From: Lachnospiraceae bacterium
Lineage (GTDB): Bacteria; Bacillota; Clostridia; Lachnospirales; Lachnospiraceae
Assembly (NCBI GenBank): GCA_016280395.1
Contig: JAEEGQ010000163.1
Coordinates: 23,197-87,196, forward strand
Reading direction: 5' to 3'
DNA: 64,000 nt
A program made the translations under genes and the position numbers. This document shows, piece by piece, positions 1-64,000 of this stretch; position 1 is the first letter of the stretch; every line of letters begins with the position of its first letter. Under the pieces are notes generated by a model, which saw only the letters and a program-made list of their open reading frames with translations, was not told where the DNA came from and did no database searches.

Positions 1-67
1 CAAGACTGCCTGCAGTAAGCCCGACAACGCTTAAAAGCTGTATAGTAAACAGGATGTTATATTCCAT
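1..67 (-). CDS. N-terminal fragment of a membrane-associated protein (runs off window start)
   Basis: ATG at 67-65 minus preceded by GGAG; reads MEYNILFTIQLLSVVGLTAGSL, hydrophobic. Confidence 0.3.
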   Translation of the reverse strand, partial: MEYNILFTIQLLSVVGLTAGSL

Positions 68-150
68 CTTTAAGGCTCCGTTTCTTCTTATTCGGAATTA
101 TGATACCATGTTTACCCGTTTTTTTCCACTATTATTTTCCAAGCAGCAAA

Positions 151-187
151 TTTTGAGTCAGCGGGGTCGTTTCTCACTGACTCAAAA
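151..187. repeat. Palindromic interspersed repeat copy (TTTTGAGTCAG...CTGACTCAAAA hairpin)
   Basis: 11-bp perfect inverted arms; same core gagtcanCGGGGTCGTTTCTCactgactca recurs at about 58.4 kb and 61.3 kb. Confidence 0.8.
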
Positions 188-277
188 ACAAAAATAACCT
201 TGATTTTTGTTTCAAAAAGCATTAAAATACGCAGTTAGAAAAATCTAACACGACCTTCAGTAAAGGAAATAAAAAAA

Positions 278-1150
278 ATGGCCAAAATTGAAAGAAACGA
301 TCCCTGCTGGTGCGGCAGCGGAAAGAAATACAAGTACTGTCACGAAGCCTTTGACGCAAAGATAGCTTCTTTTCAGGCAAAGCACCACAAAGTCCCCCGC
401 AGGGACATGATAAAGACTCCGGAACAGATAGAAAAGATCAAGGAAAGCTGCAAGATCAACATCGCTGTCCTTGATGAAATAGAAAAAGTCATTCACGAAG
501 GCATGAGCACAGCCGAGATCGACAAGATCGTCTATGACATGACAACAGATATGGGCGGGATCCCGGCTCCTCTCAATTACGAGGGATTTCCCTACAGTGT
601 CTGCACATCCCTGAACAGTCAGGTATGCCACGGTTTTCCTTCGAAGAATGTCATCTTAAAGTCCGGCGATATCCTGAACGTCGATTGTTCCACCATCCTT
701 AACGGCTATTTTTCGGACTCGTCCCGCATGTTCTGCATCGGAGACGTTTCTCCCGCAGACAGAAAGCTTGTGGAAGTTACAAGAGAATGCGTTTATAAGG
801 GTCTTGAAGAAGTAAAGCCCTGGGGCTTCCTCGGCGATATGGGTCAGGCTGTACACGACCATGCTTTTGCAAACGGATACACTGTTGTCCGTGAGATCGG
901 CGGACACGGCGTAGGCCTTGAATTTCATGAAGATCCGTGGGTCGGCTACAACACAAAGCGCGGTACCGACATGCTCCTTGCCCCGGGAATGATCTTCACT
1001 ATCGAACCCATGGTAAATGCCGGCAAGGCCGATGTTTACACCACCGTAAAGAACGACTGGGAAGTTTACACCCGTGACGGCAGCAACTCCGCCCAGTGGG
1101 AGATCATGGTCCTTGTTACTGAAACTGGCCACGAAGTACTCTGCTGGTAA
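278..1150 (+). CDS. map: Type I methionine aminopeptidase with N-terminal SEC-C zinc motif
   Basis: NDPCWCGSGKKYKYCH SEC-C motif; GHGVGLEFHEDPWV and FTIEPM metal-ligand motifs. Confidence 0.95.
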   Translation: MAKIERNDPCWCGSGKKYKYCHEAFDAKIASFQAKHHKVPRRDMIKTPEQIEKIKESCKINIAVLDEIEKVIHEGMSTAEIDKIVYDMTTDMGGIPAPLNYEGFPYSVCTSLNSQVCHGFPSKNVILKSGDILNVDCSTILNGYFSDSSRMFCIGDVSPADRKLVEVTRECVYKGLEEVKPWGFLGDMGQAVHDHAFANGYTVVREIGGHGVGLEFHEDPWVGYNTKRGTDMLLAPGMIFTIEPMVNAGKADVYTTVKNDWEVYTRDGSNSAQWEIMVLVTETGHEVLCW

Positions 1151-1162
1151 AAGAAAAATAAT

Positions 1163-1222
1163 AACCGGGGACGGTCTTTTCCGATTGCAAAAGCCTTCGG
1201 TAAAACGTCCCCGGTATTTTTA
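1163..1222 (+). terminator. Rho-independent terminator after map
   Basis: ACCGGGGACG ... CGTCCCCGGT followed by ATTTTT. Confidence 0.7.
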
Positions 1223-1244
1223 TGTATTATTTGCCTTTTTAAGA

Positions 1245-2144
1245 TCAAAGCCCGGTTTTTTCAGCAATGAACTTTCTTGCTTTTATAGCATATTCAAGCG
1301 GATTTGCGACAGCGGGATCCTGCTCCGCCTCTACAAGCATAAAGCCCTCATATCCGCTCTCTTCCACTGTTTTGAAGATCGGATCGAAATACACACAGCC
1401 GTCTCCGGGCACCGTAAAGGCCCCGAGACGCACACCCTTAAGAAAGCTCAGGTTCTCGTCCTTTACACGCTTTACAACATCAGGTCTTATGTCCTTTAAA
1501 TGGATATGTCTGATCCTCTTTATGTGTTTCTTTATGATCGCAACCGGATCCTCACCGCAGTAAGCAAAATGTCCGCTGTCAAAGAGCAGGCTCACATATT
1601 CCGGATCGGTGCCGGAAAGCAGCTTTTCCGTCTCCTCAAGGCTCTGTACGACCGTTCCCATGTGATGATGGTATGTAAGGCTTATGCCATACTCCTCTTT
1701 TGCGATCTTTCCAAGATAGTTAAGCCCTTCGCAGAGCTTTTTCCACTCACTTTCGTCAAGGACATATTTATGTCCGAAAATAGGTGTGTCCATCTGCCCC
1801 TGTACACTGTAGCTCTGCTCCGAAAAGCCGATGATCTTTGCACCCATGGTCTTTAAGAATTCAAGCTGTTTCCGGCAGTCCGCCTCAACTTCATCCATAG
1901 GCTTTGTGAGTATAAAGCTTGAAAACCACTGGTTGCATATGCAAAGGCCGCGCAGCCCGAGAGCTTTTTTTAGAACATCGGTATCCTTCGGATATTTGTT
2001 CCCGACCTCGCATCCCGTAAATCCCGCAAGTGCCATCTCGCTCACACACTGCTCAAAGGTGTTCTCCGCCCCAAGATCCGGCATATCGTCATTTGTCCAC
2101 GCGATGGGTGCGATACCAAGTTTTACTTTTGTCTTATCCAACAT
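1245..2144 (-). CDS. iolE: Myo-inosose-2 dehydratase (IolE-like, TIM-barrel)
   Basis: KLGIAPIAWTNDDMPDLG start, AP-endonuclease-2-like barrel; next to iolG/B/D/C. Confidence 0.88.
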   Translation of the reverse strand: MLDKTKVKLGIAPIAWTNDDMPDLGAENTFEQCVSEMALAGFTGCEVGNKYPKDTDVLKKALGLRGLCICNQWFSSFILTKPMDEVEADCRKQLEFLKTMGAKIIGFSEQSYSVQGQMDTPIFGHKYVLDESEWKKLCEGLNYLGKIAKEEYGISLTYHHHMGTVVQSLEETEKLLSGTDPEYVSLLFDSGHFAYCGEDPVAIIKKHIKRIRHIHLKDIRPDVVKRVKDENLSFLKGVRLGAFTVPGDGCVYFDPIFKTVEESGYEGFMLVEAEQDPAVANPLEYAIKARKFIAEKTGL

Positions 2145-2212
2145 GTTATTTCTCCCGATAATAATGAATTGCTTTGATCAAGCTGTCACCGTATTCAAAT
2201 ATTTATCATCTC

Positions 2213-3226
2213 TCATACATCGATCTCGTCGATTCTTACGGGTCTGTGCTCGCGAAGCGACTTCTGTGCGGCAAGTCCCATAAGAACAGGTTTAAGGCCG
2301 TCCTCTACGCCAAGCGGGGTATCGGTATTTTTCTCGATCGCGTCAACAAAAGCCGCAACCTCCTTGCCATAGGCATCCATATATCTCTCAAGGAAGAAGA
2401 ACAGAGGCTTCTCGTACTTAACGCCGTCCGCGGTAGCGATCTTTGCGTTGGAGGTGCTGTCGTTCTCAACAGCAACCATGCCCTTTGAACCGAATACTTC
2501 AGCGCGCTGGTCATAGCCGTAGGAAGCACGCCTGCAGTTATCGATAACGCAAAGTGCGCCGTTCTTCATTTTCATGCTGATAATGGCCGTATCGATATCT
2601 CCGGCTTCGCCTATTGCCGGATCCACAAGGTTAGCGGCATATGCGTAAACCTCTTCCGCATCACAGCCTGCAAGGAATCTTGCCATATCGAAATCATGGA
2701 TCGTCATGTCAAGGAACATGCCGCCCGAAACCTTTACATATGCCGGTGACGGCGGTTCGGGATCGCGCGAAGTGATCTTGATTATCTCAGGCTCTCCTAT
2801 CTGTCCGCTTACAACCGCATTCCGCACAGCCTCAAAATTGTGGTCGAAACGGCGGTTAAATCCGACCTGATACTTAAGTCCCGTCCCTTTAAGGGCATTT
2901 ATAACTTCTTTGATCTTTGCAACATCATGATCTATGGGCTTTTCGCAGAAAATATGTTTCCCCGCCCTTATCGCAGCAAGGGATATCGCCGAATGCGTGT
3001 CTGTCGAAGAGCAGATAAGAACTGCGTCTATCTGGGGATCCCGTAATATCTCGGTATGATCCTTTGTAACGTTCTTGATGCCGTTAGCCTTTACCCATGC
3101 AGCCGTTTCTTCGTTCATGAAGGGATCTGCGACTGTCTTGATCACGGCGTTCTTAACGCGTGATGTGATCCCTGTGATGTGTACTTTGCCGATCCTGCCG
3201 GCACCGATGATTCCAAGTGTTACCAT
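2213..3226 (-). CDS. iolG: Inositol 2-dehydrogenase (Gfo/Idh/MocA family)
   Basis: GIIGAGRIGKVH Rossmann motif; EKPIDHD; iol cluster context. Confidence 0.9.
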   Translation of the reverse strand: MVTLGIIGAGRIGKVHITGITSRVKNAVIKTVADPFMNEETAAWVKANGIKNVTKDHTEILRDPQIDAVLICSSTDTHSAISLAAIRAGKHIFCEKPIDHDVAKIKEVINALKGTGLKYQVGFNRRFDHNFEAVRNAVVSGQIGEPEIIKITSRDPEPPSPAYVKVSGGMFLDMTIHDFDMARFLAGCDAEEVYAYAANLVDPAIGEAGDIDTAIISMKMKNGALCVIDNCRRASYGYDQRAEVFGSKGMVAVENDSTSNAKIATADGVKYEKPLFFFLERYMDAYGKEVAAFVDAIEKNTDTPLGVEDGLKPVLMGLAAQKSLREHRPVRIDEIDV

Positions 3227-3294
3227 GTTGTTCCTCCAAGCCGGTGCTTTTCACCGTTTTCTTTGATTTGATCGTATTTATTATCCGACTCGCG

Positions 3295-4449
3295 TTATTT
3301 CCACAGTTTCCTGTATATTTCTGCGAGATCTTCTTTTTTCACTTCGCGAATGGTGTTCTGCGGGCTTCCGCTTGCCATCGCATCCTCTGCCATCTTATCG
3401 ATGACCGCAAAAAACTTATCCCTGTCGATACCATATTCTTCAAGTGTCGGTATCTCAAGCTCTTTTGTAAGGGCTATAAGGCTCTCCAGATAAGCCTTTG
3501 CAGCCTTTTCATCACTGTCATCTGCCGTTGCCGCACCTATCGCGCGTCCGAGGACTGCAAAACGGTCGTATGCCCCGGGGAGAGCAAAGCCAAGCGCTTC
3601 TCCGATCAGCATCGCATTCGATATCCCGTGCGGAACATGGAAAAGAGCGCCTATCGGACGGCTCATGCCATGGATTATGGTTACCGAGGAATTGTTGAAC
3701 GCAACACCGGCTTCAAGCGCGGCCATTGACATCTCTTCCCTTGCCTTTACGTTGCCGCCTTCATGAAAGGCAATAGGCAGGTACCTGAAAATGCGTTTAA
3801 CGGCGGATATTGCCTGGGTATCTGCAAGTACTGAGGCTTTTCTTGAGGTAAAAGCCTCGGTGGCGTGACAGAGCGCGTCAAGTCCTGTTGCCGCCGTTAT
3901 CTTTGGCGGAGCCGTAAGTGTAAATGCGGGATCTATCACAGCGATCTGCGGCATAAGGCACGGTCCTTTAAGCAGCATCTTTATATCTTTCGCCGTATCG
4001 GTGATGATAGTGAACTGTGTGGCTTCCGATCCCGTTCCTGCAGTCGTCGGTATTGCGACCGTAGGCGGCATCTCAACGTCAATCACTTTTCCCATGTACT
4101 CACTTATCTTCTTCCCGCTTACGGAAAGCGCCGCGACGGCTTTCATTGAATCGATTGGCGAACCTCCGCCGAGCGCGATAAGGAAGTCACAGCCTGTTTC
4201 TTTATAGCGTTTCAGTCCTTCTTCGATATATTTGTCGGTCGGTTCCCCGTTGATCCCGTCAAATACAGCATAGTCAACGCCGTTTGCTTTCAGCACATCT
4301 TCAAGCAAAGCGCAGTTCCCGAGCTTTACCATTACGGGATCCGTTACGATAAAAGCTTTTTTCCCAAGTGTCTTTATTGTTCCGCCTGCCTTTTCAAGCG
4401 CTCTTTCGCCCGAAAAGACCTGCTTTGGTACAAGCAATTCCTTGATCAT
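3295..4449 (-). CDS. Iron-containing alcohol dehydrogenase
   Basis: GGGSPIDSMKA, TTAGTGSEAT, HGISNAMLI motifs of Fe-ADH family. Confidence 0.92.
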   Translation of the reverse strand: MIKELLVPKQVFSGERALEKAGGTIKTLGKKAFIVTDPVMVKLGNCALLEDVLKANGVDYAVFDGINGEPTDKYIEEGLKRYKETGCDFLIALGGGSPIDSMKAVAALSVSGKKISEYMGKVIDVEMPPTVAIPTTAGTGSEATQFTIITDTAKDIKMLLKGPCLMPQIAVIDPAFTLTAPPKITAATGLDALCHATEAFTSRKASVLADTQAISAVKRIFRYLPIAFHEGGNVKAREEMSMAALEAGVAFNNSSVTIIHGMSRPIGALFHVPHGISNAMLIGEALGFALPGAYDRFAVLGRAIGAATADDSDEKAAKAYLESLIALTKELEIPTLEEYGIDRDKFFAVIDKMAEDAMASGSPQNTIREVKKEDLAEIYRKLWK

Positions 4450-4479
4450 TTCGTTATCATGCCTTTCTTTGAAACATAG

Positions 4480-5265
4480 TCAGAACTTAGCGTCGTGCAT
4501 CCAGACATATCTCTCGTCTTCGCATCTGTCTGTCTGAAGCCACGGATTCCCCGGCAGATGCCGTATCATCCAGCAGGTGTACATCTGAAATCCCGGTGCA
4601 CAAGCCTGGGGATGGAGCTCGCCTCCCGGTATTGCCGAAAAGCTTCCGTCAACGCTCTTGAAAACACTGTCTCCAACGAAGCTCGCACCAAACCCTTCGG
4701 GCCTGTCAAACAGAAAATAATAGGTTTCCGGCTGCGGATGCCTGTGCGGAAGATACCCCGACCAGTTTCCCCTGTCGTTTAACACCTCACCGAGCACCAT
4801 ATTGGACATTGGTGCGATATCATGGTCAAAGATCGTATTCACCCTTCTGTTTGCGGTATTTCCGAACTTGCCCTTACTTGAATACTTCCACGGCGCGTCC
4901 TCCGGTGAATAAAGCTTTGCCGCAAAATCCCTGTCATTATGTGTACACTGTACAAGTATCTCGCTGTCGGCTTCCGCTGTCACATCCACGGCTTTGCCGG
5001 ATGCAACATGCAGGCACCACGGTCCCTCTTCGAATACGTTTTTCCTGCTTACAACGCGTTTATCCTGTCCCCACTCAAAGCATACGCTGCCTTTGAGCAG
5101 CAGAATGGCAGTCTCTTCGCCCTCGCGCAGGAAGAACCTTTTCCTGCCCTTCTCCATCCTGTAAACGCGTATATCCATCATCATATCGCTGTATTCATTG
5201 TCATACGTTGTAAGTATCTTCTCTCCGTTTTCATCAAACGCAGGATACCCAAATAATGCGCCCAT
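4480..5265 (-). CDS. iolB: 5-deoxy-glucuronate isomerase
   Basis: RHPQPETYYFLFDRPEGFG, GELHPQACAPGFQMYTCWMIRHLPGNPW; start moved to MGALFGYP with GGAGG upstream. Confidence 0.92.
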   Translation of the reverse strand: MGALFGYPAFDENGEKILTTYDNEYSDMMMDIRVYRMEKGRKRFFLREGEETAILLLKGSVCFEWGQDKRVVSRKNVFEEGPWCLHVASGKAVDVTAEADSEILVQCTHNDRDFAAKLYSPEDAPWKYSSKGKFGNTANRRVNTIFDHDIAPMSNMVLGEVLNDRGNWSGYLPHRHPQPETYYFLFDRPEGFGASFVGDSVFKSVDGSFSAIPGGELHPQACAPGFQMYTCWMIRHLPGNPWLQTDRCEDERYVWMHDAKF

Positions 5266-5340
5266 TATCTTCCTCCGATAATTTAATCCCGGTCCGGCAG
5301 TCTTCGGTTTTTCCGACCCGCGCGACAACCGCCTGATAGT

Positions 5341-7272
5341 TTAATACATTCTTGCTTTTGAGCGTCCCTCGAGCACTCCTTCACAGGCTTTTTGCACGCT
5401 TTCCTTCCCGGATACTCTCGCGATACCGACATTCCACCATGCGTCATAGCCGTCGGTCATGGTCTTCGGAAATACCTTGAGGTCAAACAGGCAGCTTCTT
5501 TCCTGTGTCTTTGCGTCTTCAACGGCTTCGCGCAGTTCATCGAGATTTCTGCAGGTATAGGTCTTTAAGCCGTATCCGGAGCCTACCATTGCATAATCCA
5601 CATCAAGCAGGTCTCCTGTGGGCTTTTTCCCGTCTGTATAACGGAATTCCGTGGCAAGAGAGCCTATCCCGTGGTTCATCTCAAGATTGTTGATGCATCC
5701 GAAGCCGCAGTTATCGAACACAAAAATGTTGACCTTGCGTTTTTCCTGACGGATCGTCATGATCTCGCTGTTAAGCATGAGGAAGCCCGCATCTCCCACA
5801 ACGCAGTAAACTTCCGAATCGGGCTCGGCCATCTTGACTCCGAGGGTAGCCGCGATCTCGTATCCCATGCAGGAATAACCGTATTCGACATGGTAAGCAT
5901 ATCTCTTATCGGTTTCCCACAAACGCTGAAGATCGCTCGGAAGCGAACCTCCCGCGGTTATCATCACGGATTTTTCGGGGATGATATCGTTTATCAGGCA
6001 GACTGCCGCGGTCTGTGTGAGCGTCGAACCGGTAAGCTTTGCAAACTCCGGCAGAGTCCTCGGATCCCTTGCCTTGATTATCGGTTCAAAGTCCTCTCCT
6101 GTATAAACAAGCCCAGCAAGCTTCTCTCTTTCTTTCTTCCAGTCTGCTTTTGCAGCCTCGATCTCGCCGCAATAAGCAGCTCTGTAACCCTTTGCTTCAA
6201 GAACATCCGACAGTTTTTCAAGTGTGGCTTTTGCATCGCCGACCGCATAAACGGCATCCATCTTCATCGCATGGAAGCGGCTCATATTGATCGTCGCGAT
6301 CTTCATATTTCCGGCTGCAAAGAAGGATTTTGATGAGGTCGTGAAATCCGAAAGCCTTGTACCGATCGCAAGCACGGCATCAGCTTCTTTAGCGATCCTG
6401 TTTGCAGCGCTCGTCCCCGTTACACCGATACCGCCAAGACAGTATCTGTGCGAAGAAATGCATGCACTTTTTCCGGCCTGTGTCTCTCCGAAAGGAATGT
6501 TGAATTTTTCGCAAAAACACTCCACAGCCTCTCCGGCTTCCGAATAGCGTACGCCTCCGCCGACGATAACAATGGGCTTCTTTGCGGACATGAGCATTTC
6601 CGCTATGTCTTCTGTTTCCTCATCAACCGCAGTAGGCCTTGTGATCCTGTGAACGCGTTTCTTGAAGAAATACTCCGGGTAATCAAAAGCTTCGCCCTCA
6701 ACATCCTGGGGAAGAGCTATGCAGCAGGCGCCGCAATCCGCGGGATCCGTCAGCACGCGCATCGCGTTGATGAGCGCCGTCATGACCTGTTCCGGGCGGT
6801 TTATCCTGTCCCAGTATCTGCAGACGGGCTTAAATGCATCATTTGTGGTTGTAGCTATGCTGCCCGGCTGTTCAAGCTGCTGCAGCACAGGATCCGGCTG
6901 GCGCGAAGCAAAGGTGTCCGAAGGGAACACCAGCAGCGGCAGGTTGTTTACCGTAGCAGTAGCGCAGGCCGTCACCATGTTTGCGGCACCGGGGCCGATA
7001 GATGAAGCACAGGCGATAATGCGCCGCCTGTTGCTCTGTTTTGCAAAAGCAATGGCAGCATGGCACATCCCCTGCTCGTTTCGTCCCTGCATAACGCGCA
7101 GGCCGCCGGGATTTGTATCGAGTGCTTCCCCAAGGCCGACAGCTATACCGTGGCCAAAAAGAGTAAAGAAACCTTCAACAAATTTTGTTTCGGCACCGTC
7201 AAAACAAACATACTGATTATCAAGGAATCTTACGATCGCCTGTGCGGTCGTAAGCCGTATCGTCTTCTCCAT
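5341..7272 (-). CDS. iolD: 3D-(3,5/4)-trihydroxycyclohexane-1,2-dione acylhydrolase (ThDP-dependent)
   Basis: ThDP enzyme with GDAGFLMLNSEIMTIRQEKRKVNIFVFDNCGFGCINNLE; iol context. Confidence 0.94.
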   Translation of the reverse strand: MEKTIRLTTAQAIVRFLDNQYVCFDGAETKFVEGFFTLFGHGIAVGLGEALDTNPGGLRVMQGRNEQGMCHAAIAFAKQSNRRRIIACASSIGPGAANMVTACATATVNNLPLLVFPSDTFASRQPDPVLQQLEQPGSIATTTNDAFKPVCRYWDRINRPEQVMTALINAMRVLTDPADCGACCIALPQDVEGEAFDYPEYFFKKRVHRITRPTAVDEETEDIAEMLMSAKKPIVIVGGGVRYSEAGEAVECFCEKFNIPFGETQAGKSACISSHRYCLGGIGVTGTSAANRIAKEADAVLAIGTRLSDFTTSSKSFFAAGNMKIATINMSRFHAMKMDAVYAVGDAKATLEKLSDVLEAKGYRAAYCGEIEAAKADWKKEREKLAGLVYTGEDFEPIIKARDPRTLPEFAKLTGSTLTQTAAVCLINDIIPEKSVMITAGGSLPSDLQRLWETDKRYAYHVEYGYSCMGYEIAATLGVKMAEPDSEVYCVVGDAGFLMLNSEIMTIRQEKRKVNIFVFDNCGFGCINNLEMNHGIGSLATEFRYTDGKKPTGDLLDVDYAMVGSGYGLKTYTCRNLDELREAVEDAKTQERSCLFDLKVFPKTMTDGYDAWWNVGIARVSGKESVQKACEGVLEGRSKARMY

Positions 7273-7289
7273 AAAGCTTTCCTCCGTTT

Positions 7290-8324
7290 TCAGACCTTTG
7301 CAACCATTTCGCCGTAAAGCTTTTTCTCTTCTGCGATAAATGCCTCTACTTCAGCCGCTGACGGAAGATCGTCGGAGCAGTTGTTGCTCTTTACCATCAT
7401 GGAAGCTTCGGCAGAACCAAATTCAAGACATTTGTCAAGGCTCCAGCCGCTAAAGAGTCCGTAAATAAAACCGGCGCCATACCCGTCTCCGCCGCCGAAT
7501 CCTTTGCGGGCCGTAACGGGGAAAGGCTTGATCTCGAACTTCTCTCCGCTCTTTGTATATGCTGCGGACCCCTTCATCCCATGCTTGATCACAACAAGTT
7601 TTGCGCGTTTTCCAAACCAGAACGAGGCGGACTGTTCATCGGTCATGCCGGGAGCGATTATACGTTCGGTCAGGTCAAATTCTTCTCTTGATCCCATGAT
7701 GAGATCTGCCATGGAAGCAAGCTGTGAATAGTAGATTGAGATCTCGTCGTCGTTTTTCCAGTTATAGTTTCTGTAATCTATGTCAAAGATCAGGAAAGTA
7801 CCGTTTTTTACGGCAAGCATCGCAGCTTTTAAGGCTGCCTCTCGAGAAGGAGACTGTGAAAGCGATGTGCCTGAGATCAGCAATACTTTGGTGTCTTTTA
7901 TGTATGCTTCGTCAATATCCTCCGGAGACAGCATAAGATCGGCCGCCATGTTGCGGTACATCAGAATACTGCTCTCTTTCGGCGAGAGCATCTCGGTAAA
8001 TGTAAGTCCTAGCTTTTCTCCGTTTGTGCAGCGGGTAACTCTTGAAGTATCGATATCGCGGGCATTGAAGTAATCGATGACAAAATCGCCGAAAGCATCA
8101 TCGGAGACTTTTGCAAAGAAGCCTGTTTTCAGACCGTGTTTTGAAACGCCCACGGCGATATTGGCAGGCGAGCCGCCGACGAATTTTTCGAAGTAATGTA
8201 CTTCTTTTAGGGGCTTGAATTCTTCTTTTACAGAATTGCTGTAGGCAGGGTTAAAATCGATTGCGATCCTGCCAAGCAGGCAGATATCAAATTTTCTGCT
8301 CCTGTCGATCTCAAAATACTCCAT
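7290..8324 (-). CDS. iolC: 5-dehydro-2-deoxygluconokinase (PfkB family)
   Basis: GGSPANIAVGVSKHGLKTGF, FGGGDGYGAGFIYGL; start assigned at MEYFEIDRSRKFD rather than the longer ORF start. Confidence 0.9.
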   Translation of the reverse strand: MEYFEIDRSRKFDICLLGRIAIDFNPAYSNSVKEEFKPLKEVHYFEKFVGGSPANIAVGVSKHGLKTGFFAKVSDDAFGDFVIDYFNARDIDTSRVTRCTNGEKLGLTFTEMLSPKESSILMYRNMAADLMLSPEDIDEAYIKDTKVLLISGTSLSQSPSREAALKAAMLAVKNGTFLIFDIDYRNYNWKNDDEISIYYSQLASMADLIMGSREEFDLTERIIAPGMTDEQSASFWFGKRAKLVVIKHGMKGSAAYTKSGEKFEIKPFPVTARKGFGGGDGYGAGFIYGLFSGWSLDKCLEFGSAEASMMVKSNNCSDDLPSAAEVEAFIAEEKKLYGEMVAKV

Positions 8325-8442
8325 GTTTTCTCTCCTGAATGTGTTCATTTTTCGGTAACTGCATCCTCCGGTTGTCACGAAAAATCTCACTTGGCAGTGA
8401 GTGACCGTAACTACATGTTGCGGCATCCTCCGGCCCCGGCGT

Positions 8443-8684
8443 CCGTACAGGTATCACCGTGGACTACGCTATCGCCCGGATACGCACGCAACGGTACTAA
8501 GCTCATGCTGCGCCGCAGGCTTGCATTCGCTAAGTACCGGCGTGCTTTAGGGTCCCCGGTGATACCTGTACGGCCACCGTGGCCTTCCATGCTTTGCATA
8601 TGACGTTTTCAAGGCCGCTAGTAGCCGTAAATGCGTACTTTAAGTCCCCGGTGATACCTGTATGGTCACCGTGGCCTTTTATGC
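8443..8684. repeat. Structured intergenic repeat element (17-bp inverted repeat plus 40-bp direct repeats)
   Basis: CCGTACAGGTATCACCG at 8443-8459 inverted at 8557-8573; 40-bp TCCCCGGTGATACCTGTA.. copies at 8553-8592 and 8645-8684. Confidence 0.75.
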
Positions 8685-8698
8685 AAGTGGCTGTATTT

Positions 8699-10393
8699 TC
8701 AGCACATCTTCATGACCCTGCTGCGTACATTCCGCAGTGATATCGTGTGGTCAAATCCGGTGTAATCCGTAAGATACAGCGTTGCAGCTCCTGCAGTCTT
8801 TGCTTCGCTGTCCTCCTTGCCTTCGGTAAAATGATGCGCTCCGAAACATGGTCCGATTTCGAGTGCATCATGTCCGTTCCCAACTGATGCAATTCCGTTC
8901 TTTATGACAACGACCTCGCTTCCGGTAAGCGGCATTGCAACGCCGTCGGATTCAAGGAGATCAACACCTGTAAAGCCAAGCTCTATCCTCCATGGCGCAC
9001 CGTCGACTCCCGACGTCTTAACGCGCACGTCAACACCGTTTTCCGCATCCTTTACCCATACATCGATATGCATGTCCGGCCCAAGCTTCTTTTGACGTTT
9101 TGAATTGTCCATCTTCCACCAGTCGGAAGTATCCTGCTTCTCCGCAAAAGGCAGATAATACCAGCCGTGCATTACCTGGCTCAGGTGATACCCGCCCTCC
9201 GGAAGTTTTTCCATGTTCTCCGCTTTAAAAGCCCTGTGCTCACAGAAACTGCCGCAGACCTTCATCTCCAGCTTCATCGTTCCGTTGTGCAGATAAAAGA
9301 AATTCGACTTCCCTTTCATCACGGTGTAAGAAAAAAGCCCATTCCTTACCCTTGCAATACCGGAATCCTTATAAAACCTGTTAAAATCGGGAACCTCATA
9401 AAGTCCCTCGTGTTCAAATGTCCTGAATTCCGGTCTCAGCATGAACCAGATCAGGAATTCCGGCGCCTGCAGGTTCTTTTTCTCAACAATGTCAAAGCAT
9501 GTGTTTGCCATATCGAGAAATTCATTTATTCCGTACTTTATGCCCATCTTCAGGTATTCAAGATAATACTCCTCCGGGTAGCATATCCTGTCCTTGTCAA
9601 ACCGTGTCGAATTCGCGGTAAAGACACTCCAGTCCGGTTCCCAGTAAGTAAGCATCATCCTGAGGTTTGAAACGGCATATCTGTCGTAAGAATCATCCCC
9701 GAGCGCCTCTGAAAGCCTGATCATTGCATCATTGTTCACCCTGTTATAATTCCCTGCCGATTTCTCCGAGAATTCGCCGTCACCGTTGCAGTCGATACCC
9801 TCGTTAAGATATACATATGCTGCAGCTTTCATGCGCTCGTCACCAAAGAGCACATAGCAGTTCATCAACATCGAAGCGATGGCCCAGCGATGGTTCGGAG
9901 TATGAAAGCCGCCTTCAAGCATGCCTTCCGCGCCTTTTCTGATGATAAGACCGAGAGTCTCAAATATCTCTTTTTCTCTTTCATCAAGAGCCCCGCTGTC
10001 GTTTAGCCCTTTCATGTAGGTATAAACAGGGATTATCTTCTCGATGATAAAGCCTGTATCCGGTGCAGATGAGAAATTGCAGGTGATATAATCAAATAGG
10101 CCGTTTTCATGCTGTACGCTCCTCACATATCTTAAACCGAGCATGATCCTTTCGTAGAGCAGCCCGCTTTTATGATACTTCGAATCGGGGTTCATAAAGC
10201 AGACTATCATCGGCTCCGTCTTATATACTGATACTCTTGCCTGCACAATGCCGGATTTCTCCGGAAATGCCCCGTACAGCCTGCTGTTTTTATCAAGGAT
10301 CTGGGTCGTGAGTGACTTTACTACCAGCTCCTCGGTGTCTCTTAACATCATCTGATAATGCTTTTCCATAACGATCCTTTCATGGTTCCGCAT
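8699..10393 (-). CDS. Uncharacterised cytosolic protein, (alpha/alpha)-toroid, heparinase/lyase-like carbohydrate-active enzyme candidate
   Basis: N-terminal helical region with HTPNHRWAIASMLMNCY and NYNRVNNDAMIRLSEALGD, then beta-rich C-terminus; between GH38 and iol genes. Confidence 0.4.
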   Translation of the reverse strand: MRNHERIVMEKHYQMMLRDTEELVVKSLTTQILDKNSRLYGAFPEKSGIVQARVSVYKTEPMIVCFMNPDSKYHKSGLLYERIMLGLRYVRSVQHENGLFDYITCNFSSAPDTGFIIEKIIPVYTYMKGLNDSGALDEREKEIFETLGLIIRKGAEGMLEGGFHTPNHRWAIASMLMNCYVLFGDERMKAAAYVYLNEGIDCNGDGEFSEKSAGNYNRVNNDAMIRLSEALGDDSYDRYAVSNLRMMLTYWEPDWSVFTANSTRFDKDRICYPEEYYLEYLKMGIKYGINEFLDMANTCFDIVEKKNLQAPEFLIWFMLRPEFRTFEHEGLYEVPDFNRFYKDSGIARVRNGLFSYTVMKGKSNFFYLHNGTMKLEMKVCGSFCEHRAFKAENMEKLPEGGYHLSQVMHGWYYLPFAEKQDTSDWWKMDNSKRQKKLGPDMHIDVWVKDAENGVDVRVKTSGVDGAPWRIELGFTGVDLLESDGVAMPLTGSEVVVIKNGIASVGNGHDALEIGPCFGAHHFTEGKEDSEAKTAGAATLYLTDYTGFDHTISLRNVRSRVMKMC

Positions 10394-10433
10394 TTACGGC
10401 CCCGTTCACAGATATACTTGACCGGCCGGAATC

Positions 10434-13400
10434 TTAAAATACAAGTTTTCCGTTAAAATCAAGCAAAAGTGTCTTTATTTCGAATGCTCCAAATCCCAGT
10501 CGTACTTTTCCCTCTTCGATCTTTTGGGTTTCCCCGGGATTTTCGAGCATATCGCAAAGCGTTGCCCCGGTTATGTTCGAAGGAAGTTCAAGGTCGCATG
10601 TGCTTGCGGCGCCAACGCTCTCATAAAGCCTTAATACAATCCCGTCGGTGTACATTGCCGGCTTGCAGGTCTCGATAATTATATTTTTACTGCTTACCCT
10701 GAACAGGCTCAGCGTTCTTTCAAGACCGGCTTCTATCTCAGAAACGTCACCTGTCGGTTCTGTGTTGTATTCATAAGCCGTATTTACGCAGCCGCTCCTT
10801 GAGAAAGGCCCGCTAAAAGGCATTATACCGTACCTGAAGGTGTGTTGTCCCATATCTGCGGTCGGGTCCGGGAAGACAGGAGCACGGAGCAATGTAAGTG
10901 CCATTTCACCGTCTTTTGCGGAAAGGCCGTATTTGCAGTCGTTTAACAGCAGAAGGCCGTTTTCCCCGTCGGTCAGCGCGGAATACCTGTGCTGGGCGAT
11001 CTCGTACATCCCGCGTTCATAAAGCCTTGACCTGTGGGTCGGTCTCTTTATATACCCGAACTGTGTCTCGGAGAGCACTTCCTTTGTGAAAATGCTTGTA
11101 GGGAAGGCTGCTTTTAATATCCTGTGACGTTCCTGCCAGTTGATCTTTGTGTCAAAATCTATCACCGGTGTATCGCTTCCGAAGACTATCTTCTGTTCGA
11201 CAGAGAAATGCTCTTCCTCGCGTTTAACGATCACTGTCACCTGTTTTCCGATACGTCTTACAGCAAAGGACGAAGTGCCTTTTAAGGATATTGCCGTGTT
11301 CTTGTAATTCTCACCGATCTCCCAGGCGTCATATTCGCCGTTTATGTTTTCGTAAAGCGACAGCCTGTTAAAGGGCTCCTTTACATACTCGTATCCTGTC
11401 TTTGCGTCAACAAGTGACACTATCTCGCCGTTTTCATTGATGAGTGCGGTATAGAAGCCGTTCTCGATCCTTACGGTCTTCCCGTTTTCACCGTTTTCCT
11501 CACTTGCAAGGATCTTCTCTCCGGTGCTTTCTTTGGAACTGTGGAGATACTGCTTGTCGTTAACGGCAGCTATCCCGCAGGCAGGAAGTGTAACCCCTTT
11601 GTATACCCTGTCCCATGAAAGCGAGTTAAATACGGCATTCTCTCCCGCAAGTTTAAGCAGAAGGCTTTCCGACAAAGCTGTGGCAAGCCGTAAGATATCG
11701 TTAAGATCATCCCTTGTTTCACGGTTTACGCGCTCTATCGAAGTTCCGGGCAGCACATCATGGAATTCATCCACAAGGAGCCGCTTGTAAAGTGTCTCTG
11801 TCTGTTCCTCGGCATCTTTATCCTTTTCTCCGAAAAGTCTTGCGATACCGCACAGGAACTCGGTCTCACGAAGCTTGAGCTCCGCACGTCTGACAAGCTT
11901 CTTTATCTCGCTCTGGGAAGTGTATGTACCCCTGTGCCATGCAAGGTAAAGCTCACCAAAGTAGGTATTGTCCGTCCCTTTTCCCTCAAGTCTCTCAAAG
12001 AACGCATTCGGGCTTTCGATCTTTACTTTAGGGACTCCTGCAAGGTCCCTGCAGCGTTTCAGGATCTCCATATGGCCGATGACGGGGCCGCCGCCGCCGT
12101 CGCCAAAGCCGAAGGGATAGAGCATCTCGTCATTTTTCCCGTATTCAAGCCTGTCTTTGTACCAGCGGGTGCAAAGATCGGCTACGGAAACATCGGTATT
12201 GTTTTTCTTGTAGATATGTGACAGTATCTTTGAACCGTCGATCCCTTCCCAGTAAAAATCGTTGTAGGGGAAGGCTGCGTATTCGGGATCCTGGCGTATC
12301 AGCTTTTGAGTGGCAAAGTACTTTATCCCGCATTTTTTAAGTATCTGCGGAAGCGCACCGGTATAGCCGAAGGTATCCGGCATCCAGGCAAGCACCGAAT
12401 CAGTTCCAAACTCTTCACGGAACATCTTCTTTCCGTAAACAAACTGGCGCACAAGCGCTTCCGCGCCGGCCATGTTAAGATCGCTCTCAACATACATCCC
12501 ACCTTCGGGAATAAGCTTTCCGTCTTTTACGGCCTGTTTTACGCGCTCGTAAAGCTCCGGATAGTCTGCTTTAAGCCATTCGAAGAGTACGGTCTCGCAG
12601 ATAAGGAATCTGTAATCGTCGTATCTTTCAAGGAGCGCAAGCTGATTTGACAGCGTCCTTGCTGTTTTTCTGCGGGTCTCGGCCCTTGTCCACAGCCATG
12701 CAAGATCGATATGCGACTGTCCGAAGGCAACATACTGTGGGGCGTCCGTTCCGTTCTTTTCAAGTAAAAGAGGCTTCAAACCCGCTCCGGCTTTAAGGTA
12801 AGAGGCTCTTCTTACAGTGGCTTCCTCCTCCGGACATGTAGTATTTGTAAACACCTTAAGAGCTTCAAAGATCCTGCCTGCAAATACGGATGTATCCGGC
12901 AATATCTTCAAAAGCTCGTAAAGGACATGATAATCGTAGTAGACTTCAAGCATTTCCTCGTCTATATAACCAAAGAAACATGCTTTTGTCTTTACCTGTT
13001 TTGCGGGGACCTGCGGTAGCGGGTCATCTTCGCGCCTTACAACACCCGCGCCTTCGACTCTCGGCCCGTGTCCGGCGTAAACCTCGGCATAAACATCGAG
13101 CACACCGTTCTTCGGAACCTTCCCGGCAAGAACAAAGCTGTGCATTTTATCTATCGAACCGGCTTCTCTGCCGTTGACAAAGACAAGCATCTCGGGTCCG
13201 AGGCCCGAACCGATCCAGACAGTTTTTGAGCGGAATTCTTTAGGTACCGTCAGACTTGCATGCGCCCAGCCGTATTCCCACTTTTTGCCCCATTTTGTAC
13301 CCTCGGGGATCTTCTTGAACTGCTTTGTCTTTGCCTGTGAAAAAGAGAGCTTTTCCATAGTAGTAAAGCCCTCCGAGTCATACTGGGCTATGCAAGGGAA

Positions 13401-13472
13401 TATATCCCTTGCAAGCTCATCATCCCATATTCTTAATCTTTCATCCCATTGACGTCCGATATTCATAAGCAC
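10434..13472 (-). CDS. Alpha-mannosidase, GH38
   Basis: GQSHIDLAWLWTRAETRRK, EGGMYVESDLNMAGAEALVRQ, WMPDTFGYTGALPQILKK. Confidence 0.93.
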   Translation of the reverse strand: MLMNIGRQWDERLRIWDDELARDIFPCIAQYDSEGFTTMEKLSFSQAKTKQFKKIPEGTKWGKKWEYGWAHASLTVPKEFRSKTVWIGSGLGPEMLVFVNGREAGSIDKMHSFVLAGKVPKNGVLDVYAEVYAGHGPRVEGAGVVRREDDPLPQVPAKQVKTKACFFGYIDEEMLEVYYDYHVLYELLKILPDTSVFAGRIFEALKVFTNTTCPEEEATVRRASYLKAGAGLKPLLLEKNGTDAPQYVAFGQSHIDLAWLWTRAETRRKTARTLSNQLALLERYDDYRFLICETVLFEWLKADYPELYERVKQAVKDGKLIPEGGMYVESDLNMAGAEALVRQFVYGKKMFREEFGTDSVLAWMPDTFGYTGALPQILKKCGIKYFATQKLIRQDPEYAAFPYNDFYWEGIDGSKILSHIYKKNNTDVSVADLCTRWYKDRLEYGKNDEMLYPFGFGDGGGGPVIGHMEILKRCRDLAGVPKVKIESPNAFFERLEGKGTDNTYFGELYLAWHRGTYTSQSEIKKLVRRAELKLRETEFLCGIARLFGEKDKDAEEQTETLYKRLLVDEFHDVLPGTSIERVNRETRDDLNDILRLATALSESLLLKLAGENAVFNSLSWDRVYKGVTLPACGIAAVNDKQYLHSSKESTGEKILASEENGENGKTVRIENGFYTALINENGEIVSLVDAKTGYEYVKEPFNRLSLYENINGEYDAWEIGENYKNTAISLKGTSSFAVRRIGKQVTVIVKREEEHFSVEQKIVFGSDTPVIDFDTKINWQERHRILKAAFPTSIFTKEVLSETQFGYIKRPTHRSRLYERGMYEIAQHRYSALTDGENGLLLLNDCKYGLSAKDGEMALTLLRAPVFPDPTADMGQHTFRYGIMPFSGPFSRSGCVNTAYEYNTEPTGDVSEIEAGLERTLSLFRVSSKNIIIETCKPAMYTDGIVLRLYESVGAASTCDLELPSNITGATLCDMLENPGETQKIEEGKVRLGFGAFEIKTLLLDFNGKLVF

Positions 13473-13483
13473 TCTCCGCTATA

Positions 13484-15148
13484 TCAGCAGCTTTTAAGGA
13501 ATTCCATAAGCAGCAGCATTGCCATTGCCTGTCCGTAGGGCATTGGTTTGATCTCTATCTGTTTGTAGAAATCCTTTGTTTCCCTGCCCATCGGCGTTCC
13601 GTAAGAAACCTGTTCGACTATCCCTTCGTCGGTGATCCTGTTGAGTATCGCTTTTACGGCATTCACTGCGATCTTTTTATAAAAGCCTTCAAGTATGCCG
13701 CTGTTTACACCTTTTAATATCCCGTAGGCAAAGCCGCAGGTTGCGGAAGCCTCGGTATATGAGGAAGGATCGTCTATAAGCGTATGCCACATACCGTCCT
13801 TTTCCTGCAATATCGCAAGGGTATCGGCCTGTTTTCTGAAGGTTTCAAGGAGCAGCCCGCGGAATTCTCCGGAAGGTTCGTAAATCTCAAGCAGTTCGGG
13901 GATAAACATTGTGATCCAGCTGTTTCCCCTGCCCCAGAAGGCGCCTGCGAAATTGTTGTTTCCGTTAAAGGTCCAGCCGTGGTACCAGAGTCCCGTTTTT
14001 CTGTCGCAAAGGTACTTTTCATGCACCCTGAACTGTTTCTCGACTTCGGCCTTCATGGCATCGTCATTCAGGATCCTGCCCATATTCGCAAGGAAAAGCA
14101 CCGTCATGTAAAGCGTGTCGTCCCAGAGTTCCTGGTCGTTGACGGAATCCGACGTCATGTGCTGGAAGCCGCCTTCCTTTGTCCTCGGGAAGCTCTCCAT
14201 GATCCATTTTACAGCATCAAGGCACGGCTGCATATACTTTTCTTCGCCTGTCTCCTCTGCCACAAAGGACATGGCAAGATAAGGCGTGACGGTATTTACG
14301 TTAAGTGAAGGAAAGCCTGTCTCTATCTGCTGGTCGTAGTAGGCTTTGAGCGTTTCAAGATACTCCGCGTTCCCGTTCTCTCTGTAAAGCTTCCATATCC
14401 CGAAAAGTCCGACGCCCTGCGTCCACTCCCAGAAACGGTACTTGCGGATATCGTCTCCCGCAAGGTTATGGTCCTTCATGTTCTTTATAAACGTGGAATC
14501 CTCTTCATAAAGGATCTTCTTAAAGGAACCGACTATCCTTAAAAGCCTGTCTTTACAGTATTCCTTAAGCTCTCCTCTTGTCTTTTCGGCGTTTTCAGCC
14601 TCTTCCTCGAGCTTTTCGATAAGACTTTTCAGCTCCTCCGGCGTTTTAACGATATAATCGGGCTTCCAGGCCGCTTCCTCATATTCGTGGAAATATCTCG
14701 GAGACCAGTCCAGCCATATAGATTTTAAACCGTAACGGTTTGCTCCCGCAACATCTTTTTTGATATTGTTGCCTATCATTACGATATATGGTTTATCTTC
14801 CTCCGACAATCCCATCTTGATCATGGCATCATCAAACATCCTGAAGGAAGGCTTCTGTTCGCCTACTATCTCTGAAACAGTCCATGTTTCAAAGCAGTAG
14901 GAAAGGCCGTTTTCCCTGTATACGTTCCTGAACGAATCCCACTCGCCGTCTGCCACAAGAGCGATCCTATAGCCTTCCTCGAACAGTTCTTTAAGGACCG
15001 TATCTGCTCCCGGAATAAAATCCGCCCGCGTGACAATGCCGTTTCCGTCATAGACCTGTGTTGCCTCATCTATGATGGTATCGCCGCTGTCGGTAAATAT
15101 GATAAGTTTTTTCCTTTTCTCAGGATTCATCATACTCTCCACTTCCAA
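13484..15148 (-). CDS. HAD-like domain fused to unsaturated glucuronyl hydrolase (GH88/GH105 family)
   Basis: N-term IIFTDSGDTIID...GEQKPSFRMF...MIGNNIKKDVAGANRYGLKSIW (HAD-like); C-term NDQELWDDTLYMTVLFLANMG, GRGNSW (GH105). Confidence 0.85.
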   Translation of the reverse strand: MEVESMMNPEKRKKLIIFTDSGDTIIDEATQVYDGNGIVTRADFIPGADTVLKELFEEGYRIALVADGEWDSFRNVYRENGLSYCFETWTVSEIVGEQKPSFRMFDDAMIKMGLSEEDKPYIVMIGNNIKKDVAGANRYGLKSIWLDWSPRYFHEYEEAAWKPDYIVKTPEELKSLIEKLEEEAENAEKTRGELKEYCKDRLLRIVGSFKKILYEEDSTFIKNMKDHNLAGDDIRKYRFWEWTQGVGLFGIWKLYRENGNAEYLETLKAYYDQQIETGFPSLNVNTVTPYLAMSFVAEETGEEKYMQPCLDAVKWIMESFPRTKEGGFQHMTSDSVNDQELWDDTLYMTVLFLANMGRILNDDAMKAEVEKQFRVHEKYLCDRKTGLWYHGWTFNGNNNFAGAFWGRGNSWITMFIPELLEIYEPSGEFRGLLLETFRKQADTLAILQEKDGMWHTLIDDPSSYTEASATCGFAYGILKGVNSGILEGFYKKIAVNAVKAILNRITDEGIVEQVSYGTPMGRETKDFYKQIEIKPMPYGQAMAMLLLMEFLKSC

Positions 15149-15177
15149 AAACTCTTGAATAAACTCCGGATAATAAT

Positions 15178-16218
15178 TCAGGCTCCGGGTATTTCATTCT
15201 TTGCGAGGGTGATCTTGTTGCCCTCCATTATGATCCCCTTAAGCGTCAGCTCTTCTGCCCTGTGACAAGCCACAAAGTGGCCCGGGGTGATCTCTTTGTA
15301 TTCAGGCGCAGCATTTACGCACTGCTCGGTGCAATATCTGCATCGTGTATGGAAAAAACATCCCGAAGGCGGGTTCGCCGGGTTCGGGATCTCGCCCTTA
15401 AGCGGGATACGCTCGGTCTTTATAGTAGGATCCGCTATCGGAACGGCAGACATCAGAGCCTCTGTGTAAGGGTGTCTCGGTGTTCCGAAAAGCTCCTCGG
15501 TCTCGGCGTATTCAACCATTTTTCCAAGGTACATAACGCCTACTTTATCCGATATATGCTCCACTACCGAAAGGTCGTGGGAAATAAACAGATATGTAAG
15601 TCCGAACTCTTTCTGAAGATCGCGCAGAAGGTTTATAACCTGCGCCTGGATCGAAACGTCGAGAGCCGATACGGCTTCGTCGCAAACGATGATCTTAGGG
15701 TTCAGTACAAGCGCCCTTGCAATGCCGATACGCTGTCTCTGGCCGCCTGAAAAGGCGTGGGGATAACGCATAAGGTACGAAGGGTTAAGGCCTACTTTTT
15801 CAGCCATTTCCTTTGCCTTGGCGTCCATCTCGCTCTTTGACATCTTCGGGAAATTTGCCTTTAAGGGCTCTTTTATGATATCAAGTACGGTCATTCTGGG
15901 GTCAAGAGACGAATAGGGATCCTGGAAGATCATCTGGATCTCCTTGCGGATGCTCTTCATCTTCTTCCTGTCGACCTTGAGGAAATCCACTTCCTCGCCG
16001 GCTTCCGTCCTGTAGAAAACTTCGCCTTCGGAAGCGTCGTATGCGCGAACGATACAGCGTCCGAGCGTAGTCTTTCCGCAGCCGGACTCACCAACGATAC
16101 CGATGGTCTCGCCTTCTTTAACGCTGAAGGAAACATCCGTAACAGCCTTTACGGTTATGCCCTTTGAGGTAAAACGTTTGTGGATGTTCTTTACTTCGAG
16201 GATATTACCTTTTTCCAC
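15178..16218 (-). CDS. Oligopeptide/oligosaccharide ABC transporter ATP-binding protein (OppF/DppF type)
   Basis: [12 protein letters not shown] Walker [15 protein letters not shown] signature, Cys-rich C-terminal [10 protein letters not shown]. Confidence 0.93.
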
Positions 16219-17317
16219 GCTTCTTACCTCCTTTTTCGTTTTCGGGCTGTGCCGCTGCAGCCTCTTCCTCAGCCTTTATCCTTGCCATTGCCTCTTCCTT
16301 CTGCTTCCTGCAGGCTTCGTGCGGACAGTTAAAGCATGCAACGCAATGTCCCGGAGCTATCTCCACAAGATCGGGCTCTGCCTTGTCGCAAAGGCCTTCG
16401 ATCCTTGCATCGCACCTGTCGTAGAAACCGCAGGCTTTTGAAAGGTTCATGGCAAGCGGAACTGTGCCGGGTATGGAGAAAAGCCTGTCTTCCTTCTTTC
16501 CGCCTATCTTATGCACGGAACCGATAAGACCGCGGGTGTAGGGGTGTTCGGGATCTGCGTAGATAGTCGCCGCAGGGCCGGACTCCACTATTCTTCCAAG
16601 GTACATAACGGCTACTCTGTCGCACATCCTCGCAACAACGCCAAGGTCGTGGGTGATGAACAGGATCGCCATATTAAACTCTTTCTGCAGCTCCTGCATA
16701 AGCTCGAGTATCTGGGCCTGGATCGTAACATCAAGCGCTGTTGTAGGCTCGTCGGCTATAAGGAGCTTGGGGTTGCAGACAAGCGCCATTGCGATAAGCG
16801 CTCTCTGAAGCATACCGCCTGAAAACTCGTGGGGATACTGCTTGTAGCGCTTCTCGACATTTGCAATGCCGACCTTGCGCATTACTTCGAGAGTGATCTC
16901 TTTGGCTTTTTTCTTGTCTTTAGTTATGTGAAGCAGCGTTGCTTCGTTTATCTGGTTGCCGATGGTGTACATGGGTGAAAATGCGACCATTGGCTCCTGG
17001 AATATCATCGATATCTGCTTTCCGCGGACATTTCTTATTTCCTTGCCCTTCGGATTCAGTGAAAGAAGGTCCGTTTCGCCTGTATCTTCGCAGTCGAACA
17101 TTATCTGTCCGTGGGGAACGCACTTCTTGTCGTTGATACCGAGTATCGCCTTACACGTGATGGATTTGCCGCAGCCGCTCTCGCCTACAAGGCCTAAAGT
17201 TTCGCCCTTTCTGATGTCGAAGCTTACGCCGCGTACGGGGGTTAGCTTTCCCTCCATCATGTTGATGTCGATGTGGAGGTCTTTAATCTCAAGTATGTTG
17301 TTTTCTTTCATGATCAA
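16205..17317 (-). CDS. ABC transporter ATP-binding protein (OppD/DppD type)
   Basis: [33 protein letters not shown]-terminal GFYDRC. Confidence 0.93.
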
Positions 17318-17329
17318 AGTCCTCCTGTT

Positions 17330-18448
17330 TTACTTGTACGGATCGGCTGCGTCACGCAGACCGTCGCCAAGGAAGTTGTATGCAAGAACCGTTATCGTTA
17401 CGAAGATGATGGGTATAAGCTTGTGCGGGTGCGAAGCAACGTCTGTAACTGTGCTTGCCTCCTGAAGCAGTACGCCCCAGCTTGTTGCGGGGCTCTTGAT
17501 ACCAAGGCCCAGGTAAGACATTGATGTTTCGCCTACGATGGAGCCCGGAATGCCAAGAGTCATTGAAACGATAAGGTAGCTCATAAAGCCCGGAACCATG
17601 TGCTTCCAGATGATCTTCCAGGTTGAAACGCCCGAAAGCCTTGCTGCCATTACGTAATCCTCGTTCTTTAACGACAGGAACTTACCGCGGACTATTCGCG
17701 CCATGCCTGTCCAGTTGATGAACGACAGTATTACGGTCATGTAGAAGTACATTTTTATTGTCGAGATGCCTGACGGGATAGCTGCCGAAAGCGCCATCCA
17801 CAGAGGGATCTGCGGTACTGCGCCGATAACCTCGATTATACGCTGGATGACCATATCAAGCGCGCCGCCGAAGTAACCGGATATCGAACCTATGGCGATA
17901 CCAAGGAAGAAGCTGATAATCGCGCTCGCAAACGGGATCGTAAGAGATATCCGCGCGCCAAGCAGGACTCGTGAGAAAATGTCGCGCCCCAGCGTATCCG
18001 CGCCGAACAGCATTATCTTTGCTCCCGTTCCGCCGTTGCTGCCTTCCCCTATTCCGAAGAGATGGAGATCGCATTTGAAAACTCCAAGGATCTTGTATTC
18101 CGTGCCGTGCACGAAAAACTTGACGGGATAGTACTCTGTTGTATCATCTTCGAATTTTACTTCGAAGGTCTTTTTATCGATTATCTTTTTGATCTTGTAA
18201 ACATGCGGGCCGACGTTTTTGTCTTCAAACTTCCAGTGGATAGCCGTCGGAGCCGTATCCTTGTAGAGTCCGTCGAACTCGTCGAGGCCGTAGGGAGCAA
18301 GGAAATCCGCAAACAGGGCACCGATGTAGAGGATCGCAAGGATTATGAGGGAGATCTTTGCAAGCTTATGTTTCTTAAGCTTTCTGAACATCAGCGTCCA
18401 CTGGGAGGCCAGATAATAATCTTCTTTTGACTTGATCTTCTTAGCCAT
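17330..18448 (-). CDS. ABC transporter permease (OppC/DppC type) with extracytoplasmic insertion
   Basis: FGADTLGRDIFSRVLLGARISL, insertion YPVKFFVHGTEYKILGVFKCDLHLFG. Confidence 0.9.
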   Translation of the reverse strand: MAKKIKSKEDYYLASQWTLMFRKLKKHKLAKISLIILAILYIGALFADFLAPYGLDEFDGLYKDTAPTAIHWKFEDKNVGPHVYKIKKIIDKKTFEVKFEDDTTEYYPVKFFVHGTEYKILGVFKCDLHLFGIGEGSNGGTGAKIMLFGADTLGRDIFSRVLLGARISLTIPFASAIISFFLGIAIGSISGYFGGALDMVIQRIIEVIGAVPQIPLWMALSAAIPSGISTIKMYFYMTVILSFINWTGMARIVRGKFLSLKNEDYVMAARLSGVSTWKIIWKHMVPGFMSYLIVSMTLGIPGSIVGETSMSYLGLGIKSPATSWGVLLQEASTVTDVASHPHKLIPIIFVTITVLAYNFLGDGLRDAADPYK

Positions 18449-19620
18449 TATCTGTTACCTCCCGAATATCTGATCCTCGGATCGAGGAATGCAAGTGCTA
18501 TATCTGACAGGAGAATGCCGATTACGACGAGCACTGCCTGTACCATAACGATCGCGCCCGCAAGGTACATATCCTGCGACTGCAGCGCCTTGTAAAGAAC
18601 AGGGCCCTGGATCTGCATGTTAAGTACCATTGCTGTAACTGTGGAACCCGAGAACAGGCTTGAAAGAACGCCGCCAAGACCTGATACGGTAGGGTTCATT
18701 GCTGCCCTGAAGCAGTATTTCATGACGATCTTGCGCTCGGAAACGCCCTTTGCGCGTGCGGTAAGGGTATACTGTCTTGCCGTTTCATCGAGCATCTGTG
18801 CTCTTACGGAACGGATGATACCGCAGGTGCCGGAGGTTCCGATAACGATGATGGGTATGATCATTCGCTTTAAGAATTCGCCGAAGTTATATAAATGAAC
18901 GCCATTTTGCAGCATTTCCTGACTGAAAAGGCCAACATTGGCATTGCCTGTCCATTTATAAGACAGATACATCAGGATGATCGCAAAAATGAAGTTCGGG
19001 ATAGCCGTACCTATGAAACCTATCACAGCGGATATGTAGTCGCCCGGTGAATACTGATGGGTCGAGGCATAGACCGCGATAGGGATTGAAACTACGTACT
19101 GGAATATCATTATGACGGCGGAAACAAGGATCGTCAGTCCCAGCCTGTCTTTGATAACACTCCAAACGTCGCGCCCGTACGCAAACGAGAATTTCCAGTT
19201 GTGATGTGAATGATAAAGCCTGTAATATGTGGAATCCGTGGGTGTCCAGACGATATCCTTTACCCACTTTAAGTACTGCTGCCATACAGGGAGGTCGAGA
19301 CCGTAGTCTTCTCTCATCTGCGCAGCGTAATCTGCGTCTACAAGTTCGCCCTCAGTCGCAAGCTGCGCGATATGGGCAGAAACATAGTCTCCGGGAGGAA
19401 GCTGGATAACGAAGAAAACCAATATTGAGATAAGTATGAGCGTGGGGATGAACATCAGCACTCGCCTAACGATATAACGAACAAGATCTTTCTTGAAAAA
19501 ATCTACTATTGCTCCCCAAAAACTCCTGAAAAATCCCCCTGTTGAACCGGGGACAGAACTCTTCGTTTCGGCCGTTGCTCCGCTTTCTGAAATTATCGTA
19601 TTTTCTTCCATCAGAAGCAT
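18448..19620 (-). CDS. ABC transporter permease (OppB/DppB type)
   Basis: RYIVRRVLMFIPTLILISILVFFVIQLPPGDY; TARAKGVSERKIVMKYCFR. Confidence 0.9.
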   Translation of the reverse strand: MLLMEENTIISESGATAETKSSVPGSTGGFFRSFWGAIVDFFKKDLVRYIVRRVLMFIPTLILISILVFFVIQLPPGDYVSAHIAQLATEGELVDADYAAQMREDYGLDLPVWQQYLKWVKDIVWTPTDSTYYRLYHSHHNWKFSFAYGRDVWSVIKDRLGLTILVSAVIMIFQYVVSIPIAVYASTHQYSPGDYISAVIGFIGTAIPNFIFAIILMYLSYKWTGNANVGLFSQEMLQNGVHLYNFGEFLKRMIIPIIVIGTSGTCGIIRSVRAQMLDETARQYTLTARAKGVSERKIVMKYCFRAAMNPTVSGLGGVLSSLFSGSTVTAMVLNMQIQGPVLYKALQSQDMYLAGAIVMVQAVLVVIGILLSDIALAFLDPRIRYSGGNR

Positions 19621-19630
19621 CCTTTCTTAG

Positions 19631-19669
19631 AAAAACCGGAGGCGTGAGACTTGTGCCCACGTCTCCGGA
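19631..19669 (-). terminator. Intercistronic hairpin with U-tract between the SBP gene and permease genes
   Basis: Minus strand CCGGAGACGTG-ggcacaagtct-CACGCCTCCGG-TTTTTC. Confidence 0.6.
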
Positions 19670-19695
19670 ATAGTGCCTGTTACTTAAGGCATCGA

Positions 19696-21825
19696 TCACT
19701 CTGCAATGTAGAGGATATCGTAGTGAACGATGTTAGCGTACTGATAAAGGTCGTCAGATACAAGGTTGTCGGCATAGTTCTTGATCCTTGAGTTAACAAG
19801 GGTGTATGTGCCGGCTGCCTGAAGGTAAGCAATCGACCAGAGGTTTTCTTTGTGTACAGCGTAGATCTGAAGCGCAAGCTCATCTCTCTTTTCAGAGTCG
19901 GGCTCATTCTTCCACTTCTCATAGATCTCTACAAGCTTAGCCATGTCGCCTTCGGGCTTAACGCCTGCTTCGCCGTTCTTCTCGTAGTATGTGCCGTATT
20001 CGCCGTACCACTCAGCTGCCTGGGAGATCGGAACGAACGGAGCAACACGTGACTTAAGGGAAAGACCGCCGATAGAGGTGTGAGGTCCGATTACTGCTGT
20101 CCAGGTGTTGTTGTCGATCTCGATATCGAATGCGGAAACTTCAAGGTTCTTGTATGCGCAGTTGATGCCTGCCGCCTTGAAATACTGCTCGAATACAGGG
20201 TAAGAGGTATCGTTGATTCCGTCGTAGCCGAGGAATTCGATAACAAGGTCAGAACCGTCTGCGAAATCGTAGAAGCCGTCTGCACCCATCTTAAGGCCGC
20301 AGCCTTCAAGGAGTGTCTTTGCTTTTACAACATCATATTCGGTCCACTTCTTTTCCCAATCAGCGTCATAACCAAAGTTACCTTCTGAAGGAGCGCACTG
20401 GCCGGGCTCAAGGAAACCGTTCGAAAGAAGTTCGGAAACCTGTGCTCTGTCTACGCAAATGGACATAGCCTGACGGAAGTCCTTATTTGCAAAGAGCTTA
20501 GCGTAATTCTCGTTTGTAGATGTGTAGTTGAATGTGATCTGGTAAGAGCCCCAGTTGGTGCTTGCGAATGTGCGGAGGTAAGCCTTGCCGCCCATATCTG
20601 CAAGTGTCGAAGCGATCTTATCCATTGCAAGCTCGATGATATCGATCTTTCCGGAACGGAACATAAGGTTCGTCTGGTTATCATCAGAGGTCTTATTGAA
20701 GTGAAGTGCGTTTACGTAAGGAAGCTGGTTGCCTTCGGCATCAACTTTCCAGTAGTATTTGTTGCGCTCCATGATGCAAAGGTCTGCATCCTTGTTGTTA
20801 TTGCCTTCCTTTGTGCTGAGCACGAAGGAGTTGATCTGAGGGATACCTGCAACGTTCCATGAGTTGTACGAAACTGCCTTGCCAAGATCCTTAACTGTAG
20901 CAGCGTCGATCTTTTTCTTCTGTGCGTTTGCAAGAGCCTGCTCATCTGTGATGGTGTTAGCCTTGTAGTACTCATTCTCAACTGCGGGATAAGAACCTGC
21001 GTTGGGGATAAGGTCGCTCAGGTAATGCTCGGGAGCCCAGCACCACTTGAAATCACCGTTCTCGATGAAGTCTGCGGGATACTTGGGATTCTGGAATGTC
21101 CATGTAACTGTGTATTCATCTACTTTCTTAAGAACTGCCCAAGCATCTTCGCCGTTAACGCTTTCCTTAAGGGCTGCCCAGCTCTTCTTGCCGTCGAAGT
21201 TGGTAAGGTGGCAGCAGTAGTACCAGAATGTGATGTCATCTGCGTTGAAAACTTCGCCGTCGGACCATCTCATTCCTTCTCTTAAATGGAATGTCCAAAC
21301 AGTGTAGTCTGCATTGTGCTCGAAGGACTTGATAGCATTTGCGTAGTAGGTTCCGTCTGTGTTGTAACGGATGATGCTTTCAAGTGTAGGTCTTGAAAGG
21401 CCCCAGCTGCCGCCTGCAGGTCCAAGATTGATCTCCCCGCCGTAGGTACCGATCGAAAGTGCATTACCGGTAGCATCAACTCTTTCCACGAAAACATCAT
21501 CTTTTTTAGGAAGACGGTCTTCAACTTTGGGAAGTGTTCCGGCCTTTACCTCTGCGGCAAGTTCCGGTGCCTCACTGAACTCGCTCTTAAGCGGTTCGGT
21601 GGGAATAGGTGTTGCATCAGGTGTTTTTGTGGGCGTCGTCTTCGGAGCATCCGTAGATGTGGGCGAAGCCGGTGTGTTTGTAGCCGCAGGCTGCTTGCCG
21701 CATGCTGCAAAACACGATACCACAAGAGTCATAGCAATGATGAGTGTCAACACTTTTCTGAATGACTTTTTCATATGTATCCTCCTTTTTGGATGTGATG
21801 GACCTGTTATCGGGCCCTTCATCAT
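19696..21825 (-). CDS. Family 5 extracellular solute-binding lipoprotein
   Basis: Lipobox VVSCFAACGKQ, Thr/Pro linker, VWTFHLREGMRWSDGEVFNADDI. Confidence 0.92.
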   Translation of the reverse strand: MMKGPITGPSHPKRRIHMKKSFRKVLTLIIAMTLVVSCFAACGKQPAATNTPASPTSTDAPKTTPTKTPDATPIPTEPLKSEFSEAPELAAEVKAGTLPKVEDRLPKKDDVFVERVDATGNALSIGTYGGEINLGPAGGSWGLSRPTLESIIRYNTDGTYYANAIKSFEHNADYTVWTFHLREGMRWSDGEVFNADDITFWYYCCHLTNFDGKKSWAALKESVNGEDAWAVLKKVDEYTVTWTFQNPKYPADFIENGDFKWCWAPEHYLSDLIPNAGSYPAVENEYYKANTITDEQALANAQKKKIDAATVKDLGKAVSYNSWNVAGIPQINSFVLSTKEGNNNKDADLCIMERNKYYWKVDAEGNQLPYVNALHFNKTSDDNQTNLMFRSGKIDIIELAMDKIASTLADMGGKAYLRTFASTNWGSYQITFNYTSTNENYAKLFANKDFRQAMSICVDRAQVSELLSNGFLEPGQCAPSEGNFGYDADWEKKWTEYDVVKAKTLLEGCGLKMGADGFYDFADGSDLVIEFLGYDGINDTSYPVFEQYFKAAGINCAYKNLEVSAFDIEIDNNTWTAVIGPHTSIGGLSLKSRVAPFVPISQAAEWYGEYGTYYEKNGEAGVKPEGDMAKLVEIYEKWKNEPDSEKRDELALQIYAVHKENLWSIAYLQAAGTYTLVNSRIKNYADNLVSDDLYQYANIVHYDILYIAE

Positions 21826-22148
21826 AGTGCAAGTTTAACAAATGACTTAAGAGCATTCTACGCATCTGTTGTTTAGTTTTTAAATACATTGCATTTTTTG
21901 TCGTCTTATGCTATGATATCTGCGGTCATATCTTTGGCTTCTTTTTGAACAGTTTCTGTTTTTTGTGCATTATGAACAATTTTCAGTTTGATTTTCCGGT
22001 ATTTATGACAATTTGAAAGGCAAAAAGATGCTATGTGAATGCTTTATAAGCAAGAAGTGCGATATCCCTATTTGCAAAAAAGCAAAAACGGCTAACTTTC
22101 ACAAAGTGCGCAAAATATGCAATATAATATCATCAGGAGACTTACAAC

Positions 22149-23078
22149 ATGTCACTTTTGATCGACAATCTGGTCCTTTACGAACAGGAATACAAAATAG
22201 AGATAGGGCGTCCGCAGGACCGTTTCTACTATTTCTTTGATTACGACGAGCGCTCCTACAAGATAAACATGGAGTTCCAGCATTTCCATACCTTTTACGA
22301 GCTCTGCATCCTGCTTGATGACAATGCTGGGCATCTTATCAACGGCGAATGGTATAACCTGCGCTGCTGTGACATAGTTGCCCTTCGCCCTTCTCTCCTG
22401 CACAGGACACAGTACCCGGAAGGCGCTCCCTGCAAACGTCTTATAATACAGTTCAATCTTCCCAAGGAACCCTCGCAGCTTGAAGGCAGCATGAAGGCAA
22501 TATACAGCATCTTCTATGAAAAATGCCCTATCTACAGGTTTGAAGGCAAGTATCAGAGGCTTGTATTTGAAAAGCTGAATGCTATCTTCCAGCTTTCCCA
22601 GAGCCCGAATACTTTGAGCGACCTGTTCATCCACACAAAATTCCTTGAATTTCTGGGCACCGTATATACTTTCAAAAACAAAAACATCTACTCGAATAAC
22701 GCTGATTTTGACAACGTTACCGAGAAGATGTACAAGATCACGGCCTATATACATAAGCATTATGCCGAAGACCTTTCTCTTGAAGGTCTTGCAAACGAGT
22801 TCTATATCTCCGGTTATTATCTCTCACACCAGTTCAAGAAAGTTACCGGGTTTGGGCTTACGAATTACATCCAGATGACACGCGTACGAAACGCCCAGGC
22901 ACAGCTCGTCCTTAATGACACGCCCATAACCGACATCGCCTTTAACTGTGGTTTTAACAGCTTTTCACAGTTTAACAGGACGTTTAACAAATTTGCCGGA
23001 AAATCCCCTTCAGCTTTCCGTAAGGAGGCTGCATATAAAAGTGAAAAACCGCTTCTTACGGAAGCAGCCGAAGATTAA
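22149..23078 (+). CDS. AraC-family transcriptional regulator (cupin + HTH)
   Basis: C-terminal LSLEGLANEFYISGYYLSHQFKKVTGFGLTNYIQMTRV..FNSFSQFNRTFNKFAGKSPSAFR. Confidence 0.92.
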   Translation: MSLLIDNLVLYEQEYKIEIGRPQDRFYYFFDYDERSYKINMEFQHFHTFYELCILLDDNAGHLINGEWYNLRCCDIVALRPSLLHRTQYPEGAPCKRLIIQFNLPKEPSQLEGSMKAIYSIFYEKCPIYRFEGKYQRLVFEKLNAIFQLSQSPNTLSDLFIHTKFLEFLGTVYTFKNKNIYSNNADFDNVTEKMYKITAYIHKHYAEDLSLEGLANEFYISGYYLSHQFKKVTGFGLTNYIQMTRVRNAQAQLVLNDTPITDIAFNCGFNSFSQFNRTFNKFAGKSPSAFRKEAAYKSEKPLLTEAAED

Positions 23079-23082
23079 AAAA

Positions 23083-23112
23083 ATACCGTCAGCCATGTAA
23101 GGCTGACGGTAT
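23083..23112 (-). terminator. Terminator between convergent AraC gene and GH115 gene
   Basis: ATACCGTCAGCC-atgtaa-GGCTGACGGTAT perfect 12-bp stem, T-tract on the minus-strand side. Confidence 0.8.
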
Positions 23113-23146
23113 CCTGCTATTTTCAAAAGTGTCAATACTGTTGCAT

Positions 23147-26100
23147 TTATTCTCTTCCGGTTTCCGTAAAATCCGCGTCAACAGGCGGCCACTCTTCCGT
23201 CTTGGTAAGGTACACCCTGTCGATCTTAAATTCCGAAGCTTTTGCTCTTAAACTGAAAACGTGCCTGCCCTGCCGGATATCTGCAACAGCGACTATCATC
23301 CATATCCAGTTTTGTTTTGTACCGTAGTTAAACAGTCTGCCGTGCCCGAACATCTCTTCCTGCGGGATCTCCGTTCCATCTATGGCTATGCCGATACGGG
23401 CGTTCCTCTCATCATCATACTTTATGAGCAGCCAGATATTATATCTTCCTCCTGTTGTCTCTATCCTGTAATTCAGTGAAGGCTCGTCTCCTTCATCAAA
23501 ATACACTTCAAAGCCGGGAACATACATTGCAAGGCCGGTGCGGCCGTCGCTTTCCGAATTTGTGTGTTCAAAGCCAATGCCGTTCGCTGACGCCAGCATA
23601 TATGCATTTTCCGAGTTTTCAAGGGCATATTCGGTCCCGAACGCCAGACGGCCGTTCTTTTCGGCAAATACACCCGAACCGAACTTTTCAAAAACGTTCT
23701 TTCTTCCGCCGGGACCCGGAGCATATTTGGCAATACCGCTCCTCTCCTGCTTAACAACAGTGTTCTTAAGGTATGTATAGTTGTTTTTCCAAAATATCTT
23801 GTCGCATACGATCACATCGGGAAGCGGAGCTTTTTTGCATCCGAACAGTTCTCCGGTAAGTCTGTCAAGAGCATCCGTATCGGGCTCAAATGAAGCCTCT
23901 TCACGCAAAGGATCCGTGTTGTAAAAAGCATGCGCGCTTTCACAGGGTCCGAGGTTTGAAGGGATGTATCCGTCCGTATAGATAACAAGCTTTGAAAAAG
24001 CAGCATATCTGTCAATTGTATTAACAGATAGCACATGTGTACCGGGCTCTGTGTAAGGAAGCTCAAGGTACATCTTTTCCACATTGTTCATGACCGTATG
24101 GCGCCAGTCTCCGCGCCACTCGTCATTTATCCCGGATTCAAGGACTCCGGCTTCCTTTCCGTCAAGGCTTATTCCGAAACGTATCCTTCCAACGGAATTA
24201 AGCGAAGGGAACCTGTAAAGTTCGAGAAGGTACCTGCCGGCGGATACAGTTGTAAAGCGATATTCAACGTTTCCGCCCACGGCTTCGAGAAGGCATCCTT
24301 CAAAGCGTCCAAGGTGTTTTATGACCTTAAAGCCCGTGTTGCTTTCGTAATGTTCCGCAAGCATCGACACAACGCCGTCGCTTTCGTAAAAACCTTTTTC
24401 GGGTGAAAGGACAGCCGGAACATCGCAGCTTCTCTTGCCGGAAGCCTCTGTTATGCTGTTGTCTGCGGTTTTCTTTTCCCCGTCAAGAACAAGCGCCGGT
24501 TTTCCTGCAGGATAAAGCGCAGTCACCGGAGGTCTGAACTCCTCGGGCGTAAGTATCCTGTCCCACTTTCCGCCGCACATAACACGATTGTAGCAGTAAA
24601 GAAGCCTTCTTTTGAACTCATCAAAGCTTCTCGATTTATTAACGTCACGCTCTGCCTCTTCAAAGTCTCCTTTATCGTACATAAGGCGGCTTCTGTCGGC
24701 ATAGTAGTATGAAGCATAGATGAAATACGCCGCAAAGATGCGTACCGCAAACAGTTCAAGAAAAGCATCTCTCTCGTCCTCCTGTATCTTTTCGTACAGG
24801 GCAAGAGTCCTCTCAAAAAGGCCCTTCATCCTGTTCAAAAAGCGGGCCGCTTCGTTGCCAAAAGCAGTCTGTGAGAAGACATCCGAACGCATGTGCTCAA
24901 CCTTGCGGACATTTGCGGTCTGCAGGAACGTTTCGAATATATCGGCCGCCTCGCTGCCGGACGCCCCCGTAAAGTTGCTGTTCATGAATCTTTTTATAAA
25001 TTCAGTCGTGTCTGCGGTCCTTGTCTCTTCACGTCCTATCTCCCACGCGTATGTCAGGCAGAACTCGATGTCGGGCTCAAGCGGCTTTATAGCGCCCACA
25101 TTAAATACCCACAGTCTTCTTATGCCGTTTTCATAAGCCTTACAAAGCTCGTTCTTAATATGGGCAAAAGGCATCGAGTTGTAGAAAAGCCAGGACATAC
25201 CGGGGCGCGCCCAGTAAGAGATATGGTAATAAAGCCCGTTCCCGCCCGGGCGTTTTCTTTCTTCTTCGTTCGGATAACGGCGCATATAGCCAAAGTTGTC
25301 GTTTACCCAGATAAGCGTAATGTCTTCGGGTACTTTAAGGCCTGCGTCGTACAGGTTCATGACCTCTTTATAAGGCACAAATATCCTCGGAGCATCCTTT
25401 TCACCGTACTCTTCAATAAGCCCGATCTGGTCGTTGATAACCTTTTCAAGAAGTTTTATCTTTTCGGCCTTTATCTGCTCGTCCGAAAGCCCACTGTTCT
25501 CCGTGATCTTTTTTGTGATAAAGCCGGAATCATGGATCCCGCGCATACCGACCGTATAGCACACATCAAAACCTTTGTTCTGAAGAAGGCTTCCTGTCCA
25601 GTATTTCTTTATTATCTCACGGTTCTCTCCTTCTATCGAATAATCATACTCCGCATCCTCACAGCCGTTTTCCTTCTTCCAAGGCTCCCATTCGTTTTGG
25701 TTGCTCCGAAGCAGCATATCACAATGGGATGTTCCGACGGTGATCCCCATCCTGTCCGCAAGCCTTCCGTTCTCCGGATCCGTGTTGAAGGCGTTTACAT
25801 GCATTGCGGGCCAGATATAGTTCCCTTTAAGTCTCAGCAGCAGCTCGAAGATCTTCTCATATGCGGCGGGGCCGATAGTATCTGCGTTAAAGTATTTCTG
25901 CGCCCAGGCTTCAAGCTCTTCTTCGTCGTTAATGAATACTCCGCGGTACTTTACAGAAGGATGATCGTATTTGGTAAAGCCCTCGGGAAGGCTTATGCTC
26001 TGTTTTTTTCTTACCGGTACATCCGCAAACCAGTACCAGGGAGATACGCCAAACATTGAAGAAAGCTCGTAAAGACCGTATATCGTGCCTCTGCGCCTTG

Positions 26101-26473
26101 CTCCGCATACAAAGAGCTTTCCGTTTGAAACAAGAACGGAATATGCTTCCCATATAAGCTTTCCCTCGGTGTCGAACAGCTTCTTTGCGCAGGCACCAAG
26201 AGATGCCGTGATAAGGCTGCCGGTACTTGAGAGCGCATTCTTTTCGAAAGCAGACTTTAGGCCGTCGACAGTATCACATTCGACTGTAAGCGCATAAATA
26301 CAGGCGTTGCCGGGATCCTCCGTGACCGCGGCAGAAGCCCCGCACACCGCATTAACGTCCTTAACAAAATTCTCTGCCGCGATCTTCACGGCAGAGTTTT
26401 CGTTTTTATCGAGATATACTGAGATATTTGTTTCTTTATCGGCATAAAAACCCATGTTCAAACCTCTCTTCAC
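23147..26473 (-). CDS. GH115 family alpha-glucuronidase-like protein
   Basis: GTIYGLYELSSMFGVSPWYWFADVPVRKK, FINDEEELEAWAQKYFN, LRLKGNYIWPAMHVNAFNTDPEN. Confidence 0.87.
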   Translation of the reverse strand: MKRGLNMGFYADKETNISVYLDKNENSAVKIAAENFVKDVNAVCGASAAVTEDPGNACIYALTVECDTVDGLKSAFEKNALSSTGSLITASLGACAKKLFDTEGKLIWEAYSVLVSNGKLFVCGARRRGTIYGLYELSSMFGVSPWYWFADVPVRKKQSISLPEGFTKYDHPSVKYRGVFINDEEELEAWAQKYFNADTIGPAAYEKIFELLLRLKGNYIWPAMHVNAFNTDPENGRLADRMGITVGTSHCDMLLRSNQNEWEPWKKENGCEDAEYDYSIEGENREIIKKYWTGSLLQNKGFDVCYTVGMRGIHDSGFITKKITENSGLSDEQIKAEKIKLLEKVINDQIGLIEEYGEKDAPRIFVPYKEVMNLYDAGLKVPEDITLIWVNDNFGYMRRYPNEEERKRPGGNGLYYHISYWARPGMSWLFYNSMPFAHIKNELCKAYENGIRRLWVFNVGAIKPLEPDIEFCLTYAWEIGREETRTADTTEFIKRFMNSNFTGASGSEAADIFETFLQTANVRKVEHMRSDVFSQTAFGNEAARFLNRMKGLFERTLALYEKIQEDERDAFLELFAVRIFAAYFIYASYYYADRSRLMYDKGDFEEAERDVNKSRSFDEFKRRLLYCYNRVMCGGKWDRILTPEEFRPPVTALYPAGKPALVLDGEKKTADNSITEASGKRSCDVPAVLSPEKGFYESDGVVSMLAEHYESNTGFKVIKHLGRFEGCLLEAVGGNVEYRFTTVSAGRYLLELYRFPSLNSVGRIRFGISLDGKEAGVLESGINDEWRGDWRHTVMNNVEKMYLELPYTEPGTHVLSVNTIDRYAAFSKLVIYTDGYIPSNLGPCESAHAFYNTDPLREEASFEPDTDALDRLTGELFGCKKAPLPDVIVCDKIFWKNNYTYLKNTVVKQERSGIAKYAPGPGGRKNVFEKFGSGVFAEKNGRLAFGTEYALENSENAYMLASANGIGFEHTNSESDGRTGLAMYVPGFEVYFDEGDEPSLNYRIETTGGRYNIWLLIKYDDERNARIGIAIDGTEIPQEEMFGHGRLFNYGTKQNWIWMIVAVADIRQGRHVFSLRAKASEFKIDRVYLTKTEEWPPVDADFTETGRE

Positions 26474-26985
26474 ATTTGTGAAAAATAAACGAGCAGTGCC
26501 GCGATTACCGCAAGAAGGAGCGCCGATCCCATAACAAGCGCCTGGGACACTGTAAGATTTCTTGAATCAAACCGTTTGTTTTTGCTGTTTGCGACTGTTG
26601 CACCGTTTCTCCTCAGTCTCTGCGTCCTGCCCGTACTTCCGTACCTTCCGAGCATCGCCATTGGGTCTTTCCCTTTTATGAGACGTTTGTAGAAATTGTC
26701 AAGATAACGGATATCGTCCTGTGTGATCCTGTGGTCGAAATACTCGCGTCTTCCGCTGCCGCATCCGCTCTTGTGAAGGATCGCCTTAAGCATACTGTAG
26801 TCATCCTGCCAGCCGTCAACCGGATAATGCTCGCTGTAGGGTACACCATCCATCTTTATCAGGTAATACGCAAATCCGTCAGTCCTTCCGTAAGCCTGGT
26901 TCAAAAGTTTTTCAACACGCTCAAAACTTGCGCGGAACGGCTTTACAAGTTCAACATCACTGTTGTCGTACAGTCTTTCGCTCAT
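26470..26985 (-). CDS. Small uncharacterised protein with C-terminal transmembrane helix, coupled to GH115
   Basis: Stop overlaps the GH115 start; C-terminal ALVMGSALLLAVIAALLVYFSQM helix. Confidence 0.7.
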   Translation of the reverse strand: MSERLYDNSDVELVKPFRASFERVEKLLNQAYGRTDGFAYYLIKMDGVPYSEHYPVDGWQDDYSMLKAILHKSGCGSGRREYFDHRITQDDIRYLDNFYKRLIKGKDPMAMLGRYGSTGRTQRLRRNGATVANSKNKRFDSRNLTVSQALVMGSALLLAVIAALLVYFSQM

Positions 26986-27157
26986 GTCTTTCCTTTCCGG
27001 AATGCTTTTGGCAAGATCATCCTGTAGGGTTTCATAACAATGTTTTTAACATTCTAATCTTAATATACACGTTTAACGATAAAAGTGCTATAATAATTTT
27101 TATAAATAACAAAATTACCGGAGGTATTCTGTCTGTTTTTACAGGCCCGACATTTTT

Positions 27158-29116
27158 ATGAAAAACATTTTCCTGATACTCGGTTTTCCTATCATCTTCC
27201 TGCTTCTTTCCTCATGCGGGAAAAAGCCCGACACCGGTTCCGCTGTCCTAAAGATCGCGGGTTCATTGCCATCTGTTGACACCCCTTCAGTAAACAGTGC
27301 CCCTGTAAGCGTTACTTTCACGGCAAACCTTACAGACAGCAACGGAGCTGCTTTGGACGGCAGCGGTCTTGAGATTGTCTGGGAAGTCCAGAGCGCCTCT
27401 GACATAGGTTTTACTTATCATCTTAAACAAGGCGTCGATACCCTGCCCATGCCCGGTACTCTTATAGTCGAGATCGGTCCCGATTTCAATTACGGTGATA
27501 TCAACGGTCAGGATATTATCGTATCCGCCACGGCGAAACGCGGCAGCAATATCGTTTCCTCCGACGAGATCAGGCTTCACGTAAACCAGCCTGCAGCCGT
27601 AAACGAGCCCACCGCTCCTCCGGATGACGACGATGTCACACCGCCTCTGTATGCAACTCCGCTTGTGCTTAAAGATGATGCTTATTTTCGTGTCATCACA
27701 AAAGACCTGACCCCCGAAATGAAGATAGCCGTGAGCGATTTCGCCGGTTACCACGAAGGGATGATATTTCAGGTCACATTACTTAAGGAAGACGGCTCTG
27801 TTTCGGAATCCGATCACACGGCCGCAGACGGTTTCATCACCGTTAAAACAGAAGGTGCCGTTCAGCTTGAGGTCACACCGGTTTTCCGTTTTATCTTTGG
27901 AAAACAGACAAAAGAATTCGACCCTTCCTACGTAAACGTCCTCGCCTCAGACAAATATGAGCTTGGTTCTCTTTGCGGATTCTTCGGCAAAGTTGAAGCA
28001 ACTGCAGGCGCAGTACATTTCAAGGGCACCGATACCTGCTTCGTATTTGCATGTCCCCAAGGCTCCTATGATCTTATCCTTACAAAGGGCGGCGAAGGCC
28101 GGTCCTCTGTCAGGGTAAACGACAAGACTCTCGGCTGTAACGTAGGAATCGCGGGCGGTGCCGGGCGGACAGGCTCAAATATTTATAAATATTTCATGGA
28201 GGATGTTATTAACGAAGGCTCCACTCTTTATCTGACTTTGGGTGAGAAAGATTATGATATCGCAGCTCTCGAGATACGCCGTACAACAAAGCTCCGCCCC
28301 TCTAAGACTCACGTCTATATTGCAGGCGATTCCACTGCTTCCGCTTACTATCCGATAGAGGACGAGGAACCTGCGAACGGTCGCGCAAAGACAGGCTGGG
28401 GCCAGGTATTCCTGCAGTATCTTACCGGAGAAACCGCTGTAACGAACCTCGGAGCAGGCGGCACCTATGCAAAATCCTGGTACGAGATCGCCTTTAATGC
28501 CGTTGTCCAAAACGGCCGCCGTGGAGACATCTTCCTTGTCATGGAAGGCATAAACGACCAGTCCTATTCGAACGTTGACGAAATGGTGGAGTACCTTTCA
28601 AAAATGGTGGATGAATGCCGTGAAAAAGGCATAATCCCCGTCCTTTTGACCCCCATGCAGTCACCTAAGTTCTGGAGAAGTGACAAAGGGAAGGATCTCG
28701 GAGAATATGAAAACCCTCTCGGAGGCGGAAAGGCCGGTTTTATGGCAGGAATCAGAAAGCTTGCAAAGGACAAAGGAGTATTCCTCATTGATGTTGCGGA
28801 TATAACCAGCAAGCAGTACGGCACACTCGGAAGATCCTTTGTTGCTCAGAATTTCCACCTTTACTACAACGGCAAAGAGGAAGACACTCTCCACCTCTCT
28901 TACGCAGGCGCAAAGAATATCGCGGGCATTATCGCAACAGAGCTCTTCAAGCTTCAGGAAAGCGGTGCAAAAGACAGTACCGGATCGGTCATCAGCGGTC
29001 TTACCTTTAATGACCTCGGATCAGAAGAATATACCTACACAGATGCAAGCGGCAACGAAGCTGTTTACAGTACAGAAAGGATAACAGCCATCTACAGAAG
29101 ATACGACGAGCGTTAA
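27158..29116 (+). CDS. Lipoprotein with Ig-like/CBM-like region and C-terminal SGNH (CE12, rhamnogalacturonan acetylesterase-like) domain
   Basis: Lipobox LLLSSCGKK; IAGDSTASAYYP, GWGQVFLQYL, LGAGGTYAKSW, DTLHLSYAGAKNIA. Confidence 0.82.
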   Translation: MKNIFLILGFPIIFLLLSSCGKKPDTGSAVLKIAGSLPSVDTPSVNSAPVSVTFTANLTDSNGAALDGSGLEIVWEVQSASDIGFTYHLKQGVDTLPMPGTLIVEIGPDFNYGDINGQDIIVSATAKRGSNIVSSDEIRLHVNQPAAVNEPTAPPDDDDVTPPLYATPLVLKDDAYFRVITKDLTPEMKIAVSDFAGYHEGMIFQVTLLKEDGSVSESDHTAADGFITVKTEGAVQLEVTPVFRFIFGKQTKEFDPSYVNVLASDKYELGSLCGFFGKVEATAGAVHFKGTDTCFVFACPQGSYDLILTKGGEGRSSVRVNDKTLGCNVGIAGGAGRTGSNIYKYFMEDVINEGSTLYLTLGEKDYDIAALEIRRTTKLRPSKTHVYIAGDSTASAYYPIEDEEPANGRAKTGWGQVFLQYLTGETAVTNLGAGGTYAKSWYEIAFNAVVQNGRRGDIFLVMEGINDQSYSNVDEMVEYLSKMVDECREKGIIPVLLTPMQSPKFWRSDKGKDLGEYENPLGGGKAGFMAGIRKLAKDKGVFLIDVADITSKQYGTLGRSFVAQNFHLYYNGKEEDTLHLSYAGAKNIAGIIATELFKLQESGAKDSTGSVISGLTFNDLGSEEYTYTDASGNEAVYSTERITAIYRRYDER

Positions 29117-29192
29117 GGAACTCTTACCGTCCTGTTGTCTCCTTCGAAGCTTTGTTTGAAAGGATATTTACAGCGTTAAAAAGCTAAAAAAC

Positions 29193-29222
29193 AAGACTGC
29201 CGGTTTTCTTTCCGGCAGTCTT
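29193..29222. terminator. Bidirectional terminator between convergent genes
   Basis: AAGACTGCCGG-ttttcttt-CCGGCAGTCTT with flanking A and T tracts. Confidence 0.75.
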
Positions 29223-29244
29223 ATTTATGCTTAACCACTATCTG

Positions 29245-30189
29245 TCATGGCAATATCTCGTTTACATACCGCTCAAGGTAAGGATCCGCGCATTTTGTTA
29301 AGCCCCGTTCCCGCAGCATCCTGTTTATATCTGCTGCGATCTGTTCAGTAAGCACCACTACAGGATCGTCAAAGTTGAAGGAATTCGGATCATAGGGCCT
29401 GTTCTCCCATTTCGAAAGGCTGCAGCCTGCTTCCGAGAGCCTTTTGATCTTTTCCGCAAAAGAGCCGTCTTTGTCAAGCTCAGACAATCGTCTGAAGGTC
29501 CATTTGTAGTAGGGCGGATAAGTTTTCTTAAGGAGGAAGAACAGCTCCATTGCAGCTCTTATCCCCTTATCCTTTGCAAGAGCAGCCGCAACGGTATCCT
29601 TTCTGCACATCGAACGGGCGTAATTCACCTGCAGCGCCGAAGAAAAGCCGTGCAGTTCGTCTGCAAGCCTGTATCTTAATACATCATCGGGGTAATGCTT
29701 CAGGAGCATGTTACGGAAAGCCGTAAATTCTCCAAGGTCGTCCCGGAAAACAACGCCGTTTACTGCCGTGGCAAGGCACGAATGGTCCAAAGCCATCCAC
29801 TTCCCTGTTGTAAGGGTACATCCCTTTGTGTCGCAGTCTATGCAGAGGATATTTGAGTAAAAATCATGTATGCTCATGACTCCCCTGCGTTCCGAAAGCC
29901 TTACGGAGAGCTTTTTGCCGCCGTGAAGATCCGCAAGCTCGCTGTACGCAGCAGACAATTCCGCGCCAAAGCACTGCATGTCCGTATCGGCAAGCCAGAG
30001 ACAGACTCCGGTCCCGAAATCGTGGTCCCTCGAGATAAAGTCGTCATACCCGAAGCAGTCAGATCCTTCTCCCGCAAGCCCCACGGCTATCCTGTTCTCA
30101 TATTTGCCAAAGCGCTCATGTATCATCGGCGCGACATATTTTTCATAAAAGCGCCTGCTGTTTTCAAAGGCACCTGCTTCTTCAAACAT
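29245..30189 (-). CDS. DUF4037-like nucleotidyltransferase-type protein
   Basis: GLAGEGSDCFGYDDFISRDHDFGTGVCLWL. Confidence 0.75.
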   Translation of the reverse strand: MFEEAGAFENSRRFYEKYVAPMIHERFGKYENRIAVGLAGEGSDCFGYDDFISRDHDFGTGVCLWLADTDMQCFGAELSAAYSELADLHGGKKLSVRLSERRGVMSIHDFYSNILCIDCDTKGCTLTTGKWMALDHSCLATAVNGVVFRDDLGEFTAFRNMLLKHYPDDVLRYRLADELHGFSSALQVNYARSMCRKDTVAAALAKDKGIRAAMELFFLLKKTYPPYYKWTFRRLSELDKDGSFAEKIKRLSEAGCSLSKWENRPYDPNSFNFDDPVVVLTEQIAADINRMLRERGLTKCADPYLERYVNEILP

Positions 30190-30228
30190 TTTTCACCTTT
30201 CCGCGAGCCCGGTCTTTTGGGCAGATCG

Positions 30229-31482
30229 TCAGATCTTCAGTATATCAGCAGCCTTTCCGAAAAACCTGAAGGCTTCTTTAGCTTTATCAAAATACAGCTC
30301 CTCTGCGCGTTCCATGGCTTCATTTAAGGACATCCCGCTGCTTTGGAGCGTAAATACTTCTTTAAGCCCAAGGCTCTTAAAATCTGTGTCTTTAGCCACA
30401 GAACCGCATATTGCATAAACGGGAACACCAAGCTTTTTTGCATGCAGAGCTATGCCCTGAACGGTCTTTCCGTTAAGGCTCTGGGCATCAAGCCTTCCCT
30501 CGCCCGTTATGACAAGATCCGCACCCGCAGCTATTTCGTCAAAGCGGGATAATTCAAGCACTGTCTCGATACCGGAGCGTATCTTTGCTTTTAACAGAAG
30601 TGCCAGGGCTGCCCCGAGACCTCCTGCCGCTCCCGCGCCCTTGAGCATATCCGGGTCGGTACCTGTCTTTCGTATAAGGACCTCCTTGTAATTCCGCATG
30701 CCCTTTTCAAGGCGTTCAAGCACAGGAACACGCGTTTTACCGTCTTTAGCCGCGTTATCTGCATCATTTACCGGTCCCGGCCCGTTCGCAGTGCCTCTAA
30801 GGCCGTTTTTGTCCGTATTGGCACATTTTTGCGGTCCGAAGGTAAACGTGGCGCCGTTCTCACCGCACAGCGGGTTTGTCACATCGCTCATGACAAAGAT
30901 CTCTGTCTGCTGCAGTCTTTCGTCAAGCCCCGAAATATCGATATCGTATACATCTTCAAGGTCATTGCCGCATCCTTCAAGCTCTTTTCCTTTTTTATCT
31001 AAAAATTTCGCACCCAAAGCCCTTAAAGCCCCCATGCCTCCGTCATTGGTGGCACTTCCGCCAAGGCCGGTATAAATTACCCTGATCCCCCTGCAAATGG
31101 CATCCCGTATAAGCTCCCCGGTACCAAAAGTCGAGGCGGCAAGCGGATCTCTTTCGCCTTTTTCAAGCAAAGCAAGCCCGGAAGCCACCGCTGTCTCGAT
31201 CACCGCAGCCTGTCTTTTTTCCTGTACTGAAAACGGATCGGTTACGATCCCGTAGACCGCATCAATCTCCCGTCCAAGCGGATCATGGGCTTTTGCCGTT
31301 ACCGTACTCCCGTTTACTGCGGACACAACGGCTTCGACAGTACCTTCACCACCATCCGCCGTTAACATTCCGATGCATTCCGCATCTTCAAAGGCCTCTT
31401 TCGCGGCCTTCGTCAAAAGCTCTGCTATCCTTTTGCTTGAAAGAGACCCCTTAAAAGAGTCAGATGCGAAAACAAAACGCAT
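30229..31482 (-). CDS. Glycerate kinase
   Basis: MRFVFASDSFKGSLSS, TADGGEGTVEA, GLGGSATNDGGMGAL, ITGEGRLDAQSLNGK. Confidence 0.93.
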   Translation of the reverse strand: MRFVFASDSFKGSLSSKRIAELLTKAAKEAFEDAECIGMLTADGGEGTVEAVVSAVNGSTVTAKAHDPLGREIDAVYGIVTDPFSVQEKRQAAVIETAVASGLALLEKGERDPLAASTFGTGELIRDAICRGIRVIYTGLGGSATNDGGMGALRALGAKFLDKKGKELEGCGNDLEDVYDIDISGLDERLQQTEIFVMSDVTNPLCGENGATFTFGPQKCANTDKNGLRGTANGPGPVNDADNAAKDGKTRVPVLERLEKGMRNYKEVLIRKTGTDPDMLKGAGAAGGLGAALALLLKAKIRSGIETVLELSRFDEIAAGADLVITGEGRLDAQSLNGKTVQGIALHAKKLGVPVYAICGSVAKDTDFKSLGLKEVFTLQSSGMSLNEAMERAEELYFDKAKEAFRFFGKAADILKI

Positions 31483-31483
31483 T

Positions 31484-32152
31484 TTATTCCACTCCGTACA
31501 TGTGCTTAAGAATCAGGCGTTGTGCCACCTCATCGCCGAACAGCTTCCTGACCTGGTTTACCGCAGGGCCGCCGTTTGAGAACAGCTTTTCGGCAAAATC
31601 CTTCACTTTGGCTTTTTTAGCTTCCTTATCGCAATCCGGAAGCTTTGCAAACTGGTCCGCATAGGTATCCGTATAGGCTTTTGCCGCATTAAAAAGCCTC
31701 TCGGAAACGCCTTTGCCCTTTTTATGATACGAGCACGGATAGAGAATCGGATCGTACCAGTGTGCCCCTTCCGAAACATAATCCTCAAGGTCTTTGTCCT
31801 TAGCCTTTATCGCGTCAAAGGCTTCAAGATATTCAGCGGGATAAGGCTCAAGCTGATCGTTGTAGAGTTCCGTTATCACGGTATCTTTTCCCATAACGGA
31901 CACGCGGTCTGTATTGATGAGCGGCGCATCCTTTGAAAAAGGCGCAAATACCACCGTTTCCATCTTCATGAGGCCAAACATTGCCTTCATGCTAAGCACG
32001 CAAAGGTGTCCCGCGCCTTCAACCTCATAAGACTCGGTAAAGAACTTGAACATGCTCTTTTTAAGGGTCGCATCCCCGCCTATGTCAAGCTTTTTGACAA
32101 CAAAGTCCTTTCCGAGACGTTCTCTCACCATTTTTCCTAATTCTTCTGACAT
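31484..32152 (-). CDS. Uncharacterised protein; weak resemblance to ferredoxin-dependent bilin reductase fold
   Basis: Central APLINTDRVSVMGKDTVITELYNDQ and C-terminal GPAVNQVRKLFGDEVAQRLILKHMYGVE. Confidence 0.4.
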   Translation of the reverse strand: MSEELGKMVRERLGKDFVVKKLDIGGDATLKKSMFKFFTESYEVEGAGHLCVLSMKAMFGLMKMETVVFAPFSKDAPLINTDRVSVMGKDTVITELYNDQLEPYPAEYLEAFDAIKAKDKDLEDYVSEGAHWYDPILYPCSYHKKGKGVSERLFNAAKAYTDTYADQFAKLPDCDKEAKKAKVKDFAEKLFSNGGPAVNQVRKLFGDEVAQRLILKHMYGVE

Positions 32153-32235
32153 AATTTACCCCCCCCATCGTAATTACTTTTAAGCGGTCTCCCGCTTCAA
32201 ACTATATGATAGCAGACTTGGGATAACAATTCCAT

Positions 32236-32268
32236 AAAAAAAACAGGCAATCTTTTAAGGATTGCCTG
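32236..32268 (-). terminator. Terminator downstream of trpA
   Basis: Minus strand CAGGCAATC-cttaaaa-GATTGCCTG-TTTTTTTTATGG. Confidence 0.8.
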
Positions 32269-32303
32269 CAGTAGCCGCCGTATTTTATGGAATCCGCTGC
32301 TTT

Positions 32304-33080
32304 TCACACAGCCCTCACAGCATTCTTCATGCTCCTTATGTACTCTTCGACGTACGCCGGTGCCTCTGTTCCGTATTTTTCAAAAAGCTTTACTATGGCG
32401 GAGCCGACTATCGCCCCGTCCGAAAGAGAGGCCATTTTCGCAGCCTGTTCCGGCGTGGATATTCCAAAGCCTATGGCACAGGGAACATCCGTGTTTTCGC
32501 GCACCACGTTCACGATAGATGCAATATCCGTTGTTATCTCCGTTCTTGTTCCCGTCACACCGAGGCTTGAAACTATGTAGATGAAGCCTTTTGCCTCTTT
32601 TGCGATCATTGCGATCCTGTTCTTTGATGTAGGCGCAATAAGCGATATCAGATCAACTCCGTACTTATCGCAGAGCGGCAGGAATTCCCCCTTTTCCTCG
32701 AAAGGAAGGTCCGGCAGGATCAGGCCGTTAATGCCCGTATCCGCGCAGTTTCTTATAAACCTTTCGGAGCCGTAGGAAAATACAACATTGGCATAGGTCA
32801 TGAAAACAAGGGGGACGGAAACATCGCTCCTTAAGTCTTTTACAAGGCCGAATATCCTGTCCGTTGTAACGCCGCCCCGGAGCGCGCGTAGGTTTGCGCC
32901 CTGAATTGTCGGTCCTTCTGCGGTTGGGTCCGAGAACGGTATCCCAAGCTCGATAAGATCCGCGCCGGCCCTTACAGCTGCCCTGACCGCTTCGGCAGTA
33001 GTTGAAAGGTCGGGATCTCCGCATGTGATGAACGGGATAAAAGCCTTTCCGTTTTCAAATGCTTTTTTTATATCACTCAT
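32304..33080 (-). CDS. trpA: Tryptophan synthase alpha subunit
   Basis: [43 protein letters not shown]. Confidence 0.96.
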
Positions 33081-34263
33081 TGATATCCTCCCCTCTGTAA
33101 CGCGCTATCGCCGCACAGTCCTTATCGCCGCGGCCCGATATCGTTATTACGATCACCTTGTCCTTTTCCATCGCGGGCGCGAGTTTTCTTGCGTAAGCCA
33201 CTGCGTGAGCGGACTCGATCGCAGGGATTATGCCCTCTGTTCTAGAAAGATATTCAAAAGCCTCGACAGCTTCATCATCTGTTATCGCAACATATTCTGC
33301 GCGTCCGGTGTCATGCAGGTACGCGTGCTCCGGCCCGATGCCCGGGTAATCGAGCCCCGCGGAGATCGAGTAAACAGGGGCGATCTGACCGTATTCATCC
33401 TGACAGAAGTAGGATTTCATGCCGTGGAATATACCAAGTCGCCCGGTATTAATCGTTGCCGCCGTCTCAAAAGTGTCGATGCCGCGCCCCGCAGCCTCAC
33501 ATCCGATAAGTTTAACGCCCTCATCATTGATAAAGTGATAGAAGCTCCCGATGGCGTTTGAACCTCCGCCAACGCAGGCAATTACCGCATCAGGCAGCTT
33601 TCCTTCTTTTTCAAGTATCTGCTCCTTTATCTCCTTCGATATGACTGCCTGAAAATCACGGACTATAGTCGGAAACGGGTGCGGACCCATGACCGATCCG
33701 AGGCAGTAATGCGTATCTTCTATGCGTGACGTCCACTCGCGCATAGCCTCCGATACGGCATCCTTTAAGGTCGCCGTGCCAGTCTTTACCGGTATGACCT
33801 CCGCGCCGAGAAGCCTCATGCGGTAAACGTTCAGGGCCTGGCGTTTTGTGTCCTCTTCGCCCATAAAGACAACACATTCAAGGCCCATGAGAGCCGCGGC
33901 GGTTGCCGTTGCGACGCCGTGCTGACCGGCGCCGGTCTCCGCTATAAGACGTGTCTTTCCCATTTTCTTTGCAAGGAGGGCCTGACCGAGCACGTTGTTG
34001 ATCTTGTGGGCGCCCGTATGGTTCAGGTCTTCGCGCTTAAGGTATATCTTTGCTCCGCCAAGGTCCTTTGTCATCTTTTCAGCATAATAAAGCCTTGACG
34101 GCCTGCCTGCGTAATCGTTGAAAAGGGCCGTGAGTTCGCGGTTGAACTCTTCATCATCCTTATACCTGTTATACGCTGCCTCAAGCTCTATCACAGCATT
34201 CATCAGTGTTTCCGGAATATACCTGCCACCGTGTATTCCGAATCTCCCGTTAGGATCTGTCAT
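33073..34263 (-). CDS. trpB: Tryptophan synthase beta subunit
   Basis: [47 protein letters not shown]. Confidence 0.97.
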
Positions 34264-34304
34264 CTTTTTTCTCCTTTTCCCGTTTTACCGGATATTATAC
34301 ACTT

Positions 34305-34913
34305 TTATGATCTTTGGGCTTCTCTCACATTAATGGCAAATGCCTGCATTTTTACCTTGTCCTTCACTCCGTCCGTTTCGATCCCGGAGCTTACATCAAC
34401 TGCAAAAGGAACAAGTTTTACCACAGCTTCGCGCACATTTTCGGGATTCAGCCCCCCTGCCAGGAAATACGGTCTGTTAACCGCTTCGAGCAGCTTCCAG
34501 TCAAAGCATTTTCCCGTGCCCTGTCCCGAATCCAGCAGGATATAGTCGGCTTTTGACTCACAGGATCTTCTTATATCCTCATCGTTTTTTATCCTGAAAG
34601 CCTGTATCAGGGGCTTGTCGGTAAAGTGCCGGAGAGTCTTGATATATTCATCATCTTCGTTTCCGTGAAGCTGGGCTATGTCTATCACGCCCGTTTTCAG
34701 AAGCTCTGCCACCGTTTCCGGCTGTTCGTCCGTAAACACGCCCACCGCAGTGATACCCGGATCGAGCATTTTCTTTAACTCCAAAGCCTGCTCCCTGTTC
34801 ACAAATCTTCTGCTCTTCTTTGCAAACACAAAGCCCGCGTAATCGGGTTTCAGCCTGTTTGCTTCAAGGATATCGTCAGGGCGTGTAAGCCCGCAGAATT
34901 TGATCTTTACCAT
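34305..34913 (-). CDS. trpF: Phosphoribosylanthranilate isomerase
   Basis: KFCGLTRPDD, AQLHGNEDDEYI, AGGLNPENVREAV, DVSSGIET. Confidence 0.95.
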   Translation of the reverse strand: MVKIKFCGLTRPDDILEANRLKPDYAGFVFAKKSRRFVNREQALELKKMLDPGITAVGVFTDEQPETVAELLKTGVIDIAQLHGNEDDEYIKTLRHFTDKPLIQAFRIKNDEDIRRSCESKADYILLDSGQGTGKCFDWKLLEAVNRPYFLAGGLNPENVREAVVKLVPFAVDVSSGIETDGVKDKVKMQAFAINVREAQRS

Positions 34914-34914
34914 A

Positions 34915-35748
34915 TCAGCCCTTCAATTCCAGTAATTTGGCTCTTTTGTCCGGTGCCCTCATAAGCGTTTCTCCGACAAGTACCGCATCTGCGCCAATTT
35001 CCTTTAGTTTTCTTATGTCTTCGGCGTTTTTTACGCCGCTCTCCGACACAAACACCACATCTTTCGGGATAAGTTCGCGAAGGCGTCTGCTGTTTTCGGT
35101 ATCAACTGTGAAATCTTTAAGATTCCTGTTGTTTACACCGACTACCCTTGCACCTGCCAAAAGCGCCGTCTTAACTTCATTTTCATCATGTGCTTCCACA
35201 AGTGCGGAAATACCAAGTGAATCACAGATATCAATATATCTGTGCAGCTTCTCTTCGTCAAGGAGCGCGCAGATGAGAAGAACTGCCGAAGCCCCAAGAA
35301 GCTTTGCTTCATAGATCATATATTCATCCACCGTGAAATCCTTGCGAAGGCAGGGTATCGATATTTCTGCCGCTATCTCGTTCAAATGCCCGGTGCTGCC
35401 CAAAAACCAGCGGGGTTCGGTAAGGACGGAAATGCAGTCTGCACCGGCAGCTTCGTATTCCTTTGCGATCTCGCGGTACGGATATTCTTCAGCGATAAGA
35501 CCTTTTGACGGTGATGCCTTTTTACATTCGCAGATAAACGAAAGGCCGGGCTTTTTTAATGCTTTTTCAAATGTAAAGTCTGCCGTTTTACAGGGAAACT
35601 TTGGGACTTTGTCGCCGTTCTCCCTTTCCGCAAGCTCTTTCTGTCTTATTTCATATGCTTTTGTCTGCATCTCTTCCGCGGAACAGATCTTTTTCGCTTC
35701 CTTTACCCGCTCTTTTGCATATTCCGCAATCTTTTCAAGAATTGTCAT
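34915..35748 (-). CDS. trpC: Indole-3-glycerol phosphate synthase
   Basis: FICECKKASPSKGLI, VGVNNRNLKDFTVD, VSESGVKNAEDI. Confidence 0.96.
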   Translation of the reverse strand: MTILEKIAEYAKERVKEAKKICSAEEMQTKAYEIRQKELAERENGDKVPKFPCKTADFTFEKALKKPGLSFICECKKASPSKGLIAEEYPYREIAKEYEAAGADCISVLTEPRWFLGSTGHLNEIAAEISIPCLRKDFTVDEYMIYEAKLLGASAVLLICALLDEEKLHRYIDICDSLGISALVEAHDENEVKTALLAGARVVGVNNRNLKDFTVDTENSRRLRELIPKDVVFVSESGVKNAEDIRKLKEIGADAVLVGETLMRAPDKRAKLLELKG

Positions 35749-35800
35749 ATCGTCTCCGTGTCCGGGCCGTTTTTCCGGACTATAATATGCTTTTTTAGGC

Positions 35801-36823
35801 TCATTCCGGCCTGTTGCTCACTTCGATGAGTTTTTCAAGGGTCTCAAGGGCTTTTCCTGAATCGATGAGCTCTGCTGCAAGCTTTACGCCTTCCTTCATA
35901 CTCCCGGCCTTTCCGCCGATATAAAGGGCTGCGCCTGCGTTAAGGAGCACTGCGTTCCTCTTGTGGCCCTTTGCGCCTTTGAGGATATCCCTTGTTATCT
36001 TCGCGTTTTCTTCCGGGGTACCGCCTTTAAGATCATCCTTTGTGCAGCGTTCAAAGCCGAAATCCTCGGGTTTTATGACATAAGGCTTTACCCAGCCTTC
36101 CCTTATCTCACAGACCGTTGTGGGTGAGCTCATCGATATCTCATCAAGCTTATCCTGGCCGTAAACTACCATGCCGCGCTTTATCCCAAGGCTTATCAGC
36201 ACCTGTGCGAGCGGCTCGACAAGATAATCATCATACACTCCGAGGAGCTGCATAGAAGGGGTTCCCGGATTAGTTAAGGGCCCGAGGATATTGAACACGG
36301 TACGGAACCCGAGCTCTTTTCGGATGGCTCCCACATATTTCATTGAGGTATGATATTTCTGTGCGAAAAAGAAGCACATTCCGACTTCGTCAAGAAGTTC
36401 CCTGCATCGTTCCGGGCTTTGCTGGATGTTTACGCCGAGAGCCTCAAGGCAGTCTGCCGTTCCGCATTTTGATGAAGCCGCCCTGTTGCCGTGTTTTGCG
36501 ACTCTCATGCCGCCTGCCGCAGCCACTATTGCCGAAGTAGTCGAGATGTTGAAGCTGTGGGCGTTATCACCGCCCGTTCCGACGATCTCGAAAAGATCGG
36601 GACCTGCTTCCACTTTGGTTGCGTGATCGCGCATTGCTGCGGCGCAGCCCGCGATCTCTTCCGTTGTTTCCGCGCGGGCGCTCTTTGTTGAAAGCGCTGC
36701 GAGGAATGCGGCATTCTGTGTAGCGGAGGTCTCCCCGCTCATTATCTCGTTCATTACCTTGTAGGCCTCATCATATGTAAGGTCTTCCTTGTTTACTATC
36801 TTGACGATCGCTTCTTTTATCAT
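35801..36823 (-). CDS. trpD: Anthranilate phosphoribosyltransferase
   Basis: [41 protein letters not shown]. Confidence 0.97.
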
Positions 36824-36883
36824 GGTTTTTCTCCTGTCTGTATGTTTTTGCCCAAAGCATGTTGATTTTTGTCTGATCTCTTA

Positions 36884-37456
36884 TCAGACTGTCACTTTTA
36901 GAAAATTCTTTAACATCTGTCTGCCGTCCGGTGTAAGGATCGATTCCGGATGGAACTGTACTCCGAATATGGGATACTCCCTGTGTTTAACCGCCATTAC
37001 CTCATTGTCCGCGGTCCTTGCGACGATCTCAAGCTCCGCAGGCAATGTATCTGCAGCAGCTGCAAGCGAATGGTATCTCCCAACCTTCGCGAATCGCGGA
37101 ATGCCCTCGAAAAGGCTGCAATCTGCGGAAAATTCAACCTCCGACTGTTTGCCGTGCATAAGCTGTTTCGCGTAAGTAACGGTTGCGCCGAACGCCATGC
37201 ATATGGCCTGGTGTCCAAGGCATACGCCAAGCAGCGGTATCTCTTTCCCGAGAGTCTTTGCGGCTTCCACGATGATCCCCGCATTTTCTGGACGTCCCGG
37301 TCCCGGAGACAGTATTATGTGCGACGGCTTCAGCTGTCTTATCTCTTCTATGGTCATCCCGTCATTGCGGATCACTTTTATATCGGGATCAAGCTCGCCG
37401 ACCAGCTGAAACAGGTTATAAGAAAAGCTGTCGTAATTGTCTATCAGCAGTATCAT
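36884..37456 (-). CDS. trpG: Anthranilate synthase component II (glutamine amidotransferase)
   Basis: IDNYDSFSYNLFQLVGE, LSPGPGRPENAG, GVCLGHQAI, GVQFHPESI. Confidence 0.96.
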   Translation of the reverse strand: MILLIDNYDSFSYNLFQLVGELDPDIKVIRNDGMTIEEIRQLKPSHIILSPGPGRPENAGIIVEAAKTLGKEIPLLGVCLGHQAICMAFGATVTYAKQLMHGKQSEVEFSADCSLFEGIPRFAKVGRYHSLAAAADTLPAELEIVARTADNEVMAVKHREYPIFGVQFHPESILTPDGRQMLKNFLKVTV

Positions 37457-37467
37457 GACCTTCCTCC

Positions 37468-38946
37468 CTAAAACTCATCTTCCTGTGCGGCTTCGAGCGC
37501 CTTTAAGGATGCTTTGGCCTTGTTCAGGCACTCCTCGTATTCCTTTTCGGGAACCGAATCGGCTACTATTCCTGCGCCGCTCCTGACAAATACTTTCCCG
37601 TTTTTCTTATATATGATACGAATTGCAATGCATGTATCCATATTTCCTGAGAAATCGATATATCCGATGGCCCCGCCGTATATTCCTCTTTTGTTGTTCT
37701 CAAGCTCACCGATAAGCTGGCAGGCTCTTATCTTCGGCGCTCCTGAGAGCGTTCCCGCCGGCAGCACCGCCTCTATTGCGTCAAGGGCATCCTTATCTTT
37801 ACGGATCTCGCCGCGGACTGTTGAACCGATATGCATCACATGGGAAAAGCGCTCTGTCGAATGAAGTTTTTCAACCTCAACGGTACCGAATTCACTTATC
37901 TTTCCAAGGTCGTTCCTTCCGAGGTCAACAAGCATGTTATGCTCTGCAAGCTCCTTTTCATCGGCAAGAAGCTCTGCTTCAAGCTCTTCGTCCTCTTCTT
38001 TTGTCTTTCCGCGCGGCCTCGTTCCCGCAAGAGGGAAAGTATGGAGCACACCGTCTTCAAGCTTTACGAGCGTCTCCGGAGAGGCACCGGCCACCTCTAT
38101 ATCCGTTCCGGAAAAATAAAACATATACGGGGAAGGATTTATGGTCCTCAACACCCTGTAAGTGTTTAAGAGACTTCCTTCAAAAGGGGCAGAAAGCCTG
38201 TTTGAAAGCACTATCTGAAAGATCTCGCCCTCATAGATGTATTTCTTGGCCTTCTCCACCATCTCACAGTATTCTTCCTTCGAAAACAGCGGAGTGACTT
38301 CGCCGGTGAGCTTTCCCGACGGCTCATTCTTCTTTTCCCCGCGTTTTAACAGGTCTATAAGCTGTCTCAGCTCCCAGACTGCCTTGTTGTAATTTGTCTC
38401 GGGCTCGTCAAGATGCATGTTTGCGATCAGTATTATCTTCTGGCGTATGTTGTCAAAAGCGATGACTTTGTCAAAGAGCATCAGGTCGACATCCTTGAAG
38501 TTCTCTGTATCCTTTGCGCCCGTTTTGACGCTTGGCTCGCTGTACTGCAGGTAATCGAAAGCAAAATATCCTACCAGTCCTCCGGTAAAGGTGGGCAGGT
38601 AATCAAATCTCGGGCTTTTATAGCCTGAAAGCACTTTTCTCAGGTAATCCGCAGGATTTCCGGTCACATATTTGATCTTTCCCGCATCCAGAACACCGTT
38701 AACGGTCCCGCCTATGCAGGTTATTGCCATTGTGGGATCGAAACCTAAGAAAGTGTAGCGTCCCCATGTTTCGTCTGCCTGTGCGGATTCAAGCATATAG
38801 CAGTGTTTTGAGACATTCTTCAAAACACGCATGGCCTCGATCGGTGTTATAAAATCCGAAAGTATCTCACAGCTTACCGGAAGGACATCATAAATGCCTT
38901 TTGCCGCGATCTTTTCCACTTCTTCAAATTCCGGTAAAAATTTCAT
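37468..38946 (-). CDS. trpE: Anthranilate synthase component I
   Basis: [54 protein letters not shown]; start at [10 protein letters not shown]. Confidence 0.95.
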
Positions 38947-39034
38947 TTGGTACCTCCTTGTTGAAATGATGTACTTTTGCTTTGAAGCCTTTCTGACAAG
39001 CAGGTTTGCGGGCTTTACCACAACGCCGGAGGAA

Positions 39035-39310
39035 TAAAAAAGTCCCTGACAGAAAAACTTCTGTCAAGGACGAATAAACTATATCCGCGGTACCACCTTG
39101 ATTCACGAAAGATCGTGCGCTTAGCGGGATACTGACATACCCCCGGCAAATAACGTCTGCCTCACGTCGCAGAATACTCGGTCCGAAAGACCTTTGACTG
39201 CGCCCTCCGCGGTCCATTTGACAACTTGTTTCCTGCCCGGATCTCAGCTCCCCGGACTCTCTGTATGGGCATCACTGCCTTTATCTCCGCTTCAACGGTT
39301 TAGTTTATTG
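39035..39310 (-). ncRNA. T-box leader for trp operon (Trp specifier UGG)
   Basis: T-box motif AAGGTGGTACCGCG (plus 39086-39099), terminator hairpin GTCCTTGACAGAAG..CTGTCAGGGAC+T6 (39035-39071), candidate UGG specifier at 39214-39216 (AAATGGACCGCG). Confidence 0.92.
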
Positions 39311-39321
39311 AATTTTTAATC

Positions 39322-39350
39322 ATGATAACAATACATTGTCTGATTGTCAA
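39322..39350 (-). promoter_or_regulatory. Sigma-A type promoter of the trp operon
   Basis: TTGACA - 17 bp - TATCAT on minus strand. Confidence 0.8.
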
Positions 39351-39447
39351 TAATAATTTTTTATTTCACATACTGTTCACAGATCGTTTTCTTAAATGCC
39401 GTGTCCCCGTATCGGATCAGTGCGGTTTAACAACCTGAGCCACAGCC

Positions 39448-40440
39448 TCAGTCGGCTTTGATAAGCGAATCGCCTATCACCCTTATCAGCGCAAAGAGAA
39501 CGCCCGATACGGCCCAGATGATCCATGTGCGGTCCCAGCGCTGTGTTAAGAAGCTTACTGCAAGGTACATCACGGTTATAAACATCCAGTATATGGACGA
39601 AAGCTTTGCAAGCTTATCGTCCTTCATCTTTTTTTCGGGTGTATAATCACCTTCCTGCAGAAGCGCCTTATAGGCACTATTTACGCCGCAGATCGCGATG
39701 AACAGATATACTGCAACGCCGACAAGCAAAAGCAGCAGGCATACCATACTGACGATCACAAAGGCCGGCAGTCCCATGACGGCACAGATAACAAGCGGAA
39801 CACAGCTCAGGATGCACAAAAGAACACCAATCGTAAGAGCCCTTGTATAAATGGGTTCGCTGGCAGCCATGCGTTCCTTCACCATCCCGTCAACACCGTA
39901 TTCGGTCTCAAAAGCATCATGCTCGATGAACTCAAACGCAGAAAGTCTGCCATGATTTGTTATGAATAAAAACACTGCAATGCCAAGCTGTGCAAAAAGG
40001 CAGAGCAGACCGATGGCAACAGCAACATTCTGTGATATCGGCAATATACCGCCATCCTGAAGTCCCGCAAGAAGGATAAGGATCACCGGGCAGGTCACAC
40101 AAAGGAATGCACCAAGAGCGATCTTTGGAAGGACATTCTTTTTGATCGAGATATACTCCGAAGCTTCTTCAAGAGAAACTTTTCTTAAAGCTGATCCCGG
40201 ATCGTTCTCTGTAATATGTGAAGGCGCTGCGGTCTCCGGTTCCATTTCGTCTTTTAACAGGTAATCGGTACTTACATTGAATATTTCCGCCATCTTAAGG
40301 ATCTTCTGAAGATCCGGAATGCTTTGGGCACTCTCCCATTTTGAGACCGACTGTCTTGACACGTTGAGCATTTCCGCAAGTTCTTCCTGCGACCAGCCGT
40401 TCTTTTTTCTTTCGTTGATTATCTTGTCCGCTAATATCAT
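39448..40440 (-). CDS. XRE-family HTH regulator with C-terminal transmembrane helices
   Basis: WSQEELAEMLNVSRQSVSKWESAQSIPDLQKILKMAEIFNVSTDYLL; several hydrophobic helices; start at MILADK. Confidence 0.88.
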   Translation of the reverse strand: MILADKIINERKKNGWSQEELAEMLNVSRQSVSKWESAQSIPDLQKILKMAEIFNVSTDYLLKDEMEPETAAPSHITENDPGSALRKVSLEEASEYISIKKNVLPKIALGAFLCVTCPVILILLAGLQDGGILPISQNVAVAIGLLCLFAQLGIAVFLFITNHGRLSAFEFIEHDAFETEYGVDGMVKERMAASEPIYTRALTIGVLLCILSCVPLVICAVMGLPAFVIVSMVCLLLLLVGVAVYLFIAICGVNSAYKALLQEGDYTPEKKMKDDKLAKLSSIYWMFITVMYLAVSFLTQRWDRTWIIWAVSGVLFALIRVIGDSLIKAD

Positions 40441-40666
40441 GATTTTCCTTTCCGTACAGCTTTCATGCAATATAAAAAAGAACTTACATTTGGTCTGTAC
40501 TGTCAGCTTTTGTTTTTCTGTCCGTGAACGGACATGTTTTTTTCTTTGTTCGAACAAGCCGACAATAACATTTTCTCCGGTTGCATTCCATAAATCCGCC
40601 TTTTCAATTTGTCAACCACCGGTTGCAAATTCAGTATTTGGCGGCAACTTAAAGGAGCAACCCTGC

Positions 40667-41836
40667 TCATAAGCCGGGGTTGCTCTGTGTTGTACCGGTT
40701 TTCGGTGTGCCTCCGGCCCATGCCATAAGCTGATGGACTTTCTGCTTGTCAAGATACATCGCATTGTCTATCTTGCGCAGAAACCCGTCCTGGGTATCAT
40801 CTTTTTCAAGCTTTGCATGTCCCATTGCAAAAGAGAGCTTGTAGGGTTCTTTGTTTTCCGCGTTGAAACGGTCCGCCTCTGTGCGAATGCGTTCCTCGGT
40901 GGCGATCACATCTTCCTCGGAAGAAGTTCTCAGCATAACTACATATTCATCCCCTGCATATCTGTATGCGGACCCTTTTATATGTATGGCACTCTTTATG
41001 ATACGACCCGCTTCATTAAGCGCGCGGTCACCGGCAGAATGTCCGTAAGAATCATTGATATTTTTGAAAAAGTTAAGATCCAGCATTATGCCGTAATACT
41101 CGGTTCCCTTCGCATTTTCGAGAGTATGTTCGAGGAACAGCCTGTTGAAAAGCCCGGTAAGCGGATCCGTAAAGGTTTTCTCGTTCTGCAGACTCATGTA
41201 CAGCGCCACGATACCGATTGCGGCAGAAGGCCATGCGGTCGATATTCCGTAAAAGAATCCCTGGGCAAGGCTTCCCACAAGAACCGGGATCATGAACATC
41301 CATACAGGGAAAAACAGTGCGCGATCATGCGTCCTCTGGTAATTACAATATATGAAAATGCTTATGCCTGCAGAGATAACAACGAGCAAGTACATGATCC
41401 AGCACCATTCAAGGCGCCTGAAGGTGTTGGTCTCATCAACGGTAAACAGGAACGGAACAAACAGATTGATCAAAAGCAGTACCGAATATACAGCCGGGAG
41501 CGCGCCGTATAACGGCAACATTTTTTTAAGCCTGTCCTTATCTCTGTACAGTTTCAGATCGACAAACAGATTCCAGACAAATCCGCATATGATATTTGCC
41601 ATGTACAGGTATGTGCTGCCGAGCAGGTTTGTATAGCCGCAGAAAGCCCCCGGCTTTTCATCAAGATAAAAGCCAAGCGGCTCTATTATATTCGCTGCCA
41701 TCACCACAAATATCAGTATCATGAAGAGTTTATCCTCAAGTCTCCTGCGTTGTTTTGTCAGGGCGAGGCTTACCAGAAGACTGATAAGAATGACAAGTCC
41801 GAAAGCATCCGCGATGATTATCGCCTGTAAGTTCAT
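40667..41836 (-). CDS. Membrane-bound GGDEF-domain protein with degenerate signature (AGDEY)
   Basis: Multi-TM N-terminus; FTDPLTGLFNRLFLEH, YRYAGDEYVVML. Confidence 0.87.
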   Translation of the reverse strand: MNLQAIIIADAFGLVILISLLVSLALTKQRRRLEDKLFMILIFVVMAANIIEPLGFYLDEKPGAFCGYTNLLGSTYLYMANIICGFVWNLFVDLKLYRDKDRLKKMLPLYGALPAVYSVLLLINLFVPFLFTVDETNTFRRLEWCWIMYLLVVISAGISIFIYCNYQRTHDRALFFPVWMFMIPVLVGSLAQGFFYGISTAWPSAAIGIVALYMSLQNEKTFTDPLTGLFNRLFLEHTLENAKGTEYYGIMLDLNFFKNINDSYGHSAGDRALNEAGRIIKSAIHIKGSAYRYAGDEYVVMLRTSSEEDVIATEERIRTEADRFNAENKEPYKLSFAMGHAKLEKDDTQDGFLRKIDNAMYLDKQKVHQLMAWAGGTPKTGTTQSNPGL

Positions 41837-42120
41837 ATTGTTCCGTTACGCCAAAAAGCGTATTCCCCTTTCAGAAGTTGTTTACATCTAAATATTTATC
41901 TCTTCTTCACATTTTACCCTGTACCGCCATCTTTCCGCAGAACCCCCGGCGGCATTATACCAGTTGCCTGTAACTTCGTTGCGAATAGCGAGTTTATCGC
42001 CCTTTTCCTCCATTTCGAACAGAAGTATCCTCTTCTTTGGATGGATATTCGGACAGTGGAGGGACATCATCAGCTTGCTGGAAAAAGTACGGAAAAGCTT
42101 TGGGGGCCTGTTCGCAGGTG

Positions 42121-43746
42121 TTAAAAATCCACCCTCACAAACTGTGCATCCTCTCCGTTTATGCCCGTGCGGTCGTGGTCGAGCAGATGAATGCAGTTTT
42201 TACCTGCTTTTTTCGAGTAATAAACAGCCTTGTCGGCATAATTGATTATCTGGATCACGGTATCGGTCTTTTCAGTAACGGCTGCATTTGCGATGCCGAC
42301 GGAAACAGTTACGCGTTTGCCGTTCGGGTTCATCTTGTTGGGGATATCCGCTTTACGGACCCTAAGGCATATCTTTTTTGCGATTTCTGCAAGATCGGCG
42401 TCTTTAAGACCGTAGGTAAGACCTATGAACTCGTCGCCTCCATACCGTGCAAACCGCACGTTTTCACTTTCTTCGGCCCTGCAGGCGCGGGCAACCTCTT
42501 TGATGATCTCGTCGCCTTTCGCATGTCCGTAGGTATCGTTACAATCCTTGAAACAGTCGATATCTATGAAGATCGCGCCAACCTTTTTTTTCTTTTTTAC
42601 CGCACGGTTCATGAACTCCCCGCCCACCTTTAACATGGCTGTGTGGTTAAGGAGCTTTGTCATATGGTCTTTGCTTGCCCGTTCCTCGCTCTCCCTTATC
42701 ATCCTGTTCAGCTTGTTTATGGAGGAATCGGCATCTTTAAGGCTTTTATGTATTCCCAGCTGTACCTGCTTTAATTCAGCGGTCCTATCCTTATAAAGCT
42801 CTTCTACCTGCTCATAATAACCGATAGCGCGCATCGTATCACCGGTGTTCTTGTAATAATCCGCAAGAGTACTTAACACAAGGAGTTTATCCATTGTATG
42901 GCTGCAGGTTTTACCGTATTCTGTGATGATGGCCACAGCCTTGTCGGCACGTTTTATGTCTTTGTTCTGCAGAAGGATGCGCGTCAGATCGCCGAAAACT
43001 TCTATATCCGAAAACGTATCCTGCATTTTCGCTGCCAGCTTAACAGCCTTATCGAAGTTCATGTTGCCCTGTTTTTTATCGTTCAGCCTGTAACATGCAA
43101 CCGCATATTTGAGGCGGTAATCACATTCATAAGATATGATGCCGGCCTTTTTTGCGGTCTCTTCAGCTTCCCTGAAAACCTCAACGGCTTTTTCATTATC
43201 ATCGACATGAATATAGCTGTCAGCAAGATTTATATAATACAGTATCAGCTCACCGTAAGCGTCGGGTGTCTCTTTCTTTGCCTGTTCAAGACATTCGGTC
43301 AGGTACCTGATGCCGGCTCTGTAATCTCCCATCAGATTGCATACGGTTCCGAGATTGTTCATCACAGCCTGTCTGCTTGTTCCCTTTATGCGGTGTTTTT
43401 TTATGATATCATAGGCTTTATCATAGTTTGCAAGCGCAAGCTGGTAATTCTCCTGGTTAAAATACGCCGCTCCGAGAGTGATATATGCGTCCGCGATCAT
43501 TTCATGATCGTCGGTATTCTTAAATACCGCGAGGGATTTTACAGCATTCAGGAACATTTTCTCCCTGTCGCCGAGCATATTGTATGCAACCGCAAGCATG
43601 TGAAAGACAAAGCCCGCATAATAGAGATCCGCAGCTTCCTGCGCCTCTTTGAGCATTTTCCTGTATTCTTTTATCTGTTTTGCGGGATCGTTGATATTGT
43701 CGGTATAAACCTTTACGACCGTTGAACGGATTTTCTTTTTTGTCAT
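42121..43746 (-). CDS. TPR-repeat diguanylate cyclase
   Basis: TPR-like repeats; SKDHMTKLLNHTAML, FIDIDCFKDCNDTYGHAKGDE, RYGGDEF. Confidence 0.9.
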   Translation of the reverse strand: MTKKKIRSTVVKVYTDNINDPAKQIKEYRKMLKEAQEAADLYYAGFVFHMLAVAYNMLGDREKMFLNAVKSLAVFKNTDDHEMIADAYITLGAAYFNQENYQLALANYDKAYDIIKKHRIKGTSRQAVMNNLGTVCNLMGDYRAGIRYLTECLEQAKKETPDAYGELILYYINLADSYIHVDDNEKAVEVFREAEETAKKAGIISYECDYRLKYAVACYRLNDKKQGNMNFDKAVKLAAKMQDTFSDIEVFGDLTRILLQNKDIKRADKAVAIITEYGKTCSHTMDKLLVLSTLADYYKNTGDTMRAIGYYEQVEELYKDRTAELKQVQLGIHKSLKDADSSINKLNRMIRESEERASKDHMTKLLNHTAMLKVGGEFMNRAVKKKKKVGAIFIDIDCFKDCNDTYGHAKGDEIIKEVARACRAEESENVRFARYGGDEFIGLTYGLKDADLAEIAKKICLRVRKADIPNKMNPNGKRVTVSVGIANAAVTEKTDTVIQIINYADKAVYYSKKAGKNCIHLLDHDRTGINGEDAQFVRVDF

Positions 43747-43787
43747 GATCCGGCCTCCGAAAGTTTCGTCTTCTGTACCCGTGAAAT

Positions 43788-45089
43788 TTATTTTGTCAGG
43801 CTTCCGAATGCCGCTATCGCTTCATCAACGGTCATTTCTCCCATAAGAACATGATGTGCGGCATATCTGAACTGCTTGACCGCATTGTCGTTTATATTGG
43901 CTTCGGTACTGCAGATCATGCGTTCCTGCGGTGTTTCGTTCAGGGAAGAATAAATGTTGTCAAGCGAGAAATCCTTTGCGGTGGTGATAAGCCTCTTTAC
44001 GGAAGCCATATTGCCAAGTTCCTTTGCCGAGATAAGAAATCTCATGAACTCCGTAGCCATGTCCTTATTCGGGCTGTTCTTGTTCACCGAAAAATTGATA
44101 GACACGGTATCTATTACAAAACCGCCTTTTTCGTCATACGGAACCGCATAGAACCTGTATTCGAAGGGCGATGCCGAGAAGCTCTCGGACTGGCTCTCCC
44201 TTTTCTTTGTTCCGGATGCAACATCACCGGAACATACAAGCATCGGAACATCTCCTTCATAAAAGCGCATTATGGCTGCGTTATAGTTGTTCTCTATCTC
44301 TTTTACGCACTTTCCGGCATCTATAAATCCAGAGTCCGCAAGAAGTTTGATCTTTTCAAGACCGGGGCGCATAAGTTCGCCGGCTTTGGGATCGAGGCTG
44401 TTGAAGCTGTCACGCATTGAAGGGTTTTTGACCGCAGAGTTGCAGAGGAACGGATAAGCGAAGTTATACTCAAAGGAGCTTGATCCTGAAGATACGTAGC
44501 CCATCAGCGGTGAAGCATAGCCCGCAGCCTTGAACTTCCTGCAGACGTCTTCAAGCTCGCTCCAGGTAGCAGGCACCTTGAGCCCTTCCTTCTTGAACAG
44601 GTCCATATTAACAAGCATTCCGAAGGATGTAGCAAGAACGGGAGCCATCTGAACCTTTCCGTCTGCCGTTTTTCTAATTATGCTTTCCCTTACGCACGAA
44701 AAATCGATGCCGGTCTCCTTTGCGGCAAGATCCACAGCCGAATCAAATACCTCGTTATAATTCTTATCCCCCCACATCCAGTAGAATGTAAAGTAGATAT
44801 CCGGAGCTTCCTTGCTTTTCAGCGAATTTGCTATTGCGTCGCCGTAACCGTCAAGATAGATATAGCTCATGTTGACATTGGGATAAAACTCATTAAAGCG
44901 CTCAAATTCGCTCTCGAGCGCCTCAAAATTCGAATAATTGCCGTAAACCGTAACAGATACGTCAGAAGATGTATTAAGCTTTGGTACAAAGCCGCTTTCG
45001 GAGGGCTTTTTTCCGCACCCGGCAGCTGTCATGACAACAAGCAGAACGATAACTGCGGCAGAAACGATACGTTTTGTTTTTATTCTCAT
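43788..45089 (-). CDS. Family 1 extracellular solute-binding lipoprotein
   Basis: Lipobox VVMTAAGCGKK; SVTVYGNYSNFEALESEFERFNEFYPNV, FKKEGLKVPATWSELEDVCRKFK. Confidence 0.88.
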   Translation of the reverse strand: MRIKTKRIVSAAVIVLLVVMTAAGCGKKPSESGFVPKLNTSSDVSVTVYGNYSNFEALESEFERFNEFYPNVNMSYIYLDGYGDAIANSLKSKEAPDIYFTFYWMWGDKNYNEVFDSAVDLAAKETGIDFSCVRESIIRKTADGKVQMAPVLATSFGMLVNMDLFKKEGLKVPATWSELEDVCRKFKAAGYASPLMGYVSSGSSSFEYNFAYPFLCNSAVKNPSMRDSFNSLDPKAGELMRPGLEKIKLLADSGFIDAGKCVKEIENNYNAAIMRFYEGDVPMLVCSGDVASGTKKRESQSESFSASPFEYRFYAVPYDEKGGFVIDTVSINFSVNKNSPNKDMATEFMRFLISAKELGNMASVKRLITTAKDFSLDNIYSSLNETPQERMICSTEANINDNAVKQFRYAAHHVLMGEMTVDEAIAAFGSLTK

Positions 45090-45529
45090 AGCTTATCCTC
45101 CGATTCCCCGGGCAAAGTACCCGAGCTTAAGAACTGATCTATCGCTTTTACGATGGAGTCCCTGTCCATTGTTTTAAGAAGATATCCTTCGGGAGACTGC
45201 ACCATGACACGCTGGATGCTCTCCCTGTCGGATCTTCCCGTCAGAAAGATGACCGGAATAGCCGCAGTTGCGGGATTCTTCCTGATGCGTTCAAAAACCT
45301 CCGGGCCGTTCATTTCCTTCATTTCATAATCAAGCAGGATAAGATCGGCTGTATGTCCTTCAAGATATGCCAATGCCTGGCTTCCTGCCTTTACAGCGGT
45401 TATCATGTATTTATCCGCAAGCCATCCGCGTACCATCTTAAGATAAAGCGGGTCATCATCCACAAGGAGCAGGTGGCGACCTGCTGCAGCGCGCTCACCC
45501 GGGACTTTTTCCGCAGTTTCGTTTAACAT
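45086..45529 (-). CDS. Single-domain response regulator
   Basis: LLLVDDDPLYLKMV, LILLDYEMKEMNGPEVF, VIFLTGRSD, YLLKTMD. Confidence 0.92.
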   Translation of the reverse strand: MLNETAEKVPGERAAAGRHLLLVDDDPLYLKMVRGWLADKYMITAVKAGSQALAYLEGHTADLILLDYEMKEMNGPEVFERIRKNPATAAIPVIFLTGRSDRESIQRVMVQSPEGYLLKTMDRDSIVKAIDQFLSSGTLPGESEDKL

Positions 45530-45533
45530 CCTG

Positions 45534-48347
45534 TCAATCCTTTCTTCCCGCCCTGATAATATCCGGGATCACATCATAATCAAAATCGTCAGATGCAGTA
45601 CGTATCGCATCCATCCTTGTCTCTTCACCGTCAGGGATGCGCCTGTGCGACAGTTCATCTATGACATTCACAACAGTATCATAATCATATTCCGCGCAGG
45701 CCTTGAGCAGCTTATCATATGCCTCGTACAGCTCCTCCTTCGATATGGGAGCAAGTCCTTCATCCGATCTTACCGGTGCAAAGATCGGCGAAAGCTTTGA
45801 CGAAAGTTCTTTGTACGCGTGAAGGAGGCGCTCAAGCTCGTCACCGAGGATTCCAAGCTTTCCGAGCCTTCCGGCCTTTTCAAGCTCCGCGGCAAGCTCA
45901 CCCACATCAAAAGCGCCTATGACTCTGGACGTACTCTTCAGCGCATGAAGCTTGATGGTAAGGTTCCTGATATCACGAAGGTTCCAGAAATCCCTGATCT
46001 CTTTTTCATTTTTTTCGGATGCTTCACTGTACATCCTTAAGGTGTTCAGATACGACTCCGCATCACCGCAGTGTGACAGCCCGGAGTTCACATCAAGCTC
46101 CGGTATAGTAAATACCTCATCCGGAAGTGTCGCGCTGTCGTCCCTCTGTTCAATATAATCCACCGCTATCTTTCCGGCGGGGATGTATTTGAGCAGCATC
46201 TGCTCAAGCCGCACAAAATCTATGGGTTTGGTCAGGTAATCGGTAAAGCCCTCCGAAATGAACATTTCACGCATGCCTGAAATCGCATTCGCGGTAAGGC
46301 ATACTACAGGGGTTTCGACGTTTTTGTTGTCTTTTAGCACTTTCAGTGCATGCAGCGTTTCGATGCCGTCCATGTCGGGCATCATGTGATCAAGGAAAAT
46401 GACATCATAAAGATTCCTTGCGCAAAGGTTTAATGCTTCTCTTCCGCTGCCGGCGGTGTCGATATTCACCTTTGTCGCTTTAAGGAGACCCGTGAAAACG
46501 CTGAGGTTCAGAGGGGTATCGTCAACCACGAGCACCTTCGCATGCGGAGCCGTAAAGCTGCGTTTGTATCTGCCCTTGGACTCCATTGCGTTACGGAACG
46601 CCTCTTCATATTCCCCGACTTTATCCGTTCCCCTTACATCCTGTCTGACTGCAAAGGAGAACGTGGAACCTTTTCCGTATTCGCTCTCTACCTCAAGTGA
46701 CGAGCCCATTATCGAGAGCAGGCTCTGGGTTATGCTTAAACCCAAACCGCTGCCTTCGATATTCCTGTTCTTTTTCTCCTCAAGACGCTTGAACGCAATA
46801 AAGAGCTTGTCGATATCCTCCTGTTTTATGCCGCTTCCGGTATCATCCACCCTGAATTTGAGGAGTATCTGATGTTCGTTGTCTTCACAGGGCTCATACC
46901 CAACCGTGAAGGTGACCGTTCCTTCTGCCGTATATTTTACTGCATTTGAAAGAAGGTTGATGGCGCACTGCTTCAGCCTCAGCTCATCACCGTAAAGCTT
47001 TCTCGGGATATCGGCATCTATGTTGATCTTTAATGCAAGGTTCTTCTCCTCTGTCCTCACCTGGATCATGTTCACAAGATCGTTCAGTATCGAGACAAGG
47101 TCGTATTCTACAGGTATGATCTCAAGCTTTCCGGCTTCGAGCTTTGAAAAGTCAAGGATGTCGTTTATAAGGCTGAGCAGCGTATTGTCTGCCATCCGTA
47201 TGCCCTCTGAATACCTTAAGATATCGGGGTCGCGGCTTTCCCTGCTGATCATCTCGTTAAAGCCTGTGATGGCATTCATGGGCGTCCTTATATCGTGCGA
47301 CATCATTGAAAGGAACCTGGATTTTGCGTCATTGGCCCTTTCTGCCTCTTCCGCGGTAACGACAAGCCTGCGGTTAAACACCATCATGGCGGACATGTTG
47401 AATATGAGCAGCGCAGCCAATGCGCCTACGGTAACTCCGAGCAGCACCCAGTCTATAACGCTTGGCAAAAGTCCGGCTTTCGGGATGATGTTGATAAGGA
47501 ACCAGTCTCTGTCCGGTGTTACGGGAGTATGAGCGATAACGCATGTCTGCCCCTTTGAGCCCGTCATCTCGTTAAGTCCCGACTCGCCCGTGACCTGCTC
47601 TTCAAATTCCCTCTGGCTCTGGTAATCCGTTTTATTATAGGATTTGTAGTATTCGAAGAGATTGGAATTCTTAAGCTGGCTGCCATGGATCATATAATTC
47701 CCGGCACTGTCGATTATCGCAAGATCCATCTCTTCATATTCGCCCTTAAGATAGACCAGCTTCCTGCTCAGTTCACTGATCGGGATTATACGCATAAGAA
47801 GCGCCTTTCTCGTTCCTCCGGTCTCTGCTTTAAGCTCGAGGATGTTTAAGAAAGCCATTGAAAGTATGCCGTTCTGCGGATTCGCAAAGGCTGCGGTCTG
47901 TTTGATCTCGTGTCCAAGCCTCGCTTCCGAAAAATCCGCAAACAAAGAATAACCCTTATAAGAAACGGTAAAATCCTCATCCGAATTAAGGCTTGGTTCC
48001 GAAGACAGTCCCTTAAACGAAGCATCATCATAATAGATTATATGTGCCTGTACATCATCGGATATCGACGCCCTGCGCGTGAACTCGACAGCCTCTTCTA
48101 TGGTCATGGGATACCCTGCAACGGAAGCATAATGATTGATGTAACTGGCCCATATATCACACAGATGCTGCTCATCGGCAAGATAGTTCATTATGATCTG
48201 GCCTGCGGTCTCAGCGGTGTTCTTAAAGACCGCCAATTCAGAATCATTGCTTTCCTCTCTCTTCTGTGATGTGTATTTGGCAGTAAAAAAGATGATGAAT
48301 GCAATAACGACTATATTTACTATGATCGTAAGTCCTCTTTTCACCAA
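45534..48347 (-). CDS. Hybrid sensor histidine kinase (extracytoplasmic sensor, HisKA-HATPase-REC-Hpt)
   Basis: MMSHDIRTPMNAITGF, GSGLGLSITQSLL, VLVVDDTPLN..FLDHMMPDMDG, KLHALKSTSRVIGA. Confidence 0.94.
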   Translation of the reverse strand: MVKRGLTIIVNIVVIAFIIFFTAKYTSQKREESNDSELAVFKNTAETAGQIIMNYLADEQHLCDIWASYINHYASVAGYPMTIEEAVEFTRRASISDDVQAHIIYYDDASFKGLSSEPSLNSDEDFTVSYKGYSLFADFSEARLGHEIKQTAAFANPQNGILSMAFLNILELKAETGGTRKALLMRIIPISELSRKLVYLKGEYEEMDLAIIDSAGNYMIHGSQLKNSNLFEYYKSYNKTDYQSQREFEEQVTGESGLNEMTGSKGQTCVIAHTPVTPDRDWFLINIIPKAGLLPSVIDWVLLGVTVGALAALLIFNMSAMMVFNRRLVVTAEEAERANDAKSRFLSMMSHDIRTPMNAITGFNEMISRESRDPDILRYSEGIRMADNTLLSLINDILDFSKLEAGKLEIIPVEYDLVSILNDLVNMIQVRTEEKNLALKINIDADIPRKLYGDELRLKQCAINLLSNAVKYTAEGTVTFTVGYEPCEDNEHQILLKFRVDDTGSGIKQEDIDKLFIAFKRLEEKKNRNIEGSGLGLSITQSLLSIMGSSLEVESEYGKGSTFSFAVRQDVRGTDKVGEYEEAFRNAMESKGRYKRSFTAPHAKVLVVDDTPLNLSVFTGLLKATKVNIDTAGSGREALNLCARNLYDVIFLDHMMPDMDGIETLHALKVLKDNKNVETPVVCLTANAISGMREMFISEGFTDYLTKPIDFVRLEQMLLKYIPAGKIAVDYIEQRDDSATLPDEVFTIPELDVNSGLSHCGDAESYLNTLRMYSEASEKNEKEIRDFWNLRDIRNLTIKLHALKSTSRVIGAFDVGELAAELEKAGRLGKLGILGDELERLLHAYKELSSKLSPIFAPVRSDEGLAPISKEELYEAYDKLLKACAEYDYDTVVNVIDELSHRRIPDGEETRMDAIRTASDDFDYDVIPDIIRAGRKD

Positions 48348-48425
48348 AATACCTCCAAACTTTTGACCTTAGCGGCTGCTTTCTACCAAAAAAGGGGCTT
48401 CCGCTCATGCATCTGCCCCTGCCTT

Positions 48426-49223
48426 TCAGAACTCCGAATGCTTTTTGGACCGGGTCCTATCATTTTCAAAAAACTTGTCTATGTTGGCCATTATCTCTTT
48501 CTGTGTCATGGTCTTAAGCAGATACCCCTGAGGATTCAGGCCCATTACATTCATCACGGTCTCGCGGTCTGCCTTTCCTGTAAGGAAGATGACAGGGATA
48601 TTCTCCGTTTCGGGCTCGCTCCTTATCATTTCCATGACCTTTGAGCCTGTTGTTATAGGCATATCATAATCCATCAGGATAAGGTCAGGTGTATGGGAAC
48701 CAAGATGCTTTATAGCCTGCATGCCCGATTTTACTGCTGTGACGCGGTATTTTGACGCCAGCTGCTTCCTGATGACCTTAAGGAAAGTCACATCATCATC
48801 CACGATCATTATACTCTTCTGCTCAAACCTGAGCGCAAGCTGCTCGGCTTCCTTAAGCAGTGTGGTTATCAGCTTTTTGGCATCTATCGGCCTTGGAAAC
48901 TCTTTTTTCACGAATTCCGCCGGGATAAACTCGTTCACACGGTCAAGTGTATCCTTATATCCCACGAGATAGAGGGATTTGTCGTCGTCCACGCAAACAT
49001 CCTTGATGTAGACAAGGACTTTCGTCATTTCAGGCGTTATCTCGTCCACAAAGAGCAGGATTATATCCGTTTCGTCCTTCGTCTTTTCGATCTCCCTGAC
49101 ATCCGGTCCGCACGCCGTTGTAGTTATAGAGGTCTTTTTCAGCCCCGTCGCAACAGAGTTTACAAGAAAGGTTTTCTTGCTGCTGACCATCAGTAATCTG
49201 CATTCCATTTTATCCGCCTCCAA
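48426..49223 (-). CDS. Response regulator with divergent N-terminal receiver-like domain and C-terminal REC
   Basis: SIMIVDDDVTFLKVI, LILMDYDMPITTGSKVM, VIFLTGKADRE. Confidence 0.87.
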   Translation of the reverse strand: MEADKMECRLLMVSSKKTFLVNSVATGLKKTSITTTACGPDVREIEKTKDETDIILLFVDEITPEMTKVLVYIKDVCVDDDKSLYLVGYKDTLDRVNEFIPAEFVKKEFPRPIDAKKLITTLLKEAEQLALRFEQKSIMIVDDDVTFLKVIRKQLASKYRVTAVKSGMQAIKHLGSHTPDLILMDYDMPITTGSKVMEMIRSEPETENIPVIFLTGKADRETVMNVMGLNPQGYLLKTMTQKEIMANIDKFFENDRTRSKKHSEF

Positions 49224-49262
49224 GCTGAGACCTGCCCGTACCCGTCCTTTAAGCTTTCGCTG

Positions 49263-50294
49263 TCAGACCGGAGCTTTTTTGCAGGTGCAGTCACGCATAG
49301 TATAATCTTTGTCTTCATCTATCATTTCGAGCATCACCCTTGCAAAACGCGGATCGAACTGCGTTCCCATCCCCTTTTCGATCTCGCCGCGAACCTTTTC
49401 CTGTGAGAGCAGGGCTCTGTAGCTGCGGTTGCTCGTCATTGCGTCATAGGCGTCCGCCACCGCTATGATACGGGCAGCCTCCGGGATCTCTTCACCTTTC
49501 AGCCCTTCGGGATAGCCTCTGCCGTCAAACCTCTCGTGATGCCACTTCGCGCCGGAAGCCAGTTCCGGCATCTTCTGTATGTTTTCGAGGATCCTCCCGC
49601 CTATTACGGGATGCTGCTTTATCTTTAAGAATTCCTCATCCGTCAGCCTGTCCGTTTTGTTGATGATACTGTCCGGAACACCGATCTTTCCAACGTCATG
49701 CAGCAGTCCCATCATGTAGATGTTGTCCTGACCTGTTTCGTTATAGCCGCATCTGCGGGCTATCTCTTTTGAATATGCCGCAACGCGTCCTGAATGGCCT
49801 TTTGTGTATGCATCTTTTGCATCTATGGCATCTGCGAGCGAAGAAACGACCTGGAGAAAAAGCTCTTCATTCTCCCTTGTCTTCTTTTCGACTTCGCCGG
49901 CAAGATCGTTCTGAAGTCTTGTAAGTTCGACCGCATGCCGTACTCTCAAAGCAAGTACTTCGGGAATAAACGGTTTACGGATAAAGTCCATTGCGCCGAG
50001 CATAAGACCGCGTATCTCCGTATCTTCGTCTTCATCGCCCGTAAGGAAGATAACGGGCGTCATTTGTCCCCCTTCCTCCCTTTCGCGGAGTTTCATGAGT
50101 GTTTCATATCCGTCCATGCCGGGCATGCGGATATCGAGAAGTATAAGCTCCGGACTTCCCTTTTCAGCCATGTATTCGAGCAGCTGTTCCCCCGATTTAA
50201 GGGCAACCACCTTCATTCCTGAGTCCGTCAGGCTTTTCCATGCTTTTTTCAGTATAATCGGATCGTCATCGGTAACGATAATCCTCTCATCCAT
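49263..50294 (-). CDS. Response regulator with HD-GYP phosphodiesterase domain
   Basis: IIVTDDDPIIL..LLDIRMPGMDG; YTKGHSGRVA, LHDVGKIGVPD, WHHERFDGRGYPEGL. Confidence 0.95.
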   Translation of the reverse strand: MDERIIVTDDDPIILKKAWKSLTDSGMKVVALKSGEQLLEYMAEKGSPELILLDIRMPGMDGYETLMKLREREEGGQMTPVIFLTGDEDEDTEIRGLMLGAMDFIRKPFIPEVLALRVRHAVELTRLQNDLAGEVEKKTRENEELFLQVVSSLADAIDAKDAYTKGHSGRVAAYSKEIARRCGYNETGQDNIYMMGLLHDVGKIGVPDSIINKTDRLTDEEFLKIKQHPVIGGRILENIQKMPELASGAKWHHERFDGRGYPEGLKGEEIPEAARIIAVADAYDAMTSNRSYRALLSQEKVRGEIEKGMGTQFDPRFARVMLEMIDEDKDYTMRDCTCKKAPV

Positions 50295-50446
50295 AAACTT
50301 CGTTCTCCTTGCGGTAAAAAAGCCAAAAATACACACTTTCTTAATATATAAGAATATCATAATCGCATGGGTACTGCAACAAAAAACTTTACTCGGAAGG
50401 CTTTATTGTGCTACTATGAAGCCGAAGGCTCGATCGGAGTTTGTGA

Positions 50447-51103
50447 GTGAATGGAACAGACGGGAGGAACAAGAACATGGATGCTGAAAAAGATAACATG
50501 AAGACAAGCGATCTGCCGGATATCATCATTCCGGGTATAAATACGTCTGCCGGCATAAAACAGTGCGGAGGTTTTGAAACATACCTTGAGCTTCTTGGTG
50601 ACATTTACGGGCTGATAGATAAAAAAAGCGACGAGACCGAACGCTTCCTTGAAACCGGCGATCTAAGGGCTTTTACGACCAATGTCCACTCGCTTAAGAC
50701 CACCTGCAGGATGCTTGGGCACAGTGAGCTTTCCGACAGCTTTTTCGAACTTGAAAAGCTCGGAAAGGAAGGCTCTCTTGAAAAAGCCGCCGCGCTTACT
50801 CCCGGTGTACTGTCCCGTTTCAGGGGTCTTAAGCCCCTGCTTGAGCCGTATCTTCCAAAGGCCGAGACCAAAAGGTTCCCGTTTTCTGCAGAAGACATTG
50901 CCGCTCTCCTTACAGAACTCGAGTGCTCGCTTGAAGATTTTGATATAAACAGCGCCGAAGTCACAATGAAAAAACTCCTTGCCTACGAATGCGGCAAGGA
51001 GCTTTCGGACAATCTTTTAAGGCTCTCTGAGCTTGTGAACGATCTTGAATATGATGAAGCCTCAGAGCTTGCGGGGGCACTGAAGATCACCATTTCCCGA
51101 TAA
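50447..51103 (+). CDS. Standalone histidine phosphotransfer (Hpt) protein
   Basis: NVHSLKTTCRMLGHSELSDSFFELEKLGKEG. Confidence 0.82.
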   Translation: MNGTDGRNKNMDAEKDNMKTSDLPDIIIPGINTSAGIKQCGGFETYLELLGDIYGLIDKKSDETERFLETGDLRAFTTNVHSLKTTCRMLGHSELSDSFFELEKLGKEGSLEKAAALTPGVLSRFRGLKPLLEPYLPKAETKRFPFSAEDIAALLTELECSLEDFDINSAEVTMKKLLAYECGKELSDNLLRLSELVNDLEYDEASELAGALKITISR

Positions 51104-52148
51104 GTATCTTCCCGGGCTTAAATTTGGAACGATCGATAAGAACACCGATAAGCGCAGGCACAGCAATGCTTACCACGCAGGATAATATGATGCAAAGCGC
51201 TACCGGCAGCTTTAAAATGCCGTATAAGACCACGCCCATTCCGGATCCGAAAAACGGCTGGTGGAACAGGTAAACCGGAAACGAATTCTTTCCGAGCCAT
51301 TCAAGCCCTTTGAACGGAATACGCGCAAGAAGCTGTGACAGGGCAATGATCCCGAGAATGATCGAAAGTACGGTAAGAAGCGTTAACGGAGTTCGCAAAA
51401 AACTATTCTGCGGCAATGGAATATTTCCCTTAAGAAGGATCATCACCGGCACAAACAGTATCAGCAATATCTTGTTGCGGTCCTTCATTTCACTCTTAAT
51501 ACCGATTGCCATCCCGAACATGAACCAGATCGCGGAATATGTTGTCTTCCAGAGCAGAACTCCCAGTTTGATATTGAGATAGTACAGTACGATTATAAAC
51601 ACGAAAGCCAAGGCACCGGCTGCGATCCTTTGAAAGCTTCCCGTCAGTTTCACTACCAGAAATGCGATCACCGAAATAATAAAGAGCGAATAAATATACC
51701 ACAGATGCTGTGTGTACAGATTTTCTCCCGAAACAAGCTGATAAAGCCACTCTGTAAAGGAAACCTTCCCGTACCCGATGGAGACAAGCTTTGACGCAAG
51801 GGCAGGTATAAGATTTGCAACATAAAAGCACAGATAGACCAGAAGTGAATACAGGACATACGGTATCATCAGTCTTTTGGCCTTGTCCGCGATATACGGG
51901 AGTATCCCTGTCTTTTTGTACTTTTCCGCTCTCAGTGCGAAGGCTGTGCCTGAAATAAAAAACAGAAGCGGCATGTGGAAAGAATATACCACATCATAGA
52001 TCTTCATCGCCACCGCCGAGTTTTCACGGATGACCGTGGTAACGGAATGCCCGAGGACCACCAGTATTATACCGATGCCCCTTGCGATATCCAGCCACGT
52101 CAGTCGCTGTTTGTTTGTGTCATCATATCTGATTCTTATACTTCCCAT
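51087..52148 (-). CDS. Acyltransferase family 3 membrane protein
   Basis: RLTWLDIARGIGIILVVLGHS, FHMPLLFFISGTAF; start moved to MGSIRIRYDD to avoid overlap with the upstream gene. Confidence 0.88.
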   Translation of the reverse strand: MGSIRIRYDDTNKQRLTWLDIARGIGIILVVLGHSVTTVIRENSAVAMKIYDVVYSFHMPLLFFISGTAFALRAEKYKKTGILPYIADKAKRLMIPYVLYSLLVYLCFYVANLIPALASKLVSIGYGKVSFTEWLYQLVSGENLYTQHLWYIYSLFIISVIAFLVVKLTGSFQRIAAGALAFVFIIVLYYLNIKLGVLLWKTTYSAIWFMFGMAIGIKSEMKDRNKILLILFVPVMILLKGNIPLPQNSFLRTPLTLLTVLSIILGIIALSQLLARIPFKGLEWLGKNSFPVYLFHQPFFGSGMGVVLYGILKLPVALCIILSCVVSIAVPALIGVLIDRSKFKPGKILIGKW

Positions 52149-52213
52149 ACAGAACCTCATTATAGTTATAAATTTCATCTGTCCGGAAATGTTTGTACTC
52201 CCGGTCCCGGCAT

Positions 52214-52774
52214 TTATCTTCCCAGATAAACCGCGCCTTCCTCTTTGAGCCACTTTCTCAGTTCCCTGTAATTTGGAACTGTTTTTTCGACCTCTGCCCA
52301 GAATCTTGCGGAATGGTTCATCTCCTTCCTGTGGCAAAGCTCATGTACAACAACATAATCGGCAACTTCCGGCGGCATTGCCGCGAGCAGGTAATTGAAA
52401 TTCAGGTTCCCTTTTGCGCTGCAGCTGCCCCAGACTGTTTTCTGGTTCCGTATGGTGATCCTTCCGTAGGTCACACCGATAAGCGGCGCATAATATTTCA
52501 CTCTTTCCAGGATGATCTTCAGCGCTTTTTTTACAAGTTCATCCCGTTCTGCCGGCGTAAAAGCCGGTGCCTCCGAGCGTTTCTTCACTTTCTGCCGCAT
52601 CTTTTCGAGATGTTTTTCTATCCAGTCACGTTTAGATGTAACAAACTCCGCTATCGCCTTGTCAGTCATCCTTATAGGAGCCCTTACGATAAGCTTAGCA
52701 TCTGTATCTATCGTGACCGCAACAGTGCGTCTCCTGCTCCTGATGACGGTATATCCCGTTTCTTTACGATCCAT
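52214..52774 (-). CDS. M48/SprT-like (YgjP/DUF45) zinc metalloprotease
   Basis: WGSCSAKGNLNFNYLLAAMPPEVADYVVVHELCHRKEMNHSARFW. Confidence 0.92.
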   Translation of the reverse strand: MDRKETGYTVIRSRRRTVAVTIDTDAKLIVRAPIRMTDKAIAEFVTSKRDWIEKHLEKMRQKVKKRSEAPAFTPAERDELVKKALKIILERVKYYAPLIGVTYGRITIRNQKTVWGSCSAKGNLNFNYLLAAMPPEVADYVVVHELCHRKEMNHSARFWAEVEKTVPNYRELRKWLKEEGAVYLGR

Positions 52775-52779
52775 GTTTC

Positions 52780-55700
52780 TTAATCCAGCTCCACAAACCT
52801 GAAGTTTCTTATCTTTCCGTAAACGGGCGGTGCATCTACCCTTAAGCCTATCCTTGCGTTTCCGGGTTCGCTTATCTCAATGTCCAACGAATTAAGTGTA
52901 AAATCGATGTCGGAAGGGTAAATCTCCTTCTCGACGATAACTTCTTCATTACACGTAACGCGCTTAAGATAGAGCCTTACCCTTACACCTGTCGTGTTAG
53001 TTCCGCGGTATTCCACGGAAAGCCTGTATTTGCCGGCTTTATCGACGCGGATATCCCTGCAGAGCTCAAATATAAAATTGGAAATGCTCGAGAAAGAAAG
53101 TTCTCCGTTTTCACAGGACATTTCAACATCATCGGGTTTTCTCCATGTCCACCAGCCCGAAGTCACATCCGTGAATTCTCCCTCCGGTATCAGATCTGTA
53201 CCCGCGGGAGGCAGCTCTTCGCTCTTTTTTCTGTAGAGTGATGCGATATATCTGTCAAGGTTCGGAACAGAAGGATGCGCGGGATCAAAATCCTTAAACG
53301 CAGCAAAAGAAGGAAGGAATCTGCCCTCCGTATCCATCATGCCCATATTCTCATCCCAGCTGCTTATGTTTTTATCCGGAAAGCAGAGCGGTTCCCAGTA
53401 ATACACGCCTGTCCCGCGCCCGCCGGAAACATTTGAAGCGATCTGCATCACAAGTGAGAGCGACTTCTCCTGTTCTTCTATCCCTGCAGGCAGCCCGGCC
53501 ATTTTCATCATCTCTTTGTTGATGTGCTCTGCTTCGCAGTGTCTCCATGGATGTGCCGTCTCCACCACATATACCGGAAGCTTGTACCGGTCGATGAGCT
53601 GGGCCATGGAATCCTTAAGATCCTTAAAAGTACCGTGCCAGAAGGAATAGAATGAAATGCCGATGGCATCGATCTTTTCCATGCCTGCCGCAAACATTGC
53701 ATCGAACCAGTCACGCAGTATAAAGAAGCGTCCGCCCTGGTCAAGATGGATCATGACAGCAATATCCTCCGAGATATCGCGTACAGCACGGATCCCGGCA
53801 TTAACAAGAGCCGCAAGGGCCTGGTAATCCGGAACGGCTCCTTCGGGGAAGAGCATGCCGCTCCTGATCTCGTTCCCTATCTGAACCATATCGGGAAGCG
53901 CATCATTTGCGGAAAGCTCAGCAAGTACATGATGCGTATATTCATAAACCGCTTTTGTCAGACCTTCAAGGTCAAGCCCTTCCCATGCCGCAGGCTTTCT
54001 CTGCTGGCCGGGATCGGCCCAGAAGTCCGAATAGTGGAAATCAAGCATGAAATGCATATCATGATCTTTGATCCTTCTTGCCATCGCAATAGTGTGAGAA
54101 AGATCGCAATATCCGCCGGATTCGGGCACATTCGCGGGTTCATTCCAGATGCGCAGGCGGATCGAATTTATGCCGTTTTTGGCAAGAAGGTCAAGCGGAT
54201 CCCCGGGATTTCCGTCCTGATCCCTAAAGACAAGGCCCAGATCCTCTTTTCCCGGAACGCTTGAAATATCGGCACCTTTAAGGAACCGGGGCTTTTTAAA
54301 CGGCTTCCCCGTGATTGGCTTTGCACCGGGTTCACTGTGTCTGGCACGCTTCACTTCATACATGTGCTTATCGGCCATCACAAGGTATTCCTCAGGCGTA
54401 TGCGAGGATTCCGGATCTGTGTAGATGACACCGCTGCTCACCTCTATATTGCGCTCAAGAAGTCCGTCATGAACACGGCCAATAAAACGAGCAACCTTTG
54501 CTTCTGTAGCATAAGGTATGAAAACTACAAATTCATCACCACCGAAACGGTAAGCATAGGAATCGAGCGGCTTATATACCTTAAGCGCCTCGGAGATGGT
54601 CAGGAGCACCCTGTCTCCGAAGTCGTGTCCGTAGGTATCGTTAATCGTCTTGAAATGGTCAACGTCAAAGAAACATACCGCACAGACGATCTTATCCCTG
54701 CGGTAGAGCTCAAATCTCGGCAGGATCATCTCGTTATAGGTGATCCTGTTATAAAGCCCCGTCAGAACATCACGGTTATACAGGCCTTTCATCCTTGCGG
54801 CGGCATTCTCAAGCTGCGTCTGGATGAAAAGGTTCTGAAGCCTGTTAACAAAGGTGTGATGCGAATCATAGAACTGGGAATGGTCATACAGGAAATCCGG
54901 CTCAAGGAGTATCGTCATGCCCACTCTCCGGTTTCTGAAGTGGATCGGGAAGAACATATAATCCCTTGAATGTTCCGCAGATGCGAGATAATCCATGACA
55001 TCATTGTAGTTCCTGACCGAATACAGACGTTTGCCGCGGTCTTCTCCGGCAACAACGATAAGCGAATCCCTGTCAAGCCTGTCTTCCGAAAAGCTGCTTT
55101 CGGGCATTGCTTCCATAAGGGCCTTATCGACAAGGATGAACAGTCCGTCACAGTCTATATTCCTGATAAATCCCGCAAAGCTCTCAAAAAGCCCGCTGAT
55201 ATTGCGGCACTCTGCAAAACGCTTCTCAAGTTCGAGCGTATGCTCCTCGTGGCGGTTCAGGTCAACAGTATAGTCTATCTGCCACTTCGCATAATCGCGG
55301 TAATCCACAAGACCGGTGTTTGGGCATCCGCAGGTCTCCGCAGGGACTATCTCACTGTGCATATAGGTGTAGATGTCCACTTCCTCGTTGTTCATGAGGG
55401 CGTTCAGCACTTCAAACGCACGGTAACTGAGCGTTCCGCGGTTGTGGTTGACACTTGCGATCTGTGGTTTGTAATAAGCGGCCTTGTCGAGGTTGTCAAA
55501 GCCCGTTACCCTGAAATCCTTAGGGATACTGTAGCCCCGGTTGGTCGCCTCCTTACATATCCCCGCAGCTATATTGTCATTCGCGCAGATAAAGACATCG
55601 GGAAACTCCTTCCCGGCTTCGACCCATTCGGTAAAATAACGGACACCGGTATCAAAATCAAAATCCCCGAACATGTAGCTTTCTTCAGTAACCGGAAGCC

Positions 55701-56181
55701 CAAGCTCCTCCATGGTCTCACAGAAAGCCTCAAAACGCTGTATGCTCTCGTAATGGTAAAGCGGCCCGCCGGCATAGACCATCCTGCGGCAGCCATGAAC
55801 ATCATACATGTGCTTTACCATCTGGCGGATAAGGTTTTTATTGTCGTTCCCGACATAATGGAATCCTTCGACATAATAAGAAATGCTAACAACGGGGACT
55901 TTGACTTTTTTCAGTCTTTCCACCGTGGCAGTGATGACATCCGGATTTTCGGTATTCGAACAATCAAAGATAAACCCGTCGAAATCGTCGTAGTCTATCT
56001 GTTCGTAAAGAGAGTATTCGCCTTCGTTGAATTTCTCATCATGGCTCAGATTGCCGTTGGTATTAAAGGTATAAAGGCAAATGTCCACACCGAGTTCTTT
56101 GGCACCCTTTTTTATTCCGTCCACCCATCCGTAAGTCACGTATCTGCGCCATCCGTCGGTTATCAAAGCGATCTTTTTCAT
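52780..56181 (-). CDS. Four-part fusion: LacI/PBP-type ligand domain + GGDEF diguanylate cyclase + GH53 endo-beta-1,4-galactanase + C-terminal beta-sandwich/CBM-like module
   Basis: aa 1-290 PBP (VTGFDNLDKAAYYKPQIASVNHN); GGDEF at aa 547-551; aa ~631-965 GH53 (FLKGADISSV, LDFHYSDFWADPGQQRKPAAW, MVQIGNEIRSGMLFPEG, VVETAHPW); uninterrupted frame. Confidence 0.92.
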   Translation of the reverse strand: MKKIALITDGWRRYVTYGWVDGIKKGAKELGVDICLYTFNTNGNLSHDEKFNEGEYSLYEQIDYDDFDGFIFDCSNTENPDVITATVERLKKVKVPVVSISYYVEGFHYVGNDNKNLIRQMVKHMYDVHGCRRMVYAGGPLYHYESIQRFEAFCETMEELGLPVTEESYMFGDFDFDTGVRYFTEWVEAGKEFPDVFICANDNIAAGICKEATNRGYSIPKDFRVTGFDNLDKAAYYKPQIASVNHNRGTLSYRAFEVLNALMNNEEVDIYTYMHSEIVPAETCGCPNTGLVDYRDYAKWQIDYTVDLNRHEEHTLELEKRFAECRNISGLFESFAGFIRNIDCDGLFILVDKALMEAMPESSFSEDRLDRDSLIVVAGEDRGKRLYSVRNYNDVMDYLASAEHSRDYMFFPIHFRNRRVGMTILLEPDFLYDHSQFYDSHHTFVNRLQNLFIQTQLENAAARMKGLYNRDVLTGLYNRITYNEMILPRFELYRRDKIVCAVCFFDVDHFKTINDTYGHDFGDRVLLTISEALKVYKPLDSYAYRFGGDEFVVFIPYATEAKVARFIGRVHDGLLERNIEVSSGVIYTDPESSHTPEEYLVMADKHMYEVKRARHSEPGAKPITGKPFKKPRFLKGADISSVPGKEDLGLVFRDQDGNPGDPLDLLAKNGINSIRLRIWNEPANVPESGGYCDLSHTIAMARRIKDHDMHFMLDFHYSDFWADPGQQRKPAAWEGLDLEGLTKAVYEYTHHVLAELSANDALPDMVQIGNEIRSGMLFPEGAVPDYQALAALVNAGIRAVRDISEDIAVMIHLDQGGRFFILRDWFDAMFAAGMEKIDAIGISFYSFWHGTFKDLKDSMAQLIDRYKLPVYVVETAHPWRHCEAEHINKEMMKMAGLPAGIEEQEKSLSLVMQIASNVSGGRGTGVYYWEPLCFPDKNISSWDENMGMMDTEGRFLPSFAAFKDFDPAHPSVPNLDRYIASLYRKKSEELPPAGTDLIPEGEFTDVTSGWWTWRKPDDVEMSCENGELSFSSISNFIFELCRDIRVDKAGKYRLSVEYRGTNTTGVRVRLYLKRVTCNEEVIVEKEIYPSDIDFTLNSLDIEISEPGNARIGLRVDAPPVYGKIRNFRFVELD

Positions 56182-56285
56182 GTCCTGTTCTCCTTATTCT
56201 GGGAAACGTGATCCTCCCACCGGATCACTTTTAAGACTATACGCAATACTGTACACCTTCACCCTTAATGAGCGGCCGGCGGCCT

Positions 56286-56753
56286 TCACACAAGCTTTAA
56301 CCTGTAGACTTCACAACCGTCATAAATCTCATCAAACTTAAAACCATACTTCCCGGCGATATGCCTGGTCACTTCCTGTTCGGGATCGCACTCGATCACG
56401 GCATTCATTCCAAGCTTTCGTGCTTCTTCTATCATCATTTCCGTGAGTCTTGAGGCAAAGCCCTTACCCCATTCGGACCTGTTGAGAAGCCAGCCAAGCT
56501 CGTATGAATCTTCTTCATACTGATGAAAGATGACATACCCTATATATCTTCCGTCATCATCCTCTGCGGCATGTATGCTGCGTTCCTCTGAGTTAAGCAC
56601 ATCATCGAGCAAAGCCTGTGTATCCTCCATGCTGTAAGGATCCTCGATATATTTCATGACCTCGGGATCGGACAATGTCCTGTACAGATCCTCAAGATCG
56701 CTTTCCATGAATTCTCTTATCTTCATGAATTTTGCCCCTTCTGTATCCGGCAC
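56286..56753 (-). CDS. GNAT-family N-acetyltransferase
   Basis: ELGWLLNRSEWGKGFASRLTEMMIEEARKLG. Confidence 0.9.
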   Translation of the reverse strand: MPDTEGAKFMKIREFMESDLEDLYRTLSDPEVMKYIEDPYSMEDTQALLDDVLNSEERSIHAAEDDDGRYIGYVIFHQYEEDSYELGWLLNRSEWGKGFASRLTEMMIEEARKLGMNAVIECDPEQEVTRHIAGKYGFKFDEIYDGCEVYRLKLV

Positions 56754-56775
56754 GGTGTCCCGCGCGTCTTAAACG

Positions 56776-58299
56776 TCATATTTCGATTATCGTGTATGTA
56801 TCTCTCGTCTTCTTTGATTCGTACAGCGCCTTGTCCGCGGTCTTTATCAGGTTGCTGACAAGCTCTGTGCCGTATGCTGCTCCAAAGCTCATGGTTATGC
56901 GCAAATCCCTATTGTTCTCAAAAACGGTCTTTCCGACCTCCGATCTGAGCTTTGCAAGCTTATTTTCAAGGTTTTCCCTTGTGATGTCAAAGAACACGAT
57001 CATGAACTCGTCGCCGCCGTAACGGATGACAACATCGCCCTTTCTGACCGACTTGTCAAGGATCTGAGCAACCCTGCGGATAGCCTCGTCCCCACACTGG
57101 TGGCCGGCTGTGTCGTTGACCTCCTTGAAAAGATCGATGTCAGCCATGACCACGGCCTTGCACGGTTCATAGATGAGCTTTTCATCAAGGAATTTCCTGT
57201 TCCTGATCTTCGAAAGGGAATCAGTATACATCTCCGTTTCGAATTCGGATATCTTTTTCTGCTGGGCAAGGTTCTGCAGCTTGGCTTCGGTTGTATCCTG
57301 ACAGCCGTATACGATATGCGCAAGGCTGCCGTCTTCATTCCTGTCGCCGACCATAAAGATGCCGTCATACCAGCGCTGCGCGCTTTCGCTGTAGAATTCC
57401 ATGCTTGTGGTTCCGTGCTCATTTATGGCTTCAAGGATCTTGTCCTTATCAAGCCATTCGTACAGCCTCTTGCGGAAGCTCTTGGCAACCGACGAAGCAA
57501 CGTTGTTCCTCAGGAACCGGATCGCGTCGGGGTCCTTGGGAACTTTCTCCACATATTCGTTGGTGCTTATCATGCGGTAGCTCATATCGTTGACATCAAT
57601 AAACATGGAGAAATTGAATATCTTGCCGATAGCCTCTATGATCTTTAAGTATTCCTCAAGCTCCTGCTGCGCGGTAATATCGCGATAGCAGCCCATGTAT
57701 ATCTCGAGAGAGCCGTCATCCGGCCGTCTGATGAACCTTCCGGCTCCCGTTACCCATATGATGCTGCCGTCTTTTTTCTGCATACGGTATGTTGCATGCG
57801 TTATGTCGGGCAGTTCGCGATGGATACGCACGGAATCCCAGAACAGTTTGACTATTGCGTCTTTTTCCTCCGGAACAAGGGTTTTCACCCAGCTTTCAAA
57901 TTCATCGGGCAGGTCCTCAAGGCCGTCATAACCGAGCATTTGGCGTGTCTCGTCGTTAAACTCAAAGGAAAGCATGTTCTCATCGCGGTCAAAAGTACAG
58001 AAATACATACCTGCCTTAAGGCCTTTCGCAAACATGTCTTCTCTGTATTTAGCGATCCTGTATTTGCTGTTCGCTTCGTCCAGCCTTCTGTTGCATTCTG
58101 TCAGGATATCGTGCATCTCAGCAGGATAAGCCGACACATCAAAAAGTTCCGAAATATCTTCAACAGCCACGCTTGCCTCGGCGGCAAACTTTCCTATGCC
58201 GTTATCAATACTCTCAGAAATAGCTTTCTTGTCCATAAAAACTCCCTCTGTCTGTTTTATAACAGAACAGCGATCCCGTTTTATCCGGGGATCACCCAC
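56776..58299 (-). CDS. PAS-domain diguanylate cyclase
   Basis: PAS-like YRMQKKDGSIIWVTGAGRFIRR; RKGDVVIRYGGDEF (I-site RxxD plus GGDEF). Confidence 0.92.
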   Translation of the reverse strand: MGDPRIKRDRCSVIKQTEGVFMDKKAISESIDNGIGKFAAEASVAVEDISELFDVSAYPAEMHDILTECNRRLDEANSKYRIAKYREDMFAKGLKAGMYFCTFDRDENMLSFEFNDETRQMLGYDGLEDLPDEFESWVKTLVPEEKDAIVKLFWDSVRIHRELPDITHATYRMQKKDGSIIWVTGAGRFIRRPDDGSLEIYMGCYRDITAQQELEEYLKIIEAIGKIFNFSMFIDVNDMSYRMISTNEYVEKVPKDPDAIRFLRNNVASSVAKSFRKRLYEWLDKDKILEAINEHGTTSMEFYSESAQRWYDGIFMVGDRNEDGSLAHIVYGCQDTTEAKLQNLAQQKKISEFETEMYTDSLSKIRNRKFLDEKLIYEPCKAVVMADIDLFKEVNDTAGHQCGDEAIRRVAQILDKSVRKGDVVIRYGGDEFMIVFFDITRENLENKLAKLRSEVGKTVFENNRDLRITMSFGAAYGTELVSNLIKTADKALYESKKTRDTYTIIEI

Positions 58300-58378
58300 A
58301 TTTTTATAAGTCTAAAGATGATTATAACACACTTTGCTCAAAACACAAAAAATAAGTTCTTCTTTCCGTTATTTTTTT

Positions 58379-58468
58379 GAGCCACAGTGGTCGTTTCTGA
58401 GTCACCGGGGTCGTTTCTCGGTGACTCACTTTCCGAATGAGTCACCGGGGTCGTTTCTCACTGACTCA
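58379..58468. repeat. Array of three palindromic repeat units
   Basis: GAGCCACAGTGGTCGTTTCT (58379-58398), GAGTCACCGGGGTCGTTTCTCGGTGACTCA (58399-58428), GAGTCACCGGGGTCGTTTCTCACTGACTCA (58439-58468). Confidence 0.88.
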
Positions 58469-59532
58469 TTTGCATTACGTCGCATTTTTCGCCGGATGCG
58501 GTTGATATGCCGCTCAAAATCGCCGCTCTCGATAAGCTCGCATAGCAGGTACTGCTCCAATGTCGGGACGGTACATGAATAGAATCCGAGCTTTTCTGAA
58601 AACACGGGAACAAGCGGTTTGGGGAGCACCATATAGCCCGCGCGCAAGGCCGGCGAAACCGTGCGCGTGAAGGTATTCAGATATATCACATTTTGGCTGC
58701 CGGAATTTGAAAATACGGTTTCTTCATGCTTTCGCAAAAAAGAAAATTCGGACTCGAAATCATCCTCAACAATATAGCGCCCGGGCTCCTGCCCCCATCT
58801 GATGTACTCATTGCGTTTTGAAGCATCCGCCGTGACACCGCTCGGAAAGCTGCGGTACGGAGTAATGTGCAGCACTGAAGCAGCTGCACCGGCAAGCGCA
58901 TCGGAGCGGATGCCTTTGTTCCCGAGTGGCAGCATTTCCACCTTGACGCTGCGCGAGCGGTATACCTGCTCTATCTTTTCATAAGACGGCGCTTCAATGG
59001 CATAAACACGCTCACGCCCGAGCAGCTCGACCACAAGGCCGTACAGATACTCGGCGCCGGAACCGATGACGATCTGTTCGGGAGTCACCATCATGCCGCG
59101 GTTACGCGCAAGATAGCCTGCAAGCGCCTCCCGCAGCCGGTCCACGCCCCGGGAAGGTGAGCGCAAAAGAAGTGTCTCGCCCTCTTCACTGAGAACGCGG
59201 CGCACGGCTCTTGCCAGTGTCGGAAAAGGGAAGGATGTCTCGGGAAGGTGCAGGGGAACGCTCTTTGCCGGAGCCTCCGCATAAGCAGGCGAATGCGCAA
59301 ATCCGTCATCCCTGCGGAATATAACATAAAAACCGCTGCGTGCCCTGGCTTCGATATAGCCCTCCTGACTCAAAATGTCATAGCTGTGCTCTACGGTTAC
59401 GGCGCTTAGCCCCCGCTCTTCCGCAAGCATCCTGCGTGACGGCATACGGCTCCCGTACGGCCAGATTCCCTGTATTATCTCATCCCGCAGCGTCTCATAT
59501 AAACTGATATAATTTGGCTTTTCTCTTTTCAT
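58426..59532 (-). CDS. GntR/MocR-family regulator (PdxR-like), apparently C-terminally truncated and lacking the PLP Lys
   Basis: GntR HTH GSRMPSRRMLAEERGLSAVTVEHSYDIL; aminotransferase-like IVEDDFESEF, NTFTRTVSPALRAGYMVLP; C-term ESVRNDPGDSFGK reads through the repeat. Confidence 0.85.
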   Translation of the reverse strand: MKREKPNYISLYETLRDEIIQGIWPYGSRMPSRRMLAEERGLSAVTVEHSYDILSQEGYIEARARSGFYVIFRRDDGFAHSPAYAEAPAKSVPLHLPETSFPFPTLARAVRRVLSEEGETLLLRSPSRGVDRLREALAGYLARNRGMMVTPEQIVIGSGAEYLYGLVVELLGRERVYAIEAPSYEKIEQVYRSRSVKVEMLPLGNKGIRSDALAGAAASVLHITPYRSFPSGVTADASKRNEYIRWGQEPGRYIVEDDFESEFSFLRKHEETVFSNSGSQNVIYLNTFTRTVSPALRAGYMVLPKPLVPVFSEKLGFYSCTVPTLEQYLLCELIESGDFERHINRIRRKMRRNANESVRNDPGDSFGK

Positions 59533-59663
59533 CTGGTATTATAAAAATCTCACATTCTGGCTCTTTTCATAAAACCAATCATAATATATACTATCGTCAT
59601 TATCAAGTCAAGGCGATGTCTGAAACAAAACGCCTTGAAACAATTAATAGACAGAGGCCTTCC

Positions 59664-60422
59664 ATGAGCAGCGAAGAGATAACAAAGACCAACATTGCGG
59701 AAAATATAAGTAATGTCCGGAACATAATCAAAAGCGCATGCGAAAGATGCGGGCGCGATCCCGGGGAAATAACACTTATCGCTGTAAGCAAAACAAAGCC
59801 TTTTACTGATATCCTTGAAGCATTTGCAGCGGGCGCGACAGCCTTTGGCGAAAATTATGTCCAGGAACTGACGAACAAGATCGGGCAAAATGAAAGTCTT
59901 GCTACCCCGAAACCGATAGAGTGGCATATGATCGGGCACCTTCAGAAAAACAAGGTAAAATACCTTGTCGGCCGTACAGCGCTTATCCACTCGGTAGATT
60001 CCGTATCCCTTGCGGAACAGATCGAGAAAGAGGCTGCAAAAAAAGACCTTTCGGTCCGTATCCTTCTCGAAGTCAATGTTGCGCGTGAAGCAAGCAAATT
60101 CGGGTTCGATACAGACAGCCTGCTGCACGCTGCGAAGGAAATATCCGCTCTTCCGCATGTCAAAGTCCTTGGTCTTATGACCTCTGCGCCCGTTACCGAA
60201 AATGCCGAAACAAACAGGGTATACTTTCGTAAGCTCAACACGCTTGCAAAGGAGCTTGCTGCAGAAAAACTGCTTGCAATAGCGGACGGCCAGAGTCCTG
60301 TCCTTTCCATGGGAATGACAGGCGATTATGAAGTTGCGATCGAAGAAGGTGCAACAATGGTCCGTATCGGAACGGCCATTTTCGGAAAAAGAGATTATCT
60401 AAACGGAGGAAACAAAACATGA
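59664..60422 (+). CDS. YggS/PLPBP-family pyridoxal phosphate homeostasis protein
   Basis: LIAVSKTKPFTDI, FGENYVQEL, EWHMIGHLQKNKVKYL, VLGLMTSAP, SMGMTGDYEVAIEEGATMVRIGTAIFG; start chosen at MSSEEITK (AGAGG upstream). Confidence 0.93.
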   Translation: MSSEEITKTNIAENISNVRNIIKSACERCGRDPGEITLIAVSKTKPFTDILEAFAAGATAFGENYVQELTNKIGQNESLATPKPIEWHMIGHLQKNKVKYLVGRTALIHSVDSVSLAEQIEKEAAKKDLSVRILLEVNVAREASKFGFDTDSLLHAAKEISALPHVKVLGLMTSAPVTENAETNRVYFRKLNTLAKELAAEKLLAIADGQSPVLSMGMTGDYEVAIEEGATMVRIGTAIFGKRDYLNGGNKT

Positions 60423-61252
60423 AAAGAATACTGACGATACAGGACATCTCCTGCTTTGGCAAATGCTCTCTTACAGTGGCTCTTCCCATTCTGTCGTCAA
60501 TGGGAATCGAAACAGCGATCCTTCCCACTGCAGTCTTAAGCACACATACCCTTTTCAAGGGCTTCACCTGCAAGGACCTGTCGGATCAGCTTAAACCCAT
60601 CACGGATCACTGGAAGAACGAAGGCATCACTTTCGACGCGATCTATACAGGGTATCTCGGTACCGAAGAAGAAATTGATACGGTCATAAATATAATTGAT
60701 ATGTTCAGGGATAAAGACACACTTGTGTTTGTGGATCCTGCCATGGGAGACAACGGGAAGCTGTATGCTGCCTTTAACGAGCATTATGCAAAGAAAAATG
60801 CCGACCTTTGCGCAATTGCCGACATTGCCGATCCCAACATAACCGAAGCCGCATACCTGACGGGTCTTCCTTACAAAGAAGAATATACCGAAGACTATGT
60901 GAAGGAGCTGCTTTTTGCCCTTGCGGACATCGGAACAAAGACCCCGATCCTTACAGGCGTCTCCCTCGCCGAAGGAAAAACCGGCGCAATGGGCTATGAT
61001 GCCGGAAAGAACGAGTTTTTCATATATCAGAATGACAGGATCCCGAAATCTTATCACGGCACGGGCGATATCTTTTCAAGTGTGCTTGCCGGTGCTTTCG
61101 TCCTTGGCAAAGACAGAACAAGCGCACTAAAGCTCGCAGCGGATTATACCGCCAATACCATTGCCGAAACACTAAAAGACCCGAAGGATCCCTGGTACGG
61201 TGTGAACTTTGAAGCGACCATACCGCAGCTTGTCGAGGCAATAAAAAAATGA
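60419..61252 (+). CDS. Pyridoxal/pyridoxamine kinase-like protein
   Basis: ILTIQDISCFGKCSLTVALPILSSMGIETAILPTAVLSTHT, YHGTGDIFSSVLAGAFVLG. Confidence 0.9.
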   Translation: MKRILTIQDISCFGKCSLTVALPILSSMGIETAILPTAVLSTHTLFKGFTCKDLSDQLKPITDHWKNEGITFDAIYTGYLGTEEEIDTVINIIDMFRDKDTLVFVDPAMGDNGKLYAAFNEHYAKKNADLCAIADIADPNITEAAYLTGLPYKEEYTEDYVKELLFALADIGTKTPILTGVSLAEGKTGAMGYDAGKNEFFIYQNDRIPKSYHGTGDIFSSVLAGAFVLGKDRTSALKLAADYTANTIAETLKDPKDPWYGVNFEATIPQLVEAIKK

Positions 61253-61353
61253 GTCACCGGGGGTGTTTCCCGCTGCCTCATTAAAGTGAGTCACCGGGGG
61301 CATTTCTCACTGACTAATAAAATGAGTCACCGGGAAACGACCCCGGTGACTCA
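61251..61353. repeat. Array of three palindromic repeat units
   Basis: GAGTCACCGGGGGTGTTTCCCGCTGCCTCA (61251-61280), GAGTCACCGGGGGCATTTCTCACTGACTAA (61288-61317), near-perfect hairpin GAGTCACCGGGAAACGACCCCGGTGACTCA (61324-61353, reverse orientation). Confidence 0.88.
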
Positions 61354-61369
61354 TTTACACTTTCAATAT

Positions 61370-62173
61370 TCATCCTACCGGGAAGCAGGCTTCCGTCACG
61401 TATTCATCCGGATTCTTGGTCTGCGCCGGACTTACATGATAGATATTGAACATATGACCATTCATCTTATAGCCGTTTGCCTTGATCCATGATACCACTG
61501 TTGCATATGCATCACCCATCTGATCGTAAGTACCTTTAATGATGCAGCTTGCAACCTTTACCGCGGGAAGTGTTTTGAACTTCACATGTTCCGTATCGCT
61601 GTAAGAACCATTTACGGTCATCCATGCGACTATCTCAACATCGCTTTCCTTGTACTCATCATCAAGAAACTCCGCAGCTGCAAGGCATGGATCCGACGGC
61701 ACAAGATTATTGCACTCTCCCATCATTGTGCTCCACAACAGGCCTTCATCCTCGTAGTGAGGAACCACCATCCGCACTGTGGCAGCATATCTCTCGGGAA
61801 TTGTCTTCACTGTTACATCAAAACTCATATTCTGCTCCTTCCTCAGCCTCTTTCGGGCCGTTTCCAGAAGCATCAGTTTATACGCCGTTTCCTTGGAAAG
61901 CTTCAACAGCTCTTTCTGTCTCTCGGACAAAAAGGCATCCATCTTTTCTTTATCATCATAACTGTCAAGGATCTTGATCATATCCGCAAGCGAAAAACCC
62001 ATATCTTTAAGCGAAGTGATCCTTGCGACGGTAAAAAGCTGTTCCTCACGATAATAGCGATATCCCGTAAAGTCATCGATCTCTGCGGGTTTCAGAAGTC
62101 CGATATCGTCGTAGTGGCGTAACATTCTGATGCTTACTCTGGATAGTTTTGAAAAATCACCAATCTTAAGCAT
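61370..62173 (-). CDS. MerR-family regulator with GyrI-like effector-binding domain
   Basis: MLKIGDFSKLSRVSIRMLRHYDDIGLLKPAEIDDFTGYRYY. Confidence 0.93.
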   Translation of the reverse strand: MLKIGDFSKLSRVSIRMLRHYDDIGLLKPAEIDDFTGYRYYREEQLFTVARITSLKDMGFSLADMIKILDSYDDKEKMDAFLSERQKELLKLSKETAYKLMLLETARKRLRKEQNMSFDVTVKTIPERYAATVRMVVPHYEDEGLLWSTMMGECNNLVPSDPCLAAAEFLDDEYKESDVEIVAWMTVNGSYSDTEHVKFKTLPAVKVASCIIKGTYDQMGDAYATVVSWIKANGYKMNGHMFNIYHVSPAQTKNPDEYVTEACFPVG

Positions 62174-62211
62174 TTGTATTTTCCTCCATGGATGTTTTTG
62201 AGCTCACTAAA

Positions 62212-62242
62212 ACGATAAACCCTTACATAATGTTAGAGTCAA
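62212..62242 (-). promoter_or_regulatory. MerR-type promoter with 19-bp spacer and overlapping dyad
   Basis: Minus strand TTGACT - CTAACATTATGTAAGGGTT (19 bp) - TATCGT; imperfect dyad CTCTAACAT/ATGTAAGGG. Confidence 0.5.
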
Positions 62243-62277
62243 GATGTTTTTTTATTTTTTTTAAGAATTTTTTTCTA

Positions 62278-62508
62278 TCAGTCGCATGTGTATTCCGGTT
62301 TCTTGTATAGCTGCTGTTCGTCCTTCATTATCTGAGCATTCCAGACCTGCTCCTTCCAATCGTCCGGCTCCACTTCCTTGATCGCAACCGACACACTTGT
62401 CGTATTACATCCCAGTGTCTCGGCAACAGCCTTTGTGACTGCTTTTGCGCATTCTGTCTTCTGTTCTTCCGTTCTGCCCGGATAACACTTGATCTCTACA
62501 TGAGGCAT
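62278..62508 (-). CDS. 4-oxalocrotonate tautomerase family protein
   Basis: MPHVEIKCYPGRTEEQKTECAKAVTKAVAETLGCNTTSVSVAIKEV, Pro at position 2. Confidence 0.85.
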   Translation of the reverse strand: MPHVEIKCYPGRTEEQKTECAKAVTKAVAETLGCNTTSVSVAIKEVEPDDWKEQVWNAQIMKDEQQLYKKPEYTCD

Positions 62509-62605
62509 ATTGATTCTCCTTAAATTTTTACTTCATCAAACCGACAGATAATTATACAGCATCCAGCCGGCCATGGTCAACAATGCAAAAACCTGATTTA
62601 ATGAA

Positions 62606-63487
62606 CTATAGAGCTTTATTCACTTCTCTCATCCTCTCCCCTACTTCCATAAATACCGGATGTTCATGATAATTTTCGTTTGGATGGTGGAGAGTCAGCA
62701 TCAGCTCACCGTTCAAAGTCTTAAACAGCATGCCGTGCCCGCCGTTTTCTGCAAACAGCGGCTCTTCACAATGTTTCCAGTTGCCGGTGACATCGCCGTT
62801 ATCCGAGAAGGCAAGTGCCTCGACATATCCCTTTTCTCCAAAGCTCGACCAGAGAATGAACAGCTTTCCGTCTTTGTCTCTGTAGGCAAAAGGACCGTCA
62901 GTCACAAATATTTCTTTACCGGGATATCTCCTGTGGGTTATAGACTTTACCCAGGGCTTTGCAGATGAAGCCTTAAACAGGGTAAAAGGCTCGCCTTCTG
63001 CGCGTTTAAGATTCACAGACAGCTTTACCGCGCATATCTCACCGTCAAAGATATCTACCCACTCATGACTGAAGATCATGTAGGGAGTTCCGTCCGGGCC
63101 AAGATAGAATGTCCCGTCAAGGCAGTTCCAGCCTTCGGGCGTGATCTTTCCCTCGCTGTGCGGCACAAAGGGGCCGAGCGGATTGTCGGCTTTTAGTATA
63201 AGCGTGCCCTTCATGTCCTCTTTTACAGTGTTAAAGGTTGCAAACATATAAAAGGCGCCGTTGTACTTATGTACCTCCGGTGCCCAGTAATTCTTGTCAT
63301 AAGGGAACCCTGCGGTCTTGCGGAACACTTCGTAAGGCCCCTCCCAGTTCTCAAGGTCGGTGCCCACGTAAGCGTCAAAACCGTCTGCCTCACCCCAGCA
63401 GGTGAGGCTTCTGGTCCCGTAAAGATAATATTTTCCGTTCTCAACAAGCACAAACGGGTCTCTTAAGATCATCTCGTCATTCTTCAT
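62606..63487 (-). CDS. GH43-family glycoside hydrolase
   Basis: ILRDPFVLVENGKYYLYGT, NYWAPEVHKYNGAFYMFATF, DGTFYLGPDGTPYMIFSHEW. Confidence 0.87.
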   Translation of the reverse strand: MKNDEMILRDPFVLVENGKYYLYGTRSLTCWGEADGFDAYVGTDLENWEGPYEVFRKTAGFPYDKNYWAPEVHKYNGAFYMFATFNTVKEDMKGTLILKADNPLGPFVPHSEGKITPEGWNCLDGTFYLGPDGTPYMIFSHEWVDIFDGEICAVKLSVNLKRAEGEPFTLFKASSAKPWVKSITHRRYPGKEIFVTDGPFAYRDKDGKLFILWSSFGEKGYVEALAFSDNGDVTGNWKHCEEPLFAENGGHGMLFKTLNGELMLTLHHPNENYHEHPVFMEVGERMREVNKAL

Positions 63488-64000
63488 CTAGAGTGTAGCC
63501 CTCATCATATCTGTCACAAGTCTGCGTATCTCGTCTTTTGTGCCCTTTCCCTTCATAAGCGGATCGGTCTCAAATGCCTCCGCGATCAGCTCAATATCCT
63601 TATTCCCGCCAAGTACGGCCTTCATGATCCTTTCGTGGTTCATGACATGCGGCATGATAAGCTCTTTTATGCCGGGCTTGATAGCTCCCGCAAATACCGG
63701 ACGGACCGCATCCCTTTCAAAGAGCGCGTTTGTCTCGACTACGGCTCCTTCGGGAAGGTTTTCTATCTGATGCCCGAAATTCGGGATGTTCACATTTGTG
63801 ATCTTTCTTGTGAGCCCGCAGAGAGCCTTGATCATTCCGACTCCTTCTTCACCGGTCTCCTCGTTTATGTTGATCTCTTCAAGGCCGTTCGCGAGCCTTT
63901 CGGACCTTTCAAGCCTGTGCTTTAAGTCCTCTTTGCGCCATGCAACGGAAGTAAGGCCGAATTTCCAGCTTTGTACCGTCTTTGGATCCTTAAGATAATC
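63488..64000 (-). CDS. GH4-family glycosidase, C-terminal part (runs off window end)
   Basis: Frame open to the window edge (DYLKDPKTVQSWKFGLTSVAWRKEDLKHRLERSERL..); NIPNFGHQIENLPEGAVVETNALF. Confidence 0.82.
   Translation of the reverse strand, partial: DYLKDPKTVQSWKFGLTSVAWRKEDLKHRLERSERLANGLEEININEETGEEGVGMIKALCGLTRKITNVNIPNFGHQIENLPEGAVVETNALFERDAVRPVFAGAIKPGIKELIMPHVMNHERIMKAVLGGNKDIELIAEAFETDPLMKGKGTKDEIRRLVTDMMRATL

Follow-up and report, generated by a model that had tools for sequence, protein, structure and literature searches.

A 64,000-nucleotide stretch of DNA from a gut or rumen member of the Lachnospiraceae, here called the window, carries a gene whose sequence marks it as encoding a PdxR-type MocR regulator. 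This is most probably (at roughly 0.6) a working B6 regulator belonging to a conserved, shortened branch of PdxR, in which PLP or a related vitamer would be sensed without a covalent bond. The protein is set apart from ordinary MocR members, as a new shortened and lysine-less form within PdxR, because two features held to define MocR regulators, namely a complete aminotransferase fold and the lysine that holds PLP, are both missing from it. That lysine (Lys312 in GabR) has been reported to be conserved across all MocR clusters (PMC6677901), and in the non-subscription literature searched no mention was found of a MocR regulator that lacks it or is shortened at its C-terminus, although this falls short of proving that none exists. 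Coordinates of the relevant features are collected in Table 1.

Table 1 Features of the pdxR region of the window (positions are those of the window; an empty strand cell means that no strand applies)
Feature	Position	Strand	Remarks
Short PdxR-type MocR regulator, 368 aa	58426..59532	-	wHTH (residues 8-70 or so), then a linker and the large aminotransferase domain; the chain stops after the inter-domain helix, without a small domain
Codons for the final 13 residues (ESVRNDPGDSFGK)	58429..58467	-	written largely by the palindromic repeat unit
Two REP-like palindromic repeat units, overlapping and following the pdxR 3' end	58398..58471		copies at 58398-58431 and 58438-58471
More copies of the repeat found at the pdxR end, here at the kinase gene's 3' end	61246..61355		
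Arg290 codon, CGC	58663..58665	-	Schiff-base Lys position (GabR Lys312); sequence reading and alignment
YggS/PLPBP (PLP homeostasis protein), divergent	59616..60422	+	TIGR00044 206.8 bits; start probably the ATG that opens MSETKRL; mechanical ORF from 59514
Pyridoxamine kinase	60419..61252	+	4-bp overlap with yggS; PRK07105 295.5 bits, above cut-off
Predicted operator, TTGG-N13-GCCAG-N19-ACCAG	59533..59578	-	immediately precedes the ATG; 24 bp between CCAG half-sites
Predicted pdxR promoter, TTGACT-17-TATATT	59583..59611	-	conserved in orthologues
Predicted promoter of the divergent B6 operon, TTTTCA-17-TATACT	59564..59592	+	weak -35; overlaps the pdxR -10; CTGG half-sites upstream of the promoter

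The shortened protein and its relatives

The reading frame runs from an ATG to a TGA and its product contains NTFTRTVSPALRAG. In the initial annotation this product was described as MocR/PdxR-like, and such an identity is borne out by the NCBIfam PdxR model NF052282, which is the top-scoring family (351.6 bits, cut-off 320) and which also matches all of the 36 aligned short members; the score against the GabR family model, at 225 bits, is below the curated cut-off of 600. The wHTH is of the GntR type (PF00392, 46.9 bits vs 27), and Pfam also finds the aminotransferase-like domain PF00155. The annotation was likewise right that a C-terminal part is missing: coverage of NF052282 extends from position 3 to position 362 of 448, leaving out about 86 C-terminal positions, and about one fifth of the usual PdxR length is gone. 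Where MocR regulators have a complete fold-type-I aminotransferase domain, made up of large and small parts, there is here a large domain only. An AlphaFold2 model (of a monomer without ligand, using the 36 short members in the alignment) has a pLDDT of 86 and a pTM of 0.69 and includes a complete large domain, with residues 338-359 as the last helix; using Foldseek, the modelled large domain can be superposed on PdxR and GabR with an rmsd of 2.0-2.6 Å over about 250 residues. No remnant of the small domain is found 3' of the gene, as the annotation had noted, or anywhere else in the window, since apart from chance matches the C-termini of full-length proteins find nothing but the HINR helix common to both forms. 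The same outcome at other short loci led to rejection of a split gene with its C-terminal part in a separate ORF, and a search of the region for structured RNAs or riboswitches gave no Rfam match.

The best sequence match is PdxR of B. clausii (E 8.6e-65; PDB 7pq9, 7zla, 7zn5, 7zpa, 7zth). In common with PdxR regulators the window protein has a wHTH combined with a fold-type-I domain, membership of the NF052282 family, divergent B6 genes, an operator with direct and inverted half-sites (in this case predicted) and the three PLP-pocket residues Asp, Tyr and Arg, but it has neither the small domain nor the Schiff-base Lys of the 478-residue B. clausii protein. To GabR of Bacillus subtilis (4n0b, 4mgr, 5x03) it is similar in the fold of the large domain (rmsd 2.0-2.3 Å over about 250 residues) and, if the autorepression proposed below is correct, in being an autorepressor with a divergent target. 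However, GabR binds PLP through Lys312, forms an external aldimine with GABA and uses Arg430 of its small domain (PMC6917764), whereas the window protein has no counterpart of PLP-Lys312 and lacks the region of Arg430, the carboxylate site for GABA. Full-length MocR/PdxR proteins of the same order (e.g. L014/L152, 494 aa, from a same-genus genome) are 37-45% identical to it and, judged by eye, have related CTGG/CCAG-type upstream elements; unlike it they are mostly 450-510 aa long with a small domain, and 23 of 27 have the Lys.

Judged by its distribution, the shortening is a conserved, clade-wide feature that extends across many genera. A scan of bacterial genomes yielded 80 loci where the match ends near the end residue of the window protein, and the ORFs of such short loci are nearly all 351-391 aa in length, with a stop right after GDFERHINR[IV]RRxxRK (the 84 short rows that were aligned include a few duplicates and one frameshifted row that falls outside this range). 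In an order-wide search of 392 genomes a match was found in 187, about 35 of these being of the short type (two with longer linkers) and the remainder mostly 460-510 aa; all 29 short sequences extracted from this sample, which is independent of the scan, end at the GDFERHINR helix, and the short type is found outside the order too. In trees the short forms all fall into a single clade (support 100), including when the Lys column is removed, and the sub-clade that contains the window protein (30 rows) is also supported at 100. Between the window gene and an 85% identical orthologue, L037, NG86 values of dN and dS are 0.09 and 1.63, giving a dN/dS of about 0.06 that is only approximate because dS is near saturation. 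The basic helix that closes the short form is the counterpart of a basic surface patch named in PMC6677901. Two short members, L149 and L150 (436- and 426-codon frames), have an enlarged linker between wHTH and core, together with Arg at the Lys position.

As for the repeat to which the annotation had ascribed the C-terminus, the last 13 residues do indeed lie largely in a palindromic unit, TGAGTCACCGGGGTCGTTTCTCGGTGACTCA, of which the genome has about 58 copies when no more than two mismatches are allowed (0 for a reversed-pattern control). In L037, however, there is no repeat, and the protein stops at the matching place, ending in RRKMRRTGADPE before the stop codon; in total, orthologues without the repeat that stop at the matching place number 79, plus 29 from the independent sample, with the helix GDFERHINR[IV]RR preceding the end. 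Because these proteins stop there without a repeat, the repeat is not the cause of the shortening; on this comparison it replaced the natural tail and wrote only the last 13 or so residues. The idea of a lesion private to the window genome is accordingly not supported, and the existence of same-length orthologues with a conserved C-terminus and no repeat removes that part of the earlier interpretation which concerned the repeat and decay, while leaving the part concerning Lys and Arg intact. The repeat family, which is REP-like (TGAGTCACCGGGGTCGTTTCTC...), is also present at 154-175, and its copies at the pdxR and pyridoxamine kinase 3' ends bracket the B6 cluster, one copy being translated.

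The lysine position and the remaining pocket

Replacement of the Schiff-base Lys by Arg, as originally proposed, is upheld by a phmmer alignment in which Arg290 lies opposite the PLP Lys of both B. clausii PdxR (7pq9) and B. subtilis GabR (4n0b). No alternative Lys at this position was found in the phmmer or orthologue alignments, and the replacement is fixed in the window's own clade, where the 30 rows have 29 Arg, one Leu and no Lys. Over the short forms as a whole this column is variable, comprising 50 Arg, 28 Lys, 5 Gln and 1 Leu in the 84 aligned rows, and 14 Arg, 12 Lys, 2 Gln and 1 Gly among the 29 sequences of the independent sample; on a wide tree there are 19 changes between Lys and non-Lys, a few of them in long forms. 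Since the deepest short branches still have Lys, the rooted tree suggests that truncation came first and that Lys was lost afterwards, and repeatedly. In a 42-row Arg clade, position 290 has changed once, against a mean of 5.0 changes per column, and CGC accounts for 38 of the 46 Arg codons found at this column over the short set, so that Arg looks selected here rather than drifting. Three full-length MocR proteins from related genomes (L019, L026 and L029, 450-472 aa) also have Arg at the Schiff-base Lys position, within the motif TFSRSIAP and with the other motif residues intact.

The ligand contacts of GabR have been tabulated (PMC6917764 and PMC6677901), and the window protein has Asp257, Tyr184 and Arg297 as the equivalents of Asp279, Tyr205 and Arg319, all three being invariant in 84 of 84 short rows. 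Within the 42-row Arg clade, which spans 18.9 substitutions per site, there are no changes at all at G157, G159, E161, Y184, D257, T287 or R297, the strength of this pocket-conservation test being moderate (p about 0.03). The positions equivalent to GabR 248 and 282, which in GabR contact His400 of the small domain (PMC6677901), have been exchanged together in the short forms: the former is Arg227 in 79 of 79 short rows and His in every one of the tree's 24 long rows (Arg227 being missing from some deep short members), and the latter is Glu260 in 76 of the 79 and Asp in all 24 long ones. Tyr281, too, is mostly Phe in the short forms. We infer that Arg227 and Glu260 may be a compensating pair on the face exposed by loss of the small domain.

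Neighbourhood and predicted regulatory DNA

The two opposed -10 elements overlap in the window, and in orthologues the upstream DNA is strongly conserved, consisting of a TTGAC-17-TATA promoter followed by TTGG-N13-GCCAG-N19-CCAG and then the ATG; at 58 of the 63 loci that scored well, the CCAG half-sites are 24 bp apart. The direct and/or inverted repeats that characterise the divergent intergenic region of PdxR systems are represented by a conserved motif, the predicted operator. In the genome as a whole there is one exact operator site, and sites with three mismatches are no commoner than in a reversed-pattern control (one in each case), for which reason the window protein is probably a local regulator. 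Upstream of the short pdxR orthologues (e.g. L045 and L091) a CCAG half-site of the operator abuts the start codon, and there is a conserved GGAG some 16 nt before the ATG, beyond the usual Shine-Dalgarno distance.

Among the 107 orthologous loci with enough upstream DNA, for which divergent genes were clustered and cluster representatives identified, the divergent gene is of a B6 type in 83 (ECF S component 58, pyridoxamine kinase 15, PdxS 8, YggS 2), in keeping with the linkage to PLP synthesis or salvage by which PdxR is recognised. The ECF S component has a Pfam match of the riboflavin type, its context suggesting vitamin B6 as the substrate. In the window genome no PdxS scores over the cut-off, and de novo B6 synthesis is not supported, which makes control of salvage by the window protein plausible. 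The divergent arrangement fits that described for PdxR, a PLP-inhibited activator of pdxST/pdxKU that activates the divergent gene and represses its own promoter (PMC5320631, PMC11619246). Also on the minus strand, at 52780-56181, there is a 1133-aa ORF with what by eye are LacI-type sensor, GGDEF-like (GGDEFVVF) and glycosyl-hydrolase-like parts.

Proposed sensing without a Schiff base

The sequences themselves establish the family, the clade-wide shortening, the loss of Lys, the conservation of the pocket and of the upstream motif, and the neighbouring genes. PLP binding, DNA binding at the motif, the direction of regulation and the mechanism of signal transfer may be pictured as follows. 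The short PdxR would bind the CCAG/CTGG half-sites in the interval that separates pdxR from the divergent yggS-pyridoxamine kinase operon. By analogy with PdxR it would activate these genes for B6 salvage at low PLP, and would repress its own promoter, the initiation region of which the predicted operator covers. The pocket of the large domain would read PLP, or another phosphorylated B6 vitamer, without a Schiff base, Tyr184 stacking on the ring, Asp257 contacting the ring nitrogen and Arg297 the phosphate, while Arg290 probably supplies a polar contact in place of the Schiff base. Because the small domain is missing, neither the usual open-to-closed domain movement nor a GabR-type carboxylate site would be available, and a pure ligand sensor, without transaminase-like chemistry, is therefore to be expected.

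Non-covalent sensing of PLP or a vitamer, which was raised as an option in the initial annotation, is still the best reading and the most likely mode, but two rivals keep some weight because in EnuR the mutation Lys302His abolishes PLP uptake and leaves the repressor locked (PMC8739950). One is that the regulator is blind to PLP, acting as a constitutive activator and autorepressor that sets a fixed expression level, with its large domain kept only for dimerisation. By analogy with EnuR, a protein that loses the Lys can lose PLP with it, and the pocket residues may be conserved for the sake of folding or dimerisation; the Lys column is after all variable, and a blind PdxR would still activate since apo-PdxR is the active form (PMC5320631). 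This seems unlikely, if far from negligible, given that the pocket residues which serve the ring nitrogen, ring stacking and the phosphate do not vary in Arg or Lys sub-clades, and that Arg290, mostly encoded by CGC, has been retained in the Arg clade instead of drifting. Rather less likely again is that the old PLP pocket now holds a different ligand, such as PNP, PMP, a vitamer without phosphate that the salvage transporter brings in, or some unrelated metabolite that is phosphorylated: vitamers that lack the aldehyde need no Schiff base, and the clade-specific pocket changes described above (at GabR His248, Asp282 and Tyr281) could be read in this way, but the main phosphate and ring contacts of PLP are retained and many short orthologues beside similar genes still have Lys. 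That this is a MocR gene in decay, truncated when a repeat inserted into it, as the repeat-derived last 13 residues and the missing Lys might at first suggest, is refuted by the same-length orthologues without a repeat, from many genera and in one clade, and fits no better with the low dN/dS, the conserved operator region, the invariant pocket or the failure to find a remnant of the missing part.

Seen more widely, there is perhaps an even chance that what has emerged is a widespread PdxR clade freed of covalent PLP chemistry, in which the small domain was lost once, Lys thereafter became optional (Lys, Arg and Gln interchanging many times), Arg was fixed in one lineage, and a non-covalent B6 sensor came to be built on a partial aminotransferase fold. 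MocR regulators are generally held to require the full fold and an internal aldimine between PLP and Lys, and a natural clade that has no small domain and for which the Lys is optional allows the need for a Schiff base, or for domain closure, in PLP sensing by MocR proteins to be tested. The short PdxR is also the likely B6 regulator in many gut and rumen Clostridia, where it is often found beside a component of an ECF-type transporter.
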